Shown piece after piece: positions 1-64,000 of a stretch of 64,000 nucleotides of DNA. How positions within the stretch are numbered: position 1 is the first letter of the stretch; each line of letters starts with the position of its first letter. The notes beneath the pieces were generated by a model that saw only the letters and a program-made list of their open reading frames with translations, did not search any database and had not been told where the DNA came from. This stretch comes from Pontibacter sp. G13 (GTDB lineage Bacteria; Bacteroidota; Bacteroidia; J057), in contig NZ_CP134696.1 of NCBI RefSeq assembly GCF_031851795.1, forward strand, positions 310,001-374,000, read 5' to 3'. Both the position numbers and the translations under genes were made by a program.

Positions 1-531
1 ATCGATCGGATTCCCTGAGGCTCTCCGATAGGCTACCACCTGCCCAACGTGATAGATCGCATCGGAGATTGGGCCATTCAGCAGGTTCCAAAGCGGCATT
101 TGAAATTGATGCTCTCCTTGCTGGACCTTGATGCTTAGTTGCAAAAACTCATCTTCGGTCATTTTTCCGAAAAGCTCACTCGCTGCACTCAGTCGATCCA
201 ATGTCTGAGTTCGCAATTCTTGAAAAGTCAGATGCCCGCTTTCCGCTACAGGGCCATTGTATGCCTGTTGCGCCACGCCCAACACAAATCCCGATATATC
301 ATAAATATGCACAATCGTTTCAAATGAGGATCGCGCTCCTTCACAGATCCGAAAAGCAAGGTCTGTCTCGCTGAGAGATTTGGTCGCCCAATGGTAGCGA
401 TAGCCCAAGCCATCGAGGAATCTTTTGAGCAGGTTACTCGGTGTGATCGAACTCGGAAAGTCACCAATTTGCTCATAGGGAATGGATTCGGTCTTTGAAC
501 CGTGGTTCTGGGTAGGTCGATTGTTCATCAT
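1..531 (-). CDS. DinB-superfamily-like protein (C-terminus beyond window)
   Basis: The minus-strand frame is open from an ATG-ATG pair at 526-531 to the window edge, giving about 177 codons without a stop. The translation reads as a four-helix DinB/YfiT-like protein: a first helix with ETIVHIYDI and a later helix with ISDAIYHVGQVVAYRRASG, where the His sits in the position typical of the metal-binding His of this superfamily. Such proteins are usually small cytoplasmic metal-binding enzymes, for example thiol-dependent transferases; no substrate can be assigned. The gene is divergent from an HxlR regulator across about 120 bp, so the regulator may control it. The start may be 528 or 531. Family call moderately sure; the C-terminus is missing. 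Confidence 0.7.
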   Translation of the reverse strand, partial: MMNNRPTQNHGSKTESIPYEQIGDFPSSITPSNLLKRFLDGLGYRYHWATKSLSETDLAFRICEGARSSFETIVHIYDISGFVLGVAQQAYNGPVAESGHLTFQELRTQTLDRLSAASELFGKMTEDEFLQLSIKVQQGEHQFQMPLWNLLNGPISDAIYHVGQVVAYRRASGNPID

Positions 532-576
532 CAAGTGAGGATTAAGGAATGAAACACGTCCACCAAAACAAAACCA

Positions 577-601
577 GTTGCATTAGTGAACTAGTTGCAA
601 C
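577..601. promoter_or_regulatory. near-palindrome, candidate HxlR operator
   Basis: In the divergent DinB/HxlR intergenic region, the left arm GTTGCATTAGT and right arm ACTAGTTGCAAC are inverted copies around a GA centre, with one extra base in the right arm. HxlR-type dimers bind such palindromes and commonly autoregulate. A TATATTTA at 618-625 resembles the Bacteroidota -7 element (TAnnTTTG) for the HxlR gene. Assignment to this regulator is by position only. Confidence 0.5.
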
Positions 602-652
602 AATAATGAAACTACTCTATATTTACAAGCAGTTTCAAAGTAAAAGCACTCA

Positions 653-1096
653 ATGAAAAAGGAACCCAGATCACACTGCTCCATCAATTTGGCCTTGGAA
701 GTTTTCGGGGATAAATGGACGTTGTTGATCATTCGAGACATCATGCTGGGAGACAAGCGACACTTCCGAGAAATCCTCCAGTCCGACGAGCGGATTTCCT
801 CCAACATTCTCACCACTCGCCTCAATATGCTGGAGGAGCAAGGGATCATCACCAAGCAGAAGGATGATTCGCACAAGCAGAAATTCCTCTACAGCTTGAC
901 GGCCAAAGGGATAGATCTACTTCCCGTGATCACAGCCATGGCCGAATGGAGCCTCAAGCACGAACCCGTGGATGAAGTCTCCTCGCAGCATACCCAGGCG
1001 CTCGTAGATGGTGGAGCTCCCCTTGTCCGGCAATTCATGAAAACCCTCACAGACAAACATTTACCCACTGACGACCAAGCCCAAAGCGCCAAATGA
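653..1096 (+). CDS. HxlR-family winged-helix transcriptional regulator
   Basis: A 147-residue protein with the HxlR winged-helix core at about residues 8-105: CSINLALEVFGDKWTLLIIR opens the domain, followed by RHFREILQSDERISSNILT (recognition helix region) and the wing. The length is slightly above the usual 110-130 because of a polar C-terminal tail ending near DDQAQSAK. HxlR proteins are cytoplasmic dimeric regulators that respond to redox or electrophile stress or to small molecules and often control a divergent gene; here that is the DinB-like gene. A near-palindrome lies 50-75 bp upstream. The canonical N-terminal Cys (residue 8) is present and could be redox-active. The effector is unknown. 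Confidence 0.9.
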   Translation: MKKEPRSHCSINLALEVFGDKWTLLIIRDIMLGDKRHFREILQSDERISSNILTTRLNMLEEQGIITKQKDDSHKQKFLYSLTAKGIDLLPVITAMAEWSLKHEPVDEVSSQHTQALVDGGAPLVRQFMKTLTDKHLPTDDQAQSAK

Positions 1097-1203
1097 GCCC
1101 CTCGAAAAATCCTTTTGCCCCCTGAACTATTTCTCCTATCTTGCGGTCTACCTTTAGAGCAGAATCGTACCGTTCGTACCCAAACCATACGATTATCCAG
1201 TTC

Positions 1204-1668
1204 ATGAACCCATTTGAACAAACCGCCTTCAGGTTGATTGGCCTGACACTCGAAGGAAAAACCACCAATCAAGACAATCAATCCGCTGTAGACTGCGGAA
1301 ACCTCTGGCAGCGTTTTGAACAAGCGCAGATCTTCAGCCAGATCCCCAACAAACTCAACGATGCGATATTGGCCGTGTACTACGACTATGATGGGGATGA
1401 AACACAGCCATTCTCATATATGATAGGCTGTCAGGTATCCGATGAGGCGCTTGTTCCCGAAGGTTTGAACGAGCTCAAGATTCCTGCTCAAACCTACCAG
1501 AAGGTTGAAGCGAAAGGTGCGCTGCCCGCTTGCATTGGTGCAGCATGGGTTGGAATTTGGAATTCCCAGCCAGATCGCGCGTTTGGATATGACTTTGAGG
1601 TCTATGACGAGCGCAGCAAGGATTGGAGCCAAGCCGAGGTGGATATTTTCCTCTCGATGCATGCCTAG
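1204..1668 (+). CDS. GyrI-like / effector-binding-domain protein
   Basis: A 154-residue stand-alone protein. The start at 1204 (MNPFEQTAFRLIGLTL) is preferred over an in-frame ATG 63 bases upstream because it begins directly with the first strand of the domain. The alternating strands, LWQRFEQAQIFSQIPNK, the middle YMIGCQVSDEALVPEGL and a final FGYDFEVYDER strand followed by an acidic helix are typical of the GyrI-like/AraC-effector-binding (Cass2-type) fold. Members bind small hydrophobic or cationic ligands or proteins in the cytoplasm. There is no DNA-binding domain, so this is not a regulator by itself. It lies about 110 bp downstream of the HxlR gene and is followed by a clear terminator. 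The specific ligand cannot be inferred. Confidence 0.75.
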   Translation: MNPFEQTAFRLIGLTLEGKTTNQDNQSAVDCGNLWQRFEQAQIFSQIPNKLNDAILAVYYDYDGDETQPFSYMIGCQVSDEALVPEGLNELKIPAQTYQKVEAKGALPACIGAAWVGIWNSQPDRAFGYDFEVYDERSKDWSQAEVDIFLSMHA

Positions 1669-1689
1669 AAATGGTTTTATTCCACTTGG

Positions 1690-1724
1690 ACCCGAGCTTC
1701 TTCGATTGAAAGAAGCTCGGGTTT
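1690..1724 (+). terminator. rho-independent terminator after GyrI-like gene
   Basis: A perfect 13-bp stem, ACCCGAGCTTCTT (1690-1702) with AAGAAGCTCGGGT (1710-1722), has a 7-base loop and is followed by a short T-rich stretch. It lies 21 bases after the stop codon at 1668. Confidence 0.8.
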
Positions 1725-1840
1725 CCTGTATGTGGTAGACGATCCTTCAGGTTTTCCAACCCATCTGAGAAATCCGAGTTTTTGGGCATTCCTATGACTG
1801 ACATTATCCATAGATTGCCTAGACTAACCCCCTCTCACTC

Positions 1841-3118
1841 ATGCATCAAAAAGTCTCCTTTCGAAGGTTTTTCCTACTGGTCCTCCTCTTGCTGGCCATT
1901 CCTGTGGTTCATGCACAAGACTGGACACGGCGACACCAATTTGCCAAGACTTATTTTGGGCTGAGTACGTTCGTAGCTCCCAATTGGAGTGATGGGCCCT
2001 TTTTGAATCCCGACGGCCAGGTGCAATCCTATGGGCGAAGCGGATTTGGCTCTCCTTCCATCAATATCGGCGCCACGCATTTTTGGGGATATGCAGATTT
2101 CTACATTTCGATCAATACGGTCGGCATCAAGTTTCAGGAGGATGAGATCAAAAACTCCATTCGATTGGGCACATTCACGGGCTGCCGCGTCTATCCATTC
2201 CCTTCCAAAATCGGCACAGTTAGGCCATACCTCGGCTACAAGTTCTCGCCGTTCAGGTTCAAACAATATGATCTGGAGGAAGCCTCTTTTTCACATACTT
2301 CAGTCCAATCGGTCTTGGATGTGGGGTTGGCACTTCAGCTTCCCTCCTTCTATCTGACGCTCGAATACAGCCGAGTCCTCAATCCTTCCTTCACGAATTA
2401 TCTATCTAGAACGATCTCTCGCACGGACCAATTTCCCAATCAGCTCATCCAGCTCGGCATCAATTACACCTTGGAGACGACTGCCTTCTCCAATGCTCCG
2501 GGCAACAAGGCCGCCTACAAGTACTTCTCCGCCACCAACCGATACGGCCTATTTTTCGCCGCGGGACCGTCCTCGGCCTTTCCCACCGCCAACTCCGAAT
2601 ATCTCCAAGAGCACCTGCCATTTCTGGATGACCGTGCCTTTCCGTCATTGTTTGCAGATGTGGCCGCTGGGTATCACTTCTCCAAGCTGGATCTAATCAC
2701 CGCCGCCTCCTTTCGGGCGATGGCCCAAAAGCGGAGTGCCTTTGACTACGAACAAGCCATTTCCCGAAAAAGCGTGGTGCTGGAATGCTACAAATTCTTG
2801 GGGGATTATCATGGGTTCGTTCCGTACTTGGGGCTAGGTCTGAGCTATGAACGGCTCAAACTATCTGAAACCGATCGAGGGATGCCCGTTGCCAGTTTGG
2901 CGGAAAACACCCTGTCTCCGGCGCTGGTATTTGGGTGGGACATTCGGCCCAGTGTGCAGGGAGACTGGTGGATACTTCGGACCAATTTGCGGTACTTCCC
3001 CTTCTTGGGAATAGATCGGGATGGCCAGCAAGTGAGCCTTCAGTATGTAGAATTCAACTTTATCCAGTTTGTGGTATATCCGCAAAGGCTCGGACGAATC
3101 CGCAAGGGAAATTTGTAG
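1841..3118 (+). CDS. secreted hypothetical protein, probably outer-membrane beta-barrel
   Basis: A 425-residue protein with a clear signal peptide (residues 1-26, positively charged start, FFLLVLLLLAIPVV core, cleavage near VHA-QD). The mature part is rich in aromatic, alternating amphipathic segments such as FAKTYFGLSTFVAP, YLGYKFSPFRFKQYDL and SFYLTLEYSRVL, and ends in a strand-like IQFVVYPQRLGRIRKG, as in outer-membrane beta-barrels or porin-like proteins of Bacteroidota. I do not recognise a named family. The start at 1841 is chosen because the signal peptide begins there. It is transcribed toward the convergent GIY-YIG gene 23 bp away. Role unknown; a structural or transport barrel is the best guess. 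Confidence 0.75.
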   Translation: MHQKVSFRRFFLLVLLLLAIPVVHAQDWTRRHQFAKTYFGLSTFVAPNWSDGPFLNPDGQVQSYGRSGFGSPSINIGATHFWGYADFYISINTVGIKFQEDEIKNSIRLGTFTGCRVYPFPSKIGTVRPYLGYKFSPFRFKQYDLEEASFSHTSVQSVLDVGLALQLPSFYLTLEYSRVLNPSFTNYLSRTISRTDQFPNQLIQLGINYTLETTAFSNAPGNKAAYKYFSATNRYGLFFAAGPSSAFPTANSEYLQEHLPFLDDRAFPSLFADVAAGYHFSKLDLITAASFRAMAQKRSAFDYEQAISRKSVVLECYKFLGDYHGFVPYLGLGLSYERLKLSETDRGMPVASLAENTLSPALVFGWDIRPSVQGDWWILRTNLRYFPFLGIDRDGQQVSLQYVEFNFIQFVVYPQRLGRIRKGNL

Positions 3119-3141
3119 GAATAGCTCTGACTGAGATCAGC

Positions 3142-3975
3142 CTACAGACGATGCCATGATTGTTGATCGGAATTTCCTCGGAGGAATTTAAATCGCCCAA
3201 ATCCGTCAAAGGACACAATCAAGTAATTGCCTCTCTGCCAATACCCCATGGACAACGAGATAATCTTAGACCAATTCTTGTGAAGGAGATCGGGCATGTC
3301 TGCTTCTTTCCCAACGAATTCATATCTAGCTCCATGCGGTTGCCAATGATCTATGTCAAACACTCCCTTTGAAATAAAATCAACCAATCCCACTGCCATA
3401 GCCCCATCCACCTTTCTGTATTTTTGAGCGACTGACCAAGCACTTCTTGTTGCCCCGTAAGGGTCCAATCCATTTGCCAATTGCCGCTGTATCGGAAAAA
3501 TGAAGACCGTCCCCAAAGGGCGAGTAGGATCAATGGGTGGAGCACCTTGCGCAATCACCATCTCCTGATCCATGAAGGTGGAATACAACCCGGCATTGCA
3601 ATTGAGGGAAGGCCCATTTTGGCTTTGTGTCAATAGGTTGATGGCAGCTGATTCCACGGCATTCAGTTCATTGGTGTCCTTGTCCAGTCCACAAGCCAAG
3701 ATGAACCAGTCCACATCTTTGCCCGCTGACCAAATGTCTAGGATCATCCGCACTTTGGGAGATGCCTGAATAGCCGGCTCGTTCAAGGCGTTTTCAGCTT
3801 CGATAAAATGGTCGAATACCCGATTTACTTGAGTGGCTTGTCCAATGTAAAAGACCTTGTGATCACGGGGGTCTCTGAGCGCATAGACATAGTTGCCCAG
3901 AATTTTTTGCTGTAAATGGTCAAAACGTCTAAAATCTCTATTCTGAGGTTCGATCTGCATCTTCGTTGATTCCAT
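3142..3975 (-). CDS. GIY-YIG-like (LEM-3-type) domain protein
   Basis: A 277-residue cytoplasmic protein. An N-terminal domain (about 25-130) starts with NYVYALRDPRDHKVFYIGQA: the YVYAL...FYIGQ spacing matches the two strands of GIY-YIG nucleases of the LEM-3-like subtype, and ESAAINLLTQ has the Glu position expected for the metal ligand. A second part (about 150-277, from GTVFIFPIQRQLANGLDPYG onward) has no recognised fold; it could be a recognition domain. Single GIY-YIG proteins of this type can be DNA-repair or defence nucleases, but no partner gene is adjacent, so the role stays open. The gene is convergent with the outer-membrane gene, and the intergenic stretch upstream holds a structured repeat. 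Confidence 0.7.
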   Translation of the reverse strand: MESTKMQIEPQNRDFRRFDHLQQKILGNYVYALRDPRDHKVFYIGQATQVNRVFDHFIEAENALNEPAIQASPKVRMILDIWSAGKDVDWFILACGLDKDTNELNAVESAAINLLTQSQNGPSLNCNAGLYSTFMDQEMVIAQGAPPIDPTRPLGTVFIFPIQRQLANGLDPYGATRSAWSVAQKYRKVDGAMAVGLVDFISKGVFDIDHWQPHGARYEFVGKEADMPDLLHKNWSKIISLSMGYWQRGNYLIVSFDGFGRFKFLRGNSDQQSWHRL

Positions 3976-4060
3976 GTAAAGCTTCGATATATACCAGCAA
4001 CCCCCAATATAACGATAAATAAAATTTTTACGCCCATAAATTTATCTTCCCAAATATTCG

Positions 4061-4248
4061 GTGCGGCTGGTTGGTGTAGCGTGAGGTGCCTGGAGTGGCC
4101 GACCATTGGGAGGAGTCCCCGATCTGTGGGCGGCGATCTATCGCCCACAGATCGGGACCGAGCATCAGCGAGCACGCAAGGGAGCGACCCAGCGGCGAAT
4201 ATGCCCAGCGAGAGATGTGAACTCCGGTACGCTGGGGCACGCCCAAAT
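4061..4248 (-). repeat. structured intergenic repeat, copy A (inverted)
   Basis: This copy lies in the 3976-4457 gap, otherwise without recognisable genes. Read on the minus strand it begins ATTTGGGCGTGCCCC and ends CAACCAGCCGCAC. Its first stem pairs CCCAGCG (4230-4236) with CGCTGGG (4188-4194), minus-strand reading. Its central hairpin is a perfect 15-bp stem, 4118-4132 with 4142-4156. The same conserved ends and stem positions recur at 38303, 51136 and 63402, with partial similarity at 63683. The short open frames crossing it are not credible genes. Confidence 0.8.
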
Positions 4249-4457
4249 CCCCGCGAAAAACCACATCAGGAGGAGCAATTTCGTCCAAATCCTAGAACGA
4301 ATCTTTATAAATGGGGGCCATACCGTTGATCCATTGGTCACTCAATCGCCTATCTGTACCTTCCGCTTGGGCTTGTATGGAGTCGCTCTACTACTGATCG
4401 AAATCCACGCTTCAAGCCTATCCATATTCACCCAAGACTCGGAAAATCAACCCAAGC

Positions 4458-6971
4458 ATGAGGTATCTCTTTTTTGTATGTGCATGGCTCATGGCGATGC
4501 ACACTTCCCAAGCTCAATATACTCCTGACGAAAATTTCGATAAAGGCTGGCGCTTCCACAAAGGCAAGGCCGAAGGCGCGGATGCCGCTGATTTTGACGA
4601 CCAAACTTGGCGTACCCTCGACCTCCCGCATGACTGGGCGATCGAAGGGCCGTTTGACTCCAAATACGATGCTCGCACCGGAGGTCTTCCCGTATTCGGA
4701 ACCGGCTGGTATCGCAAGCACTTCACCATGCCTGCTTCGGCGGAGGGCAAGGTGGTCCGCGTAGAATTCGAAGGGGCCATGTACAATGCCCATGTCTGGG
4801 TCAATGGCCAGCTGGTGGGAAATCGTCCCTACGGCTACATCGGATTTGAATTCGACATCTCCGAATACCTGAACTATGACGGCTCGGACAATGTGATCGC
4901 CGTACGCCTGACGCCCGAGGACTTTTCGTCCCGGTGGTATCCCGGCGCGGGCATCTATCGGTCCGTTTGGCTGAAGGTGGATGAACCTGTGTACGTGGAC
5001 CTCTACGGGACCTTCATTTCCACCCCCACCGCCACTGCTGCCAAGGGGGTAGTACAGCACGAAACCACCATCCGAAACACCTCGGATGCAGCTCAGACCC
5101 TCACTGTCAAGCACGAATACTTCTCGCCAGATGGGGAGCAAGTAGGCAGCAATCAGGACGAAATCACCGTCGAAGCTGGCGGAAGCGGGTGGTCCGGCAC
5201 CTATACCAACATCCTCAATCCGCAGCGATGGGATGTATACCAACCGAATCTGTACAAGGCAGTTACCACCATTTCCTCCGGAGAGACGGTCTTGGACACC
5301 TATCATTCTACCTTCGGAATCCGCTCCATCAGCTATGATGCGGAGGGATTCTATGTCAATGACAAGCAGGTGAAATTCAACGGGGTATGCCTCCACCACG
5401 ACAATGGCGCATTGGGTGCGGCCGTGTACAAGCGAGCAGATGAGCGCAAGTTGGAGATCATGGTCAATATGGGCGTAAATGCCATCCGGACCAGCCATAA
5501 TCCGCCATCTCGTGAGTTTTTGGAACTGTGCGACGAAATGGGTTTGCTGGTCTTGGACGAATCCTTTGACGTATGGAAGATCGCCAAGGTAGAAAATGGC
5601 TACAACAAATATTTTGAGGAATGGTGGCAGCAAGACGTAAAAGACATGGTGTTGCGCGACCGCAATCATCCATCCGTCATTATGTGGAGCCTCGGCAATG
5701 AGATCAAGGAGCAATGGCAGCAGGACCTCGGCTGGAAGATGGCCAAGGAGCTACATGCATTCTGCAAATCCGTCGATCCGAGTCGTCCAACCACCATTGG
5801 ATTCAACTCATATCCAACCGCGTACGATCGCAATATGGCCCAGCAAGTGGATATCGCCGGAGCCAACTACAAGGCAGTGAAGTATTCGGAGTTGAAGAAA
5901 AACTACCCTGAGCTGCCGCTTTACGGTTCGGAGACTGCAAGCTGCTACAGCACCCGTGGCGTGTATCATTTCCCGATCGAAGATTACAAGGAGCACGAAT
6001 CTCTCCAGACCACCAGCTATGACTTCGTAGCTCCACCCTGGGGCTTCGCGCCGGACATCGAGTTCCATTTCCTCAAGGAAAACCCCACCGTCATGGGAGA
6101 ATTTGTCTGGACGGGATTTGACTATTTGGGTGAGACGAGTCCGTACGGTGGATTGGACAACATGGACACCCTCGGACACTGGAATGATGACTGGCCTGCG
6201 CGCAGCTCCTATTTCGGCATCGTGGATCTGGCGGGATTCCCCAAGGATCGGTTCTACCTGTATCAAAGCCAGTGGACCACCGAACCCATGATCCACTTGT
6301 TGCCCCACTGGAATCTAGATGACGAGCGCGTAGGCGGCATCCGTGCCAAAGGCGGCGTAAAAATCGGGGATATCGTTCCGGTTTATTGCTACACCAATTG
6401 CGAGGAAGCCGAGCTTTTTGTCAATGGCAAATCCATGGGTAGAAAAGTCAAAGGCCAAGATCCCTCCACCATCTTGGTAGACATCCTGCGATACGAGCCC
6501 AAGACGTTTGAAACGCCGTACCGCCTGAGCTGGGAGGTTCCCTATGAGCCCGGTTCCATCAAGGTCGTGGGCTACAAAAACGGCCAACCTATTCAGGAGA
6601 AAGAGATCAAAACTGCTGGCAAGCCTGCTCAGATCAAGCTCTCCGTGGACCGAAGGACGATTGATGCCGACGGTCGTGACTTGGCCTATGTAACAGTCCA
6701 GATTGTGGACAAGCAAGGCAATTTCTGCCCATTGGCGGACAATCTGGTCAAATTCGAGGTATCCGGAGCGGGCCGAATCGCCGGGGTGGACAATGGCAAC
6801 CCAACCTCTCTGGAGTCTTTTCAAGGCTCACAGCGGGAGGCATTCAATGGATTGGCCTTGGTCATCTTGAATTCCACGGAGGAAGCTGGAACCATCCGCT
6901 TGGTCGCCAAATCGAAAAAACTGAAAGGCGCGGAAGTGGAAATCACCACGACTCGCGAGTCCTTGCAATAA
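4458..6971 (+). CDS. secreted glycoside hydrolase family 2 (beta-galactosidase-like)
   Basis: An 837-residue protein with a short signal peptide (MRYLFFVCAWLMAMHTSQA-Q). Domain order: GH2 sugar-binding domain (about 25-190, with LPHDWAIEGPF and WVNGQLVG), immunoglobulin-like domain (about 190-300), TIM barrel (about 300-610), then a C-terminal DUF4982-like and Ig/invasin-like part (about 640-837). The catalytic acid/base is in SLGNEIKEQ (Asn414-Glu415) and the likely nucleophile in YGSETASC (Glu492). GVCLHHDNGALGAA and GVNAIRTSHNPPS are standard GH2 signatures. This subtype is mostly beta-galactosidases acting in the periplasm or at the surface; exact sugar specificity is not visible. A terminator follows, and the next gene is a sulfatase, so desulfation and exo-cleavage of a galactose-containing glycan is plausible. 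Confidence 0.92.
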   Translation: MRYLFFVCAWLMAMHTSQAQYTPDENFDKGWRFHKGKAEGADAADFDDQTWRTLDLPHDWAIEGPFDSKYDARTGGLPVFGTGWYRKHFTMPASAEGKVVRVEFEGAMYNAHVWVNGQLVGNRPYGYIGFEFDISEYLNYDGSDNVIAVRLTPEDFSSRWYPGAGIYRSVWLKVDEPVYVDLYGTFISTPTATAAKGVVQHETTIRNTSDAAQTLTVKHEYFSPDGEQVGSNQDEITVEAGGSGWSGTYTNILNPQRWDVYQPNLYKAVTTISSGETVLDTYHSTFGIRSISYDAEGFYVNDKQVKFNGVCLHHDNGALGAAVYKRADERKLEIMVNMGVNAIRTSHNPPSREFLELCDEMGLLVLDESFDVWKIAKVENGYNKYFEEWWQQDVKDMVLRDRNHPSVIMWSLGNEIKEQWQQDLGWKMAKELHAFCKSVDPSRPTTIGFNSYPTAYDRNMAQQVDIAGANYKAVKYSELKKNYPELPLYGSETASCYSTRGVYHFPIEDYKEHESLQTTSYDFVAPPWGFAPDIEFHFLKENPTVMGEFVWTGFDYLGETSPYGGLDNMDTLGHWNDDWPARSSYFGIVDLAGFPKDRFYLYQSQWTTEPMIHLLPHWNLDDERVGGIRAKGGVKIGDIVPVYCYTNCEEAELFVNGKSMGRKVKGQDPSTILVDILRYEPKTFETPYRLSWEVPYEPGSIKVVGYKNGQPIQEKEIKTAGKPAQIKLSVDRRTIDADGRDLAYVTVQIVDKQGNFCPLADNLVKFEVSGAGRIAGVDNGNPTSLESFQGSQREAFNGLALVILNSTEEAGTIRLVAKSKKLKGAEVEITTTRESLQ

Positions 6972-7085
6972 TCAGTGGGTCAAATGGCTCCAGTTTGCCG
7001 GGGCAATGAATCAGGACAAAACGGTTCATTCTGAGGCTATTGAATATTTTGCTTCAGCAAGCAACCCCAGAAATGAATTCTACAC

Positions 7086-7116
7086 AAAGGCTGTCCCATC
7101 CATGGGATGGCCTTTT
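7086..7116 (+). terminator. rho-independent terminator after GH2 gene
   Basis: The hairpin arms AAAGGCTGTCCCAT and ATGGGATGGCCTTT pair with two G-T wobbles and are followed by a T-run. It lies about 115 bases after the GH2 stop, inside a 274-bp gap with no convincing gene. Confidence 0.7.
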
Positions 7117-7245
7117 TCTTTAGAATCCATGCATGATCTCAAACGTCTAAATTCGCAGCATTTTTTCGGAATGGCCGGGGGATTGTACATTCTTCTCCTG
7201 TTGGAGAATTGGGGTTTCGCACCTTGAGGCTGTTTCACCTCGCAA

Positions 7246-8796
7246 ATGGAAAGTTATATGATTCGCTACTCGCTACGCTGCTGGATGTGGTTGTTCCTCA
7301 TGGGCCTCCCCGTATATCAATTGAGTGCCCAAACACGTCCCAATGTCGTCTTGATTTCCGCCGATGATCTGGGCTGGTCGGATTTGGGGTGCTACGGAAG
7401 CGAAATCCAAACGCCTCATCTGGATAAGCTGGCGCAGGAGGGCATGCGATTTACGGACTTTCACAATACCTCCAAATGTTTTCCTTCGCGGGCCAGTCTA
7501 CTTACAGGCGTCTATGCACAAGACTGTGGATATGCAGAACGATACCATCAGCCCATTCGCCATGCTGTAACGCTTGGAGAGGTGTTGAGAGCGTCGGGAT
7601 ATTCGACCTATTGGAGCGGCAAACATCACGGGAAGGAGAATCCCATTACACGGGGATTTGATCGGTATTACGGCCTCAAGGACGGTGCCTGCAATCATTT
7701 CAACCCCGGCGCCCGAAGGCCCGGAGAAGCTCAACCTGCCCAAAAATCCGCCAAGCGAGCTTGGTGCATCGACAGCATCCTGTACCGTGGCTACACCCCC
7801 GAGGATCGGGATTTCTACACCACGGATTATTTTACCCATGCGGCCATCGAGCATGTTCAGGAAGCCTCCCAACGAGACCAACCTTTTTTCCTGTATCTGG
7901 CCTACACAGCGCCCCACGATCCGCTGATGGCTTGGCCGGAAGACATTGCCAAGTACCAAGGGGAATACGATCAAGGCTACGAAGCTATCCGAGAGGCTCG
8001 ATATCGCAAGCAGCTTGACATGGGGCTTTTGAGCGAAAACCATCAGCTTTCCGAGGCGACCTTCCTGCCTTGGGATCAATTGTCTCCTGAAGCACAAGCA
8101 TTCGAAGCCCGGAAAATGGAAGTGTACGCGGCCATGATCGACCGCATGGATCAGAATATCGGACGGCTTTTGAATGAATTGGAACGGCTGAATCTCCTTG
8201 ACAATACCCTCATCCTGTTCGTCTCGGACAATGGGGCTTCTGCACAGGTGGTGAATCTAGACAACGACCATGAAGAGGGGGAAATCGGCGGGATCGATCG
8301 CTGGGTTTCCCTTGGACCGGATTGGGCCAATGTGAGCAATACCCCATTCCGATTTTTCAAAACCTATAGCTTCGAGGGCGGCATCAACACCCCGATGATC
8401 GCATGGTGGCCGGGTCGAATTCAGGCCCAATCGTTTTCGGACTTTCCGGGGCATTTCATCGATATCATGCCGACGTTGGTGGAATTATCTGAGGCGACCT
8501 ATCCTACTCGGTTCAACGATCAGGAGATCACCCCTATGCGAGGTGTCAGCCTCCTGCCCGCACTCTCAGGAAAACCCTTAGAACGCGCTCAGCCGATTTT
8601 TTGGGAATGGAAGCAGGGTCGTGCTGTTCGGCTGGGTGATTGGAAAATCGTCGCACAGGGAACCAACAGCCCTTGGGAACTCTACCACCTCGGGAACGAT
8701 CCTACGGAGACCCAAAATCTAGCAGCGAAACACCCAGAGAAAGTCCGCGAGCTAGATGCGTTATTTCAGGCTTGGCAGGCAAGTTCGATTGAGTAA
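7246..8796 (+). CDS. secreted Cys-type sulfatase
   Basis: A 516-residue S1-family sulfatase. It carries a signal peptide (core LRCWMWLFLMGLPVY, cleavage after LSA), the metal-binding start PNVVLISADDLGWSDLGCYG (Asp40-Asp41) and the formylglycine motif CFPSRASLLTG (Cys78 to Arg82), which must be oxidised by a formylglycine-generating enzyme not encoded here. LILFVSDNGAS provides further metal ligands, and the C-terminal WELYHLGNDPTETQNLA is the usual small domain. It releases sulfate from a sulfated glycan outside the cytoplasm. A second in-frame ATG at 7258 gives an equally good signal peptide. It lies downstream of the GH2 gene but after a terminator, so it is probably a separate transcription unit. 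Substrate cannot be fixed from sequence. Confidence 0.93.
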   Translation: MESYMIRYSLRCWMWLFLMGLPVYQLSAQTRPNVVLISADDLGWSDLGCYGSEIQTPHLDKLAQEGMRFTDFHNTSKCFPSRASLLTGVYAQDCGYAERYHQPIRHAVTLGEVLRASGYSTYWSGKHHGKENPITRGFDRYYGLKDGACNHFNPGARRPGEAQPAQKSAKRAWCIDSILYRGYTPEDRDFYTTDYFTHAAIEHVQEASQRDQPFFLYLAYTAPHDPLMAWPEDIAKYQGEYDQGYEAIREARYRKQLDMGLLSENHQLSEATFLPWDQLSPEAQAFEARKMEVYAAMIDRMDQNIGRLLNELERLNLLDNTLILFVSDNGASAQVVNLDNDHEEGEIGGIDRWVSLGPDWANVSNTPFRFFKTYSFEGGINTPMIAWWPGRIQAQSFSDFPGHFIDIMPTLVELSEATYPTRFNDQEITPMRGVSLLPALSGKPLERAQPIFWEWKQGRAVRLGDWKIVAQGTNSPWELYHLGNDPTETQNLAAKHPEKVRELDALFQAWQASSIE

Positions 8797-9053
8797 ATGG
8801 ATGCCAGAGCAGCCTTTCGGCCTAAAACAATAGGTGATTAGTCAAAAATATTAATTACAATTTGCCTTAATACGAAATGAAACATGTTTTACCTTTGCCT
8901 ATTTTCTTGATTAGTAATTTACGCAACATAGTAGAAACTCAGAAATCACACTCCCCACCATCAACAGATTGACAACACAGGGACATTTTATACAGAAATA
9001 CATTCTATTTGCCTATATTGGAATTTGCACAGAATAATACTTAAACAGTTCTC

Positions 9054-9728
9054 TTGATGGACAAAAATGAATATTTCAAACGAAGTAAAAAAGAGGGCCT
9101 GCCTTACCGATGTCCGATTTTAACCTACTGCGAAAGAAGAGCTCAAACCATCTACTTCTTTTCTGAACTCTATAATTCGTCGCCTATGAAAGGAATAATC
9201 GAGGCACTTATTGAAGAGGGAATTGTGCCAAATGACTTTGAAAACAAAAAAATTCAAGTTCAAGGAGAACTGCCCGTTTGGAAGAAAAGTGGCATTCATT
9301 TATTCTATCATAATGTTTGTCCTGAAGTTAACTTATTTGATCAATACAATGCGGTATCATATGCATCTGGAACAGCTAGCACTGATGGAGAATGGGATGA
9401 TTACAGAATAAAGGATAAGTTCATTAATCAGGATTATAAACATTATTGTGAATGCAGTGAGTTTAGTAAATACTTCTTTGATAAGAAGACAGTCAATCCC
9501 AAAAGAACAAGTTCTAGACGCCGTCCAGGAATTTCGAGTAAATTGAGGTTCGAAATATTCCAAAGAGACAATTTCACTTGTTCTTACTGTAATAAATCCA
9601 AAGAAGATGGAATCAAACTTGAAATTGATCATAAAATCCCAGTTGATGCAGGAGGAACTGACGATATTAATAATCTAGTCACAAGCTGCAAAGAGTGTAA
9701 TCAAGGAAAGAGCAATAAAATCATTTGA
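9054..9728 (+). CDS. HNH endonuclease in an AT-rich segment
   Basis: A 224-residue protein. The C-terminal third (about 160-224) is an HNH nuclease: KLRFEIFQRDNFTCSYC, then LEIDHKIPVDAGGTDD and NNLVTSCKECNQGKSNK, with two CxxC zinc knuckles and the catalytic His in EIDH. The N-terminal part (1-150) has CPILTYC and a long polar stretch and matches no family I know; it may recognise nucleic acid. The gene and its flanks (about 8.8-9.8 kb) are clearly richer in A and T than neighbours, with AAA, ATT and AAT codons favoured, which suggests recent acquisition. No toxin, methylase or phage gene adjoins it, so function as a restriction or homing enzyme is undecided. The start may be 9054 or 9057. 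Confidence 0.85.
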   Translation: MMDKNEYFKRSKKEGLPYRCPILTYCERRAQTIYFFSELYNSSPMKGIIEALIEEGIVPNDFENKKIQVQGELPVWKKSGIHLFYHNVCPEVNLFDQYNAVSYASGTASTDGEWDDYRIKDKFINQDYKHYCECSEFSKYFFDKKTVNPKRTSSRRRPGISSKLRFEIFQRDNFTCSYCNKSKEDGIKLEIDHKIPVDAGGTDDINNLVTSCKECNQGKSNKII

Positions 9729-9911
9729 ACTTCATTCATAGTTTTGGCTTACAGTGGTGATATCTCAAAGTAGATCTCTCAAAAAATTAGGTCCATTCCG
9801 ATATGAACTTCATAGAAAGCCTCACAAACGGTAAATTCCGCAGGATTCTCCCCCAAGGGACCTATCCATTTGAATACCTTTGAGGGATCATTCACCACTT
9901 CCTCCAAACTC

Positions 9912-11654
9912 ATGTCTGTCAACCTTCCACGCCTGCTTCGGGGCATCCTGTTCTTCTTTTGCTGTGGGCTTATTGGCAGCTGCGGATCATTCTCCCAGAA
10001 AACCTGGAATGGACCAGTACTCTCCTATCCCAGAACTCAATTGACGGTGGAATCGCTCCTGACGGCGGATTCGCTACCCTTGATGGATATGAGCTTTTTC
10101 GCCCAACCAGACTGGGCGGAATCAGCAAAGCGGTCATTTACGGGAACCATTACGTTGCCCAGTACATCCCTGATATTTCCCAAAGCGCGAGCATATTACG
10201 ATGGAGAAAATCTATTTCCAGCGGTCCGACTCTCCTTTTTCACCCACGGGCAATCGCTGGTCCCCACCCAACGATACGTCCATACCGTGCTAGATCCCAA
10301 CGGTTCTATTTGGGACCTGCATCTGGGGGTCGGCAAAATTTGGAATGAACAAACAGATGGAGCTTGGGATCGAGCCTCCTTTCCCTTTACAATGACAGAT
10401 CGGTATATCGGGCAAGCACGAAATTGCGTGGGAACCTTCGTTTATCAGACGGACTCGATCAGCTCCCTGTGTATTCAATGCAGCCAAGAGACGGCAGATC
10501 AAAACGATCAGCAATGGGGCGATATTCGAGCTGTATTGGACGCGGATTTTGAGGAAATGCCCCTCTCGGCGGCGGACTCCATGCACCTCCACCACTCCTA
10601 CGAAGTCCAAGCTACTGGCCAGATTCCAGTCGTCTCCCTAGAACAAATTGATCCGGATCACAGCCTGGGAAATCACTTCGAGCGCTCATACTCGACGAAT
10701 GCCTCCACCAGCATAGGTGCCGTATATCTGGACGGCAAGCTCTACCTTCACCCGCCCAAAACACACCACGGTATCTATCCTTATGCAGCGGAGATGCGGC
10801 ATTGTGTGTATTCAGTCACCAAAAGTTTGACAGGAGCTTTGGCACTCATGTATTTGGCGGAGCGGTATGGGCCCGAGGTTTTCGATGCGCTGATTTCGGA
10901 CCATGTAGCTCCTTTGGCAGATCATCCTGCTTGGCAGGGAGTCACCTTTGCCCATGCGTTGAATATGGCCACCGGGACAGAAGGAAGCGAAGCATTCGAG
11001 CACCTTGCCGCCACCTTGATCCTTCCTTTGACCCAACATGAAGCCATGGAAAAAATCGCTGGGTTGGGAGACTATCCGGGCGCTCCGGGAGAAACATTCA
11101 ACTATGCCACGACCAACTACTTTGTGCTCTCATGGGCGCTCCAGCATTATGTGCAGGAACGCGAGGGTGCAGATGTTCATTATTGGGAATTGGTTCACGA
11201 ACATGTCCTGAAACCCATTGGTGCAGCACATTTCTCATTGCTCCACACCGAAGAGGCTGACGGGCAACGAGGACTTCCTATTCTCGGATATGGTGCGCAT
11301 CCTACCTTGGATGAAGCCGCCAAGATTGCGCGGTTGTTTGCTTCGAATGGTGCATTCGAAGGTCATCAACTTCTCCATCGCAAGAAGGTGCAAGAAGCTT
11401 TAGGACGTACTGCCTGGCAGGGATATCCTACGCAAGTCCAGCATCGGGGAGAATATTACCGACATGGATTTTGGTCCACCAATGTAAAGGTCGAAAACTG
11501 TGAAGTGGAAGCGATCTTCATGCTGGGGTATGGGGGAAATTACATCATCTTCTTGCCAAGTGGAGCGATTGTGTTCCGATTTATGGATGAATTCGATCTC
11601 GATATAGCGGAACTCGTCAAACAGGTCGAGACGTTGGTCCCCTCTTGCCCCTGA
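9912..11654 (+). CDS. lipoprotein serine hydrolase (beta-lactamase/transpeptidase-like)
   Basis: A 580-residue protein starting at 9912, chosen because MSVNLPRLLRGILFFFCC leads into a lipobox LIGSC; an ATG 42 bases upstream would hide it. The N-terminal half (to about 240) has no named domain. The C-terminal half (about 250-575) is a class C beta-lactamase-type serine hydrolase: VYSVTKSLTGALAL holds the SxxK nucleophile motif, and FNYATTNYFVLSWALQHY is the second catalytic motif region with a Tyr. A typical KTG box is not obvious (YRHGFWSTN is near that place). Such enzymes cleave peptides or esters in the periplasm; most are not antibiotic-resistance enzymes. It is followed 46 bp later by a small DUF1330-like gene. 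Confidence 0.85.
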   Translation: MSVNLPRLLRGILFFFCCGLIGSCGSFSQKTWNGPVLSYPRTQLTVESLLTADSLPLMDMSFFAQPDWAESAKRSFTGTITLPSTSLIFPKARAYYDGENLFPAVRLSFFTHGQSLVPTQRYVHTVLDPNGSIWDLHLGVGKIWNEQTDGAWDRASFPFTMTDRYIGQARNCVGTFVYQTDSISSLCIQCSQETADQNDQQWGDIRAVLDADFEEMPLSAADSMHLHHSYEVQATGQIPVVSLEQIDPDHSLGNHFERSYSTNASTSIGAVYLDGKLYLHPPKTHHGIYPYAAEMRHCVYSVTKSLTGALALMYLAERYGPEVFDALISDHVAPLADHPAWQGVTFAHALNMATGTEGSEAFEHLAATLILPLTQHEAMEKIAGLGDYPGAPGETFNYATTNYFVLSWALQHYVQEREGADVHYWELVHEHVLKPIGAAHFSLLHTEEADGQRGLPILGYGAHPTLDEAAKIARLFASNGAFEGHQLLHRKKVQEALGRTAWQGYPTQVQHRGEYYRHGFWSTNVKVENCEVEAIFMLGYGGNYIIFLPSGAIVFRFMDEFDLDIAELVKQVETLVPSCP

Positions 11655-11700
11655 CCTATCCATTCATTCGATGTCAACTTATTGATCTCAATCCACGCAC

Positions 11701-12006
11701 ATGATTTACTTGACTATGGCCATTTTTGTGCAGGAGGGAAAGGAAGCTATTTTTCATCAATTCGAAGATTTGGCACTTCCCCTATTGGCCGATTATAACG
11801 GAAAATTGATCTATCGCCTGAGACCCAATGCGGAATCCTACATAGGCGGCGAACCAGAAATGCCCTACGAACTCCATGTGCTTTCCTTCGAATCAGAAGC
11901 TGATTTCGCGGCATTCGCACAAGACGAGCGCCGAAAAGAATTTCTGCATCTGAAAGAAGCGTCCATTCGGTCGAGCTTTCTGGTGAAAGGGGCACTAGTC
12001 GGTTAG
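11701..12006 (+). CDS. DUF1330/YCII-like small protein
   Basis: A 101-residue cytoplasmic protein with a dimeric ferredoxin-like pattern: a first strand IYLTMAIFVQEG, a helix GKEAIFHQFEDLALPLL, then the strand pair LIYRLRP and ELHVLSFESEADFAAFAQD, which matches DUF1330-like alpha/beta-barrel proteins. These are small cofactor-free enzymes or binding proteins of unknown role. A start at 11716 (second Met) is also possible. A broken gene remnant follows directly. Confidence 0.6.
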   Translation: MIYLTMAIFVQEGKEAIFHQFEDLALPLLADYNGKLIYRLRPNAESYIGGEPEMPYELHVLSFESEADFAAFAQDERRKEFLHLKEASIRSSFLVKGALVG

Positions 12007-12007
12007 T

Positions 12008-12274
12008 CCATTCGAAGGTGGCTGGGATATTTGGGGAAAATTACGAAAACGCATCTATTACATCGATAAACAGGGGTACCCATATTCAACCAGCGCCTAC
12101 GGGGTGATCAAATACCGGGAGAATATGACTCGGCAACGCATCACCTATTTTGACCGATCCGGCGCGCCTACAGTTGATAGAAATGGAGTCGCCAGTTCGG
12201 TATACAATTATGACGAGGAAGGGAAATATTTGGGCAAGACCGACTATGACCTTGCACACACCGTCATCGAATAA
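12008..12274 (+). pseudogene. remnant of a WG/YD-like repeat protein
   Basis: Just after the DUF1330 stop a frame is open for 88 codons without a suitable start codon and ends at TAA 12272-12274. Its translation contains YYIDKQGYPYSTSAYG, RQRITYFDRSGAPTVDRNGV and VYNYDEEGKYLGKTDYD. These repeated aromatic-Asp-x-x-Gly units are like the end of Bacteroidota repeat proteins in which tandem YxD-x-x-G modules track through the chain. The front part of the gene is absent, so it looks like a 5'-truncated remnant. It could instead be a short gene using the internal ATG at codon 40. Confidence 0.5.
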
Positions 12275-12366
12275 AAGCCCGTGGCAATCGATTTTCCTCC
12301 GACCCGTACGAATCTACGAGGTATCAAAAAACGTCCTCCATTAGCCCAATAGGAGGATAATTGTCT

Positions 12367-12405
12367 GGGCGCGGGTGCTTGACTATCAGGCATGCGCCCG
12401 TTTTT
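12367..12405 (+). terminator. rho-independent terminator before GH117-like gene
   Basis: GGGCGC (12367-12372) pairs with GCGCCC (12394-12399), with extra inner pairs and a GTTTTT tail. It sits in the 334-bp gap 12275-12608. The rest of the gap shows no gene. Confidence 0.65.
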
Positions 12406-12608
12406 CGTGATGTTTAGCATGCTACGGTAAAAGGGTATCACCATCGGGTTTATCCCTTTGCCATGATAGGATGATTGGATAGCTTTATTCGAAGGATATG
12501 GGTCTAGAAAATGTCACCTTCTCCCAATTATCCTTGAACTCGAAGCACCTCTCGCGTCCAACCTGAGGTGCAAGCAGAATCCTACTACCACGCTAACCCA
12601 ATTCCATC

Positions 12609-13907
12609 ATGCCCAAACCCACTACGCTGATTCGATTGACCATCTGTGCATGGCTTGCGTTCGGCCTAATTGCATGTACTACGAATTCTTCTTCCGAAGA
12701 AAGGCCCAACAGTCATGCATCGACGGAGACGGGAGTTTTTCCCCACAAATTACCCCTTGAAAAACCTGACTTTCCGGTAAGTGCCGCGACTGCGCGAATG
12801 TACGATTATCCTGCCCCCAGAGCGCAGGACAACGATCTCTATTCGCTATTCAAATACACAAGGCTCAAGGGGTTTGATTATCACGGAGACGACGGTACCA
12901 TCAGCCGAAGGGATCCATCTCGACCGATCTTTGTAGAGGGCAAATACTACATCTGGTACACCAGAAGAGATACCAAGGTCAGACCTATTGGGGCCAGAAG
13001 AGCCGCAGAAGCAACCGACGAAATTCCTTCCACCGACTGGGATCTCAGTGATATCTGGTATGCCACGAGCCTAGACGGAATCACGTGGGAGGAACAGGGC
13101 ATTGCCGTTCCTAGGCCCCCAAAACCAAATCCGGGTTGGCGCTCCGTTGCCACACCAGACATCCTCGTTTGGGAGGGAAAGTATTACCTGTACTATCAAG
13201 CCTTCAACGAACCGAGCGGATTGCGGGGAGATTGGTGTCCGATTTCCATGTCTCATGCAGACTCCCCAGATGGACCTTGGCAAGTCGGGGGCGACGAGAT
13301 GATTCCGCTTGGACTTCCCGGCGAGTGGGACCAGGACCAGACGCAGGACCCTCATCCCATCGTCTATCGAGGTAAAATCTACCTGTATTACAAGGCTGCT
13401 TACAACAAATGGGCGGACAAGCGGGACAAGTACGCAGTAGGTCATGGGGTGGCGATTGCAGAATCGCCTTTTGGGCCTTTTGAAAAGCACCCCCTCAATC
13501 CCGTCATGCAGTCCGGTCATGAGACAACCTATTTCCCCTTCAAGGAAGGCGTAGCGACATTGGTCCTCAAAGATGGAAATGAGCGCGAGACCATCCAATT
13601 TGCCGAGGACGGCGTGAACTTTAAGATGGCTTCTGCTGTCTCATTGCCGCCAGTTGCCGCGGCTCCATTTGTTCCAGATGCATTTACCAACACTTCTTAC
13701 GGCAAGGGATTCACCTGGGGGATGTGCCACTTCATCAATGCTGGAACACCGAACACGCGCCATTCCATCCTGGCACGTTTCGACTGTGATTTGAGTTTGG
13801 ATTACGATGAGCCATTTTTCAAGAAGACCCATCTATGGCATAGTCCAGAGGTATATTTCAAACAAGGCCCGGGCAAGCATAGAATCGATCAAAACCCAAT
13901 ACCATAA
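12609..13907 (+). CDS. GH117-like glycosidase lipoprotein
   Basis: A 432-residue protein with a lipoprotein signal (LIRLTICAWLAFGLIAC, lipidated Cys23). The mature part is a five-bladed beta-propeller of the GH43/GH117 type: RRDPSRPIFVEGKYYIWYTR (Asp102, candidate base), TPDILVWEGKYYLYYQ, QDPHPIVYRGKIYLYYKA and SGHETTYFPF (His304-Glu305). The overall order and the His-Glu pair resemble GH117 3,6-anhydro-galactosidases, which remove terminal anhydrogalactose from agar-type or related oligosaccharides. The variant HE spacing means substrate could differ. It is membrane-anchored, facing periplasm or outside. It stands alone between a terminator and a hairpin, close to the GH2 and sulfatase genes 4-9 kb upstream. 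Confidence 0.8.
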   Translation: MPKPTTLIRLTICAWLAFGLIACTTNSSSEERPNSHASTETGVFPHKLPLEKPDFPVSAATARMYDYPAPRAQDNDLYSLFKYTRLKGFDYHGDDGTISRRDPSRPIFVEGKYYIWYTRRDTKVRPIGARRAAEATDEIPSTDWDLSDIWYATSLDGITWEEQGIAVPRPPKPNPGWRSVATPDILVWEGKYYLYYQAFNEPSGLRGDWCPISMSHADSPDGPWQVGGDEMIPLGLPGEWDQDQTQDPHPIVYRGKIYLYYKAAYNKWADKRDKYAVGHGVAIAESPFGPFEKHPLNPVMQSGHETTYFPFKEGVATLVLKDGNERETIQFAEDGVNFKMASAVSLPPVAAAPFVPDAFTNTSYGKGFTWGMCHFINAGTPNTRHSILARFDCDLSLDYDEPFFKKTHLWHSPEVYFKQGPGKHRIDQNPIP

Positions 13908-13936
13908 ACAGGGAAGGCGTACACTTGCGGTTTTGG

Positions 13937-13980
13937 AAGCAGACACGGGAGGGAGTTAAGGCCTTTCCATGTCTGCTTTC
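13937..13980. terminator. hairpin after GH117-like gene
   Basis: A 9-bp perfect stem AAGCAGACA (13937-13945) with TGTCTGCTT (13970-13978) lies about 30 bases after the GH117-like stop. It has only a weak T-tract (TTTC), and the A-rich left flank means it might also work in the other direction. Confidence 0.45.
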
Positions 13981-14279
13981 CTGACCGATTGCCCAAGCGC
14001 TTCCAAGGTTTGCCAACTTCTCGATGGAATGAGTTCGGCCTCCATTTCCGGCTGACTCGACTGGCCTATTAGGAAGAGGACCGGCATGATGGTCTGGTCC
14101 TCCGGAATGGTGATTTCCCCATCGCGAACAATCTGATGATTCAAGGATGCCAGAAATTCGACATTCAACAAATCTGGGAGAGCGCCTACCAAGAAAGTCT
14201 TCGAATTCCAGACTGTCGCAAACCAACTGTCAGGAGATGCGGTTAGTTGTGTTGTGTAAAGAGGGCTGCATAGATACAT
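13956..14279 (-). CDS. hypothetical protein, uncertain
   Basis: A minus-strand frame of 107 codons from the Met at 14279, inside the 13908-14306 gap. Its translation is protein-like: SWFATVWNSKTFLVGALPDL, then HQIVRDGEITIPEDQTIMP and VLFLIGQSSQPEMEAELIPS, with a strand-helix-strand pattern. I know no family with this sequence. The frame stays open to 14510 across the divergent ABM gene, but that part is an antisense shadow. The last codons fall within the hairpin at 13937-13978, which lowers confidence. It may be a real small gene or a remnant. Confidence 0.35.
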   Translation of the reverse strand: MYLCSPLYTTQLTASPDSWFATVWNSKTFLVGALPDLLNVEFLASLNHQIVRDGEITIPEDQTIMPVLFLIGQSSQPEMEAELIPSRSWQTLEALGQSVRKADMERP

Positions 14280-14306
14280 GCATCCATCATTCAACCATTC
14301 AACATC

Positions 14307-14624
14307 ATGACAAAAACCCTCAATGTCATCGGCGTTTTGAAGGTCAAACCGGGCCACATGGAAGCCGTGAAATCCATCTTGCAAGTATTGGCTCAGGAAA
14401 CGCGCAAGGAGCCGGGCAATATCGAGTATCTCGTCATCGAAGATATCGCCAATCCCAACACGGTTTTTTCGATCGAAAAATGGGCATCGCCCGATCATGA
14501 GGCCAAACATTGGGAGGCTTCACATCTGAAGGAGGCATTTGCCCAGCTCGGGCCCCATCTGGCGGCTGAAGCCATTGTGAACAAAGGATATGATTTGGCC
14601 ACTGGAACCGCTCAAACTTCTTGA
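14307..14624 (+). CDS. antibiotic biosynthesis monooxygenase-domain protein (YgiN-like)
   Basis: A 105-residue ABM-fold protein: strand TLNVIGVLKVKPGHMEAVK, helix, IEYLVIEDIANPNTVFSIEK and WASPDHEAKHWEASHLKEAF, whose paired His residues match the active-site region of YgiN-like quinol monooxygenases. The family consists of small cytoplasmic dimers that oxidise polyphenols or quinols without cofactors; many members have unknown substrates. The next gene starts 2 bases after this stop, so the two are cotranscribed and probably work together. Confidence 0.88.
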   Translation: MTKTLNVIGVLKVKPGHMEAVKSILQVLAQETRKEPGNIEYLVIEDIANPNTVFSIEKWASPDHEAKHWEASHLKEAFAQLGPHLAAEAIVNKGYDLATGTAQTS

Positions 14625-14625
14625 T

Positions 14626-15084
14626 ATGGACCCACTCAATCTCATCGAAAAATCAACAGGATTTATTCGCGCATTCGAAGCCAGCGATGTAGACAAGATG
14701 CAAAGCTATTGGGCGGATGGTGAAGCGATGTACCTCATGCCCTACGCTTCGGGCATGTTTCCCGACACTGCAGCCGGGAAGGAGGGATTTTATGAACTCA
14801 CCAAAGATTGGCCGGAGATCTTCGAAAAGATCGAGTTGAAGATCGTCGAAACCATCCTCGACACACAAGCTCGAAAGGTCGTCGCACGCACCGAAATCAA
14901 ACTCTGGGTCAAGGACGATGGCCCTTACGAAAATGCCCAAATATTCATCTTACGCTTCAACGAGTCTGGCAAACTCCGAGAAGTAAGCGAATACTATAAT
15001 CCCGTTCCCACGGCTATCGGGCTCAAAAAATTCGGCGCACACGCGAGTCTCCTGAATAGGCTGCAGGTGCCAAGGACTCGATAA
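14626..15084 (+). CDS. SnoaL-like (NTF2-fold) protein
   Basis: A 152-residue protein begun at 14626 (MDPLNLIEKSTGFIRAFEAS), two bases after the ABM stop; the in-frame upstream ATG would overlap that gene. The opening helix FIRAFEASDVDKMQSYWADG, PYASGMFPDTAAGKEGFYEL and the closing strands KLREVSEYYNP are typical of SnoaL-like polyketide cyclase/ketosteroid-isomerase relatives. Such proteins bind or isomerise small hydrophobic molecules in the cytoplasm. Coupling to an ABM monooxygenase suggests detoxification or modification of an aromatic or quinone compound (inference). Confidence 0.82.
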   Translation: MDPLNLIEKSTGFIRAFEASDVDKMQSYWADGEAMYLMPYASGMFPDTAAGKEGFYELTKDWPEIFEKIELKIVETILDTQARKVVARTEIKLWVKDDGPYENAQIFILRFNESGKLREVSEYYNPVPTAIGLKKFGAHASLLNRLQVPRTR

Positions 15085-15099
15085 CTTAGGGCGGTAGCT

Positions 15100-16278
15100 C
15101 TACAGTGGAGTGTCTAGCTGCAATTCCTTGATGCGTGATTGAAGGCTATAGGTAGCTGGGTCAATGTCATATGCCCGCCTATAGGCTTGGAGCGCGTCAT
15201 CCAATCGCCCTTCTAACTGATACAGAATGCCCCGTTCTAAGTGTCCGTATGGATTCTTCGGATCGAGGACAATTGATTTGTCGGCATCTTCGGCAGCTTG
15301 GTTCAATTTCCCTGTTCCTCTCCATGTAGCCGCTCTAGTGGAATAGACATAGGAAGATCCAGGCGTCAAGTCAGCCAATGTTGATAAATCCTCAAAGGCA
15401 AGTGTCCATTCTTGCATCTCGTTGTAGGTGCAGGCACGATTGATCAGGCTTTGTTCATGATTTGGGTACCACCCTAGGACTTCGTCATACAATTCTTTGG
15501 CTTGAGGGTGCATGCCCTGCATAGAATACCAGTAGCCAGCCATCGCTAGATCATTGAGTTGTGGTGTACAAGATTTTTGAAGTGCTTCAAAAGCATCCAA
15601 GATCTTGGATCCATCCCCAAGGTGCAGGTAGTTGTAAAATACGATCTGCAGGAGCAGCGGATCCTCAACGTTTTCCTCGATCAGCTCTTTCAACAATTCA
15701 TTGGATTCATCGAATTGGTTTGCTTGATGGAGGTTGAAAGCTTGTTCGAACTTTTCCGGAAGATGCATTCTACTGATTAACCGCCGTATTTGTTCCCCAT
15801 CGTTGAACACGAATCTTCCTTCCGACAACAACACGGGGGCACGGTGGGGAGTGAGATTTTGAATCATTGTACGGGCCGCATGGAAGACGATAAGGATCGA
15901 GAACCATTTCAAGAAGGGGTCCGACTCATAGGAAAAAGACACAAGGGCCAATAGGATACTGATGAGAAAGGGGAAAATGGGTCCAGCAAGAACGTGAATC
16001 ATCTCGAGTGTGAGAGGCAAATCCCCTATTCCTTCCGGAACGCAAAGACCTTGGCTGAAGTATTGGAATCTCGGAGGCATGATCACTTGGATTCGGCCAA
16101 ATTTCATGCTGGCCAGATCCTCTTCCTCCCCATAAGTTCCCAAGTATAGAGATACCTGGCCCTTGGTAAAGAGCAAGATCGGGATCGCATGCCCTAACTC
16201 ATGCAAAATGGTCATGCCAGAATGCCCAATAAACAACAGAATAATTCCTAATCCGATATCCCAAATAGTGGTTTCCAT
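15100..16278 (-). CDS. membrane HELGH (M50-like) protease-like protein with TPRs
   Basis: A 392-residue protein. A first transmembrane helix (about 5-22) is followed by MTILHELGHAIPILLFT, where HELGH (26-30) is the zinc-binding motif of M50-like intramembrane metalloproteases. LTLEMIHVLAGPIFPFLISI and further helices make up a membrane domain to about residue 150. The C-terminal 220 residues are TPR-like helical pairs, for example LAMAGYWYSMQGMHPQAKEL and PYGHLERGILYQLEGRLDDA. An M50-type fold fused to cytoplasmic or periplasmic TPRs suggests regulated proteolysis or a scaffold. The third ligand (DG motif of site-2 proteases) is not clear, so activity is uncertain. It is convergent with the SnoaL gene, 15 bp apart. 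Confidence 0.7.
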   Translation of the reverse strand: METTIWDIGLGIILLFIGHSGMTILHELGHAIPILLFTKGQVSLYLGTYGEEEDLASMKFGRIQVIMPPRFQYFSQGLCVPEGIGDLPLTLEMIHVLAGPIFPFLISILLALVSFSYESDPFLKWFSILIVFHAARTMIQNLTPHRAPVLLSEGRFVFNDGEQIRRLISRMHLPEKFEQAFNLHQANQFDESNELLKELIEENVEDPLLLQIVFYNYLHLGDGSKILDAFEALQKSCTPQLNDLAMAGYWYSMQGMHPQAKELYDEVLGWYPNHEQSLINRACTYNEMQEWTLAFEDLSTLADLTPGSSYVYSTRAATWRGTGKLNQAAEDADKSIVLDPKNPYGHLERGILYQLEGRLDDALQAYRRAYDIDPATYSLQSRIKELQLDTPL

Positions 16279-16445
16279 GTCGATGGTCGCGTATTCTTTC
16301 CCCTTCTGATCGAAAGCGTCATCCTATTCTGCCCGACATTATTCTATTCTCTGGTCGCTTTCTTTCAGAAAATGAATTTAATCATCCACAATTTACTTCC
16401 CCAATTAAATTGTTTCTATCCTCAGGATCATCTAAATGGCCGTAT

Positions 16446-17204
16446 TCACTCTGCTTGTTCGATATAGTTGATTTCACATCCTTCCTCATAGGCATATAGG
16501 TTTCCGTCCTCATCATATTGAAGGCTCCACGTTTCTTCGCCATCGTAATAGATCACCCGAGCGGCAACTTGCCCGTGGTCGAAAAAATACAGCCATTCTC
16601 CCCATTTCCGGCCATGTACGTAGGTTCCCGTTTCCTCGATTTTTCCATTCGAGAAGTAATAGGTCCATTTGCCATGTGGATATCCATTCACCCAATTTCC
16701 AACAGCCATATAGGGCTCATCCACTCCTAAGCATCCAAGGCGACTGTGGAATTCGCATACCTGAATCTTTTGCGTGGGGCAATTGGCCATGCGCCGAAGA
16801 TAGGCTAGATCCTGTTGGATGAGATTCTGTTGGATAGGATCCAGCGAATATCCAATCGAATCCTTCAATCTGGCACTTTGGGAGAAATCGACGAAATAGG
16901 CTCCTTGGATCAACTCTACGAAGAAAAGATATTGGCCATCCATGGGTAATTTATGCTCCCCATAGTTCCGGTAATGCAAGGTCAACTGACATTGATCTGG
17001 TCTGAGCTTGAATGCTTCATCCACTTCTACCGAAAGCTCGGAGAATTCCATCCGTTGGTGTTGAGCTAAAATTCTCCCGATAAATATTGCCTCATAGGCA
17101 TTACAATCTCGGACTCCGATCTGATGGATTTGAGGGGTCTGTGCTTCAAGCGTAGTGCTCCCCAGAAGCAGCCAGCATACCCATAGCAACCTACATCTTA
17201 GCAT
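16446..17204 (-). CDS. secreted hypothetical protein with MORN/YwqK-like C-terminus
   Basis: A 252-residue protein started at 17204 because MLRCRLLWVCWLLLGSTTLE forms a signal peptide (cleavage near EA-Q); upstream in-frame Mets would bury it. The middle carries four or five Cys residues (CNAYEAIF, DQCQLTL, NCPTQKIQVC) that could form disulfides. The C-terminus (about 180-250) has short repeats GNWVNGYPHGKWTYYFSNG and GTYVHGRKWGEWLYFFDHGQ, similar to MORN/YwqK-type YxxGxxxGxW repeats. Likely periplasmic or surface; function unknown. It belongs to a run of uncharacterised minus-strand envelope genes. Confidence 0.72.
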   Translation of the reverse strand: MLRCRLLWVCWLLLGSTTLEAQTPQIHQIGVRDCNAYEAIFIGRILAQHQRMEFSELSVEVDEAFKLRPDQCQLTLHYRNYGEHKLPMDGQYLFFVELIQGAYFVDFSQSARLKDSIGYSLDPIQQNLIQQDLAYLRRMANCPTQKIQVCEFHSRLGCLGVDEPYMAVGNWVNGYPHGKWTYYFSNGKIEETGTYVHGRKWGEWLYFFDHGQVAARVIYYDGEETWSLQYDEDGNLYAYEEGCEINYIEQAE

Positions 17205-17349
17205 GGAAAGGCTTTTCCCAAAAAGATCAGATAGGAGGCATATTCCATACATTGCCGCTGTTCTTTCAGGAGAATGATGGAACAGTATGCAGGGTTGCAA
17301 GATTCAATCTGGGGAATCCAATGGCCAACTGGTTTAGAATGGGGACGAA

Positions 17350-18594
17350 TTAGGCCAGATTTCCCCGACCCTTTCTCCGAAATATGAGAAAGCCCAATCC
17401 TGCACAAAGCATCGCTGCAAGCAAGGAAATAAGCTGAAATGGAAGTCTCCAATTCCCGCGCGCTTCAAGTGCTTCTCCTTCCGAAGCCTCTGCCGAATTA
17501 CTCCATGCGATGAATGCATCTGCCATGGGTAAAGCCCCGAACAGATAGTGCTTCTTTCCCGCGTGGGTGTGGCCCAACCCAAATGTCTCCACGCTATTTC
17601 TGATTCCGACGGCGATCTCGGGTGCTCCATATTTCGCCATCACGCGCTGTCCAACGATGGAAGCCGCTCCGCCCATTCCCCAAATCACCGGACCTGAATC
17701 GATATCCCCTGCTCCGTCATGATTTTCCGGATATTCTCGGATGCCCGGAAGTCCCAACCGATAGGCCAGAAACTCCTGCTGGTAGATTTCGAATTTCTCG
17801 AGGGCGTAGGTTGAGTCAATTTCCATCAGGAAATTCAGGATGAGGCTTTGGGAGGAACCTCTTGCTGGCTCCAGCACCTTACCACTTTCCGAATCGACAG
17901 CATGTGGAATGAGGCCCAAATGATCGGTGCTCAATTCCACCTGTTCAATCCATTGAGCAAGCGTTTGCGCATATGTTCCGGGAAATAGTTTTTCGTGGAT
18001 CGCTACCGAAGCCATTGCCACGGTCATGTCTGCGGGCCAACAGCCAAGCGCATAGGATTCCAGAAAAGGGCTTGACTGTTTGTCCAATGCTTGGGTGATC
18101 TCCCGGCAGTTTTGCTGAAATTGCTGTACCTCGGCGGGGGATCTTTCCGCCTTCGGAAGCATGCTCAATTTCCGGCCCAATACGTAATTGCTCCAGCCTC
18201 GATAGAAGATTCCGTACGCTGGTTCCAAGGAAGGATTGAACGGCTGTTTCGCCTTTTCGGAGGCCAATTCTGCGAGTACCCAATCCATCTCCGCGCTGGC
18301 TTCCTGATACAGTGAATCTCCCTCGTTGCATGCTTCCGCCAACTCGATCCAGTTCAACCCATACAATGCATTCAAAAAGACGAATCCCTCTGGGTAGATC
18401 GCCTGCATGTCGTCTGCTGCCCCGTTGTGAAGCGCTGATTTCAACTGAGCCAACTGCTGCATCAAGCCTTGATGCACACGCGATTCACCCACCGTCAGAT
18501 ATCGAGGGCTGTAATAGAGACTGATGTTGAAGAAAATCACTCCGATGATCAGCATCCCCAACATGGAGGTCGCGCAAAATTTGAGGAATTTCAA
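17350..18594 (-). CDS. membrane-anchored hypothetical protein, possibly alpha/alpha-toroid
   Basis: A 414-residue protein with an N-terminal anchor (CATSMLGMLIIGVIFFNISL) and a C-terminal helix (LISLLAAMLCAGLGFLIF) followed by a short RRKGRGNLA tail, so the roughly 340-residue middle domain probably lies in the periplasm. The middle is helix-rich, with VLEPARGSSQSLILNFLMEI and DIDSGPVIWGMGGAASIVG as conserved-looking segments reminiscent of alpha/alpha-toroid enzymes. I cannot name a family with confidence. It lies 14 bp downstream of the small lipoprotein gene at 18609-19136 on the same strand, so the two are probably cotranscribed. Confidence 0.65.
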   Translation of the reverse strand: MKFLKFCATSMLGMLIIGVIFFNISLYYSPRYLTVGESRVHQGLMQQLAQLKSALHNGAADDMQAIYPEGFVFLNALYGLNWIELAEACNEGDSLYQEASAEMDWVLAELASEKAKQPFNPSLEPAYGIFYRGWSNYVLGRKLSMLPKAERSPAEVQQFQQNCREITQALDKQSSPFLESYALGCWPADMTVAMASVAIHEKLFPGTYAQTLAQWIEQVELSTDHLGLIPHAVDSESGKVLEPARGSSQSLILNFLMEIDSTYALEKFEIYQQEFLAYRLGLPGIREYPENHDGAGDIDSGPVIWGMGGAASIVGQRVMAKYGAPEIAVGIRNSVETFGLGHTHAGKKHYLFGALPMADAFIAWSNSAEASEGEALEARGNWRLPFQLISLLAAMLCAGLGFLIFRRKGRGNLA

Positions 18595-18608
18595 ATGGGA
18601 GAGGTTTG

Positions 18609-19136
18609 CTATCTATTCGGTACAATCTGTCCATCCTCCTGAATCAAATAGGTGGTTTCAGACACTTTCAATTGGATGGTTGTGGAGTCAATATCTGCAT
18701 GTTCATTCAAATCCCAAGTCATGGTAGAGTCGACCACCCGCAATTTCAATTGCGCATCCAGATAGGCATGCTGGAGGGTTTGCCCAGTTTCTCCAAACCC
18801 CATTTTGTCAAAAACATATAGGGAATCCACTTTCATGCCTATAGAGTCATAGGTCATTATTATGGGCGCGGGGCCATTATCCGCAATGGAATATTCTAGG
18901 ATGCCCACCGTATTCCCAGTCTTCAAAAAGACTCCATAGAGCCCAGCAGACCATACATGTTTATATCGTTTGAATAATTCAGGTTGATCATGATTAGCGC
19001 CTTTCATGCCTGAGTTAAGATGGAAATGTTGGGGAAGTTCAATGCGCTCAAGAGCATCAACGTACAGGGCGAAATCCCTTTTTGGAGGTGTACAGGAAAC
19101 CAGAAAAAGCGTCCATACAATGAGCGTGTATCTCAT
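18609..19136 (-). CDS. hypothetical lipoprotein
   Basis: A 175-residue protein with a short lipoprotein signal (MRYTLIVWTLFLVSC, lipidated Cys15). The mature domain has mixed strands, including GLYGVFLKTGNTVGILEYSI and IIMTYDSIGMKVDSLYVFDK; no family recognised. It is first in a two-gene unit with the membrane protein at 17350-18594. The 289-bp gap upstream to 19425 shows no gene. Confidence 0.68.
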   Translation of the reverse strand: MRYTLIVWTLFLVSCTPPKRDFALYVDALERIELPQHFHLNSGMKGANHDQPELFKRYKHVWSAGLYGVFLKTGNTVGILEYSIADNGPAPIIMTYDSIGMKVDSLYVFDKMGFGETGQTLQHAYLDAQLKLRVVDSTMTWDLNEHADIDSTTIQLKVSETTYLIQEDGQIVPNR

Positions 19137-19425
19137 AATTGATCTTGGGAAAATGGGGTCTTGAAATTGGATAAAATTCCCTACCTAACCAATTATTTTT
19201 ATTCCAAGAATTTCCAAAATACAAATTCTCTTCATACATCGTTTTTTTGCCTAGCTGCTTCAAACTCTAGGATGGACGCTGTTGGTAGGTTTATGTCTAT
19301 TCATTCCACCTGAGATCCTTGGGGATCATGCTTCTGCTCGTGATTTACCTGCATTCCTCATGCTTGCCAATTTATCCGTTGCGTACTATTTTAGGGATCC
19401 TCATATCTATCATTTTATCCGCCCC

Positions 19426-20019
19426 ATGAAACATATTGGCTATCCATTCATTTGTATCCTATTGATATTCGGTTGTCAAAGTTCCAGCTCACCTAATCGA
19501 ATCGAGATCACGGAAAGTTTGATTCCGATTATTGCCCTCCTTCCATTGGATCAACCCGGCCTATCCTCGGCTTGGATCAAGGAGCATTTCGAAATGACGG
19601 AATTCACGCCCTATTCTTTTCCCATTGAGGATGAATTCTCTCCATTTTCTGGGGTAGCTCTTGAAGATCTCCAGTTCTACCAAAGTGCCTCATTTGTATT
19701 CGACAAGCATCAGGATACCCCCATGTATCTCGTGCTCGCTGAAGCGGAACCCCATGATGATCATGCCGTCTGGCTGGTTTCAGAAAAATCCAACGGAGGG
19801 GTTCAATCGTGCAGGATGGCACATGGTGCCTTTAGGACTCCCTTTGATACCTATTTTTGGTATAGTCGTTTTGACAAGGAGCATATCATGCTATATCAAA
19901 AGCATCTTTCAGTCAACCCAATGGATTATTCAAAAACGGAAACCCATCAAGTTAAATGCGTGGCGTATTCATTGAATGACTGCGCAGAAGTTCCTCCTTC
20001 TAATCCGAATGCCTATTAG
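19426..20019 (+). CDS. hypothetical lipoprotein
   Basis: A 197-residue protein started at 19426, since MKHIGYPFICILLIFGC is a lipoprotein signal with lipobox IFGC (Cys17); an in-frame ATG at 19282 would put 48 non-signal residues in front. The mature sequence has no recognised family. Its last 20 bases overlap the convergent end of the multiheme cytochrome gene, an unusual but possible tail-to-tail overlap. Confidence 0.6.
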   Translation: MKHIGYPFICILLIFGCQSSSSPNRIEITESLIPIIALLPLDQPGLSSAWIKEHFEMTEFTPYSFPIEDEFSPFSGVALEDLQFYQSASFVFDKHQDTPMYLVLAEAEPHDDHAVWLVSEKSNGGVQSCRMAHGAFRTPFDTYFWYSRFDKEHIMLYQKHLSVNPMDYSKTETHQVKCVAYSLNDCAEVPPSNPNAY

Positions 20020-22603
20020 CATTAGATGAAACTGTATGCGCTTTCACCTCCCTCAGCCCATGCGTATGCTCCGCTTGCGCTTCCCGATTTTCGTGGGGAT
20101 GTGTTTTTCGGTAGGCGGCAATAGGTTCCAATTCCCGCGAATTGGGCTTATGGAAGAGATAGCGGGCCTGAAGCTCCTCGGCTCTGGGGAGATCGTTGAG
20201 CGCGCCAGCAACGAGCATCATGCCGTACAGGATGGATGGGTTTTCGGGATTGATGGCCAGAGCAGATTCGTACCAGCGGTTGGCCTCCGCATAATCTCCC
20301 ATGAGATAGTGGAGTTCGCCCAGATTGCCCAGCAACAGTGGATCTTTCGGATAATGCTCAGCTACCGCTTCCCAAATATCTATCGCACCGGGGTAGTCTC
20401 CCAGTTCGAACTTCGCCTCTCCCAAAAAATACTGGGTCGGAAGATGATCCGGCCAAGTCTTCAATACTTCCTGAAATTGGAGGATAGCTTTGTCTAGACT
20501 TCCTTCTGACAGCATGGCCCGACCTTGATTCAACAGGCCATCCGGGCGATCTGGTGCCAACTCGGCCACTCGCTGAAAGGCTTCCCATGCGCCTTGGCTA
20601 CGCTCTTCGCGAAGCAGCCCAATTCCGTAGTTGTTCCACTGTTTCCAGAGCGGGGTTTGAGAAGTACTCCCCTCCCCGACCTTGCGGATGCCTGTAGCTA
20701 CGGTGGTGATCGGCTGATCTGGAACTGGGCGATTGGGCGCCGTTCTAGCCAAGGTCCAAGCGTGAATATCGCGATTGAATTTGCGCTGCTTGAGGTGGAC
20801 CGTGATTTCGTCAATTGCCTGCCCCTGTGGAATGGTCCATTCGTAGTGGATAATGTGGGTCAATCCGGAAGGGACAGAGCTATTGTAAATCGTAGCGTGC
20901 CAATCGTGGACATTTCTGCGATTGATTTCGCCTCCTTCCCGATCGATCAACACAGCATGGAACTTATGCGCCGTGGAATCCACCATGCGATCCTCCCCCA
21001 AATCTCCCGAGATCAGCACCGGTTTGCCTTGACTTCCGGCAGACACCTCCAACCACCATTCATTGGAGTCGTTGGTTCCCGCAGGCAGATTGTGCCCCAC
21101 TTGGGTATTGCTCACGAGCACTTCCAGCCGCACATGATCACCCACCTGAAAGTTCGGCCAAACCTCCTCGGGTCCATACCATCGGCCATTTACCTCGATG
21201 GAGAAAACCTCCACGCGAGCAATGTCCTTCATCAGAAATTGCTGAACGGCATGAAGCTGATCGGTGTCCTCATTGAGATGGGGAATGGCTGAGTTGGCGG
21301 CTGCGAATCGGTGGCTGGCGACCATTCCGTCGTCATTTCCCTGATCCATAGAAGGCACTTCTTCCATGTGGCAGGAAACACAGGATTGTCGTTCACGCTG
21401 ATAAAAGGTGCGAGGATTGTGCCGGGAGAAAGAACTCGCATACCAGGCATCGTACTGATTTTGACCGCGTTTCCAGCGATACTCATTGACCGCTTGCGGC
21501 ACAGAAACCTTGTGGCAACTGGTACAATATTCATCCGAAGCGAGATAAGGATCCATCATGGAAGCGGCATGCGGCTCGGGCTTGGTGCGAATCAGCGTAT
21601 TCCTCAACTCCGGCTGACTCCCCCAAAAGGTCTGCGCCATCGCTGCAAACCCCTTATCCTGAACCTGATAATTGCCATTTCCCGTGATATCTGCCGCTCC
21701 ATCCATCGCGTGACAGGTCAAGCAAGTGATCCCCTTCTGTCCGAGCGGGTCCTGCAAAAACTCGTGAGCTTCCGCTTCGAATTTACCCGAAGTCAACAGC
21801 AGCGGGTCATGGCAAGAGGCGCACCATTTCACCTTGGCAGGATCTTCGGTCGCCAGCATATTTTCGATGGACTGGAGGTAATACGGGTTGTTGAATGAGG
21901 AAAAATGGTGGACAGATTCTTCCCATTGGCTGTAGATATCGGGGTGACAGCCCTCGGTACCACAAGACGCAGCATCGTCGAGCGCTGATTCGTGGAGATA
22001 TTCCCCGCCCGTCAAATGAATCGCCGCTGGTGCTAATTCTCCTTCCGCCATCTTCACGCCAGATTCGGTACGCGTCCACAATCCCATGGTCACCACAGTA
22101 AACAGCAACATACCAGCCGTGGCGGTCCATTTGAAGGTTCTGTGCCAATGGGGAGACTTGGAGAAATTCTTGCGGGAATACGGAACGAAAAAATGGAATT
22201 TCCCTCTCCGCTTGGCTTTCCAATGCAGAAATGCCCCACCAAGCGCCACAAATACGGCCGAAACATGTACCGCCAACAAAAGCTGTTTGAGATGTGCCAA
22301 TGATTCGAGATAGAGCATGCCTCCTGTCGCCAAGGTCAGCACCAGTCCCAAAGCCGTAATTGCACCGAGCAGGGTTGCCCGAAGATTTTCACGATGAGGC
22401 ATTTTGGCCAAATGCACCATCAGGAATCCAGCGATTGGCACCACCACGCCTACTCCCAAAAACAAGTGGAACATCAGCGTTCCTCGATAGGCTCCGGGAA
22501 TGATCCCGAAATCCAGCAAAAACAGCAGCAGGCTATTCAGGAGCAATACTCCGAATAACCCCAGCAAGACATACAGAATCGTGGATTGAACAGATTTCCT
22601 CAT
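20000..22603 (-). CDS. membrane multiheme cytochrome c with TPR tail
   Basis: An 867-residue protein. Residues 1-180 hold about five transmembrane helices. These are followed by heme-binding motifs: CGTEGCH (214-220, a CX4CH variant), CASCH (261-265), CLTCH (294-298), CTSCH (360-364) and CVSCH (408-412), so up to five c-type hemes face the periplasm. A beta-rich region (about 440-640) precedes TPRs (about 650-830). The family occurs in Bacteroidota and Planctomycetota, often near CRTAC1-type proteins, and probably carries electrons across or along the envelope. It starts 5 bases after the stop of the FG-GAP gene and ends the susC-susD operon. Electron donor and acceptor are unknown. Confidence 0.85.
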   Translation of the reverse strand: MRKSVQSTILYVLLGLFGVLLLNSLLLFLLDFGIIPGAYRGTLMFHLFLGVGVVVPIAGFLMVHLAKMPHRENLRATLLGAITALGLVLTLATGGMLYLESLAHLKQLLLAVHVSAVFVALGGAFLHWKAKRRGKFHFFVPYSRKNFSKSPHWHRTFKWTATAGMLLFTVVTMGLWTRTESGVKMAEGELAPAAIHLTGGEYLHESALDDAASCGTEGCHPDIYSQWEESVHHFSSFNNPYYLQSIENMLATEDPAKVKWCASCHDPLLLTSGKFEAEAHEFLQDPLGQKGITCLTCHAMDGAADITGNGNYQVQDKGFAAMAQTFWGSQPELRNTLIRTKPEPHAASMMDPYLASDEYCTSCHKVSVPQAVNEYRWKRGQNQYDAWYASSFSRHNPRTFYQRERQSCVSCHMEEVPSMDQGNDDGMVASHRFAAANSAIPHLNEDTDQLHAVQQFLMKDIARVEVFSIEVNGRWYGPEEVWPNFQVGDHVRLEVLVSNTQVGHNLPAGTNDSNEWWLEVSAGSQGKPVLISGDLGEDRMVDSTAHKFHAVLIDREGGEINRRNVHDWHATIYNSSVPSGLTHIIHYEWTIPQGQAIDEITVHLKQRKFNRDIHAWTLARTAPNRPVPDQPITTVATGIRKVGEGSTSQTPLWKQWNNYGIGLLREERSQGAWEAFQRVAELAPDRPDGLLNQGRAMLSEGSLDKAILQFQEVLKTWPDHLPTQYFLGEAKFELGDYPGAIDIWEAVAEHYPKDPLLLGNLGELHYLMGDYAEANRWYESALAINPENPSILYGMMLVAGALNDLPRAEELQARYLFHKPNSRELEPIAAYRKTHPHENREAQAEHTHGLREVKAHTVSSNANRHSD

Positions 22604-22608
22604 CGTGC

Positions 22609-24351
22609 CTACATCGTTTGTGGAGCTTCCTTCCCTTCCTCGATGAGGAGAAATTGATCTGCGTCCAATCTTCCCAAATTGGTGTTCGCTCCTGAAGGCC
22701 AGGTAATTTTGACGGAATCCACCGCCTGTGTCTGTCCCAGCCCAAATGTCAGCGTGAACTCAGATTGCGAGAGATATCCTTCGGAGGATTTCACGCGGCG
22801 TGTCTGGCGTTTGCCATGTTCCGTAAAAACCTGCACCTCAGCACCGATGGCGTGTGGATTGGATTGGTCAGAGCGAAGCAGCAATCGGAGGTAGCCATTC
22901 ACACGCTCAGTGTCATTTCGCAGCAAATGGACTGGTCCATTGTTCTCTGAAACCAGTAGATCCAAGTCTCCGTCCTGATCGATATCTGCCACTGCAGAAG
23001 CACGAGCCACCAATGAATCCTGCATCAGACCGCCCATTTCGGGTGCTTGGTCTGCAAAGATTCCCTGTCCATTGTTGACGAAAAAGTGCGGGGGCTGCTT
23101 GAAGGAAATGTCGGCGGCCTTTTTGGCAATGTCCGTAAATACGTGGCCATTCGCCGCAAACAGGTCCAAATCTCCATCCAAATCCGCATCAAACAGGGTC
23201 AATCCGAAGGTCAATGTCAAGAAGCTCGGCTTGCCGATCTGGGAAGCATAGGCGTGATCCATGAACATTCCATTGGGCAGGGAACGGTAGACGCTGATCG
23301 GCTGTCGGGAGAAATTCCCCACCATGATGGAAGGCTGCCCACTGCCATCCACATCGCCAGAAACGAGCCCCATTCCAGCCCGAGGTTTTCCCTGACGATT
23401 GTAGGCGATCCCGGCAGGCGTTCCGATTTCCTCGAAAAATCCATCGCCTTTGTTTCGAAACAGCAAATCCGGCTGCATATCGTTGGCCATGACCAGATCC
23501 TCCCACCCATCGTGATCGACGTCAATGGTCGTTAACCCCAAGGTCTTGATCGGAGAGATCCCATTTGGTCCGACAAATCCGCGTTTGGCCGTTTCATCCG
23601 CAAAGGTTCCGTCTCCATTGTTGCGATAGAATACGCCTTGTTCACCTTCATACAAATTCGGGTGGCAATAATTGTCCGAAACTCCATCGATGGAACACCA
23701 GATATTGCGGTCCATGTCTGCATTCCAGACGAGGTAATTGCCGACATACAGATCAAGGTGTCCGTCGTGATCGGCATCCCAAAGAATGGAAGCCGTACTC
23801 CAGACCGATTTTCCCTGAACCCCGGCTTGCTTGGCGCGGTCGGTGAAATGCCCTTGCTCATTGATGAGCAGCAAATTATATCCAAGTGCGGTTACATAAA
23901 TATCTTCATCGCCATCGGAATCAATGTCTCCAATGGTACAGCCAAATGCATAGGCAGAAACATCCGCCAAACCCGCTTGCTCGGTCACTTCCTTGAAAGT
24001 TCCGTCCTGTTGGTTTTCGTACAGCCGGAGGCTTTTCACAGGCGTAAGGTCACTCCAAGGCCAGGTTCCTCCCCCAACGAGCAAAATATCCGGGTACCCA
24101 TCCTGGTTGTAATCCATGAAGGAGGCCCCTCCACCCATGATCTCTGGCATCAAAAATTCGCCGTCAGCTCCGGAGACATGGCTGAAATCAATCCCCGCTT
24201 CCCGGGTGATCTCCGTGAAAGCAATAGGCGTTGAAGCCGAAGTCGTTGATTGTGCAGATTCATCCGACTGGGCGCTCATGGGTTCGGTTCCCCCGCAGGA
24301 TATGATGGAAACAGCACAGGCTATTCCCAAAAATTGAAAAATCTTATTCAT
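22609..24351 (-). CDS. CRTAC1-type FG-GAP/ASPIC-UnbV lipoprotein
   Basis: A 580-residue protein started at the ATG at 24351, whose codons overlap the stop of the preceding gene (8-base overlap, translational coupling); an ATG 9 bases upstream also exists. Signal MNKIFQFLGIACAVSIISC ends in a lipobox. The mature part is an FG-GAP/VCBS beta-propeller with Asp-rich calcium loops (DYNQDGYPDILLVGGG, DIDSDGDEDIYVTALGYN, DADLDGDLDLFAANGHVF) followed by an ASPIC/UnbV C-terminal domain (about 490-575). NIWCSIDGVSDNYCHP is a typical CRTAC1 Cys pair. Probably surface or periplasmic and calcium-binding; enzymatic role unproven. Confidence 0.88.
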   Translation of the reverse strand: MNKIFQFLGIACAVSIISCGGTEPMSAQSDESAQSTTSASTPIAFTEITREAGIDFSHVSGADGEFLMPEIMGGGASFMDYNQDGYPDILLVGGGTWPWSDLTPVKSLRLYENQQDGTFKEVTEQAGLADVSAYAFGCTIGDIDSDGDEDIYVTALGYNLLLINEQGHFTDRAKQAGVQGKSVWSTASILWDADHDGHLDLYVGNYLVWNADMDRNIWCSIDGVSDNYCHPNLYEGEQGVFYRNNGDGTFADETAKRGFVGPNGISPIKTLGLTTIDVDHDGWEDLVMANDMQPDLLFRNKGDGFFEEIGTPAGIAYNRQGKPRAGMGLVSGDVDGSGQPSIMVGNFSRQPISVYRSLPNGMFMDHAYASQIGKPSFLTLTFGLTLFDADLDGDLDLFAANGHVFTDIAKKAADISFKQPPHFFVNNGQGIFADQAPEMGGLMQDSLVARASAVADIDQDGDLDLLVSENNGPVHLLRNDTERVNGYLRLLLRSDQSNPHAIGAEVQVFTEHGKRQTRRVKSSEGYLSQSEFTLTFGLGQTQAVDSVKITWPSGANTNLGRLDADQFLLIEEGKEAPQTM

Positions 24352-27300
24352 CGGAAGCAAGGTAATCAGTAGTCTTGGAAGATTGAATCAAGCGAGGTGC
24401 CCCGCTGTTGAGCGCAGCGATCAGACCTTGATGGCCATTGGCGAGTTGGATCGGGCTTAAAGCTACAACATCTCCTTGAAGAAAAACACCTGAAGCCCCT
24501 GCATCGATCCCCTCAAACCCGCCTTGGCCTGTTCCCTGAAGGAAAAGTCCCAGAGAGGCATCCAGTCGTGGCGTCTCCACTTCCATGCGATGGAGGTTTC
24601 CGGCGAGCAGGATATCCACCTGTCCATCACCATCCCAGTCCCGAATTTGGAGATCTTGAATCGCTGAAATCTGGGCCAATTTTGGAAGAGCGTGGGCTTC
24701 CCATTTGCCCGGGGAAACCTGCTCGTACCAGACCGAGGTAAAGGTCGTAGCATGATATTGAAGAGCATCTTCGAGGTTTCTATCTCCATAAATCTCCGGA
24801 AGCGTCGCTACAGCAAAGGAGTGATAATCGCGAAACTTCATCTCGATAGCCGGGATCTGTTCCGAGGAACACTGGCGACCCCGCAAGGGGAATTGATTTC
24901 CATCTTGCTGGTAACCCAAGACAATATCCAATCGCCCATTTTTGTCAAAATCACCCGAATACACGCTAAATGGTGCCGTTTCGCTGGCGTGGTACTTGGC
25001 ATTTTCACCGAGATTCCCCGCCACCAAATCCATATCACCATCTCCATCGAGGTCGGCGACTTCCAGGCATTGCCACCAGCCGACTTGAGCTAGGCCCAAA
25101 TTCGATTGGGATAGCCGATTCCCCTCATTCTCCCAAACGGTCACCTCCATCCATTCGCCAGCAATCACAAGATCTTGGGTTTCATCTCCATTGATATCCG
25201 CCCATTGTGCATCTGTCACCATCCCCAACTCCGCAAACGCAGGTGCCCAAGTTTGGCTCACCTCCCTGAATTTCAGGGCCTGATCTGTCCCTCCTACATT
25301 TTCGAGCAGCACGCTTTGAGCTGGGAGGGGATATTTTCCGGGTACATTCCTGCCGCCCACAAACAGGTCCAAATCACCATCGCCATCGAGATCGCCGGGG
25401 CTCACGACTCCTGTGCTGACGAAGAATTCAGGGAGCGCATTTGGCAGCGCCTGAAACTGACCATTGCCGAGATTTACATACAGGCGATCGCGAAGCATGT
25501 CCGGCGCATTGACAAATTCATTTCCGCCACTTCCGACATAGAGGTCCAAATCGCCATCGCCGTCCAAGTCTGCCAAAGATGCTTCTACATCTTCGAATAC
25601 CTGATCTTCCAACCAAGGGCCCATCAGGGGCTCAAAATTTCCGGAAGGCGTTTGCAGGAAGAGACTTGGGGCTTGATTGTAGGCATTGCCCAAAAACACA
25701 TCCTCCAAGCCATCTCCATTCACATCTCCAGTGGCAAGTGCCGGGCCCAGTTGAGAGAGTTGATAGGGAAGCAAGGGCTCAATGCCATAGTCCCAATAAT
25801 CGTTTTCATGGTGTTTGTAGGGAAAAGTAAGGGTATCTGTCTGGAACAGTTTCATCGCCATTTGGGAGGAAGGATCGACTTTGCCTGAGGCATTACCGTG
25901 TTCCAAGACCAATCTCTGGTCAGCCTTTACAGCGGCCAACTGCTGGATCTTTCCATCTGGCCAGATGATTTCCAACTCGGATATTGTGGTCACCTCCCCT
26001 AACCCAAAATGCAGCATCGGTTCTACTGAGGACTGGAACCCTCTTGTGGGATTCATTTGCTGAAATTGGGACCCACTTGCTGTTTTGATGGCGACCTTGG
26101 CACCAATGCCTTGCGGATTTCCCTCAGTACCTCGAAGCTGGATTTGCAGGAAGTGATGTCCAGTAGATTCATTTCGGAAGAGCCCCGCATCGGCATCCAT
26201 GTTATTGGTCACCAAATCCAAATCTCCATCTTGATCCAAATCTGCATAGATGGCTCCGTGGGAGAATCCTTTGAGATTCAGTCCCCAATCTTGGCCTTTG
26301 TCCTCCAGTGCCAATTCACCGCTATTCCTGAAGGCATAGTTTTCCACAGGTTCAGAAGGAATCCTGCGATAATCCATGTGCTCCATGTTCTGACTCATGT
26401 TGATGGCCATTTTCATGGAGTTGAGATAATCACGGTTATTGACCTCCCGCTTGATCCCATTGGTAATGAAGAGATCCTTCCAGCCATCGTTGTCCAGATC
26501 TGCGAATAACGGCGCCCAGCTCCAATCGGTAGAGGCCATTCCCGCCAGAAAATTCACATTGCTGAAAGCGGGATTACCGGTTGCGTCCTTGCCTCGATTG
26601 AGTTGGAGGCTATTGAACATATATTGGTAGTGAAATCCACTATTCACAGTATTCCAGAAAAGGCGGGGATTCATGCTGGCCATGTTCTCTTTGGAACGTC
26701 GATTATCTTCGGGATTCATGTCCACCTGCACGAGATCGATCAACCCGTCATTGTTGTAGTCGGCGGCATCACAGCCCATTCCGAAGAGGGAAGTCTGCGC
26801 CATTGCCTGCTGCATGTCTTCGCGGAATGTGCCATTTCCATTGTTGAAGAACATGCGATCTGGGGTGCTGAAATCATTGGACACATAAAGGTCGTCCCAG
26901 CCATCTCCATCAAAATCCGCTACACTCACCCCCAATGAAAGGCCATAGTTGGCAATCCCGGCGGCCGAGGAAACATCCTTGAAAACACCCGGCTCCACCT
27001 GCTCATACAGATGATCGCTTTCCTCCCACTGGAGGTTCTGCATCTTTTCGAGATAATAGGAATTGGAGGAACCGAAAGGCGAAGGAGGATAATTGGCCAC
27101 AAACAAGTCCAAATCCCCATCTCGGTCATAATCCCAAAATGTGGACTGGATGGAAGAACCCGGGTCTGCGATACCCCATTCGGTGGCGACCTCCTGAAAG
27201 GAGACCTCGGCACCAGACACTGGATCAGGGCCTTGATTCAAAAAGAGTTGATTGCGCTTGTCTCCATCCTTTCCCGAGACAGAGAGGTACAAGTCAAGAC

Positions 27301-27685
27301 GGCCGTCTCCATTGACGTCAGCCATATTGACTCCGGTGTACCAGCGGTCATCCCCTGCAACCCCCGCAGCTTCGCCGATTTCCTCGAACTGCCAATTGCC
27401 ACGGTTGAGATAGAGCGCATTTGGAACCATATTTCCGGAGAAGAACAGGTCGGGTAAATCGTCACCGTTGATATCTCCAACAGCGACACCTCCTCCAAGA
27501 TATAGGTAGGGGTAGGTAAAATAGTTGAAGGAATCTGACTCTTCGATCCGGTTTTGGAAGGCGATACCGGATTCGGAAGCAGGAATCAGATCAAAATGCG
27601 TGGAAGAAGAAGTCGGTTCCGGGGAATGACAGGCACCCAAAAGCAGGGCGATCCCCAAATAGATGGATAGCAGGTAGTAGTTCAT
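24344..27685 (-). CDS. large FG-GAP/VCBS and ASPIC/UnbV lipoprotein
   Basis: An 1113-residue lipoprotein (YLLSIYLGIALLLGAC, lipobox Cys19). Two FG-GAP/VCBS propellers carry many calcium loops such as DINGDDLPDLFFSGN, DYNNDGLIDLVQVDMNP and DVNGDGLEDVFLGN, with an ASPIC/UnbV domain between them (about 500-585, GIGAKVAIKTASGSQFQQMN). This double-propeller arrangement is common in Bacteroidota next to susC/susD, where it may bind a polymer or metal at the cell surface. It follows susD by 108 bp, a gap with a GC-rich inverted repeat that could be an intercistronic attenuator, and overlaps the next gene by 8 bases. Confidence 0.87.
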   Translation of the reverse strand: MNYYLLSIYLGIALLLGACHSPEPTSSSTHFDLIPASESGIAFQNRIEESDSFNYFTYPYLYLGGGVAVGDINGDDLPDLFFSGNMVPNALYLNRGNWQFEEIGEAAGVAGDDRWYTGVNMADVNGDGRLDLYLSVSGKDGDKRNQLFLNQGPDPVSGAEVSFQEVATEWGIADPGSSIQSTFWDYDRDGDLDLFVANYPPSPFGSSNSYYLEKMQNLQWEESDHLYEQVEPGVFKDVSSAAGIANYGLSLGVSVADFDGDGWDDLYVSNDFSTPDRMFFNNGNGTFREDMQQAMAQTSLFGMGCDAADYNNDGLIDLVQVDMNPEDNRRSKENMASMNPRLFWNTVNSGFHYQYMFNSLQLNRGKDATGNPAFSNVNFLAGMASTDWSWAPLFADLDNDGWKDLFITNGIKREVNNRDYLNSMKMAINMSQNMEHMDYRRIPSEPVENYAFRNSGELALEDKGQDWGLNLKGFSHGAIYADLDQDGDLDLVTNNMDADAGLFRNESTGHHFLQIQLRGTEGNPQGIGAKVAIKTASGSQFQQMNPTRGFQSSVEPMLHFGLGEVTTISELEIIWPDGKIQQLAAVKADQRLVLEHGNASGKVDPSSQMAMKLFQTDTLTFPYKHHENDYWDYGIEPLLPYQLSQLGPALATGDVNGDGLEDVFLGNAYNQAPSLFLQTPSGNFEPLMGPWLEDQVFEDVEASLADLDGDGDLDLYVGSGGNEFVNAPDMLRDRLYVNLGNGQFQALPNALPEFFVSTGVVSPGDLDGDGDLDLFVGGRNVPGKYPLPAQSVLLENVGGTDQALKFREVSQTWAPAFAELGMVTDAQWADINGDETQDLVIAGEWMEVTVWENEGNRLSQSNLGLAQVGWWQCLEVADLDGDGDMDLVAGNLGENAKYHASETAPFSVYSGDFDKNGRLDIVLGYQQDGNQFPLRGRQCSSEQIPAIEMKFRDYHSFAVATLPEIYGDRNLEDALQYHATTFTSVWYEQVSPGKWEAHALPKLAQISAIQDLQIRDWDGDGQVDILLAGNLHRMEVETPRLDASLGLFLQGTGQGGFEGIDAGASGVFLQGDVVALSPIQLANGHQGLIAALNSGAPRLIQSSKTTDYLASDE

Positions 27686-27793
27686 GTATAGTCCTTTTTC
27701 TTCAAAATTGTCTGGAAGACGAAGGCCCCACCCCGCCTGAACGGTCGGAGTGAGGCGATCTTCTCATGTGCTTAGGCACTTCATCGAATGCGA

Positions 27794-29284
27794 TTATCTA
27801 CAGCAAGGATTCTGAATCCAGTCCTTTCTGAGCAGCATTTCGTTCAACGGAATCGGTGCGTAGTAATATGGCTCAAAGGAAGCCTCGGAATTCACGTCCA
27901 CCATCGCATTGAGGGGAAGCTCATTGTCGAAATCACGCTTGGCAGTAGCTTCGGCCACCATCTGGTTCCGAACCAAATCCCACCAGCGCTCCCATTCGGC
28001 AGCAAATTCCCATCCACGTTCGGCCAATACTGCCTTGTGGAAATCTCCGCTAGACAATCCTGTGAGGTCCACAGTCGCGTCAGCCGAGTTGATCGGCAAG
28101 CCAGCAGCACGACGACGGATCTTGTTGACAGATTCGTAAGCAGCTGGACTCGGAGCACCTTCTGCCATGTTGGAAGCCTCGGCATAGATCAAGTGCGCAT
28201 CGGCGAAACGCAATACGTATGCGTTCAAGCTGTTGATGGTCGCTACCTGGAATCCACGAGTCTTCTGGTAATAAGGGTGACCTTTGGAAGATTGCTCCCA
28301 AGGAATACCGTTGAAAGAAGTCTGGAAGGTCACGTCCTTACGAGGGCCTTCTGGGAACTCTTTGAAGAAGTTGATCTCCGCATAGTAGTCATCCCATCCG
28401 CCTTCTTCAGCCTCGGAACCGATGGAGTAAGGCATCCGGTTGGCAAACTGCCAGTCGCCGCAATCGGCGCAGGCCTGTACCGCGAATACGCTTTCTCTGT
28501 TGTTGTCATTGGATTCAAGCCATAGATCTTCGTAGTTGGCCAGAAGATCGAATGGAGAGTCGTCGATCACTTCCTTGGCGAGGGAAGCAGCTTGCGCATA
28601 GTTTCCGGTTTGCTTGAGTGGCCATCCAGCAGTCGTCAAGTAAGCCTTGGACAAAAGGAGTTTGGCAGCCCATTTGTTTACACGGCCGGGCTCCCCAAAC
28701 CAAGAGGAAGGAAGCTTATCGGCAGCAAACGTCAAATCGGACATGATCAACTCGTATACTTCACTTTCTGGATTGCGAGGCTCTTCACCCGTGGCATCAC
28801 CGGTCACGATGGGCACAGGGCCAAAGATTCGAACCAGCATAAAGTAGGACCAGCCTCTCAGGAAGTATGCCTCTGCTGCAATGGCGTCGCGTGCGAAGGA
28901 TTCTTCCACCTTTTCGTAGTTGTTGATCACTGCGTTGGCGTGGAAGATGGTTCTAAAGAGCGGGTCCCAAGAGTGTTGCTTCAACCATTCGTAGGAAGGA
29001 TTCGCTGCGAATCGGTCAAAACCACGGAAAGGCTCCTTGTTTCCTCCTGTTTTGGAAGTCACATCATCTCCTCCCAAGGTCGGCAGTGAGCCCTGAGCGT
29101 TGAGATAATACTCCATGAATGGGCGGTATGCCGCAACTACACCAGCCTTGAGGTCATTGCTGTTGTTGTAGAAGCTATCTGGCGTCAAAAGCCCTTCAGG
29201 ATTCTCGTCGAGATTGGCACAACCTCCCAGAATAGCGGCACTGGAGAGCAGTGCTGCGAATATTTGTAGCCTAACAAATTTCAT
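27794..29284 (-). CDS. SusD/RagB-family nutrient-binding lipoprotein
   Basis: A 496-residue lipoprotein (AALLSSAAILGGC, lipobox Cys22) with the SusD signatures: LDENPEGLLTPDSFYNNSND near the N-terminus, helical TPR-like core and the closing EASFEPYYYAPIPLNEMLLR segment. SusD proteins sit on the outer face of the outer membrane and hold the glycan or other ligand above the partner SusC channel. Only 21 bp separate it from the upstream susC stop. The ligand cannot be told from sequence; the neighbours argue for a carbohydrate-like or sulfated compound, but the CRTAC1 genes leave other ligands open. Confidence 0.95.
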   Translation of the reverse strand: MKFVRLQIFAALLSSAAILGGCANLDENPEGLLTPDSFYNNSNDLKAGVVAAYRPFMEYYLNAQGSLPTLGGDDVTSKTGGNKEPFRGFDRFAANPSYEWLKQHSWDPLFRTIFHANAVINNYEKVEESFARDAIAAEAYFLRGWSYFMLVRIFGPVPIVTGDATGEEPRNPESEVYELIMSDLTFAADKLPSSWFGEPGRVNKWAAKLLLSKAYLTTAGWPLKQTGNYAQAASLAKEVIDDSPFDLLANYEDLWLESNDNNRESVFAVQACADCGDWQFANRMPYSIGSEAEEGGWDDYYAEINFFKEFPEGPRKDVTFQTSFNGIPWEQSSKGHPYYQKTRGFQVATINSLNAYVLRFADAHLIYAEASNMAEGAPSPAAYESVNKIRRRAAGLPINSADATVDLTGLSSGDFHKAVLAERGWEFAAEWERWWDLVRNQMVAEATAKRDFDNELPLNAMVDVNSEASFEPYYYAPIPLNEMLLRKDWIQNPCCR

Positions 29285-29305
29285 ATTGAGTAATAGCTTG
29301 GTGTC

Positions 29306-32300
29306 TTAGAAAGAAAGATTCACGCCCAATGTGACAACTCTTGGGTTCGGGTAAGTACCGTTGTCGATACTCTGGTCTACATTGGAATTTCCGGAGCCGG
29401 AAACCTCTGGATCGTAACCTTTGTAGTTGGTCAGCGTGAGCAAGTTCTGTCCGGAAGCGAAGAAGGTCATGCCTTGGAAGAACTTGGCACCTACTTGCTC
29501 AGGCGTGAGGGTATAGCTCAGACGCACGTTTCTTAGACGAACGAATGTTCCATCCTCGATGAAGCGAGAATCTTCTGGCGCTTGGAAGTTGGTTCCGGAG
29601 AATGCAGGAACATCGGTATCCTGATTGTCAGGGGTCCAACGATCTAGGATATCGGCGTGAGTAGGAGTTCCGACATCACCACTTGCGCCCATCATGATGG
29701 CACGCTGTACGTTGAAGATATCGTGTCCCATGATGGACTGGATGAAGATGTTCAACTCAAAGCCTTTGTAGGCCATGGTGTTGTTCATACCCCAGAAGAA
29801 ATCGGGAGCACCGTTACCAATGATCGTTACATCGTCACCGTTGATCACACCATCTCCATTGAGGTCGGCATACTTGGTATCGCCGGGAACCTTGCCGAAC
29901 TGAGCAGCCAATTCCTCTTCGTCAGTACCGTAAGTACCTTCATTGATGTAGCCGAAAAAGTTGCCCAATTCGTCCCCTACCTCTACGCGAGAAATGATGG
30001 ACGCAGATCCAGCAAAACCGCTACCTGGGAAGATCGCATCGGCATCACCGATGTTCAATACCTTGGTTTTGTTATGAGAGAAGTTGAAGGAAGTTTCCCA
30101 CCAGAAATTGTCAGAGTTGATGATCACAGCTCCCATATCGATCTCAAAGCCTTTGTTTTCTACCTCACCGACGTTACGGAGCTCGGTAGAGATACCTGTA
30201 TAGGTCGGTACACTCACGTTGAGCAACAAGTCAGTGGTATTCTTCTGGTAGTAGTCAAAGCTACCGAAGAGACGTCCGTCCCAGAATCCGATGTCGAAAC
30301 CAGCGTCGATCTGCGTAGTGGTCTCCCACTTGAGGTCAGGGTTGGCGAATCGGCCCGGAGCGATACCGATGACAGGAGCTTGGTTGTCCAATACAGCGTT
30401 GAAAGGCAGACCGAACTGCAACAACCCAAAGGAAGAGTATGGATTCACGGCTTGGTTACCGATCTGACCGATACTTGCACGCAGTTTCAAGTTGCTCAAC
30501 ACATCAGAATCCACCAGGAAGTTTTCTTGAGAAATACGCCATGCCAAAGCCACGGATGGGAAGACACTGTAGCGATTCTCTTTGGAGAACTTGGAAGATC
30601 CATCCACACGCGCAGTCGCAGTGATGAGGTATTTGTTGGCCAAGTCATATTCTACGCGTCCTACGAAAGAACGAATAGCCTCTTGAGATTGTCCAGACTG
30701 GATCTGCTGTACATCTGCGAATCCAATGTTGTTGATTTTCACATCTTCCACCAACAAGCCAGAACCCAAAGCAGAGTTCGCATAGCTAGAGATCGCCTGC
30801 TCCTCAAATACAGCCTTCACGGTCAAGTTGTGGATGTCGGAAAAGGTATTCTGGTATTGCAACAAGTGTGTTTGCTGCAACTGGCTGAAGTCGTTGTTGA
30901 AGACATTCGCCACATTGACACCTGTTGAAGCATAGCCCGCTACGAAGTTACTTCCGGTGTAGTTGACATTGCGGATACCTCCTGTGAAGGAGTAAGTCAA
31001 TCCCTTGGCGATGCGGTAATTCAAGAAGAACGTACCGGTCTGGGTCCACGTATCGCGCAAATCCTCACGTCCCAAAGCAGATGCCAATGGAGAAACCGCG
31101 ATCGAACCATAAGGAGCGAATTTGGTAGGAGTTCCATCTTCAGCGTAAGCAGGGGAAGTGGGGTCGAAGATCAATGCAGCCGCGTTTGGCGCAAACAGCA
31201 AGTTGGAGATAAATCCATTCAATGCCTGCTCCTTGGAGTAGGTCATGTTCAAGCCAACGTCGATACGGTCATTGACATCGAATGTCAAGTTGGAACGAAG
31301 CGCAACACGATCATAGTAGTTGTTCACCAACATACCCTCGTTGTTCACGATGTTACCGGAGATGAAGTACCCGAGTCCATCCTTCTTTCCGGAGAACGAA
31401 ACGGAGTAGTTCTGCTGAAGCGCCTCGGAAGGGCTACGGTAGATCTCATCTTGCCAGTCTGTACCACCGGAATCAGCCAGCATTTGGATATCGGCTTCGC
31501 TAAAAGCGGGAGCACTTCCATCCAGCGCCAACTGCTCATTGACCAGCGTCGCATAGGTCGCACCATCTACTACGTCGATCTTCTTAGGCAAAGATTGCAT
31601 GCCCCAGAATGCGTCGAAGTTGACAGAGGTCTTGTTCTGAGTACCTTGCTTGGTAGTCACCAAAACGACTCCATTGGCACCGCGAGATCCATACAGCGCA
31701 GTAGCGGATGCATCCTTCAATACCTGAATCGTCTGGATATCAGCAGGGTTGATCGCTCCCAAACTAGCACCAATCACACCATCCAATACGATCAATGGAT
31801 TGCCGGAACCTGTAATGGAGTTTGTTCCACGGATACGGATCTTGGCATTGTTGCCCGGAGAACCATTCGTGTTGTTGATCTGGACACCCGCTGTACGTCC
31901 CTGAAGGATGTCAGACACCCGGGTGATCGGCTGAGCCTCAAAATCATCTTGGGAAACCGAAGAGATAGAACCGGTAATGTCCACCTTCTTTTTGGTTCCG
32001 TAACCGACTACGACTACTTCGTCCAGAGAACTGTAGTCAGCCGCCAATTGAATCTTGATCGAGGTTTGGTTACCTACGGTAATCCTTTGAGTAGCATATC
32101 CGATATAGGAAATTTCCAATTCGGAAGATTGAGCAGGCACTTCAAGGGTAAAGTTTCCTTGATCGTCAGTAAATGCACCAGTAGTCCCACCAACCAGAAG
32201 GACAGTCGCTCCAGTGAGGGGAGTTCCTTCTTCTGAGTCAGTAACAGTACCGTTTACCTGGATCTGTCCGAACACTGATTGGACCACCAGAAACGGTAGA

Positions 32301-32344
32301 ATAAATGCCCAAATAAATTTGGGAAGTTTGAGAGTAGCACTCAT
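29306..32344 (-). CDS. SusC/RagA-family TonB-dependent outer-membrane transporter
   Basis: A 1012-residue protein. Signal peptide (1-26, cleavage VFG-Q), a carboxypeptidase-regulatory-like N-terminal extension (about 28-110, SEEGTPLTGATVLLVGG), a TonB box and plug (about 115-240, VVVGYGTKKKVDITGSISSV and VLKDASATALYGSRGANGVV), and a 22-strand barrel ending in VVTLGVNLSF. It imports large substrates with TonB energy together with SusD. It starts the susC-susD-FG-GAP-FG-GAP-cytochrome unit, 137 bp downstream of the MFS gene. Inside the barrel no odd feature was seen. Confidence 0.96.
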   Translation of the reverse strand: MSATLKLPKFIWAFILPFLVVQSVFGQIQVNGTVTDSEEGTPLTGATVLLVGGTTGAFTDDQGNFTLEVPAQSSELEISYIGYATQRITVGNQTSIKIQLAADYSSLDEVVVVGYGTKKKVDITGSISSVSQDDFEAQPITRVSDILQGRTAGVQINNTNGSPGNNAKIRIRGTNSITGSGNPLIVLDGVIGASLGAINPADIQTIQVLKDASATALYGSRGANGVVLVTTKQGTQNKTSVNFDAFWGMQSLPKKIDVVDGATYATLVNEQLALDGSAPAFSEADIQMLADSGGTDWQDEIYRSPSEALQQNYSVSFSGKKDGLGYFISGNIVNNEGMLVNNYYDRVALRSNLTFDVNDRIDVGLNMTYSKEQALNGFISNLLFAPNAAALIFDPTSPAYAEDGTPTKFAPYGSIAVSPLASALGREDLRDTWTQTGTFFLNYRIAKGLTYSFTGGIRNVNYTGSNFVAGYASTGVNVANVFNNDFSQLQQTHLLQYQNTFSDIHNLTVKAVFEEQAISSYANSALGSGLLVEDVKINNIGFADVQQIQSGQSQEAIRSFVGRVEYDLANKYLITATARVDGSSKFSKENRYSVFPSVALAWRISQENFLVDSDVLSNLKLRASIGQIGNQAVNPYSSFGLLQFGLPFNAVLDNQAPVIGIAPGRFANPDLKWETTTQIDAGFDIGFWDGRLFGSFDYYQKNTTDLLLNVSVPTYTGISTELRNVGEVENKGFEIDMGAVIINSDNFWWETSFNFSHNKTKVLNIGDADAIFPGSGFAGSASIISRVEVGDELGNFFGYINEGTYGTDEEELAAQFGKVPGDTKYADLNGDGVINGDDVTIIGNGAPDFFWGMNNTMAYKGFELNIFIQSIMGHDIFNVQRAIMMGASGDVGTPTHADILDRWTPDNQDTDVPAFSGTNFQAPEDSRFIEDGTFVRLRNVRLSYTLTPEQVGAKFFQGMTFFASGQNLLTLTNYKGYDPEVSGSGNSNVDQSIDNGTYPNPRVVTLGVNLSF

Positions 32345-32441
32345 ACACGAATAGTTGAAAGACGTGAATACTAAGGGTAGAAGCAGCAGCTATTTGCCAC
32401 TATTCGAAAAATTCAAGAAAGCGCCCAACAATCACATATTT

Positions 32442-32468
32442 CAGTGCTTATCAGGCTAATAAGCCAGT
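32442..32468 (-). terminator. weak hairpin between MFS and susC
   Basis: A bulged stem between CAGTGCTTAT and ATAAGCCAGTG lies just downstream (minus strand) of the MFS stop and upstream of susC, followed by an AT-rich stretch. It could be a partial terminator or an attenuator reducing read-through into susC. Confidence 0.35.
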
Positions 32469-32481
32469 GTTTAGTTTATGT

Positions 32482-34071
32482 CTAGTCAGCAATGGGGGCT
32501 TCGCTGCGAAGATTCCCCAAGGCGATTTCGATCTCTTCAATAGTCTTGTTTTTGGTCTCAGGCAGGAAGTACACCAAGACCACCAATCCCAATGCAGACA
32601 TCCCCGCGTAGAACAGGAAGATCTCGCTGGCCCCCATCATCGATAGTTGCAAGGGGAAGAATTGCTGAACCAAGTAGGATATGATACTCGTGATCAATGC
32701 GAAGAATGGAATCGCAATTCCGCGCACGGCAATCGGGAAGATTTCGGAGAATAGGACCCACATGATCGGGCCGATGGAGAAGTGAAACGCACCAATGAAA
32801 CTCAAAATGCCCAACAAAATGAGGGTGGAATTGAGGTGTCCGCCCATCTGGATGAGGCGGCCTTCGTGTTGCTTGGCCTCCGTCTCTCCCAAATGTTCTT
32901 TGAGTGCTTCCTTGAAGGCCACGTCATTGTCATAGACGACTCCCACCATCGGTGCCAGCTTGGCCGCATCTAGCTCTGTGGACAATTGCTGGACGTGTTG
33001 CTCGCTCAATTCGTAGTGAGCCATCCCAAATCCCAGCGAGCATACCCCCAAACTGGCAACTCCCCATAGCAATCCCCACAAAATCAGGGGCCTACGACCA
33101 ATCCGATCTATCAGAAGCAATGCCATCACCGTGAATACAATACTGCTCAGGCCGACATACACCGCTTGGGCAAATGCGGCATCAGTCCCGATTCCCACTT
33201 GCTCAAACACGGTCGGTGCGTAAAACATGATCGCGTTGATTCCTGTGATGGGTTGCACAACCGCTACGACGAGGCCGATCAGGCAAGCAGTTCGCATACT
33301 GGGTGCAAACAGTTGCTTGACTTGCTCGAAGGTAGAGCGAGTATCTTCATCCTGCGAGGCATTCGCAGTCAATTCCTCCATTTGATCCTCGATATCCTGA
33401 CCGGGAAAAATCCGCTCTAGGCTGGCTCTTGCATCATTGGCACGTCCCATGAGCATGAGCCATCGTGGACTTTCAGGGATGGAGTTGAGCATCCAGAACC
33501 AAAGGGCTGCCGGAATAATTTCGGCGCCTAGCATCCATCTCCAGGTATGCTGATCGAGTCCCAGAGAGGTCACCCAAGAAGCTGGGCTTTGGGAGGCTTT
33601 CAGGATCAAAAGGTTGATGAAGTAGGCTGCAGAAAGTCCGATCACGATGTTGATTTGATTCATCGAAACCAACTTCCCCCGCATATTGGAAGGCGCGATT
33701 TCGCCGATATACATCGAAGCCAAGGAGAGGGACGTAAAGGCCAATCCGCCAATGAATCGGGCGGCCACAAGCGACATGAAGTTAGGCGCAAGTGCGGAAC
33801 AAACTGCGGAAACCAAATACAAGATGGAAATCAACTGCAAGGTCTTCTTGCGACCGTAGTTGTCACTGAGGTAGCCAGCACCCAACAAGGCAAACAGAAC
33901 TCCGAAGCCTGGCGCGCTCACCACGGCACCAATACGCAGATCTGACAATTGAAATTCAGAGGTGATGAATTTGACTGTTCCAGAAATGATCGCAGCATCT
34001 AGTCCAAATATGAAGCCGCCAAGCGATACGATGAAGGCGTACCGAAAGGCCTGAAATTGATCGGAGTTCAT
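32482..34071 (-). CDS. sugar-porter MFS transporter (XylE/AraE-like)
   Basis: A 529-residue membrane protein with about 12 helices and sugar-porter signatures: GFIFGLDAAIISGT in helix 1, DNYGRKKTLQLIS in loop 2-3, GGLAFTSLSLASMYIGEIAP before loop 4-5, DRIGRRPLILWG in loop 8-9 and the C-terminal PETKNKTIEEIE. An insertion of about 60 residues after helix 9 (LDAAKLAPMVGVVYDNDV to KQHEGRLIQMGG) makes it longer than E. coli XylE, as in many Bacteroidota members. It imports a monosaccharide such as arabinose, xylose, glucose or galactose by proton symport. A CTAGAC repeat precedes it, and it lies upstream of susC on the same strand. Confidence 0.92.
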   Translation of the reverse strand: MNSDQFQAFRYAFIVSLGGFIFGLDAAIISGTVKFITSEFQLSDLRIGAVVSAPGFGVLFALLGAGYLSDNYGRKKTLQLISILYLVSAVCSALAPNFMSLVAARFIGGLAFTSLSLASMYIGEIAPSNMRGKLVSMNQINIVIGLSAAYFINLLILKASQSPASWVTSLGLDQHTWRWMLGAEIIPAALWFWMLNSIPESPRWLMLMGRANDARASLERIFPGQDIEDQMEELTANASQDEDTRSTFEQVKQLFAPSMRTACLIGLVVAVVQPITGINAIMFYAPTVFEQVGIGTDAAFAQAVYVGLSSIVFTVMALLLIDRIGRRPLILWGLLWGVASLGVCSLGFGMAHYELSEQHVQQLSTELDAAKLAPMVGVVYDNDVAFKEALKEHLGETEAKQHEGRLIQMGGHLNSTLILLGILSFIGAFHFSIGPIMWVLFSEIFPIAVRGIAIPFFALITSIISYLVQQFFPLQLSMMGASEIFLFYAGMSALGLVVLVYFLPETKNKTIEEIEIALGNLRSEAPIAD

Positions 34072-34158
34072 TGGAGTATGTATTATCCCAGTAAGTAGCC
34101 CCTATGGCTATCGAGTATGAGACAAATATTGGAGATTCGACCACCAGATTCCCTATAA

Positions 34159-34169
34159 CTAGACTAGAC
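34159..34169. promoter_or_regulatory. tandem CTAGAC motif upstream of MFS
   Basis: Two overlapping CTAGAC hexamers lie 88 bp upstream of the MFS start, within the 360-bp gap 34072-34431. On the minus strand this reads TTGTCTAGTCTAG. AATATTTG, close to a Bacteroidota -7 element, lies about 35 bases nearer the gene, so the motif sits where an activator would bind. The same TTGTCTAGT occurs upstream of the TPR-LuxR gene. The rest of the gap holds only the hairpin at 34372. Confidence 0.4.
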
Positions 34170-34371
34170 AATACCTCAACAAAACGGCGATTCTGGCATA
34201 TTTTCCCACTTTTTGCCTGAATAAGCCCCCTTTATGGATACTGAACATCCCAAAGTTCGGGTTATCCGAAAAACCAAATCACAGAGCCGCAAATCAAGGC
34301 ATCTTCCGCAAAGCCCAAAAGCTTCCAGACGCACAAGAAATGTGGAAAAGGGATCGAATTGTGAGGATGAG

Positions 34372-34412
34372 CATACACCCTCTTCACCGAAAACCGGCCA
34401 AGAGGATGCATG
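34372..34412 (-). terminator. 13-bp hairpin after TPR-LuxR regulator
   Basis: Minus-strand arms CATGCATCCTCTT (34400-34412) and AAGAGGGTGTATG (34372-34384) pair over 13 bases with two wobbles, about 20 bases after the regulator stop. No T-run follows, so it may be a 3'-end stabiliser rather than a terminator. Confidence 0.5.
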
Positions 34413-34431
34413 AGTTCTGAAGAGAGGGGAA

Positions 34432-36078
34432 TTAGATATTGGCGATGAACTCGGTCAAGTTCTGCTCGCGAGTCAGGTCTAGTTTTTTGCGGAGACGGTA
34501 CCGTGAGGTGTGTGCACTTTCGACGGAAATGCCCAAGAGCTTGGCCATTTCCTTGCTGGAGAAATTGAGCTTGATGAGGGCGCACAATTTCAGGTCGCGC
34601 TGGGTCAGTTTGGGGAACTTCTCCTGAAGTCGGTGGTAGAAACTCTCATTGACCGCCACAAATCGGGTTTCAAATTCCTCCCAGTTTCGGTCATTGGAAA
34701 TGGATATCGACCGAAGCACTTGCTTCAATTCCCGAACATCGACATTTCCTCCCCCATCGACATGTTGAATCTTGCTTTTGAGCAAGGAGAGATCTTCGTC
34801 CTTTTCGATCAGCTTGAGCGCGGAGGCGGCAAGCTCCTTGTTCTTGATTTCCAAGACTTCGTTGGCCTTCTGCAATTCCATTTCCTGCTGGCGCTTGAGC
34901 ATTTGCTTGTCCGCACGGAATTTGGCCCGGATGTAACTGAAATACAGGAAACCGACCATGACGATGGATGTGATGGACACCAGCAAAATGACGCGTTGAA
35001 GGAACCAGACATCTTCTTCATGCTCCAACTGCTCCAACTTCTGCTGACGAATCAATTCCATTTGCGCCTTCTTTTCCTGACGAAAAGCGTCCTCGATTTC
35101 CAGCAGAGAACGATTATTTTCACTCCGGCTATCGAAAAAGCGCTCATCCAATTCCTTCATGAGCTTGAGTTCCTGATAGGCTCCAGCGTAATCGCCACGC
35201 AGCAGATACAGATTGGAAAGCTTTTGGTGGATGAGCGGGGTGAAATCAATGTGCATGTGGTATTCGCGGGCAATGTCAAGCGCTTGCTTATAGCGTTTTT
35301 CAGCCTCGCCCAACCGATTCAATCCCACCAAGGCGTCACTTAGATAGGTGTAAAACAAAACCAAGTAACTCGGATCGGAAGCTTCGAACCAATGCCTGAT
35401 CAACTCAAATGACTTGAGTGCTTCCTCATATTCGCCTTCTGCAGTTTGGATACAGGCCAATTCGAAGGTGAGGTAAGCTTTATAGGTCGGCTGGGTGATG
35501 GGATTCATGAATACCATACTGGAATCCAAAAAGGTCCTGGCCATGGCAAATTCATCGAGCTCCCGGTAGGTAGAGGTCATGGCAAAATAGCTGGAGACCA
35601 ATCCTGATGGATCCATCTTCCCAGCTGCCACCAATTCCTTGTTGATGTTCAAGGAAATTTTGAAGTATTCAAGGGCTTTGTTCCTCCGTTTGAAGAAACT
35701 GTAGTGCCGGCCAATTTCGATATAGAGCAAGGCCTTTTCACGATCGAGTCCTGCTTTATCGGCGAGCAGCAGCCCGCGCCACAAGTGATCGTAGGCATCT
35801 TTGTAGTTGGCGAGATTGCCTTCCACATTCGCAGCCACAAATAGGACATTGACTGCACTGGCTGTATCTCCACATTGCATAAACCCATCATGGGATTCCT
35901 TCAGCAATTTAAGGGAACTATCAGGAGCCATGTACCGGATCTGCTGAGCTGTGACGTATTTCAAACTATCCCCATTGATGGATGAGGATTGGGTCTCAGG
36001 GGTAGCCAGCACTGAAGAGCATAATGTCAGGACCATTAAGCTGCATACCAGCAATTGTCTAGGTAGAGTAGTAGTCAT
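34432..36078 (-). CDS. TPR membrane regulator with LuxR-type HTH
   Basis: A 548-residue protein started at 36078, where MTTTLPRQLLVCSLMVLTLC forms a signal peptide or anchor; an upstream in-frame Met (36141) would not. Helical TPRs (about 55-330) lie on the periplasmic side, followed by a transmembrane helix (FLQRVILLVSITSIVMVGFL), a coiled coil (FRADKQMLKRQQEMELQKAN) and a C-terminal LuxR HTH (LTQRDLKLCALIKLNFSSKE and MAKLLGISVESAHTSRYRLR). This is a Bacteroidota design in which a periplasmic sensor directly controls a cytoplasmic DNA-binding domain. Its place upstream of the MFS-susC-susD unit makes it the likely local regulator; its ligand is unknown. Confidence 0.88.
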   Translation of the reverse strand: MTTTLPRQLLVCSLMVLTLCSSVLATPETQSSSINGDSLKYVTAQQIRYMAPDSSLKLLKESHDGFMQCGDTASAVNVLFVAANVEGNLANYKDAYDHLWRGLLLADKAGLDREKALLYIEIGRHYSFFKRRNKALEYFKISLNINKELVAAGKMDPSGLVSSYFAMTSTYRELDEFAMARTFLDSSMVFMNPITQPTYKAYLTFELACIQTAEGEYEEALKSFELIRHWFEASDPSYLVLFYTYLSDALVGLNRLGEAEKRYKQALDIAREYHMHIDFTPLIHQKLSNLYLLRGDYAGAYQELKLMKELDERFFDSRSENNRSLLEIEDAFRQEKKAQMELIRQQKLEQLEHEEDVWFLQRVILLVSITSIVMVGFLYFSYIRAKFRADKQMLKRQQEMELQKANEVLEIKNKELAASALKLIEKDEDLSLLKSKIQHVDGGGNVDVRELKQVLRSISISNDRNWEEFETRFVAVNESFYHRLQEKFPKLTQRDLKLCALIKLNFSSKEMAKLLGISVESAHTSRYRLRKKLDLTREQNLTEFIANI

Positions 36079-36166
36079 ATCAACAAGCGAATCATCAGAA
36101 ATGTACCCGTACAGCGAGGGAGGCAATATCCAACCTACCATAAAATCGGGAAAATCCCAATCTTCG

Positions 36167-36202
36167 CTAGACCCAGTCTAGCTATTTTGGCGGCTTGTCT
36201 AG
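36167..36202. promoter_or_regulatory. CTAGAC palindrome and GTCTAG site upstream of TPR-LuxR gene
   Basis: CTAGAC (36167-36172) and GTCTAG (36176-36181) form a perfect palindrome with a 3-base spacer. A further TTGTCTAGT follows at 36195-36203. They lie about 90-125 bp upstream of the regulator start in the 329-bp gap 36079-36407, which shows no gene. Sharing of the motif with the MFS upstream region suggests autoregulation. Confidence 0.42.
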
Positions 36203-36407
36203 TTTTTGTTTAGGCAAAACTCAGTTCAAATAACCGAAAAATCTCAAATTAAGCCAGCCCCACAACTGAACAACCACATGACCCTTCCTGTCGAATCTCC
36301 CCGCCCATTCTGACACCCCTTCAGGTGAAATACGCCCTTTCCCCAAACGCATTGGCCATTTTCTGATAGGATTCGTACCATACCACCATCATGATAAATG
36401 ATTCACT

Positions 36408-36950
36408 ATGGGAAAAAGATTTACGGAAATCCAACCGCAAATGGCCGAATTCATCGGCAATCAGCACATGTTCTTCGTAGGAACAGCCGCCGAGTCTGGC
36501 AGGGTCAATGTTTCCCCCAAGGGAATGGATACATTCAGGGTATTGGGGCCCAATCAGATCGCTTGGCTCAACCTCACGGGCTCGGGCAATGAGACTGCCG
36601 CGCATTTGGCCCTCAATTCGAGGATGACCATCATGTTTGCTGCATTCGAAGGAAAACCACTTATCCTGAGACTCTATGGAACGGCCAAGATTTACCATCC
36701 TCGTGACAAAGAATATCAAGCGCACATCGGCAAGTTTTCCGAAATCGCCGGGGCACGTCAAATCGTTCTGATGGACGTGGATCTCGTGCAGACAAGTTGT
36801 GGGTTTGCGGTTCCGTTCATGGATTTCAAAGAGGACAGGAGCATCCTCAAGAATTGGGCAGAAAAGCAAGGTCAGGACAAGATCGAAGACTACTGGGCCG
36901 AAAAGAATACCGAAAGTATCGACGGCTTCGAGACGCACATCTTGTCCTGA
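36408..36950 (+). CDS. PNPOx-like split-barrel flavin/F420 protein
   Basis: A 180-residue cytoplasmic protein beginning MGKRFTEIQPQMAEFIGNQH, then MFFVGTAAESGRVNVSPKGM, the split-barrel core of pyridoxamine-phosphate-oxidase-like proteins, and a later strand LILRLYGTAKIYHPRD. Many relatives bind FMN or heme and reduce or oxidise small molecules. The C-terminal part (LMDVDLVQTSCGFAVPFMDF) is typical of the general-stress-like subgroup. No operon partner; it is convergent with the amidohydrolase 11 bp away. Confidence 0.88.
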   Translation: MGKRFTEIQPQMAEFIGNQHMFFVGTAAESGRVNVSPKGMDTFRVLGPNQIAWLNLTGSGNETAAHLALNSRMTIMFAAFEGKPLILRLYGTAKIYHPRDKEYQAHIGKFSEIAGARQIVLMDVDLVQTSCGFAVPFMDFKEDRSILKNWAEKQGQDKIEDYWAEKNTESIDGFETHILS

Positions 36951-36961
36951 CAAGGGTCCTG

Positions 36962-38077
36962 TTATGGCTTGACGTTTTCAGCTTCCCAAGCTCTCACCTT
37001 TTCAGAAGCGGAATCGAACAGGCGATTGTAATTGCCCTTCAAGACCAGATCTCGAGTCTTGGGTGTTAGCGCTTCCCACAGCGGCTGATACATCTCGTAT
37101 ACGCCGTAATAAGCGTCATCATCTTTGGGGGAAACAGTGTCTGAACCAAACAAAAAGCGTGTCGGGTGATCCTCGATTAGCTTGGCGGTGGCAAAGAGCG
37201 TTTTCTGGTTTTGGAGAATGTATTTGGCTACCTCATCCCATGAGATGTCGAAATACACATGATCATATTGAGAATCCGACAAAATCCCTTCGATGATGTA
37301 TACATGATTTGGATGGATTTCGTCGGGTGCTACATCTCCCACCGTTCTCACCGGGTGCACTACCCTACCCAATCCCATATGGGCCCAGATGATGGTCGAT
37401 TCTTTGTGTTTTGCCAAAGTCTCCATCATTTGATCCAGATATACAGGCTCCGCTCCATCCTTCTGAAAGGGAATGTCCATATCACAATGGATCAACACCA
37501 ACAGTCCTGATTCCCCTGCAAATGACAATATGCTATCCAGTGCAGGATCAGTCAGACTGGCCACATCCCCTGCCACTTTCGAAGAGACAAATTCCTTGTG
37601 GATGGTAAACTCCCCAATTCCCGTGAATACCCCCGGAAACGCGTGCAGGACTCGTTTAATATGGTCCACCCCATACATATCCGCTGGATTGAATCCCGTA
37701 ATCATGGGATCAAACCGCTTTTGTTGCTCAGGACTTAGTTTGAGGTATTCCGTGGCGATGTAGGCATCCGTGAAGGAATAGTAGTACAGCGGCGCATCCG
37801 AATGCAGATAGTATTCAGGGCCGTACTCGCCCGAATTCTCGTAAGACCAAGTCTGCTGTAGCGGTATGCCAAACAGCGCCACACGTTCTACCTGATCGCC
37901 CATAATTCCGAGCATATCGCCCAAAGAAATCCCCTCCTGAACATAATTGGTCAGGTGGAAATGGGAATCATTCATACGCACGGGAGCTTTAGGGGCCTGG
38001 CTGTAAAGTGCTGGCATCGACAGACAGGTAGCGATGGCAAGCACCCAAATTCTGACAGTCTGAGATAAATTGATCAT
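36962..38077 (-). CDS. secreted amidohydrolase-2-type metal hydrolase
   Basis: A 371-residue protein with a signal peptide (RIWVLAIATCLSMPALYS-Q). The metal ligands of the amidohydrolase fold are visible: NDSHFHL (His39 and His41), LLVLIHCDMDIPF, STIIWAHMGLG and FLFGSDTVSPKDD. PF04909-type members hydrolyse or decarboxylate cyclic or aromatic compounds or lactones; relatives exported in Bacteroidota often have unknown substrates. It is not in an operon. Confidence 0.85.
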   Translation of the reverse strand: MINLSQTVRIWVLAIATCLSMPALYSQAPKAPVRMNDSHFHLTNYVQEGISLGDMLGIMGDQVERVALFGIPLQQTWSYENSGEYGPEYYLHSDAPLYYYSFTDAYIATEYLKLSPEQQKRFDPMITGFNPADMYGVDHIKRVLHAFPGVFTGIGEFTIHKEFVSSKVAGDVASLTDPALDSILSFAGESGLLVLIHCDMDIPFQKDGAEPVYLDQMMETLAKHKESTIIWAHMGLGRVVHPVRTVGDVAPDEIHPNHVYIIEGILSDSQYDHVYFDISWDEVAKYILQNQKTLFATAKLIEDHPTRFLFGSDTVSPKDDDAYYGVYEMYQPLWEALTPKTRDLVLKGNYNRLFDSASEKVRAWEAENVKP

Positions 38078-38302
38078 GGGGCTGAAATTGATTGTATTCC
38101 ACCATTCAGTGGCGGGAGCGCTGGCCGGTTAGATCCAACAAGCTTCTCCCACTCCACTGGTCATTATTTATTAATCCCCAGACGCGAAACTTGTTTGATT
38201 TCCTGATTTCCCACAAATGGCGACGCACCTCAATCGCTTCCCATTGCATCTCCTGAGCATGCCGCGGATCTACGCTTGGCAAACGTTGGTTATTCAGGAG
38301 CA

Positions 38303-38512
38303 TTTGGGCGTACCCTGGCGTGCTGGACAGGAAGGTTCCGCTTGTCAGGATGGTCGCCAGGCCGGGCTGTTCAGGGGTAACCGTCCTTCGGAGGCTTCGC
38401 TTTTGGCCGTCTTTTCACCGGAAAATTAGACCTCACCTGACCTGATCAGAGCCTCGGACCTCGCCTGAGGGCTCGCCCTTACCATCCCTTACGCCGCACG
38501 TGCCAGCCGCAC
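38303..38512 (+). repeat. structured intergenic repeat, copy B
   Basis: In the 38078-38608 gap, this copy begins TTTGGGCGTACCC and ends GTGCCAGCCGCAC. Stem 1 pairs CCTGGCG (38314-38320) with CGCCAGG (38355-38361). The second hairpin is imperfect (GAGCC to GGCTC pairing around 38450-38475). No gene is credible in this gap; the short open frames are antisense or cross the repeat. Confidence 0.78.
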
Positions 38513-38540
38513 ATGAAGTGGATATGAGTTCCCCAAAAGC

Positions 38541-38570
38541 AAAACGGGACCACCTCACCAGATGATCCCG
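38541..38570 (-). terminator. rho-independent terminator of ara-galM operon
   Basis: Minus strand CGGGATCATCT pairs with AGGTGGTCCCG (11 bp with wobbles, 38545-38570) and is followed by TTTT (38541-38544), about 40 bases after the galM stop. Confidence 0.75.
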
Positions 38571-38608
38571 CACTGAACGGCTTTGTTTCCTAAACACAAA
38601 CTCGTTGG

Positions 38609-39772
38609 CTATTTCACAACCGAAAATGTGTGAAGCGTACTGGTTTGATACGTTTCTCCCGGTCTTAGCTCCGTATTGGGGAAATCGGGATGATTGGGGC
38701 TATCCGGAAAATGCTGCGTCTCAAGCGCAAAGGAATTTCGAAACTCATAGGAATTCCCCGCTTTGCCCTTCAGACTTCCATCCATGAAGTTTCCGCCATA
38801 GAACTGCAATCCGGGTTCCTGCGTCCAGATATCCATTTGGATTCCGCTTTGATCCCCAATCACCGTGCAGGCGTAATGGAGGGTATCGGTATACCCGATA
38901 TTGAGGGCAAAATTGTGATCGTAGCCTTTGCCGAATGCCAATTGCTCATTCTCCACTTCGACCCGCGATCCAATGACGGTCAACTCTGAGAAATCAAATG
39001 GAGTGCCTTTCACAGGGCGCAATTCCCCGGTAGGAATCAACCCTTCGTCTACAGGTGTGAAATGCGCAGCATTAATCTTCAATTGATGATCATTGATGGA
39101 CCCTTCGCCTTCCCCATTCAGGTTGTAAAACGCATGGTTGGTGAGATTTACCACCGTCGGTGCATCGGTGGTCGCCTCGTAGTCAATCTGCAAGCCCGGC
39201 CCTTCTGTCACGGTGAAGGTCACCAGTGCATTCAGCTCTCCCGGATACCCCATGTCGCCATCAGGAGACACATACCGCATGCTAATATGCTTGCTGTCAG
39301 ACTCCTCCACTTCCCACACCACATCATGAAAGCCTTTGGGACCTCCATGCAGGGAATTCACCCCATTGTTCACAGGGACCTGATACTCGACTCCATCCAC
39401 AATGAATGCCCCCTTTGCGATTCGATTGCCGTATCGACCGATAGTCGCTCCGTAATAGCTCGCCCTAAACGGCTCCAACTCATTGAATCCAAGCACGATA
39501 TCAGTCCATTCACCTGCTTTGTCCTTGACCCACAGCGAAACGATTCGCCCACCATGATTGGAAATGGCGACTTTGATTCCCTCCCCTTCCAAATGGTAGA
39601 GGTCTGTGGATTTTCCGTCAATTTCCTGCTGAAAATGAGTCTGATTGGGCATCATTACCCCTCCAGAGATATCAGCAGTTGTGGTGGTATCAGTTGAGGT
39701 AGTAGGCGTAGTCTGGCATCCCCATGCGAGCATTCCCGCTAGGGCGATCCCCAAAATTGAAGGTCTAAACAT
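38609..39772 (-). CDS. galM: lipoprotein aldose 1-epimerase
   Basis: A 387-residue protein with a lipobox (LAGMLAWGC, Cys19) and a Thr-rich linker, followed by a galactose-mutarotase domain: GRIVSLWVKDKAGEWTDIVL, NRIAKGAFIVDGVEYQVPVN, LHGGPKGFHDVVWE and NHAFYNLNGEGEG with the catalytic His, then GLQFYGGNFMDGSL. It interconverts alpha and beta anomers of aldoses. It lies 67 bp downstream of araA and is probably cotranscribed, so arabinose or galactose released outside is the likely substrate. The lipoprotein anchor, unlike the cytoplasmic E. coli enzyme, puts it in the periplasm or on the surface. Confidence 0.93.
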   Translation of the reverse strand: MFRPSILGIALAGMLAWGCQTTPTTSTDTTTTADISGGVMMPNQTHFQQEIDGKSTDLYHLEGEGIKVAISNHGGRIVSLWVKDKAGEWTDIVLGFNELEPFRASYYGATIGRYGNRIAKGAFIVDGVEYQVPVNNGVNSLHGGPKGFHDVVWEVEESDSKHISMRYVSPDGDMGYPGELNALVTFTVTEGPGLQIDYEATTDAPTVVNLTNHAFYNLNGEGEGSINDHQLKINAAHFTPVDEGLIPTGELRPVKGTPFDFSELTVIGSRVEVENEQLAFGKGYDHNFALNIGYTDTLHYACTVIGDQSGIQMDIWTQEPGLQFYGGNFMDGSLKGKAGNSYEFRNSFALETQHFPDSPNHPDFPNTELRPGETYQTSTLHTFSVVK

Positions 39773-39839
39773 GATCTCAAGAAAATTAATGTTCTTCCTC
39801 TCCCTGAAATTTGGAAAAAGGAAACCTTAAGCAGATTCG

Positions 39840-41339
39840 TCAGATACCTGCAATATGGTAATACATTTCATTCCATCGAAGCGATTGCTTGAATGGAAAG
39901 AGCTTTGTATCCCGATCAATCTGTACCAATTCGATTCCTGCCATATCCGCAAAATCCTCCAAATGCTCCATCGTGAGATTCTGACTGAATACGGTGTGGT
40001 GAGCTCCCCCCGCCAAGATCCAGGCTGCTGCTGCATCTGGAAGATTGGGGTGAGGTTCCCACAATACCCGTGCAACTGGCAGATTCGGCAGGTCATGTTC
40101 CGGAGCGATAGCATCTACAGTATTCACCAAGAGTCGGAATCTATTGCCCAAATCGATGACTGAAGCATTCAAAGCAGGAGAAGCACCTGAATCAAACACC
40201 AATCTGACAGGGTCTTCCTTTCCGCCAATTCCCAGCGGATGCACCTCACAACGGGGTTTCCCCGAGGCGATGCTTGGGCATATCTCCAGCATGTGTGCAC
40301 CCAATACTTGATTTTGTCCGGGCGCAAAGTGATACGTGTAGTCCTCCATGAAGGAATTTCCTCCCTCCAATCCTTCGGCCATCACCTTCATCACCCGCGT
40401 CAAAGCTGCGGTTTTCCAGTCTCCCTCGGCACCGAATCCATAGCCATCCGCCATCAATCGCTGGGTGGCAATACCGGGCAACTGAGCCAACCCATGCAGA
40501 TTTTCGAAGGTATCGGTATAGGCCTTGAAGCCTCCTTCGACGAGAAAACTCCGCATCCCCAATTCGATCTTAGCGGCATCGATCAGCGATTGTCGCTGGG
40601 CACCTCCATCCAATAGCGATGCAGCCATTTCGTAGCTCCCTTCATATTCCTCCAAGAGGGCATTCACGGCAGATTCGGAGACGGCCTCCATGTGAGCAAC
40701 CAGATCCCCCATTCCGTACCCATGGACCTCATATCCGAACTGGATCTGCGCAGAGACCTTGTTGCCTTCGGTTACGGCTACCTGACGCATATTGTCGCCA
40801 AATCGAGCCACTTTGAGCGTTTGAGATTCTCTCCATCCAGCAGCGGCACGCGCCCATACGCCCACGCGTTTCCGGACTTCGGGATCTTCCCAATGCCCCA
40901 CAACGACTTTTCGGCCTTTTCGAAGACGTGCATTGATAAATCCAAATTCGCGACCTCCATGAGCAGATTGGTTGAGATTCATGAAATCCATGTTGATCTC
41001 GCTCCAAGGAATGTCACGGTTGAATTGGGTATGCAAATGCAACAGGGGTTTCTGCAAAGCCTGTAGTCCCGCAATCCACATTTTGGCAGGGGAAAAAGTA
41101 TGCATCCATGCGATCAAGCCGATACAGTGGTCGGCCGCATTGGCTTCCAGTGCCAATCGGAAAATATCTTCAGGATTGGTGAGGACAGGCTTGAAAACCA
41201 CCTTCACGGGAATGTCCGATTCCGTCTCTAGATTCGCCGCGATCTGTTGCGCGTGATCCGCTACCTGGCGCAGGGTTTCGTCTCCATAGAGATGCTGGCT
41301 GCCAGTCACAAACCAGGCTTCATAATTCGAGAGTTGCAT
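39840..41339 (-). CDS. araA: L-arabinose isomerase
   Basis: A 499-residue enzyme of the usual length, started at [20 protein letters not shown] (41339). AraA motifs include [38 protein letters not shown], the catalytic-region [20 protein letters not shown] and [11 protein letters not shown] with [20 protein letters not shown] near the C-terminus. It converts L-arabinose to L-ribulose with Mn2+ in the cytoplasm, feeding AraB and AraD next to it. It lies about 100 bp downstream of araD and 67 bp upstream of galM. No anomaly seen. Confidence 0.97.
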
Positions 41340-41424
41340 ATTGATATTCGGCAAAAGATTCCCCACCCTTTATCAGGCAGGGAATCCAGTCAACAAAGTG
41401 TTACTTACTCAGAAAATACAGGGG

Positions 41425-41457
41425 GATTCTTGTCCAAATCCCTAAGATTCTTGTCCA
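41425..41457 (-). repeat. 12-bp direct repeat across the araD stop
   Basis: GATTCTTGTCCA occurs at 41425-41436 and again at 41446-41457, one copy inside the araD 3' end and one after it. It looks like a short tandem duplication that added a few codons or a trailer; no regulatory role is implied. Confidence 0.5.
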
Positions 41458-42146
41458 TAATAGGCCCCAGCACCGTGTTTACGCTCATAATGCTTCTTGA
41501 TCAAAGCGGATTTGAGTCGAGGTGCTTCGGGATTAATCTGCAAGGAGAGATAGGCCATCCGGGCCATTTCCTCCAACACGGCACTGTGATACACGGCCTT
41601 TTGGGCATTTTTTCCCCATGTGAAAGGCGCGTGATTCCCGATGAGGACCATTTCCACCTCGCGATGATCAATCCCCCGAGATTCAAAACAGTTCATGATC
41701 TGAAAGCCCGTCTCGTATTCGTAATCTCCTTGGATCTGGCCATCCGGCATGGGAGGCGCACAAGGAATATCATGGGTCGTATGGTCTGCATGGGTCGTAC
41801 CCATTATCGGAATATCTTGCTGAGCCTGCGCCCAAGCCGTTCCATAGGTAGAATGTGTATGGGAAATCCCGCCCAATTCCGGCCAATGCTTGTAGAGCAC
41901 GGCGTGGGTCTGGGTATCGGAGGAAGGTCGTAATTCTCCCTCCACCACATTTCCGTCAAAATCGACGATCACCATGTGGCCGGGCGTCAATTGTTCATAG
42001 GGAACCCCACTGGGTTTGATGGCGAATACGCCCATATCGTGGTCAGCCGCACTGACATTCCCGAAGGTAAAAATCACGAGATTCAGCTCTGGCAGCAGCA
42101 TGTTCGCCGCAAAGGCTTCCTCTCGAATATGTTGGTAAATGGACAT
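41442..42146 (-). CDS. araD: L-ribulose-5-phosphate 4-epimerase
   Basis: A 234-residue class II aldolase-fold protein: LVIFTFGNVSAADHDMGVFA, then PSSDTQTHAVLYKHWPELGG, HTHSTYGTAWAQAQ with zinc His residues, and IGNHAPFTWGKNAQKAV. It converts L-ribulose-5-phosphate to D-xylulose-5-phosphate using zinc in the cytoplasm. It lies 18 bp downstream of araB and about 100 bp upstream of araA, so the operon order is araB-araD-araA-galM. Confidence 0.97.
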   Translation of the reverse strand: MSIYQHIREEAFAANMLLPELNLVIFTFGNVSAADHDMGVFAIKPSGVPYEQLTPGHMVIVDFDGNVVEGELRPSSDTQTHAVLYKHWPELGGISHTHSTYGTAWAQAQQDIPIMGTTHADHTTHDIPCAPPMPDGQIQGDYEYETGFQIMNCFESRGIDHREVEMVLIGNHAPFTWGKNAQKAVYHSAVLEEMARMAYLSLQINPEAPRLKSALIKKHYERKHGAGAYYGQES

Positions 42147-42164
42147 TTGTTCAATGTTGGAAGG

Positions 42165-43862
42165 TCAGGAAGGGGAAGTAGTTGGTTGAGGCTGGGATAC
42201 CTCTTCCTCTGCGAATGCGCCAAATCTCAAGTAGGCCTGATAGCATTCATCATAAAGCGCTGCATGAGCATCAGTCGGATGATACTCCTGATCAAACCCT
42301 TGCCCCATGGCTTTCATCGCCTGTTCGACTTGTTCAAATTTGCCAGCGGCGACAGCTCCAAACATCGCGGCTCCCAATGCACAGGTTTGCTCCGTTGCGG
42401 AAATGCGGATCGGACGTTTCAGCACATCGGCGAGGGTCTGCATGACAAATGGAGATTTTCGTGACACCCCGCCCAAACCGATCAGGCCTTCGATCTGCAC
42501 GCCTTCAGATTCGAAGCGCTCCACAATCGCTCTCGCCCCAAAACAGGTACTTTCGACCAAAGCCCGAAAAATCCGTGGCGCATCGGTCCCCATGTTCATG
42601 TTCATCAGGGCTCCTTTGAGGCGTTGGTTGGCATCGGGGGTCCGACGGCCATTCACCCAGTCGAGGGCAATGACAGATTGGGGATCAATCGGCAATTCCG
42701 CAGCCGCTTGGGATAGCTGGGCGATAGTCTGGTCGGCAGCCTCCTCGATAATCCGAGTGCGTGTTTCAGGATCAATGGCAGGATGTTGCCCGATGATCTC
42801 TCGCACAGGCCAATTGATGAGATTCCGGAACCATGCATAGACATCGCCAAAAGCTGATTGTCCCGCTTCCAGTCCCACCATGCCGGGGATGACTGAACCG
42901 TCCACCTGTCCACAGATTCCCTCCACACAGCGATCTCCCAAATCGGAGGCAGGTGCCACCAAAATATCACAGGTGGATGTGCCCATGACTCGGCTCAACT
43001 GATAGGGCTCAATTTCCCCTCCGACAGCTCCCATGTGCGCATCGAATGCACCTACTGCAACGACTGCTTCTGGATTGATGCCCAGCTTCTGTGCCCATGC
43101 TGCACTGATCGTGCCTACAGACTCATCAGACGGATAGGTCTCGGAGAACAATCGATCTCGCCATCCGGCCAATTTCTCATCCAGCCCCGTCAAATAATCC
43201 TCCGGAGGAAGGCCGCCCCACTCGGCATGCCAGAGTGCCTTGTGGCCTGCAGCACAGCGGCTACGTTTGATCTGATCGGCATCCGTTCCTCCACACAACT
43301 CAAATGGTAGCCAATCGCAATGCTCTACCCAGGAGTAAGCGGCGTCTGCCACTTGTTCGTCCACACGGAGAATATGGAGCAATTTGGCCCAGAACCATTC
43401 GGAGGAGTAAATGCCTCCGACATATTTCAAGTAGTCCGAGGACCATGCGGCATTGTGGGCATTGATTTCATCGGCTTCGGCAATGGCCGTGTGGTCCTTC
43501 CAGAGGACAAACATCGCATTGGGATTGTCTGCGAATTCAGGGAGCATTGACAAGGGGGTACCTGTCCGATCGACCGCTACCGGAGTAGAACCCGTCGTAT
43601 CAACCCCGATTCCGCAGATGGCCGATCCCGTGCCTGCTGGAGCTTGCAAAAGGGCAGCCTGTACGGCTTCGGTCATGCTATCTACATAGTCTTGGGGATG
43701 CTGACGAAATTGATTTTCTACTGCGTTGCAAAACTTGCCTGCTTTCCACTGGGCGTAATAGCTGACCGCGGTAGCGACAATCTCCCCATCCGTGGTGACG
43801 ATCATGGCACGTACGGAGTCTGACCCAAAGTCCAGCCCGAGTGCGTATTCCCTCGATTCCAT
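42165..43862 (-). CDS. araB: ribulokinase
   Basis: A 565-residue FGGY-type kinase. The start at 43862 (MESREYALGLDFGSDSVRAM) is chosen because the ATP-binding DFGSDS begins here; an in-frame ATG 87 bases upstream would add a non-conserved tail. CGIGVDTTGSTPVAVDRTGT, VAVGAFDAHMGAVGGEIEPY and GLIGLGGVSRKSPFVMQTLA are further FGGY motifs. It phosphorylates L-ribulose. It is the first gene of the arabinose operon, divergent from the DUF5060 glycosidase across 477 bp. Fits the family's usual length. Confidence 0.97.
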   Translation of the reverse strand: MESREYALGLDFGSDSVRAMIVTTDGEIVATAVSYYAQWKAGKFCNAVENQFRQHPQDYVDSMTEAVQAALLQAPAGTGSAICGIGVDTTGSTPVAVDRTGTPLSMLPEFADNPNAMFVLWKDHTAIAEADEINAHNAAWSSDYLKYVGGIYSSEWFWAKLLHILRVDEQVADAAYSWVEHCDWLPFELCGGTDADQIKRSRCAAGHKALWHAEWGGLPPEDYLTGLDEKLAGWRDRLFSETYPSDESVGTISAAWAQKLGINPEAVVAVGAFDAHMGAVGGEIEPYQLSRVMGTSTCDILVAPASDLGDRCVEGICGQVDGSVIPGMVGLEAGQSAFGDVYAWFRNLINWPVREIIGQHPAIDPETRTRIIEEAADQTIAQLSQAAAELPIDPQSVIALDWVNGRRTPDANQRLKGALMNMNMGTDAPRIFRALVESTCFGARAIVERFESEGVQIEGLIGLGGVSRKSPFVMQTLADVLKRPIRISATEQTCALGAAMFGAVAAGKFEQVEQAMKAMGQGFDQEYHPTDAHAALYDECYQAYLRFGAFAEEEVSQPQPTTSPS

Positions 43863-44070
43863 AAAGCGAGTGGTGTTGGGTGATGTTGATTCCAAGATGT
43901 TGGGGAACTGGGTGGCTGATGAGCACACATTTCCCCTTGTTGGAATCACCCTTCAGGTCCGATAAGGAATCAATGTTCTTGTTGACCGATGTGGGGCAAT
44001 CCCAACAGTCCAAGAAAAGTAGAGGGGCAAATCAAGACGGGAAGACGGTATAGGGCATTTTCGTTGCCGC

Positions 44071-44120
44071 TTTGTACAAAGGACGATAAAGCAAACATTC
44101 AGAACATTTGATGTACAATC
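44071..44120. promoter_or_regulatory. TGTACA motifs in the araB/glycosidase divergent region
   Basis: In the 477-bp region 43863-44339, a perfect palindrome TTTGTACAAA (44071-44080) and a further GATGTACAATC (44110-44120) lie about 30 bases apart, with TTTTCGTACGAGG shortly after. They recall TGTAC-type arabinose operators of the GntR-like AraR of firmicutes, but no such regulator lies in this window and the match is short. The region holds no gene. Confidence 0.4.
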
Positions 44121-44339
44121 TTGCACCATTTTCGTACGAGGCCCATTGCATCGAGCGATTGATCCTTGTAAATCGTGTAAATGACTTGAAGGAGGAAACC
44201 ATACCAATCCTTCCACTTTGGGAATATTTCCAATTGACAGGAAAAACCCCTAGATTCGACATTCAGGTCAATCAGGCCTCGCAGAAAAAGCGAGCCACAT
44301 ATTCTACTATTTCACGATCTCGCATCAAATTTCACACAC

Positions 44340-47300
44340 ATGCACGTGCGATTCTCTAGGATCATGTCGGTCCTGTGCCTTTTGGCCTTTCTTCCGACTG
44401 TCCGAGCACAAGACCTGAACAATCCTTTACTCAAGGATCACCTCGTACTGGCCGAGCAAGACGGCATCCTCGCCGGAGAGGCCGAACATTTCTCCAAGCA
44501 AACTTCCACTCAAATTCGCCGTTGGTACACGACCTCGCTACGTCGTACCCCCAACATCACCCCGGATGCGGATACGGCTCACTTGGCCGACGCGAGTGGA
44601 GGAGCCTATCTGGAAATTCTACCAGATTCCCGTCAGACTCATGATGACGACCTGATCGTCGCTGAAAACTTCATGAATGAGCCGGGCAAAATGGCCATTC
44701 TCCACTACCCGATCTTCATCAACACTCCGGGGAGATACTATGTCTGGGTGCGGACCCATTCGACCGGAACCGAAGACAATGGCATTCACGTCGGAATTGA
44801 TGGCACCTGGCCGGAGCACGGTCGTCGAATGCAATGGACTGCCAAACGCACATGGGCCTGGGGCTGCAAGCAGCGAACTCAGGAGGTTCACACGGGCGTT
44901 CCGATGGAAATCTACCTAGACATCGAGGAAGCGGGCATGCACGAATTAACCTTCAGCATGCGAGAAGACGGATTCGAGTTCGACAAATTCGTTTTGGCAC
45001 TAGACAAGGAATTCAGGCCCGAAGGACAAGGCCCAAAGCCTACCGTCAAGGAAGGCACTATTCCACCGGCTATTGCCAAGCAACAGCCGGCCAAACCGGA
45101 TTTCAGGGCCCAAATCGCTCAGCAAATCCCCGGTGCGATCTTCCTGCCGGCAACGGAGTTTCCCCACGGAGACAATAAGTTTTACCAACACAAGCAGTGG
45201 CTCGCTCTGAATCCCAAGGATGGCCCATCTGCTACCACCAGCTTGCCTGCTCCCGTAACAGATGGCAGCTATGATATCCTCCTCCTAGCTGTGGGAGAAA
45301 ACGATGGAAAATCCCAGTATCGAGTCCAACATGGAAATGCTGAAATTGGCACGTACACAGCACCCCTCAGCAAGCAAAGCTTCGAGACGGGGGTAGCTTT
45401 CACCGAGCTTTGGGAAGGCATTGAATTGAAAAAAGGCCAACCCATCACCATTACCGCAACCCTTGGAAGCGAGGACGGCCAAGAATACAGCCGCGCAAGA
45501 TGGGCGGGATTGGTCATTGCTCCGATCACCAAAGGAAAAGACGTGCTAACAGTCATGGAAGGGAAAGCCCTGGAAGCGCCAGTGGAGATCGTCCAGCAAG
45601 CACAGCCCAAATATCGGGGTACGGCCAAACAATACACCCCCGGAACGGATGGGGATGGATCTGTGGAGATTTCGGGAGAATTGAAGCGCTGGCACAAAGT
45701 GACTCTGACGATGGATGGGCCATTCGCAGCAGAATCGGACACCGAACCCAATCCCTTCATGGATTATCGGATGGAAGTCACTTTCACGCACGCATCCGGC
45801 AGCCCTTCCTACCAAGTGCCAGCATATTTCGCAGCAGATGGCGATGCGGGAGAATCTTCCGCCGACCAAGGCAACAAATGGCGGGCCCATCTCTCTCCAG
45901 ACAAAATCGGGGAATGGACCTACCAGATATCCTTCACAAGAGGCGAGCAAGTGGCTGTACTGGATGTCCCGTGGGCAGAGACCATCGCACCATTTGATGG
46001 AATGTCTGGTTCATTCACCATCACGGAAACCGACAAAACCGGACGTGATTTCCGGGCACACGGGAGATTGGAATACGTCGGCAAACATCATTTGCAGTTT
46101 GCAGGCTCCAAACAATATTTCCTCAAAGCCGGAGCAGATGCCCCTGAGACTCTCCTGGCGTATGTGGACTTCGACAATACCGTGGCACGCAAGAAAAATG
46201 TGCCACTCAAGGAATACCTTCCCCACCGGGATGACTGGCAGGAAGGCGACCCTACTTGGAAGGACGGCAAAGGCAAAAACCTCATCGGTGCGATCCACTA
46301 TCTATCCGACAAAGGGGTAAATGTATGTTCATTCCTGACCTACAATGCCGGAGGAGATGGAGACAATGTGTGGCCATTCATCGACCGAGACGACAAATAC
46401 CATTATGATTGCTCCAAACTCGATCAGTGGGGAATCGTCTTCGATTATGCCCAGTCCATGGGGATGTATCTTCACTTCAAGACCCAAGAGACGGAAATCG
46501 ACGACAACCTCCGCGGCAAAAAGCACAAGGGTAGGATCTTGGAATCCCTCGATGGCGGCCAGCTCGGTCCTCAACGAAGATTGTACTACCGAGAACTCGT
46601 GGCCCGATTTGGATACCTCAATGTGCTGAACTGGAACTTGGGCGAGGAAAACACCCAGACCTTCCAGCAAAGGCAGGATATGGCTGCATACTTTGACCAA
46701 CTGGACCCATATCCCCACAACATTGTCCTCCATACCTATCCCAACCAGCAGGAGCAAGTATACCCACCCTTGCTGGGAACGCATTCACTGCTCACAGGGC
46801 TTTCCCTGCAAAATCATTGGAACCAGGTATTCGACCGCACCCTCAGATGGGTCAAAGCCTCCGCCGAATCGGGTAGACCTTGGGTCATAGCCAATGATGA
46901 GCAAGGCTCCGCAGGAGAAGGTATTCCACCAGATCCGGGCTATAACGGGTTCAATGAAACGTCTGTGGCATACACCATTCACGATGTACGGAAACAGACA
47001 CTTTGGGGCAACCTCATGGCTGGAGGAGCCGGCGTGGAGTATTACTTCGGGTACAAACTCCCTGAAAATGACCTCATTGCACAGGATTTCAGAAGTCGGG
47101 ACCAGTCTTGGGATTATTGCCGCCATGCGTTGGAATTCTTCCAGCAAAACGAGATCCCCTTCCAAGACATGACCAATCACGACGAGCTGATCGACAACGC
47201 CGACTATGCCAAGGACAAACACTGTCTGGCCATTCCGGGAGAACAGTACCTCGTGTATCTGGCCTATACCGAAACCTCCACGCTAGATCTATCCGGCGTG

Positions 47301-47459
47301 GAAGGAAAATTCGATGTCTATTGGTACAATCCCCGCAAAGGTGGAGCATTGAAGCAAGGTAGAACCAAGACCCTAAAGGGGGGAAAAGTAGTCAACATCG
47401 GCCTTTCACCCAACGAACGAACCCAAGACTGGGTCGTCTGGATCAAGCGACGTAATTAA
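44340..47459 (+). CDS. secreted DUF5060-type glycoside hydrolase-like protein
   Basis: A 1039-residue protein with a signal peptide (MSVLCLLAFLPTVRA-Q; the ATG at 44340 adds a few residues). An N-terminal carbohydrate-binding-like beta-sandwich (about 35-225, LVLAEQDGILAGEAEHFSKQ) is followed by a spacer domain (about 260-400), the DUF5060 beta-domain (about 430-560), a TIM barrel (about 590-900) with candidate acid/base in LNVLNWNLGEENTQTF and candidate nucleophile region in WVIANDEQGSAGEG, and a C-terminal collagen-binding-like domain (about 950-1039). Family members are predicted glycosidases; substrate not defined. It heads an operon with a Kelch-GH43 protein and a sulfatase, opposite araBAD, so an arabinose-containing glycan is likely. 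Confidence 0.82.
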   Translation: MHVRFSRIMSVLCLLAFLPTVRAQDLNNPLLKDHLVLAEQDGILAGEAEHFSKQTSTQIRRWYTTSLRRTPNITPDADTAHLADASGGAYLEILPDSRQTHDDDLIVAENFMNEPGKMAILHYPIFINTPGRYYVWVRTHSTGTEDNGIHVGIDGTWPEHGRRMQWTAKRTWAWGCKQRTQEVHTGVPMEIYLDIEEAGMHELTFSMREDGFEFDKFVLALDKEFRPEGQGPKPTVKEGTIPPAIAKQQPAKPDFRAQIAQQIPGAIFLPATEFPHGDNKFYQHKQWLALNPKDGPSATTSLPAPVTDGSYDILLLAVGENDGKSQYRVQHGNAEIGTYTAPLSKQSFETGVAFTELWEGIELKKGQPITITATLGSEDGQEYSRARWAGLVIAPITKGKDVLTVMEGKALEAPVEIVQQAQPKYRGTAKQYTPGTDGDGSVEISGELKRWHKVTLTMDGPFAAESDTEPNPFMDYRMEVTFTHASGSPSYQVPAYFAADGDAGESSADQGNKWRAHLSPDKIGEWTYQISFTRGEQVAVLDVPWAETIAPFDGMSGSFTITETDKTGRDFRAHGRLEYVGKHHLQFAGSKQYFLKAGADAPETLLAYVDFDNTVARKKNVPLKEYLPHRDDWQEGDPTWKDGKGKNLIGAIHYLSDKGVNVCSFLTYNAGGDGDNVWPFIDRDDKYHYDCSKLDQWGIVFDYAQSMGMYLHFKTQETEIDDNLRGKKHKGRILESLDGGQLGPQRRLYYRELVARFGYLNVLNWNLGEENTQTFQQRQDMAAYFDQLDPYPHNIVLHTYPNQQEQVYPPLLGTHSLLTGLSLQNHWNQVFDRTLRWVKASAESGRPWVIANDEQGSAGEGIPPDPGYNGFNETSVAYTIHDVRKQTLWGNLMAGGAGVEYYFGYKLPENDLIAQDFRSRDQSWDYCRHALEFFQQNEIPFQDMTNHDELIDNADYAKDKHCLAIPGEQYLVYLAYTETSTLDLSGVEGKFDVYWYNPRKGGALKQGRTKTLKGGKVVNIGLSPNERTQDWVVWIKRRN

Positions 47460-47482
47460 CCTCTTCCGAAAAACCATCCATC

Positions 47483-49432
47483 ATGCGCAAACTTGCCTTA
47501 TTGATGGGTTGGGCACTGACCATTACCGTGGTCTGTGCCCAACCCCCTGCTTATCATATCCCTGCCGAACCCAACTGCTGGCGGGAAGTGACCAGTTTCG
47601 ATGGCTCCAAACCCGTAGCCAGACATGAAGCCGCCTACGTTCGCGTGGGTGAAAAGCACTACCTCGTCGGAGGAAGGCGGATTCAATCCGTCTCCATCTA
47701 TGATCCAGCCCGCAAAGTCTGGTCAGAAGGAGCCGCGCCCCCCATCGAGCTACACCATTTCCAACCGGTGGTCTGGAACGACGAAATCTGGATCGGTGGC
47801 GCTTTGACCGGAAAATATCCCGCAGAAACGCCTATCACACATTTTTACATTTACAATCCCGCTCAAGATGCTTGGCGGACTGGGCCGGAGATTCCCGAAA
47901 ATCGCCGTCGAGGGTCTACCGGGACCGTTGTCCACGACGACAAGATCTGGTTGGTGTGCGGGATTGAAGATGGCCATCGCAGCGGACACAAAACTTGGCT
48001 GGATGCGTTCGATCCTGAAACGGGTACTTGGGAGATTCTGCCAGATGCCCCGAGAGCCCGCGATCATTTTCAGGCGACGGTCGCAGAAGGAAAACTTTAT
48101 GTATTGGGAGGTCGAAGATCCAAAGCACCCAAAAATGTGTTTGGAGACACCGAAGCAGCTGTGGACGTCTTTGACTTCGAATCAGGCACTTGGATGACTT
48201 TGGATGCGCAACTTCCAACCCCGCGGGCAGGCTCATTCAATACCCGCTACGGAAATGAAGTCCTCGTTATTGGCGGAGAAAGTGGAGACACTGGGCGTGC
48301 CCACGATGAAGTGGAAGCCTTGGACATTCACGAGCATACCTTCCGCAGCTGGCCAGCATTGGAACAAGGGAGACATGGTACAGGCGTAGTGAATCACCAC
48401 GATATCCTCTATGTGGCATCCGGAAATGGAAGCCGAGGCGGAGGCAACGAATTGCCCCATGTCGCAATGATCCGGCCGATTCCCAAGGTGGCAGAATATG
48501 CACTGGAAGACATCATCATGCGCGACCCGTGTATCGTCCCAGTCAAATCCCAGCAAGCCTATTACCTCTACGGTGGAACGGATGAGCCTTGGGAGTCCAA
48601 GAATCTCACGCAGGGAGTGGTCGCATACAAAAGTACAGATCTCAAAACTTGGCGAGGCCCCTACCCTGTTTTCGAAACCCCGGCGGACAGTTGGTCCGAT
48701 CCTTGGGCGCCTGTCTGGGCTCCGGAAGTCCATCGCTATCAAGGCAAATATTACCTATTCTACACACATTCCAATCCAGCGAAAAAGTTGGTCATGCGAT
48801 CAGGTCGCCCCACCCAATACCTCAGAGCCACTGCAATTGCCGTCTCTAGGACTCCGCTCGGCCCTTTCAAGCCATTGTCCGAAGAACCCGTTACCCCCTT
48901 GGACTGGATGAGTCTCGATGGTACGCTCTGGGAGGAAGAAGGAAAGCCTTGGATGGTCTTCTGCCATGAATGGTGGCAAGTAACGGATGGCACCTTTGAA
49001 TTGGTGGAAATGGCCCCAGATCTCACAAAGCCAGTCGGAAAACCCCAAACGCTCTTCTCTGCCTCTTCGGCTCCTTGGGCAAGGGAAATGTCCTCCCTCG
49101 GATTCAAGGGCACCGGATATGTGAGTGACGGTGCTTGGCTCCACAGAACCCCTTCCGGTAAATTGATCATGCTCTGGTCGACTTTCTCCGAATCCAAATA
49201 TGCCGTAGGTGTCGCCACCTCGGAGAGCGGAACCATTCAAGGCCCGTGGAAACAAGCCGAAGAACCCCTGTTCTCCCAAAACGGCGGACATGGCATGCTC
49301 TTCCGGACCTTTGACGGGAAACTCATGTTCACCTGTCATGCCCCCAACAGTATGCCGGATTGCCGTGCGGTCATCTACGAGGTGATCGAGGAACCAGACG
49401 GCATCAAGCTAGGGCCGAAAATTTCTCAATAA
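47483..49432 (+). CDS. secreted Kelch propeller-GH43 fusion
   Basis: A 649-residue protein with a signal peptide (LALLMGWALTITVVCA-Q). The N-terminal half (about 30-335) is a Kelch-type propeller with repeated units such as YLVGGRRIQSVSIYDPARK, IWLVCGIEDGHRSGHKTWLD, KLYVLGGRRSKAPKNVF and EVLVIGGESGDTGRAHDEVE. The C-terminal half (about 340-640) is a GH43 five-bladed propeller, MRDPCIVPVKSQQAYYLYGG (Asp348, candidate base) and WAPVWAPEVHRYQGKYYLFY. GH43 enzymes are often arabinofuranosidases or arabinanases. The Kelch part may bind polysaccharide or act as an inactive partner. It is between the DUF5060 enzyme (23 bp) and a sulfatase (25 bp). Confidence 0.85.
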   Translation: MRKLALLMGWALTITVVCAQPPAYHIPAEPNCWREVTSFDGSKPVARHEAAYVRVGEKHYLVGGRRIQSVSIYDPARKVWSEGAAPPIELHHFQPVVWNDEIWIGGALTGKYPAETPITHFYIYNPAQDAWRTGPEIPENRRRGSTGTVVHDDKIWLVCGIEDGHRSGHKTWLDAFDPETGTWEILPDAPRARDHFQATVAEGKLYVLGGRRSKAPKNVFGDTEAAVDVFDFESGTWMTLDAQLPTPRAGSFNTRYGNEVLVIGGESGDTGRAHDEVEALDIHEHTFRSWPALEQGRHGTGVVNHHDILYVASGNGSRGGGNELPHVAMIRPIPKVAEYALEDIIMRDPCIVPVKSQQAYYLYGGTDEPWESKNLTQGVVAYKSTDLKTWRGPYPVFETPADSWSDPWAPVWAPEVHRYQGKYYLFYTHSNPAKKLVMRSGRPTQYLRATAIAVSRTPLGPFKPLSEEPVTPLDWMSLDGTLWEEEGKPWMVFCHEWWQVTDGTFELVEMAPDLTKPVGKPQTLFSASSAPWAREMSSLGFKGTGYVSDGAWLHRTPSGKLIMLWSTFSESKYAVGVATSESGTIQGPWKQAEEPLFSQNGGHGMLFRTFDGKLMFTCHAPNSMPDCRAVIYEVIEEPDGIKLGPKISQ

Positions 49433-49457
49433 ACTGCGTATCAAACCTTTGTAATTC

Positions 49458-51110
49458 ATGCTTACTTCTCATCTATCTCAGTTCTTGCGATGGCGGGTTC
49501 CGTGGATCGCAATCATCCTTCTGGGAGGAATCCTATCTGGTTGCCAAATTTCTAGGCAAGACCCTCCTGCTCGGGAATCAGATCGACCCAATTTTGTGTT
49601 CATCGCCGTGGACGATCTCAATATTTACAACACAGTACAGGGCTCCATTCCGGGCAATTTTCTCGAAAAGATCTACCCAGATCCCAAGCTACGGCAGGAG
49701 GTCATCCAACGCCTGACCCCCAATCTCAACCGATTGGCGGCCCAGTCCCTGACTTTCGATCGGAGCTATTGCGCTTCGCCCCTTTGCGGGCCTTCCCGTA
49801 CAGCCCTGATGACGGGCGTTCCGCCCCATATTTCGGGATACTATAAGCACGATCAGCATTTTCGGGGATACGAGACCTTGACCGATGTCCTGACTTTGCC
49901 TCAGCATCTCAAGGAACAAGGCTATTTCACCAGCGGTATCGGCAAGGTGTTCCACAAGGGCCGATCGTACCTAGACCGAGGAATCTACAGCGACTGGCCA
50001 GATCAGGTGTACTCCTGGACTCATTGGGTGGAGTCCAATGTAGGAACCGGACCGTCCAAAGATGCCAAGACCCAAGTGCAGGAAACACTCTCTCCTTATT
50101 GGAACCAGCAAGATCTGTCTGCCAAAAGCTTCACGCGATTCGGCATCACCAATCTTCCACGAGAGGAGTCCAACGACTATCGCAATGCCAAGCACATCGC
50201 TGAGCTGTTGGTTCACGGCAAAGCTCGAATCACCGATGTCCACAACAAGCCGCAGACTGTACATCTCCCTGATGATCAGCCCTTTTTCCTCGCATGCGGA
50301 CTATTTGCTCCCCATCTTCCGTGGGTAGTACCCCAGACCTTCATGGATCTATTTCCCCAATCGGAAATGGCCATCGACGAGGCATTGCTCCAATGGGTGA
50401 TTCAGGATTTGGAGGATCTTTCACCGACGGGTCAAAAAGTCGCTTTGCACTCGCCTTTCACGGAACTCCGCGAATATGCCGTCGAACTAGCGGGATCAGG
50501 TGCAGAATTGGAAGCGTGGAAAACGGTCGTTCAAGCGTATCTCGCTACAATCGCCTTCTCCGATGCCAATATCGGCGAATTGCTGCTTGCCGTCGAGCAG
50601 CAACCTCGGCGTGAAAACACCATTGTCATGCTATGGAGTGATCACGGATATCACATGGGAGATAAGAACCGCAAAGGCAAAACGACCCTCTGGGAAGCTT
50701 CAAATCGATGCAATCTGATCATCCAAGATCCTCGTCGAGCAGATACGCATGCTGGCCAACGCACATCGGCCTTGGCAAGTCTTCAGGATTTGTACCCGAC
50801 CATTTCGGCCTTGGCAGGGCTCGAAATTCCAGCGCATGTGCACGGTCAGGACCTATCTCCCTTGCTCGACGATCCGCAGACCCCTTGGCCACATGCCGTC
50901 CTCAACACCTACGGCGCAGGCAATCATGCCTTGAGAACCGACCAATTCCGCTACCTGAGATTCAACAATGGAGATCAGGAACTCTATGACCTGCAACAAG
51001 ATCCATTCGAAGAGACCAACCTAGCCCAAGACCCAGCCTTTCAACCTACCTTGGAGGCGCTTGACCGACAATTGAATTCAAAGCTAGCATACACTCGCTC
51101 AGACATTTAG
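49458..51110 (+). CDS. lipoprotein Cys-type sulfatase
   Basis: A 550-residue lipoprotein (WIAIILLGGILSGC, Cys29). Sulfatase features: PNFVFIAVDDLNIYN (Asp52-Asp53), an insertion before the Cys motif, CASPLCGPSRTALMTG (formylglycine Cys110 to Arg114), TIVMLWSDHGYHMGDKNRKG and the C-terminal YDLQQDPFEETNLAQDPAFQ. The layout is like iduronate-2-sulfatase relatives. It acts outside the cytoplasm, anchored in a membrane, and removes sulfate from a glycan. Third in the operon after the DUF5060 and Kelch-GH43 genes. A formylglycine-generating enzyme must be encoded elsewhere. Confidence 0.93.
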   Translation: MLTSHLSQFLRWRVPWIAIILLGGILSGCQISRQDPPARESDRPNFVFIAVDDLNIYNTVQGSIPGNFLEKIYPDPKLRQEVIQRLTPNLNRLAAQSLTFDRSYCASPLCGPSRTALMTGVPPHISGYYKHDQHFRGYETLTDVLTLPQHLKEQGYFTSGIGKVFHKGRSYLDRGIYSDWPDQVYSWTHWVESNVGTGPSKDAKTQVQETLSPYWNQQDLSAKSFTRFGITNLPREESNDYRNAKHIAELLVHGKARITDVHNKPQTVHLPDDQPFFLACGLFAPHLPWVVPQTFMDLFPQSEMAIDEALLQWVIQDLEDLSPTGQKVALHSPFTELREYAVELAGSGAELEAWKTVVQAYLATIAFSDANIGELLLAVEQQPRRENTIVMLWSDHGYHMGDKNRKGKTTLWEASNRCNLIIQDPRRADTHAGQRTSALASLQDLYPTISALAGLEIPAHVHGQDLSPLLDDPQTPWPHAVLNTYGAGNHALRTDQFRYLRFNNGDQELYDLQQDPFEETNLAQDPAFQPTLEALDRQLNSKLAYTRSDI

Positions 51111-51135
51111 GGGATTCCCCAGAAAGGGTCTGTTT

Positions 51136-51322
51136 ATTTGGGCGTATCCCGGCGTGGAAGATTCATTCCTCGCCGGGATTTTTGAGTCGCCGGGTCAGCC
51201 CCTTTCAGACTCCCTAGCGGTCGGTCCAAGGTCAGTCGGCGCAAAAGCGGGCGCCTCCTGACCTTGGACGCCTCCTGACGTCGGCCCTTCCAGGCACTTT
51301 ACGCCGCACAAATCAGCCGCAC
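51136..51322 (+). repeat. structured intergenic repeat, copy C
   Basis: It begins ATTTGGGCGTATCCC and ends AAATCAGCCGCAC. Stem 1 is CCCGGCG (51148-51154) with CGCCGGG (51171-51177), and the second hairpin is a perfect 12-bp stem GTCCAAGGTCAG (51224-51235) with CTGACCTTGGAC (51258-51269). It fills the start of the 591-bp gap 51111-51701, whose second half shows no gene and is probably the leader of the next gene. Stem 1 also acts as the terminator of the sulfatase gene. Confidence 0.82.
51146..51183 (+). terminator. rho-independent terminator formed by repeat stem 1
   Basis: ATCCCGGCG (51146-51154) pairs with CGCCGGGAT (51171-51179), with additional pairs inside, and is followed by TTTTT. It lies about 35 bases after the sulfatase stop and lies within the repeat copy. 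Confidence 0.75.
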
Positions 51323-51701
51323 CTCTACCTACATTCTCTCCTGCCAGATCCAAGGGACTGATTCCATTCTCCCAAAAAATTTTCCCTCCGTACATCTTCC
51401 CCAGATCATTTGCCCGTTTGTCCAGCACCCTAGCCCGAAGGTCCAAAACCCCCGCATGCGGACGTTCGGACAATGTACCTATGATCGAGCTTCCTAAGTT
51501 TATCATCGGACGGATAAAACGACAAGCGGAACTTTATCTCCGGAATACTTTCGCTGTACACACAGCATTATTCCGATTGCCCAACCATTGAAACATCCAT
51601 CTCGCTCAACTCTGCTGGACTCGACAACTGCCTGATTCAGAACGGTCTCCAATCCCGGCTATCTGATCAATCCTACTGTTTAACTACTAACTCCTTCTTT
51701 C

Positions 51702-53930
51702 ATGGCTAGACTATACTTCTGGTCTACATGGATGGGCAAGCCCGCACTTGGTCCCCATTCTGTCCGAAAAATGATCTACGCAACGTCCTTCATCCTGCTG
51801 ATCAGCATGATCTCGATGCAGGGAATGGCACAAAATTGTATCTCGGCGATCAACTTCCCTGGTGGTCGGGTGGCAATGAGCTTTGATGGCAATGTCCATG
51901 ACGACGATGATATCGTCGCACTTCCATTCTCTCTGGCATTTTGGTGGGCGGCTGGCCTTCAAGACAAGGTGGTCCATGTGGAATACAACAACCATGTGTG
52001 CGACCACGGTCCAGAATCCGACGGTACCGGAGCTGGAGCAGGTGATGACTACGCAAACATGCGCACCTCCGCCAATGGTTCCATCAGCCGATTTGGATAC
52101 AATTCTTCCATCATCTACGATTATTCGACCCAAGCTAGCGCTGCTGAATCCGCGCTCGCCGCCGAAATCAATGCCTCCACCAGTTCAGATCCTCTTTGGA
52201 TCATCTGTGCGGGCCCAATGGAAACCGTCTATCGCGCTATCGATGCTGCCAACAGCGGATACAACCATGTCACCCTCATCTCCCACTCCAAGTGGAACCA
52301 GAACCATACGGACTGCCCCAATGATCACAACTGGGCAGATATCGTAAGCGACTTCGGATCGCTGGGCATCCGTTTCGTGGAGAGCTGCGGCGGCCCCAAC
52401 ACTGCCTGCAACAATACCAGCAACCCGCTCATCCTCTACAATCAGAATGGCCATACCAACCTGGCAGACAACGACTTCAACACCGCCAAGTCCCAGTGGA
52501 GTTGGATGAATGGTCACAGCACCGAATATATCCAATGGCTCTATGACCGCAATCCATTCGGCGGCAAATTCGATCCCTCAGATGCAGGCATGTCCTACTA
52601 CCTCATCACAGGCGGACCCGACCTGGGAGGCGACGAGCGCGGAAACAGCTCCAAAGCCCAAACCCTCTTGGAAAACCCATGCAGTTCCAGCGGAGGCGGC
52701 GGAGGTACACCCGGCGACATCACCGACCTGAGCGCAACCGCAGTGAATTGCTCCACGGTGACCTTGACTTGGTCGGATGAATCTGGAGAAACGGCCTATC
52801 GCATTCGCAGGAAACTTTCATCCGAATCTACCTTCACCACGTTGGGAGATGTCAACGCGGATATCCTCACCTACACCGACAACTCCGTGCAGGAAAATCT
52901 CACCTACCTGTATCAAGTCCGGCCTGTGGTCAACAATACCGCAGTGGCCATTTCCAACAACCCTTCCGTACAGATTCCAGCATGTGGTTCTGGTGGTGGC
53001 GGAGGTAGTACACCGGGCGACATCTCGGACCTCGCAGCGGTAGCCACTGGCTGCGGCAGTGTGACGCTTTCATGGTCTGACGAATCTGGAGAAGATGGTT
53101 ACCGGATTCGCAGAAAGGTAACCGGCACGTCCAGCTACATCAATTTGACCGACGTCTCCGCCAACACTACGAGTTATCAAGACAATACCGTGTCCGCCAA
53201 TACCAGCTATACCTACATGGTCCGCGCGCGTCTCAACAATGCCAATGTCGGCATCTCCAACACCCCCAATGTAGACGTACCTGCCTGCGGAGGAGGAGGC
53301 ACCGGCGCCCCGATCCCCGGACTGCTGGAAGCGGAAGACTATGATGCGATGAGTGGTATTCAGACCGAAAACACCTCAGATGCAGGAGGCGGACAAAATG
53401 TAGGATTCATCAACAATGGCGACTATCTCGACTTCGACGTAAATGTGGCATCTGCGGGCACCTACACGGTCATGATCCGAGTGGCCACCAGCTCCTCCGG
53501 TGGCACAATCCAGATCAAGCAAGGGTCCACCATTCTAGGGACTGCGAGTGTCTCCAACACAGGCGGTTGGCAATCCTGGACAACCGTATCCACCAGTGTC
53601 TCATTGGCAGCAGGGTCACAGACGCTAAGAATGAATTTCGTGGGAGGATCGGGATTCCTGTTCAATGTCAACTGGTTTGATTTCTCCGCAGGAGGTGCAA
53701 GAAAGGCACAGGCACAAGCCCCACGACTACAGATTCAGCCCAATCCAACTCAAGGATTCATCCAGATCAGCGGTCCAGAATCCGGCCAACCTGTTCAGAT
53801 CTTTGACCTCAGTGGCAAGCTTGTCATGGAGACGGGATTCTCGCCCAAACTCAATGTGGCATCCCTCCCCAAGGGAATATATCTCGTGAAAATCACAGGC
53901 TTCCAGCCAGAAAAACTCATCAGACAGTAG
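51702..53930 (+). CDS. T9SS cargo: nucleoside-hydrolase-like domain with Fn3-Fn3-CBM6
   Basis: A 742-residue secreted protein. An in-frame Met at 51771 (MIYATSFILLISMISMQG) could be the true start, giving a normal signal peptide. The N-terminal domain (about 45-325) has GRVAMSFDGNVHDDDDIVAL, an Asp-rich loop like the metal site of nucleoside hydrolases/DUF1593, and LWIICAGPMETVYRAIDAAN. A Gly-rich linker leads to two Fn3 domains (about 338-525), a CBM6 (about 535-665, EAEDYDAMSGIQTENTSDAG) and a T9SS tail (about 680-742, QIQPNPTQGFIQISGPES). It is exported by Sec and then T9SS and probably binds a glycan through CBM6. Substrate of the catalytic part unknown. Confidence 0.85.
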   Translation: MARLYFWSTWMGKPALGPHSVRKMIYATSFILLISMISMQGMAQNCISAINFPGGRVAMSFDGNVHDDDDIVALPFSLAFWWAAGLQDKVVHVEYNNHVCDHGPESDGTGAGAGDDYANMRTSANGSISRFGYNSSIIYDYSTQASAAESALAAEINASTSSDPLWIICAGPMETVYRAIDAANSGYNHVTLISHSKWNQNHTDCPNDHNWADIVSDFGSLGIRFVESCGGPNTACNNTSNPLILYNQNGHTNLADNDFNTAKSQWSWMNGHSTEYIQWLYDRNPFGGKFDPSDAGMSYYLITGGPDLGGDERGNSSKAQTLLENPCSSSGGGGGTPGDITDLSATAVNCSTVTLTWSDESGETAYRIRRKLSSESTFTTLGDVNADILTYTDNSVQENLTYLYQVRPVVNNTAVAISNNPSVQIPACGSGGGGGSTPGDISDLAAVATGCGSVTLSWSDESGEDGYRIRRKVTGTSSYINLTDVSANTTSYQDNTVSANTSYTYMVRARLNNANVGISNTPNVDVPACGGGGTGAPIPGLLEAEDYDAMSGIQTENTSDAGGGQNVGFINNGDYLDFDVNVASAGTYTVMIRVATSSSGGTIQIKQGSTILGTASVSNTGGWQSWTTVSTSVSLAAGSQTLRMNFVGGSGFLFNVNWFDFSAGGARKAQAQAPRLQIQPNPTQGFIQISGPESGQPVQIFDLSGKLVMETGFSPKLNVASLPKGIYLVKITGFQPEKLIRQ

Positions 53931-53987
53931 TTTCCCGGGGGTAGCTGATTCCAATTCAAACGGGTTCAGCAACCCACTTTCAGGGGG

Positions 53988-54012
53988 CCTCGGCATCTCT
54001 ACGATGCTGAGG
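53988..54012. other. intergenic hairpin
   Basis: CCTCGGCATC pairs with GATGCTGAGG (10 bp with one wobble, 5-base loop) in the 196-bp gap between two T9SS cargo genes. No T-tract follows; it could be a 3'-end stabiliser or weak terminator. Confidence 0.5.
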
Positions 54013-54126
54013 ACCGCCCTTGGATTCTTGTACACCTCCCATCAGTCAGAATCGGAAATTTCATGCGCTCGGAAATGGTGAATTTCCCAGCCGCCTGATC
54101 CTTTACGCTACTCAAACATTTGAAAA

Positions 54127-57100
54127 ATGAAGACGCTACTCAAGTTCCTACCCTTCTTGTGGTTGGGAATAGGATGGGTACATGCCCAAAATTCTGTGAC
54201 CACCTACAACTGGCCTTCATCGGCAGATCAATCCAACAAGTACTCGGTCAAGGTCTATGCGGATTGCAACAGCTACGATCTATTCACCCACTACTCTACT
54301 CCCAATCTCGACCAATCAGGTCCGGACGGAGACGGGGTGACCGGGGTGCTCGAAAATCGCAGCATGTCATTCGTTCAATTTGCCTTCACAGGGGAAGTGG
54401 AAATGGAGGTCACCAAGCTCTATGGCACCGCAGCCCAACGGGTGGAGATTTCCCCCAAAACCTTTGGAATCGAACCCACCTATTTTGATGGAACGACCGT
54501 TCGGTTCCGGATCAATCGGAATATGGTTCCCTGCTATATCAGCGTGAACTTCGTTGCCGCAGATAACAAGGACTCCGACAATTCCGGCGGATTTGACATC
54601 CTCAACGGCCTGATGATCTTTGGCGATGCGCCTGAGACCAATGCCCCTAGTCAAAGCGGTTCTGGAACAGTGGTTTGGAGCAACAGTGCTACTGCCAGCC
54701 AGATCCAGCAAGCTGACCTCATCTACTTCCCCCCGGGAGATCACGATTTGTCTGACAAATTCACCGATCCAGTGGGCGGAGATGGGCGGCTTTTCTTGAC
54801 CAAACCCAATCAGGAAGTCTACGTGGCAGGAGGAGCCATCGTGCGTGGGTCCATCGATGGGAATGCCTACGACGGCGTCAAATTGTATGGTCGGGGAATC
54901 GTAACGGGCCAAGATCGCCCTTGGCATTATTACCAAGATGGGGGCAAGAAGGTCGCCTATCTGGATTTCCGGGGATGCGACAATTTCGTCGCTGAAGGAA
55001 TCGTCATCGAAAACCCCACGCACCATACCATTCCCAGTGCCACCAATACCACGATTCGCAACCTCAAGATTATCGGTTGGGCGTCCAATCACGACGGCGT
55101 TCGCCCCGGATCGGGCTCCTTGGTGGAAGAGGTATTCATCAAAACCAGCGATGATTACGACTACGCCCGGGACCCTCACACCTTCCGCAACAGTGTCGTC
55201 TGGCCCATGCGAAATGGCGCCACCGGGCAATTGGGCTGGAACAATCTCGGAACAGGCTTCGCTGCCTACAAAAACATATATGTCATCCATGCAGAGTGGA
55301 ATTCCTTCAACCGAAATCGAGGCTTCATCGGTTCGGTGCTGGAGCAGGGAACCAATATGCAAAAGGACACCATCATGAATTTATACGGGGAGAATTACAT
55401 GTCCCTCCTTGCCAATATCACGATGGAAAATGAGCCTTCCGATCCCTTTGACCCCAACAATCCGGGCTTGATCAAGGAGTTCTACTTCAAGAATATCATT
55501 CTGGAAAACAAGTTTCAGGCAGCAAACGGTAATACCATCAAGAATCCGCTCAGAGGGTTCACCAAAAATGGAGCGACTGCAGAGGTTAGAGACATTGAAT
55601 TCGTGAATTTGGTCCTCGGAAACACCATTGTGACCAATTCCAACAAAGGTCAATTCTTCGACATAGACCCCGCCACAACCTCCAACATCACTTTCACCAC
55701 AGAAGGAAATATTTACGATATCACAACCTCCGCCAATGCAGGAGGGGCCATTTCTCCCAGTGGAACCGTCCCAACACCCGCTGGCATGGATAGATACATC
55801 ACGGTCATCCCTGATTCCGGCAATAAGATCGCCGACGTCAAGGTAGATGGAGTCAGTGTCGGAAGACAGCAGAATATCTTTTTCCCGGACATTTCCGCCA
55901 ATCATACTGTGGAAGTGGTATTTGCCTCTGGTGCAGATTATTTCGGTAGCGCGTATGACTGTGGAAGTGGCGGCGGAGGTACCCCCGGAAACATTTCGGA
56001 TTTGAGTGCCACCGCAGTGAATTGCTCGACGGTTTCCCTGACGTGGTCCGATGGATCTGGCGAAACGGCCTATCGCATTCGCAGGAAAATTTCGGGTGCA
56101 TCCACCTTTACCACGCTGGGAGATGTCAACGCCAATGTCACCACCTACACGGACAATTCCGCACAGGAAAGCACTTCCTATCTGTATCAGGTCCGCCCAG
56201 TGGTCAACAACGTAGCTGTCGCGGTTTCCAATGAGCCCTCCATCCAAATCCCAGCCTGTGGCGGAGGCGGCGGAACACCGGGCGACATCTCAGACCTCGC
56301 AGCGGTAGCCACTGGGTGCGGCAGTGTGACGCTTTCATGGTCGGACGAATCCGGAGAGGATGGATACCGGATTCGCAGAAAGGTAACCGGTACCTCCACT
56401 TACCTCAATTTGACCGACGTCTCCGCCAACACTACGAGTTATCAGGACAATAGCGTGGCCGCCAATACCAGCTACACCTACATGGTCCGCGCGCGCCTCA
56501 ACAATACCAATGTCGGAATCTCCAATACTCCGAATGTGAATGTCCCCACCTGTGCGTCTGGAGCTCCCATCCCGGGCTTGATCGAGGCGGAGGATTACGA
56601 TGCCATGAACGGCATTCAGACAGAAAACACCGCCGATGTGGGGGGCGGCCTGAATGTGGGCTTCATCCAAAATGGCGATTACCTCGACTTCGATGTGAAT
56701 GTCGCATCCTCAGGCACCTACACGGTAGACATCCGAGTGGCCACCAATACGTCCGGCGGCACCATCCAGATCAAGCAAGGGTCCACCATCCTAGGAACCG
56801 CTACTGTTTCCAATACCGGTGGATGGCAGTCATGGGCCACGATTTCCACAAGCGTCTCACTCACCGCTGGCTCGCAGACTTTGCGCGCTCAATTCGTAGG
56901 AGGATCTGGCTTCCTCTACAATGTCAATTGGCTGGACTTCTCTACAGGCGGTGCTCGCAAAGCTCAAGCGGAATCCATATCCGAAATCGTGGTATTCCCC
57001 AATCCAGCAGACGATCTCCTAAGCATTCAAGGATTAGATCGCGGAACGCATATCCGCATCCTCAAATTATTGGGAGCCAGCGTTTGGGAGGGTCACTTCT

Positions 57101-57189
57101 CCGGAAAACTAGACATCAGCACCCTCAGCCAAGGCGTGTACCTCCTCCACGCAGAAGGCCACGAACCTGTACGATTCATCAAACAATAA
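54127..57189 (+). CDS. T9SS cargo: beta-helix polysaccharide-degrading-like enzyme with Fn3-Fn3-CBM6
   Basis: A 1020-residue protein with a signal peptide (MKTLLKFLPFLWLGIGWVHA-Q). The catalytic domain (about 30-530) is a right-handed beta-helix: VYVAGGAIVRGSIDGNAYDG, KLYGRGIVTGQDRPWHYYQD, then NHDGVRPGSGSLVEEVFIK and TSDDYDYARD, whose NxDG and DD motifs recall GH28/GH49-type enzymes. Family assignment is not firm. An InlB-like repeat (about 535-605), two Fn3 domains (about 620-805), a CBM6 (about 812-940) and a T9SS tail (VVFPNPADDLLSIQGLDRG) follow. It lies 196 bp downstream of the previous cargo and 7 bp upstream of the sulfatase gene. Confidence 0.82.
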   Translation: MKTLLKFLPFLWLGIGWVHAQNSVTTYNWPSSADQSNKYSVKVYADCNSYDLFTHYSTPNLDQSGPDGDGVTGVLENRSMSFVQFAFTGEVEMEVTKLYGTAAQRVEISPKTFGIEPTYFDGTTVRFRINRNMVPCYISVNFVAADNKDSDNSGGFDILNGLMIFGDAPETNAPSQSGSGTVVWSNSATASQIQQADLIYFPPGDHDLSDKFTDPVGGDGRLFLTKPNQEVYVAGGAIVRGSIDGNAYDGVKLYGRGIVTGQDRPWHYYQDGGKKVAYLDFRGCDNFVAEGIVIENPTHHTIPSATNTTIRNLKIIGWASNHDGVRPGSGSLVEEVFIKTSDDYDYARDPHTFRNSVVWPMRNGATGQLGWNNLGTGFAAYKNIYVIHAEWNSFNRNRGFIGSVLEQGTNMQKDTIMNLYGENYMSLLANITMENEPSDPFDPNNPGLIKEFYFKNIILENKFQAANGNTIKNPLRGFTKNGATAEVRDIEFVNLVLGNTIVTNSNKGQFFDIDPATTSNITFTTEGNIYDITTSANAGGAISPSGTVPTPAGMDRYITVIPDSGNKIADVKVDGVSVGRQQNIFFPDISANHTVEVVFASGADYFGSAYDCGSGGGGTPGNISDLSATAVNCSTVSLTWSDGSGETAYRIRRKISGASTFTTLGDVNANVTTYTDNSAQESTSYLYQVRPVVNNVAVAVSNEPSIQIPACGGGGGTPGDISDLAAVATGCGSVTLSWSDESGEDGYRIRRKVTGTSTYLNLTDVSANTTSYQDNSVAANTSYTYMVRARLNNTNVGISNTPNVNVPTCASGAPIPGLIEAEDYDAMNGIQTENTADVGGGLNVGFIQNGDYLDFDVNVASSGTYTVDIRVATNTSGGTIQIKQGSTILGTATVSNTGGWQSWATISTSVSLTAGSQTLRAQFVGGSGFLYNVNWLDFSTGGARKAQAESISEIVVFPNPADDLLSIQGLDRGTHIRILKLLGASVWEGHFSGKLDISTLSQGVYLLHAEGHEPVRFIKQ

Positions 57190-57196
57190 GGACTTC

Positions 57197-59839
57197 ATGA
57201 AGCGATTATTCACCTCTCTCCTGATCATCGCTGGAACCACCCTCAGCTGGCACACCAGCTCGGGTCAATCCCAGCAGAAGAACGTCGTCTTTATCATGGT
57301 CGACGACATGAACGACTGGGTAGGCGCCTTCAATGGCCACCCACAGACGTTGACTCCCAACATAGATGCATTGGCAGCCAAGGGCATGATGTTCACCAAT
57401 GCGCACTGTGCGGGGCCTACCTGCAATCCTTCCCGAACGGCATTGCTGACTGGGCGAAGGCTCCACGAAACGGGCATCGTGGGAAATGGAGATGGCTTTT
57501 TCCGAAGCAATGACAAGCCCAATTGGGTCCAGAACCTGATCACCCTGCCGCAATATTTCAAGCAAAATGGCTACACCACCGTGCAGGCAGGCAAGATCTT
57601 CCACCAAGGGGGAGGCGTAGAATCCGACCCCATCTCCTGGACCACGCAAGGTACGGGATTTGGTGCCGCCAAAACGCTGCTGGATGACTACACCATCCCA
57701 GGGACCAATCTCACCTACAGTCCACAAGGAGAGAATCTCGCCAATACCTCCGATTTCAAGATCGCGGATTGGTGTTCCAATTTTCTGGAGCAATCCAACC
57801 AAGGACCGTTTTTCCTGGCTTGCGGAATCTTCCGGCCTCACCTCCCCTTTTATGCGCCGGAAACCTATTTCGACCTGTACCCGACTTCATCCGTGACGCT
57901 GCCGCCTTATCTCGCCAATGACTTGGCCGACTGCGGAATCGGTTCCAATGGGGAACTGCAAGATGTCCTCAATGATGGCGGAAATGCGCGCTGGAAGGAA
58001 CTGGTGCAGGCTTATCTCGCCTGTATCTCCTTTGCAGATGCATGTGTGGGGGAACTCCTCACGACCTTGGAGAACTCCGAGTACGCCAACAATACCATTG
58101 TCGTGCTGATGGGGGATCATGGCTGGCATTTGGGAGAAAAGGACGCATTCCGCAAAAGCACCCTCTGGAAACGAGCCACCAAAACTCCGTTGATCATCTA
58201 CGATCCTTCCAACAATGGCGGGTCTTGTAGCCGCGCTGTATCCCTCCAAGATGTCTATCCTACCCTCGTGGACATTTGCAATCTACCCAATCCGAGTCAC
58301 ACCGTTCGGGGTCGGAGTCTGTACCCATTGATTCAAAACCCCAATACGGCGTGGGCAGGAGCAGCATTGACCCAAAACGGTTCCGCAAGCTATGCGCTCT
58401 CGGGGGATGACTATCGATACATCAAGTACAGCAATGGCTCGGAGGAATTCTACGATCTCGCCGCAGACCCCAATGAGTGGACCAATGTCGTCAACAATGG
58501 CTCCTACGCAAGTGCATTGCAAGATTACCAAAATGCGTTGGCGGCTTTGCTTGCCCACGATGAAACGCCCTTTGGAACTGGAACCCCCGGCGGAGGTGGC
58601 GGAGGTGGCGGAGGTACCCCGTCTGACTTGACGGATTTGAGTAGTACAGCGATGAATTGCTCCACCGTCAGTCTCTCCTGGACTGATACCAATGGGGAGA
58701 CAGGCTATCGCGTCCGTCGAAAAGTCGTTGGCGCAACTTCTTACACAAATTTGACTGATGTCGCTGCAGGCAGCACTTCCTACACGGACAATAGCGTAGC
58801 TGCGAATACCGATTACCAGTACATGGTTCGTCCCTTGGTCAACGGTACTGCGGTAGCCATTTCAAACACCCCGACGATCTCTGTGGGAGATTGTTCCACG
58901 GGAGGTGGCGGGGGTACGCCGGTAGATTTGACAGATGTATCGGTGGTGGCCACCAGTTGCAGTACGGTAGTAGTCTCGTGGTCAGATGGACCAGGTGAAA
59001 CGGCCTATCGGATTAGACGAAAAGTGACAGGCGCCACCACCTTCGCCAATCTCGGAGATGTGAATGCGGATGTCACGACCTACACGGACGCGACTGCGGT
59101 GTCAGGGACCAACTACACTTACCAAGTTCGGCCAGTCGTCAATGGTGGCGCGGTGGCGGCATCCAACCAGCCAACCATCGTGATTCCAGCATGTGGCGGG
59201 GGAAGTGGAGCGCCTATTCCCGGCACCTTGCAGGCAGAAGATTACGACAACCAAAGCGGCATCCAAACTGAAAGCACCTCCGACGCAGGTGGCGGACTCA
59301 ACGTGGGTTTCATCCAGAATGGAGATTTCATCGAATTTGATGTGTTCGTTTCAGCGGCAGGAACCTATGATGTGGATTTCCGGGTGGCCACCAACACTAG
59401 TGGCGGGACGATCCAACTCAAAAATGGATCGACGCTCTTGGCATCTGCCGCCGTCTCCAATACAGGTGGCTGGCAGTCGTGGTCTACCGTGAGTACCTCT
59501 GCCAACCTGTCGGCAGGGGCGCAAACCCTCAAGTTGGAGTTTGTGGGAGGATCGGGATTCCTCTTCAACATCAACTGGGCAGATTTTGCTTCGGCCGGAG
59601 GAAACAGAAAGGCCCAAGTGCAGGCACTTCCAGCATGGACGGTCTACCCAAATCCGACCACCGGAATTGTGACGATTGAAGGGCTGGCGGAAATGGAGGA
59701 AGTGGAAATCTTCAATTTGGCAGGCGCGAGCGTAATGAAATCGCAGACTTCCGGCAAATTAAATATAGAAGAACTTCCGGCTGGGACCTATATCCTGCAA
59801 GTCGGATCATTCCAATCCGTCCGATTGGTGAAGCAATAG
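57197..59839 (+). CDS. T9SS cargo: sulfatase with Fn3-Fn3-CBM6
   Basis: An 880-residue protein with a signal peptide (MKRLFTSLLIIAGTTLSWHT). The sulfatase domain (about 28-455) has VVFIMVDDMNDWVGAFNGHP (Asp36-Asp37), CAGPTCNPSRTALLTGRRLH with the formylglycine motif Cys76-Arg80, and VVLMGDHGWHLGEKDAFRKS. Gly-rich linker repeats (about 465-472) lead to two Fn3 domains (about 477-660), CBM6 (about 672-800, QAEDYDNQSGIQTESTSDAG) and a T9SS tail (WTVYPNPTTGIVTIEGLAE). It starts 7 bases after the beta-helix gene, so the two are cotranscribed. Secreted surface sulfatase with its own sugar-binding module; substrate unknown. Confidence 0.93.
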   Translation: MKRLFTSLLIIAGTTLSWHTSSGQSQQKNVVFIMVDDMNDWVGAFNGHPQTLTPNIDALAAKGMMFTNAHCAGPTCNPSRTALLTGRRLHETGIVGNGDGFFRSNDKPNWVQNLITLPQYFKQNGYTTVQAGKIFHQGGGVESDPISWTTQGTGFGAAKTLLDDYTIPGTNLTYSPQGENLANTSDFKIADWCSNFLEQSNQGPFFLACGIFRPHLPFYAPETYFDLYPTSSVTLPPYLANDLADCGIGSNGELQDVLNDGGNARWKELVQAYLACISFADACVGELLTTLENSEYANNTIVVLMGDHGWHLGEKDAFRKSTLWKRATKTPLIIYDPSNNGGSCSRAVSLQDVYPTLVDICNLPNPSHTVRGRSLYPLIQNPNTAWAGAALTQNGSASYALSGDDYRYIKYSNGSEEFYDLAADPNEWTNVVNNGSYASALQDYQNALAALLAHDETPFGTGTPGGGGGGGGGTPSDLTDLSSTAMNCSTVSLSWTDTNGETGYRVRRKVVGATSYTNLTDVAAGSTSYTDNSVAANTDYQYMVRPLVNGTAVAISNTPTISVGDCSTGGGGGTPVDLTDVSVVATSCSTVVVSWSDGPGETAYRIRRKVTGATTFANLGDVNADVTTYTDATAVSGTNYTYQVRPVVNGGAVAASNQPTIVIPACGGGSGAPIPGTLQAEDYDNQSGIQTESTSDAGGGLNVGFIQNGDFIEFDVFVSAAGTYDVDFRVATNTSGGTIQLKNGSTLLASAAVSNTGGWQSWSTVSTSANLSAGAQTLKLEFVGGSGFLFNINWADFASAGGNRKAQVQALPAWTVYPNPTTGIVTIEGLAEMEEVEIFNLAGASVMKSQTSGKLNIEELPAGTYILQVGSFQSVRLVKQ
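58589..58615 (+). repeat. three tandem GGCGGAGGT units (Gly linker)
   Basis: Three in-frame copies of GGCGGAGGT encode the poly-Gly linker between the sulfatase and the first Fn3. Such short tandem repeats can change copy number by slippage, altering linker length without breaking the frame. Confidence 0.7.
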
Positions 59840-59861
59840 CCTTTCGCCAATCCCGATGAGG

Positions 59862-59890
59862 AGCGGCCATCCAAGGGGTGGCCGCTGTCT
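59862..59890 (+). terminator. hairpin after T9SS sulfatase
   Basis: AGCGGCCA (59862-59869) pairs with TGGCCGCT (59879-59886) in an 8-bp perfect stem, followed by GTCTGTTTG. It lies 23 bases after the stop; the T-tract is weak. Confidence 0.55.
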
Positions 59891-59929
59891 GTTTGTCTAG
59901 AAATAAACGGTGATCACTGAGCGCCTACT

Positions 59930-60253
59930 TCAAGATGCCAACCCCTTGATCGTCCGGAACAGGCCATATACAATTGCCCCCCAAGTAACCACATAGCTTC
60001 CTCCTCCTGAGGCCATGGAATAGGTAATTCCGGTCACCAACAAGCCTCCGAACAACCAGAGCAACCCATAGGTGATGTCTTCGGCTTTGGCATTTTCCTT
60101 GGCGTGTTCGAGTTCTTCTTGAATTTTGGAGATCAACTGCTGTGCTTCATCACGCTCCATCCCGGCTTCGACCAATTCTTCCTCAATTTGCTCGGGAGTC
60201 TGACGGTTTTCATACAAGGCCTCTCCTATACTGACCACTAATTGCTGGGCCAT
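59930..60253 (-). CDS. small membrane protein
   Basis: A 107-residue protein started at 60253 (MAQQLVVSIGEALYENRQTP); the frame stays open upstream but passes a non-coding poly-C stretch. The N-terminal half is an acidic, amphipathic helix (QIEEELVEAGMERDEAQQLI and QEELEHAKENAKA), and the C-terminal half has two hydrophobic segments (YGLLWLFGGLLVTGITYSMA, YVVTWGAIVYGLFRTIKGLA). A hairpin membrane protein with a cytoplasmic coiled-coil-like region is the best description. No family recognised. It lies downstream of the beta-barrel gene but after a terminator. Confidence 0.7.
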   Translation of the reverse strand: MAQQLVVSIGEALYENRQTPEQIEEELVEAGMERDEAQQLISKIQEELEHAKENAKAEDITYGLLWLFGGLLVTGITYSMASGGGSYVVTWGAIVYGLFRTIKGLAS

Positions 60254-60339
60254 TTCGAATACCGCTAGCACCAAATATTCGGAATGGATGTTACTTATGA
60301 ATACAAATTTCCGGGCTATCAAGTAATTCCCCCCCCCAC

Positions 60340-60373
60340 AAAAAAGCCGAAGCCTGCGCATGCAGACTCCGGC
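60340..60373 (-). terminator. rho-independent terminator of beta-barrel gene
   Basis: Minus-strand CCGGAGTCTGC pairs with GCAGGCTTCGG (11 bp, two wobbles) and is followed by TTTTTT. It lies about 45 bases after the beta-barrel stop. Confidence 0.8.
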
Positions 60374-60415
60374 CCAAGGAAATAGTAAACAAATTCTCAT
60401 TCTTTGGAAGCTAAT

Positions 60416-63127
60416 CTAGCCTCCCATCATGTCACTTCCCTGACTGTTGCGACGCATGTTTTTGCGACGGAAGAGGGAAGTATCCATTTTCCCGAATCTA
60501 TAGGAGAAATTGGCTCGAACCAATTGGGGGTTGCCGATTTGGGCAGTTTCTTGATTGAAAAAGTCCGTAATCGTGACAGAACCGAATCTCCGGGTCGCGA
60601 AAATGTCAGACATACTCAACGTAAAGGAGCCTTTGTTCTTCAAGATGGACTTGCGAATCGAGGCGTCCACAAACCACAACGCTCGGGTGTAGCCCTGTGC
60701 GGAGTTGGTCGGAATAGATCCTCTTCCTCGGCCAAATGGGTTGTTGTTGGCACTGGGCGTGAAGGAAGCCCGAGTTCGGTAGGTACCGTTCAACTGCAAA
60801 GCCCATCCTTTTTTGAGGCGAAACTGCAAGGTCTCCTTGATGAAGGCACTGAACTGGTCGATGGACAATTCCTCACTGACATTGGTGGCATCCACCTGAG
60901 CTTGAAAGGCATTGATGTTGGTTGTGACATCCAACCACCCGAAGAGGCTATTCTTGACCGTCACTTCCGCCCCGTAGGCCACCGCTTCATCACTGTTGGT
61001 GTAGCTGGTGATGACTACCTCTCGATCGAGCAGATCATTGTATTCCGTGAATTGGTAGGTCGTGATCAAGTTGGTCGCCTGCTTCATATAAAGAGAAGCC
61101 AAGATGTTGTGATTCTTGAATACCTTCTGATAGGACAATTCCAGAGAGTTGGTAAACTCCGGCAACAGACGAGGCTCTCCACGGCGCAAGTTCAAGGAGT
61201 CAGAGAAATCGATGAATGGAGAGATTTGGAAGAAGTTCGGGCGCTTGACACGACGCGTATAGGCCAATTGCAATTGGTTGTCGCCTTTCATGTTGTAAGT
61301 CAGGAAGGCACTCGGGAAGAGCGCAAACGGGTACTCAATCGCGAAGGAGGAATCCTGCCCGATCAATTCCCCTTGGAAAAAGCTGCTCTCTGCACGCAAA
61401 CCCAATTGGACGCCAAACTTCTTGCCTTGACGACTCGCCTGTAGGTAAGCCGCATAGATGTCGTTGTCGTAGCGGTATTGATCCGCCAACTGGGTTACCT
61501 GCTGGAGGACTTCGCCGTTCGCATCCACAATGGCGTTGAAGTTGGTGTTTTCATTATTCTGAAGGATTGCCTTTAATCCGCCTTCGAGCTTGATCTTGTT
61601 GGCCAACGGATTGATAAAGTCCGTCTGCACCGTAAAGAAGCTTCCCTGCCCCGTCAGATCCTGCAATTCAAAGCTCTCTGGACCTTCTTGGAAGACCGTC
61701 TGAAAATTGCTGCCGCCTTCAAATCGGACTTGGTTGTAGTACACATCTGCCGTCCATTCTGCGCCTTTTTTGGGAAATAGGTGCTTGAACTGTACAGAAC
61801 CCCCTGCATTTTGAAACCCACGCTCTTGGTCGGAAGTCCGCACATACTGGCTGGTGATCAGGCTATCCGTGAAGAGGAATTGGGTGTTGGAGATCAGTTC
61901 GGAGGTCGGGTTGAATTGCCCGCGGACAAAGCTACCCCCAACCGTCAACGTATTTCGGTTGGACAGGAAAATGTCGAGCCCTCCTCTGAATGACCCGAAA
62001 ATGCCTTTGGTACGGCTTTCTGTCGTCTGATTGAGGACACTCTCCGGTGTTTCGAAGAAATTCTCACGGTCAGTTTCTCCCTCATTGTAGCGACGGTTGC
62101 CGAAGAAGAAGGCCGAACCAAACAGGTTGATCTTTTCCCCACGTGCATTGATGTCGCCCCCGCCGTTGAATCCGCCTCGGGAATCTACCCCTCCACGGAC
62201 ACTACCGTTGTAACCGAGTCGGCGTTCCTTTTTCAGCACGATATTCACGATTCCGGCATTTCCACCTCCTGCATCAAACTTGGCAGAAGGGTTCGTGATC
62301 ACCTCCACAGTTTCGATAGAATTGGCGGGGATTTGATCCAAAGATAGCGTAGTTGGGCGCCCATCGATCAAAATTTGGGGAGAGCCATTCCGGAGACTCA
62401 CATTGCCATCCAGATCGACGGAGAGCGAAGGCACATTCTTCAATGCATCCTGAGCCGTACCGCCATCGGTCGTGAGGTCACTGTCTACGCGATAGGATTT
62501 GCGGTCCAGCGACAAAGTGGTGGTCGTCGCTCTGCCCGTGATCTCCACCTGATCCAACTCCACAGCCTGAGGTTCCAGGAGAATGTTTCCGAGGTCCTTC
62601 TCGAAATTTCCGCCGCCGAATCCGCCCCAACCACCTGATCCGCCAGAAGGTCTGCCTGTAGGTCTGCCCGTGCTTTTGGGCTTTGCTTGTCCTTGCTTAG
62701 TGGAATCCTTGGGAGCACTACCCGGTCTGCCTCCGCCACCAGGGCGTTGGCCACCACCGGGCATTTTCATTCCGAAGTCAAATTCCTGAGAGATTTCAGC
62801 ATATCCCAAAATGGAAATGTTCAGCGTGAAGGCACCCATGACAGGCAATTTCTCGATGTTGAATTCTCCATTGCCTTGGGTCAATTGCCCGGCCCACACC
62901 GTGTCCTTCAACGTCCGTGTGGCGAAGTCGAATTTCTTACCCTTCACCTGAATTGCAGCGTAGGCAACCCCTTTGCCGGTTTCGTCGACTACTTTTCCGT
63001 AAACCCGTCCGATCATCATCTTGGAGGGATCTGGCCGTCCGCCACCCCCGTCAGGAGGAAATTGAGCGATCGCGTCGGGAATCAGAAATCCCAACGCCAC
63101 CGCGAGCGTTAGTAAAAATTTGTTCAT
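60416..63127 (-). CDS. TonB-receptor-like outer-membrane beta-barrel protein
   Basis: A 903-residue protein with a signal peptide (LLTLAVALGFLIPDAIA-Q). A carboxypeptidase-regulatory-like domain (about 35-120, GKGVAYAAIQVKGKKFDFAT), a Gly/Pro/Lys-rich insert (about 125-175), a plug (about 190-330, DALKNVPSLSVDLDGNVSLR and ITNPSAKFDAGGGNAGIVNI) and a long barrel form the PF14905-type outer-membrane family. These relate to TonB receptors but usually lack a SusD partner; the substrate is unknown. Minus-strand gene with a strong downstream terminator. No susD neighbour is present. Confidence 0.9.
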   Translation of the reverse strand: MNKFLLTLAVALGFLIPDAIAQFPPDGGGGRPDPSKMMIGRVYGKVVDETGKGVAYAAIQVKGKKFDFATRTLKDTVWAGQLTQGNGEFNIEKLPVMGAFTLNISILGYAEISQEFDFGMKMPGGGQRPGGGGRPGSAPKDSTKQGQAKPKSTGRPTGRPSGGSGGWGGFGGGNFEKDLGNILLEPQAVELDQVEITGRATTTTLSLDRKSYRVDSDLTTDGGTAQDALKNVPSLSVDLDGNVSLRNGSPQILIDGRPTTLSLDQIPANSIETVEVITNPSAKFDAGGGNAGIVNIVLKKERRLGYNGSVRGGVDSRGGFNGGGDINARGEKINLFGSAFFFGNRRYNEGETDRENFFETPESVLNQTTESRTKGIFGSFRGGLDIFLSNRNTLTVGGSFVRGQFNPTSELISNTQFLFTDSLITSQYVRTSDQERGFQNAGGSVQFKHLFPKKGAEWTADVYYNQVRFEGGSNFQTVFQEGPESFELQDLTGQGSFFTVQTDFINPLANKIKLEGGLKAILQNNENTNFNAIVDANGEVLQQVTQLADQYRYDNDIYAAYLQASRQGKKFGVQLGLRAESSFFQGELIGQDSSFAIEYPFALFPSAFLTYNMKGDNQLQLAYTRRVKRPNFFQISPFIDFSDSLNLRRGEPRLLPEFTNSLELSYQKVFKNHNILASLYMKQATNLITTYQFTEYNDLLDREVVITSYTNSDEAVAYGAEVTVKNSLFGWLDVTTNINAFQAQVDATNVSEELSIDQFSAFIKETLQFRLKKGWALQLNGTYRTRASFTPSANNNPFGRGRGSIPTNSAQGYTRALWFVDASIRKSILKNKGSFTLSMSDIFATRRFGSVTITDFFNQETAQIGNPQLVRANFSYRFGKMDTSLFRRKNMRRNSQGSDMMGG

Positions 63128-63401
63128 GATCTAATCATATTACCTAGCTGCACTTTTCGCAGTAGCGCTATGTATTCAGCCGCTAAGATGGAATGAAACC
63201 ACCAAGTAAAATAACTCGATCTACTAATGGTCGAATTGCGCCGATAAAAATACCCATCTAGGCAATGAAAGGGCTGAAGGCGATCTTCTTCCTACTGGAA
63301 AAATCAACCTTTTTTGACAAGCTCCGAGGCGTAAATTAAAGCTTCATCAGACCAAACAATTTGGAGAATCTATGGGTTCTATGAGATTCTTGAGGATGTG
63401 G

Positions 63402-63613
63402 ATTTGGGCGTGCCCCCGTGTGCTGGGCAACCAGTTCCTTCCCCGGAATATGAGCCACGGGGTCTGGCCCTTCCGGACTCGCTAGCGCTCGGTCGGTGAA
63501 AATATGGCAGCCCAAACATCCGGGTAAAATCCAACAGTTTTACCCACGATCAACCCGTAAAATTCCACCGACTGAATCCTACAGACCCATCACGCCACAC
63601 CTGCCAGCCGCAC
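63402..63613 (+). repeat. structured intergenic repeat, copy D
   Basis: It begins ATTTGGGCGTGCCCC and ends CTGCCAGCCGCAC. Stem 1 is CCCCGTG (63414-63420) with CACGGGG (63456-63462). The second hairpin is nested: TCGGTCGGTG (63489-63498) with CACCGACTGA (63566-63575), and GGGTAAAA (63522-63529) with TTTTACCC (63538-63545). It lies in the 686-bp gap 63128-63813, whose first part (63128-63401) is an AT-rich leader of the beta-barrel gene with no gene seen. Confidence 0.8.
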
Positions 63614-63682
63614 ATTTCTGGGGGTTCTCCCTTCCCAAATCCGTGCGCTCCTGGCATGGTCTAGATGGCCTTGTTTCAGCAT

Positions 63683-63811
63683 GGAGGGTTTGGAGTTGCA
63701 GCCCCTTCGGATGAGTCCTCGATCTGTTGATCCCAATGGGATCACCATCAGATCGAAGACCGAGCCCGCCTTCGCAGGCACGCAAAAACCCACCAAGCCC
63801 CAACCATCACC
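63683..63811 (-). repeat. structured intergenic repeat, partial copy E (inverted)
   Basis: On the plus strand it resembles copy A over GGAGTnGCnGnCCnTTnGGA and the hairpin. TCGATCTG (63719-63726) pairs with CAGATCGA (63749-63756), with inner TGATCCC (63728-63734) and GGGATCA (63738-63744). The GACCGAG and GGCACGCAA of copy A are also present. The GGGCGT end is missing or too diverged to recognise. It lies between copy D and the sulfatase-like gene end. Confidence 0.6.
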
Positions 63812-63813
63812 TG

Positions 63814-64000
63814 CTACCAGCGAGGGGCAATTCCATTGGGCCAAGCATTGGGGATGGTGTCTCCACTTGCTCGATGGTCCGCCCGTTTCTGGCGCCACTC
63901 AGAAGGGGTTTCATGGGGATTCCACCAGATCGGGTCGTCTTCCCAAGTTGTCGCCATGATGGAATCCATCCTCCTCACCACCTCCGGATAGTGCGCCGCC
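63814..64000 (-). CDS. C-terminal fragment, probably sulfatase
   Basis: The minus-strand frame is open from the window edge to a TAG at 63814-63816 (61 residues). AAHYPEVVRRMDSIMATTWE resembles the end of Cys-type sulfatases, where HPEVV opens the last helix, and WWNPHETPSEWRQKRADHRA follows. The catalytic part lies beyond the window, so the call rests on the tail only. Its 3' flank is the repeat pair D and E. Confidence 0.5.
   Translation of the reverse strand, partial: AAHYPEVVRRMDSIMATTWEDDPIWWNPHETPSEWRQKRADHRASGDTIPNAWPNGIAPRW

What the first reader, a model, noticed from the sequence alone, without database searches (positions are those of the whole stretch)
51136..51322. Intergenic repeat family with covarying hairpins, four full copies
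Copies at 4061-4248 (minus), 38303-38512, 51136-51322 and 63402-63613 share a GGGCGT start after TTT and an AGCCGCAC end, with lengths of 187-212 bp. Their first stem differs in sequence yet pairs in each: CCCAGCG/CGCTGGG, CCTGGCG/CGCCAGG, CCCGGCG/CGCCGGG and CCCCGTG/CACGGGG. Compensatory changes like this are what selection on RNA structure produces. All copies are between genes. I recall similar GGGCGT-type elements in other Bacteroidota but cannot verify. Inference: a structured RNA, a terminator-type element or a mobile REP-like repeat.
Basis: partly seen in the sequence, partly recalled or inferred. Interest (0 to 1): 0.75.

Follow-up and report, generated by a model that had tools for sequence, protein, structure and literature searches.

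The report
Dispersed folding DNA repeat, Flavo-1 kin
The four sequences are copies of a repeat present several hundred times in this genome and related to a family databases list as a small RNA (Flavo-1); its pairing pattern suggests that the folded form that matters is DNA, and that it spreads as a mobile or REP-like repeat rather than working as an RNA gene.

Summary
In detail: all four copies and their first stems are as described. They belong to a large interspersed family. The fold is a three-way junction (P1, P2, P3) with strong covariation. Homologues across Bacteroidia carry the core TTTGGGCGT..CCC-hairpin-GGGTCGGGC..hairpin..ATCCCTCACGC. Rfam's Flavo-1 (RF01705, "sRNA") matches the inner part of these homologues, on the opposite strand; the window copies do not hit it. 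The RNA reading is disfavoured. Non-Watson-Crick cells are as often A-C (11) as G-T (9) among 1184; tRNA stems gave 11 G-T to 1 A-C. At orthologous sites in two close Flavobacterium-type species, hairpins are swapped or inverted while flanks stay ~90-100% identical. A published transcriptome found Flavo-1 hits sense, antisense and untranscribed alike. No target duplication, terminator T-run or partner gene was found. Best reading: a lineage-amplified, REP/MITE-like DNA element whose folded single strand is recognised by an unidentified enzyme, with hairpins renewed by template switching or copy-to-copy conversion. Mobility and the enzyme are inferred, not shown.

The parts
51137..51322 (+). 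copy at the finding's coordinates (TTTGGGCGT...AGCCGCAC)
   Evidence: sequence; R1 covariance model 80.9 bits, E 5.6e-20
51141..51146 (+). P1 5' arm GGCGTA, closing stem of the three-way junction
   Evidence: sequence; P1 defined on 18 copies
51300..51305 (+). P1 3' arm TACGCC
   Evidence: sequence; last pair varies G-C, C-G or A-T and was always paired in the 18 copies
51148..51154 (+). P2 5' arm CCCGGCG
   Evidence: P2
51188..51194 (+). P2 3' arm CGCCGGG; a second copy of this arm at about 51171-51177 is followed by ATTTTT, a terminator-like feature of this copy only
   Evidence: 1 of 66 copies has a T-rich tail
51197..51201 (+). P3 5' arm (imperfect in this copy; partner about 51294-51298)
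   Evidence: position from the R1 structure; P3 has the most compensatory pairs of the family
51224..51235 (+). inner variable hairpin, 5' arm GTCCAAGGTCAG
   Evidence: sequence shows directly
51258..51269 (+). inner variable hairpin, 3' arm CTGACCTTGGAC
   Evidence: sequence shows directly
51314..51322 (+). conserved 3' tail CAGCCGCAC, seen in the own-genome type only
   Evidence: absent from the Bacteroidia homologues inspected
4061..4247 (-). second copy, between a GIY-YIG-domain gene and a glycoside hydrolase gene (divergent genes)
   Evidence: 95.8 bits; neighbours
38303..38512 (+). third copy, between an amidohydrolase gene and an aldose epimerase gene
   Evidence: 87.8 bits
63403..63613 (+). 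fourth copy, beyond the upstream end of an outer-membrane beta-barrel gene
   Evidence: 100 bits

Best explanation
It is an interspersed non-coding DNA element that spreads within genomes, REP/MITE-like in life style. When the region is single-stranded (replication, transfer), one strand folds into a three-way junction: P1 closes the element, P2 and the P3/P4 arm branch off. I infer that an unidentified enzyme encoded elsewhere recognises this fold together with the conserved words GGGCGT, GGGTCGGGC and ATCCC..ACGC, and inserts copies between genes without duplicating the target. Once in place, hairpins keep perfect pairing and change wholesale through polymerase template switching or conversion from other copies. 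This mimics the covariation of a structured RNA. Shown: copy number, fold, strand symmetry, hairpin replacement, patchy amplification, intergenic placement. Inferred: single-stranded recognition, the enzyme, active mobility.
For: Copy number: at least 150 hits, cap reached, and 20 in 464 kb, with copies on the 93 kb contig C3 too. Patchy amplification: with the core pattern 11 of 12 same-family genomes have none; in the Flavobacterium-type genus most have dozens but four have none. Covariation: 97.8% of cells paired, 45 double-change cells against 11.5 in shuffles. Strand-symmetric: G-T 9, A-C 11, Watson-Crick 1144 of 1184 cells in 66 copies; 40 Bacteroidia-type copies gave P1 40/40 Watson-Crick, P2 G-T 4 and A-C 5, P4 G-T 3 and A-C 3; tRNA control G-T 11, A-C 1 of 180. 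Hairpin turnover: inner hairpins replaced, inverted at the apex or lost at orthologous sites of G463/G471; arm homogenisation and spacer inversion is the published signature of template switching (PMC8604942). Site gain or loss: one gene 3' end carries the element in G184, G470, G443 and G449 but not in most of the 30 species compared; one G463 element site holds an unrelated palindromic repeat in G471. Intergenic: 62 of 65. No target duplication. Also in Spirochaetes and Fibrobacterota records and viral contigs.
Against: No precise empty site was obtained. Most sites compared between G463 and G471 are shared, so movement is not frequent at that distance. No partner enzyme was found: Y1 transposase, GIY-YIG and 23S_rRNA_IVP fail co-occurrence, no neighbour family recurs, and no element sits beside the Y1 genes of this genome. 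The strong bias to convergent gene pairs in this genome (24 convergent, 2 divergent) could instead reflect a host function or simple tolerance.
Confidence: 0.6

Rival explanations
1. Structured RNA (sRNA or cis-acting RNA), as Rfam lists Flavo-1: the transcript folds into the three-way junction and works as RNA.
For: Strong covariation; Rfam family RF01705 typed 'Gene; sRNA' matches 15 of 20 homologous loci tested; Weinberg et al. 2010 rated it 'probably' an RNA (PMC2864571).
Against: G-T and A-C deviations equal whereas tRNA shows 11:1. Hundreds of copies, mostly absent in close relatives. F. psychrophilum transcriptome: Flavo-1 hits indistinctly sense or antisense of transcribed regions and many outside them (PMC9723704). 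Rfam models the strand opposite to the GGGCGT orientation. In codirectional gene settings orientation is 17 sense to 10 antisense, not clearly biased.
Confidence: 0.12
2. Host-beneficial DNA or transcription element, like E. coli BIMEs: binding site for topoisomerase or a nucleoid protein, or a factor-dependent bidirectional terminator between convergent genes.
For: Convergent gene settings 24 of 53 against about 10 expected and divergent 2 of 53; 12 of 13 nearby element pairs are tail-to-tail (tested); the finding's own copy has a hairpin arm followed by ATTTTT soon after a stop codon.
Against: Only 1 of 66 copies has a T-run. About 20 Flavobacterium-type copies showed no such gene-setting bias. 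Absent from most relatives. Avoidance of promoters explains the bias without a function.
Confidence: 0.16
3. Old, immobile repeats whose pairing is kept only by a mutational bias (template switching on quasi-palindromes), with no protein recognising the fold.
For: Template switching homogenises arms and inverts spacers (PMC8604942, PMC8794818); both effects are seen at shared sites.
Against: Does not explain the nearly invariant words GGGCGT, GGGTCGGGC and ATCCCTCACGC shared across classes and into other phyla, compensations in the short, distant P1 and P3 arms, or lineage-specific amplification.
Confidence: 0.12

Closest known systems
Flavo-1 RNA motif (Rfam RF01705)
   Same: Same family by homology for the Bacteroidia copies: matches up to 64.5 bits (gathering score 42) on 15 of 20 loci, with dozens of copies per Flavobacterium-type genome.
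   Different: Rfam's 76-position model covers only the P1-P3-P4 part on the opposite strand and lacks the P2 hairpin. Window copies do not reach it: no gathering hit in the whole window, none at E 10 for the main copy. They carry an extra 3' tail CCAGCCGCAC.
REP elements / BIMEs / REPINs with RAYT (TnpA-REP)
   Same: Hundreds of intergenic, palindromic, non-coding copies; paired opposite orientations; patchy amplification.
   Different: REPs are a single 20-40 bp hairpin with GTAG or CGTC at one end (PMC3733652). This is 90-220 bp with a three-way junction, and no Y1 transposase is linked to it. CGTC REPs also lack a dedicated transposase.
MITEs (non-autonomous DDE transposons)
   Same: Short, non-coding, dispersed, terminal pairing (P1).
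   Different: No target duplication; terminal complementarity of only about 6 bp; internal fold conserved.
Integron attC sites
   Same: Conserved structure with variable sequence; work as a folded single strand (general knowledge).
   Different: Dispersed singly rather than in cassette arrays and no attC core words seen; an integrase link was not tested.

Membership tests
Flavo-1 (RF01705) | match to the covariance model above the gathering score | tested here: not met
   window copies: no hit at gathering, main copy none at E 10. Homologues in other Bacteroidia: met
Flavo-1 (RF01705) | shared core words and junction with bona fide Flavo-1 loci | tested here: met
   GGGCGT..CC..GGGTCGGGC shared; own genome also holds a classical-type copy at L110 16479-16653
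structured non-coding RNA | G-U pairs tolerated, deviations asymmetric between strands | tested here: not met
   G-T 9 vs A-C 11 against tRNA 11 vs 1
structured non-coding RNA | discrete strand-specific transcript | not testable with these tools
   published data for Flavo-1 in F. psychrophilum argue against it (PMC9723704)
intrinsic terminator | GC hairpin followed by a T-run | tested here: not met
   1 of 66 copies
REP element with RAYT | Y1 transposase present wherever copies are and flanked by copies | tested here: not met
   G477, G482, G435, G461, G466 have 30 or more copies and no PF01797; no R1 hit beside the Y1 genes of this genome
MITE | target site duplication | tested here: not met
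   best z 2.7 over several hundred boundary choices in 65 own copies
mobile element (general) | precise empty site or presence/absence in close relatives | tested here: inconclusive
   species-level presence/absence and one replaced site, no exact junction

The most novel reading that the evidence does not exclude
A new class of mobile DNA recognised as a folded three-way-junction single strand, shared by Bacteroidota, Spirochaetes and Fibrobacterota, moved by a still unknown enzyme, whose hairpin modules are exchanged between copies; Rfam's Flavo-1 'sRNA' would be a misfiled fragment of it.
Probability: 0.3. Interest if true: 0.8.

Novelty: new variant of a known kind. Interest (0 to 1): 0.55.

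Why it matters
A motif listed for over a decade as a probable small RNA, with dozens of copies in most Flavobacterium-type genomes tested, looks like DNA. It is also a clear case in which strong covariation may arise without RNA function, and counting G-T against A-C mismatches is a simple general test for this. If an enzyme recognises the fold, it would be an unknown and widespread mobilisation system.

Tried and rejected
Y1/RAYT transposase as partner: absent from several genomes rich in copies, present in genomes without, not beside copies in this genome (two of 20 Flavobacterium-type Y1 loci have a Flavo-1 hit). Small GIY-YIG nuclease, prompted by the neighbour of the first copy: fails in G477 and G425. 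Four-helix-bundle 23S_rRNA_IVP: absent from the own genome. Recurrent neighbour genes in 125 loci: only orthologous housekeeping neighbours. Plasmid and phage collections by blastn: no match. Target duplications: none in the own genome (the script stopped before the Flavobacterium-type set). Terminator: no T-run. Literature searches for the core words found no description of the whole repeat. Exact junction of an empty site: not obtained.

Full report
Observation. A pattern of both ends finds 18 further copies in the 7.67 Mb genome and none for the reversed control. A complete look at 464 kb gives 20 copies, 43 per Mb, hence roughly 330 in the genome, an extrapolation. Five of the 150 lie on the 93 kb contig C3.

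Anatomy. Three helices are supported on the 18 copies. P1 (GGCGTG/CACGCC) closes the element, and its last pair is G-C, C-G or A-T, always paired. P2 (CCC+4/4+GGG) has three pairs with changes on both sides. P3 (5 pairs) has all five with changes on both sides. Overall 97.8% of cells pair, against 82% in shuffles and 38-47% when partners are slid. Inside P3 lies a further hairpin of very variable sequence. In this genome a tail CCAGCCGCAC follows P1.

Family. The same core is found in one genome of the family and two of the order with R1, and with the pattern GGGCGTNNCC..GGGTCGGGC in many genomes of the class; matches in the other classes look like chance, similar in number to the reversed control. 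Named organisms include Flavobacterium, Pedobacter, Chryseobacterium, Epilithonimonas, Algoriphagus and Segetibacter, and also records labelled Treponema, Spirochaetales, Fibrobacter and Chitinivibrionales, plus five viral contigs (several are metagenome bins, so contamination is possible). Rfam's Flavo-1 (RF01705) matches 15 of 20 such loci, always on the strand opposite to GGGCGT and without P2. Window copies do not reach Flavo-1, but the own genome also holds a classical-type copy, which links the two.

RNA or DNA. If an RNA fold were selected, G-U would be tolerated on the working strand and appear as G-T, or as A-C if the other strand works. In 66 own copies the P1-P3 cells are Watson-Crick 1144, G-T 9, A-C 11, other 20. 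In 40 Bacteroidia-type copies the variable P1 pair is Watson-Crick 40 of 40, and inner stems have G-T 3 and A-C 3. tRNA stems from the same sequence set have G-T 11 and A-C 1 of 180 (Fisher p 9e-6 for the G-T share; small control). The alignment was fitted to the structure, which if anything favours G-U over A-C. The published F. psychrophilum transcriptome found Flavo-1 hits indistinctly sense or antisense of transcribed regions and many outside them (PMC9723704). Both point to DNA.

How the pairs change. Two species of the Flavobacterium-type genus (G463, G471; 96% identical over one 3 kb locus) share most sites. At the shared sites examined most hairpins are the same. In L237/L262, L255/L254, L243/L283 and L267/L287 the inner hairpin is a different hairpin, in L237/L262 with the apex inverted (TTCGAGTGCCTCA to TGAGGCACTCGAA), and in L271/L277 it is lost, while flanks stay about 90-100% identical. 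Arm homogenisation and spacer inversion are known results of template switching (PMC8604942; PMC8794818). So the covariation of the variable hairpins need not come from stepwise selection. The copies in this pair belong largely to a subfamily with another outer stem (AGCGAATGGTTTG..CAAACCATTCGCT).

Mobility. For it: lineage amplification (11 of 12 family relatives have no core match), presence or absence at one orthologous gene end within the genus, one site where G463 has the element and G471 an unrelated palindrome, and no target duplication. Against or missing: no exact empty site, and most sites are shared in the close pair. Partner tests for Y1 transposase, GIY-YIG and 23S_rRNA_IVP all failed, and no neighbour family recurs.

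Placement. In the own genome 62 of 65 copies are intergenic. Convergent settings are 24, codirectional 27, divergent 2, against about 10, 33 and 10 expected by intergenic length (a simple gene caller was used). Of 13 nearby pairs 12 are tail-to-tail (p). In codirectional settings orientation is 17 sense to 10 antisense. In about 20 Flavobacterium-type copies there is no such bias. A terminator role is not a family feature, although the finding's own copy has an arm followed by ATTTTT just after a stop codon.

Verdict. A real, strongly structured, high-copy repeat family related to Flavo-1. The best reading is a REP/MITE-like DNA element recognised as a folded strand by an unknown factor. The RNA reading is disfavoured but not excluded.

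Noticed in passing
L097 1498-1684/1773-1939; L009 1498-1660/1670-1837; L006 1272-1482/1501-1661; L014 1130-1316/1501-1668: Copies in the own genome often lie in tail-to-tail pairs 10-190 bp apart, often one long-type and one short-type copy.
   Followed up: partly
window 3142-3975 (-): 277-aa protein with a LEM-3-like GIY-YIG domain directly beside the first copy.
   Followed up: partly
L277 about 15861-16326 against L271 2458-2517: An insert in G471, absent from G463, appears to encode a four-helix-bundle (23S_rRNA_IVP) protein; such genes are multi-copy in many of these genomes.
   Followed up: no
L272 8872-9001: Another palindromic repeat (GCCACAGATTCACAG..CTGTGAATCTGTGGC) occupies the site where G463 has the Flavo-1-type element.
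   Followed up: no
L432 6429-6463, L435 12886-12922: Two viral contigs carry nearly the same element beside a homologous small gene, a possible vehicle between hosts.
   Followed up: no
L363, L388, L354, L356, L316, L373, L365: Elements with good P2 pairing in records labelled Treponema, Spirochaetes, Fibrobacter and Chitinivibrionales.
   Followed up: partly
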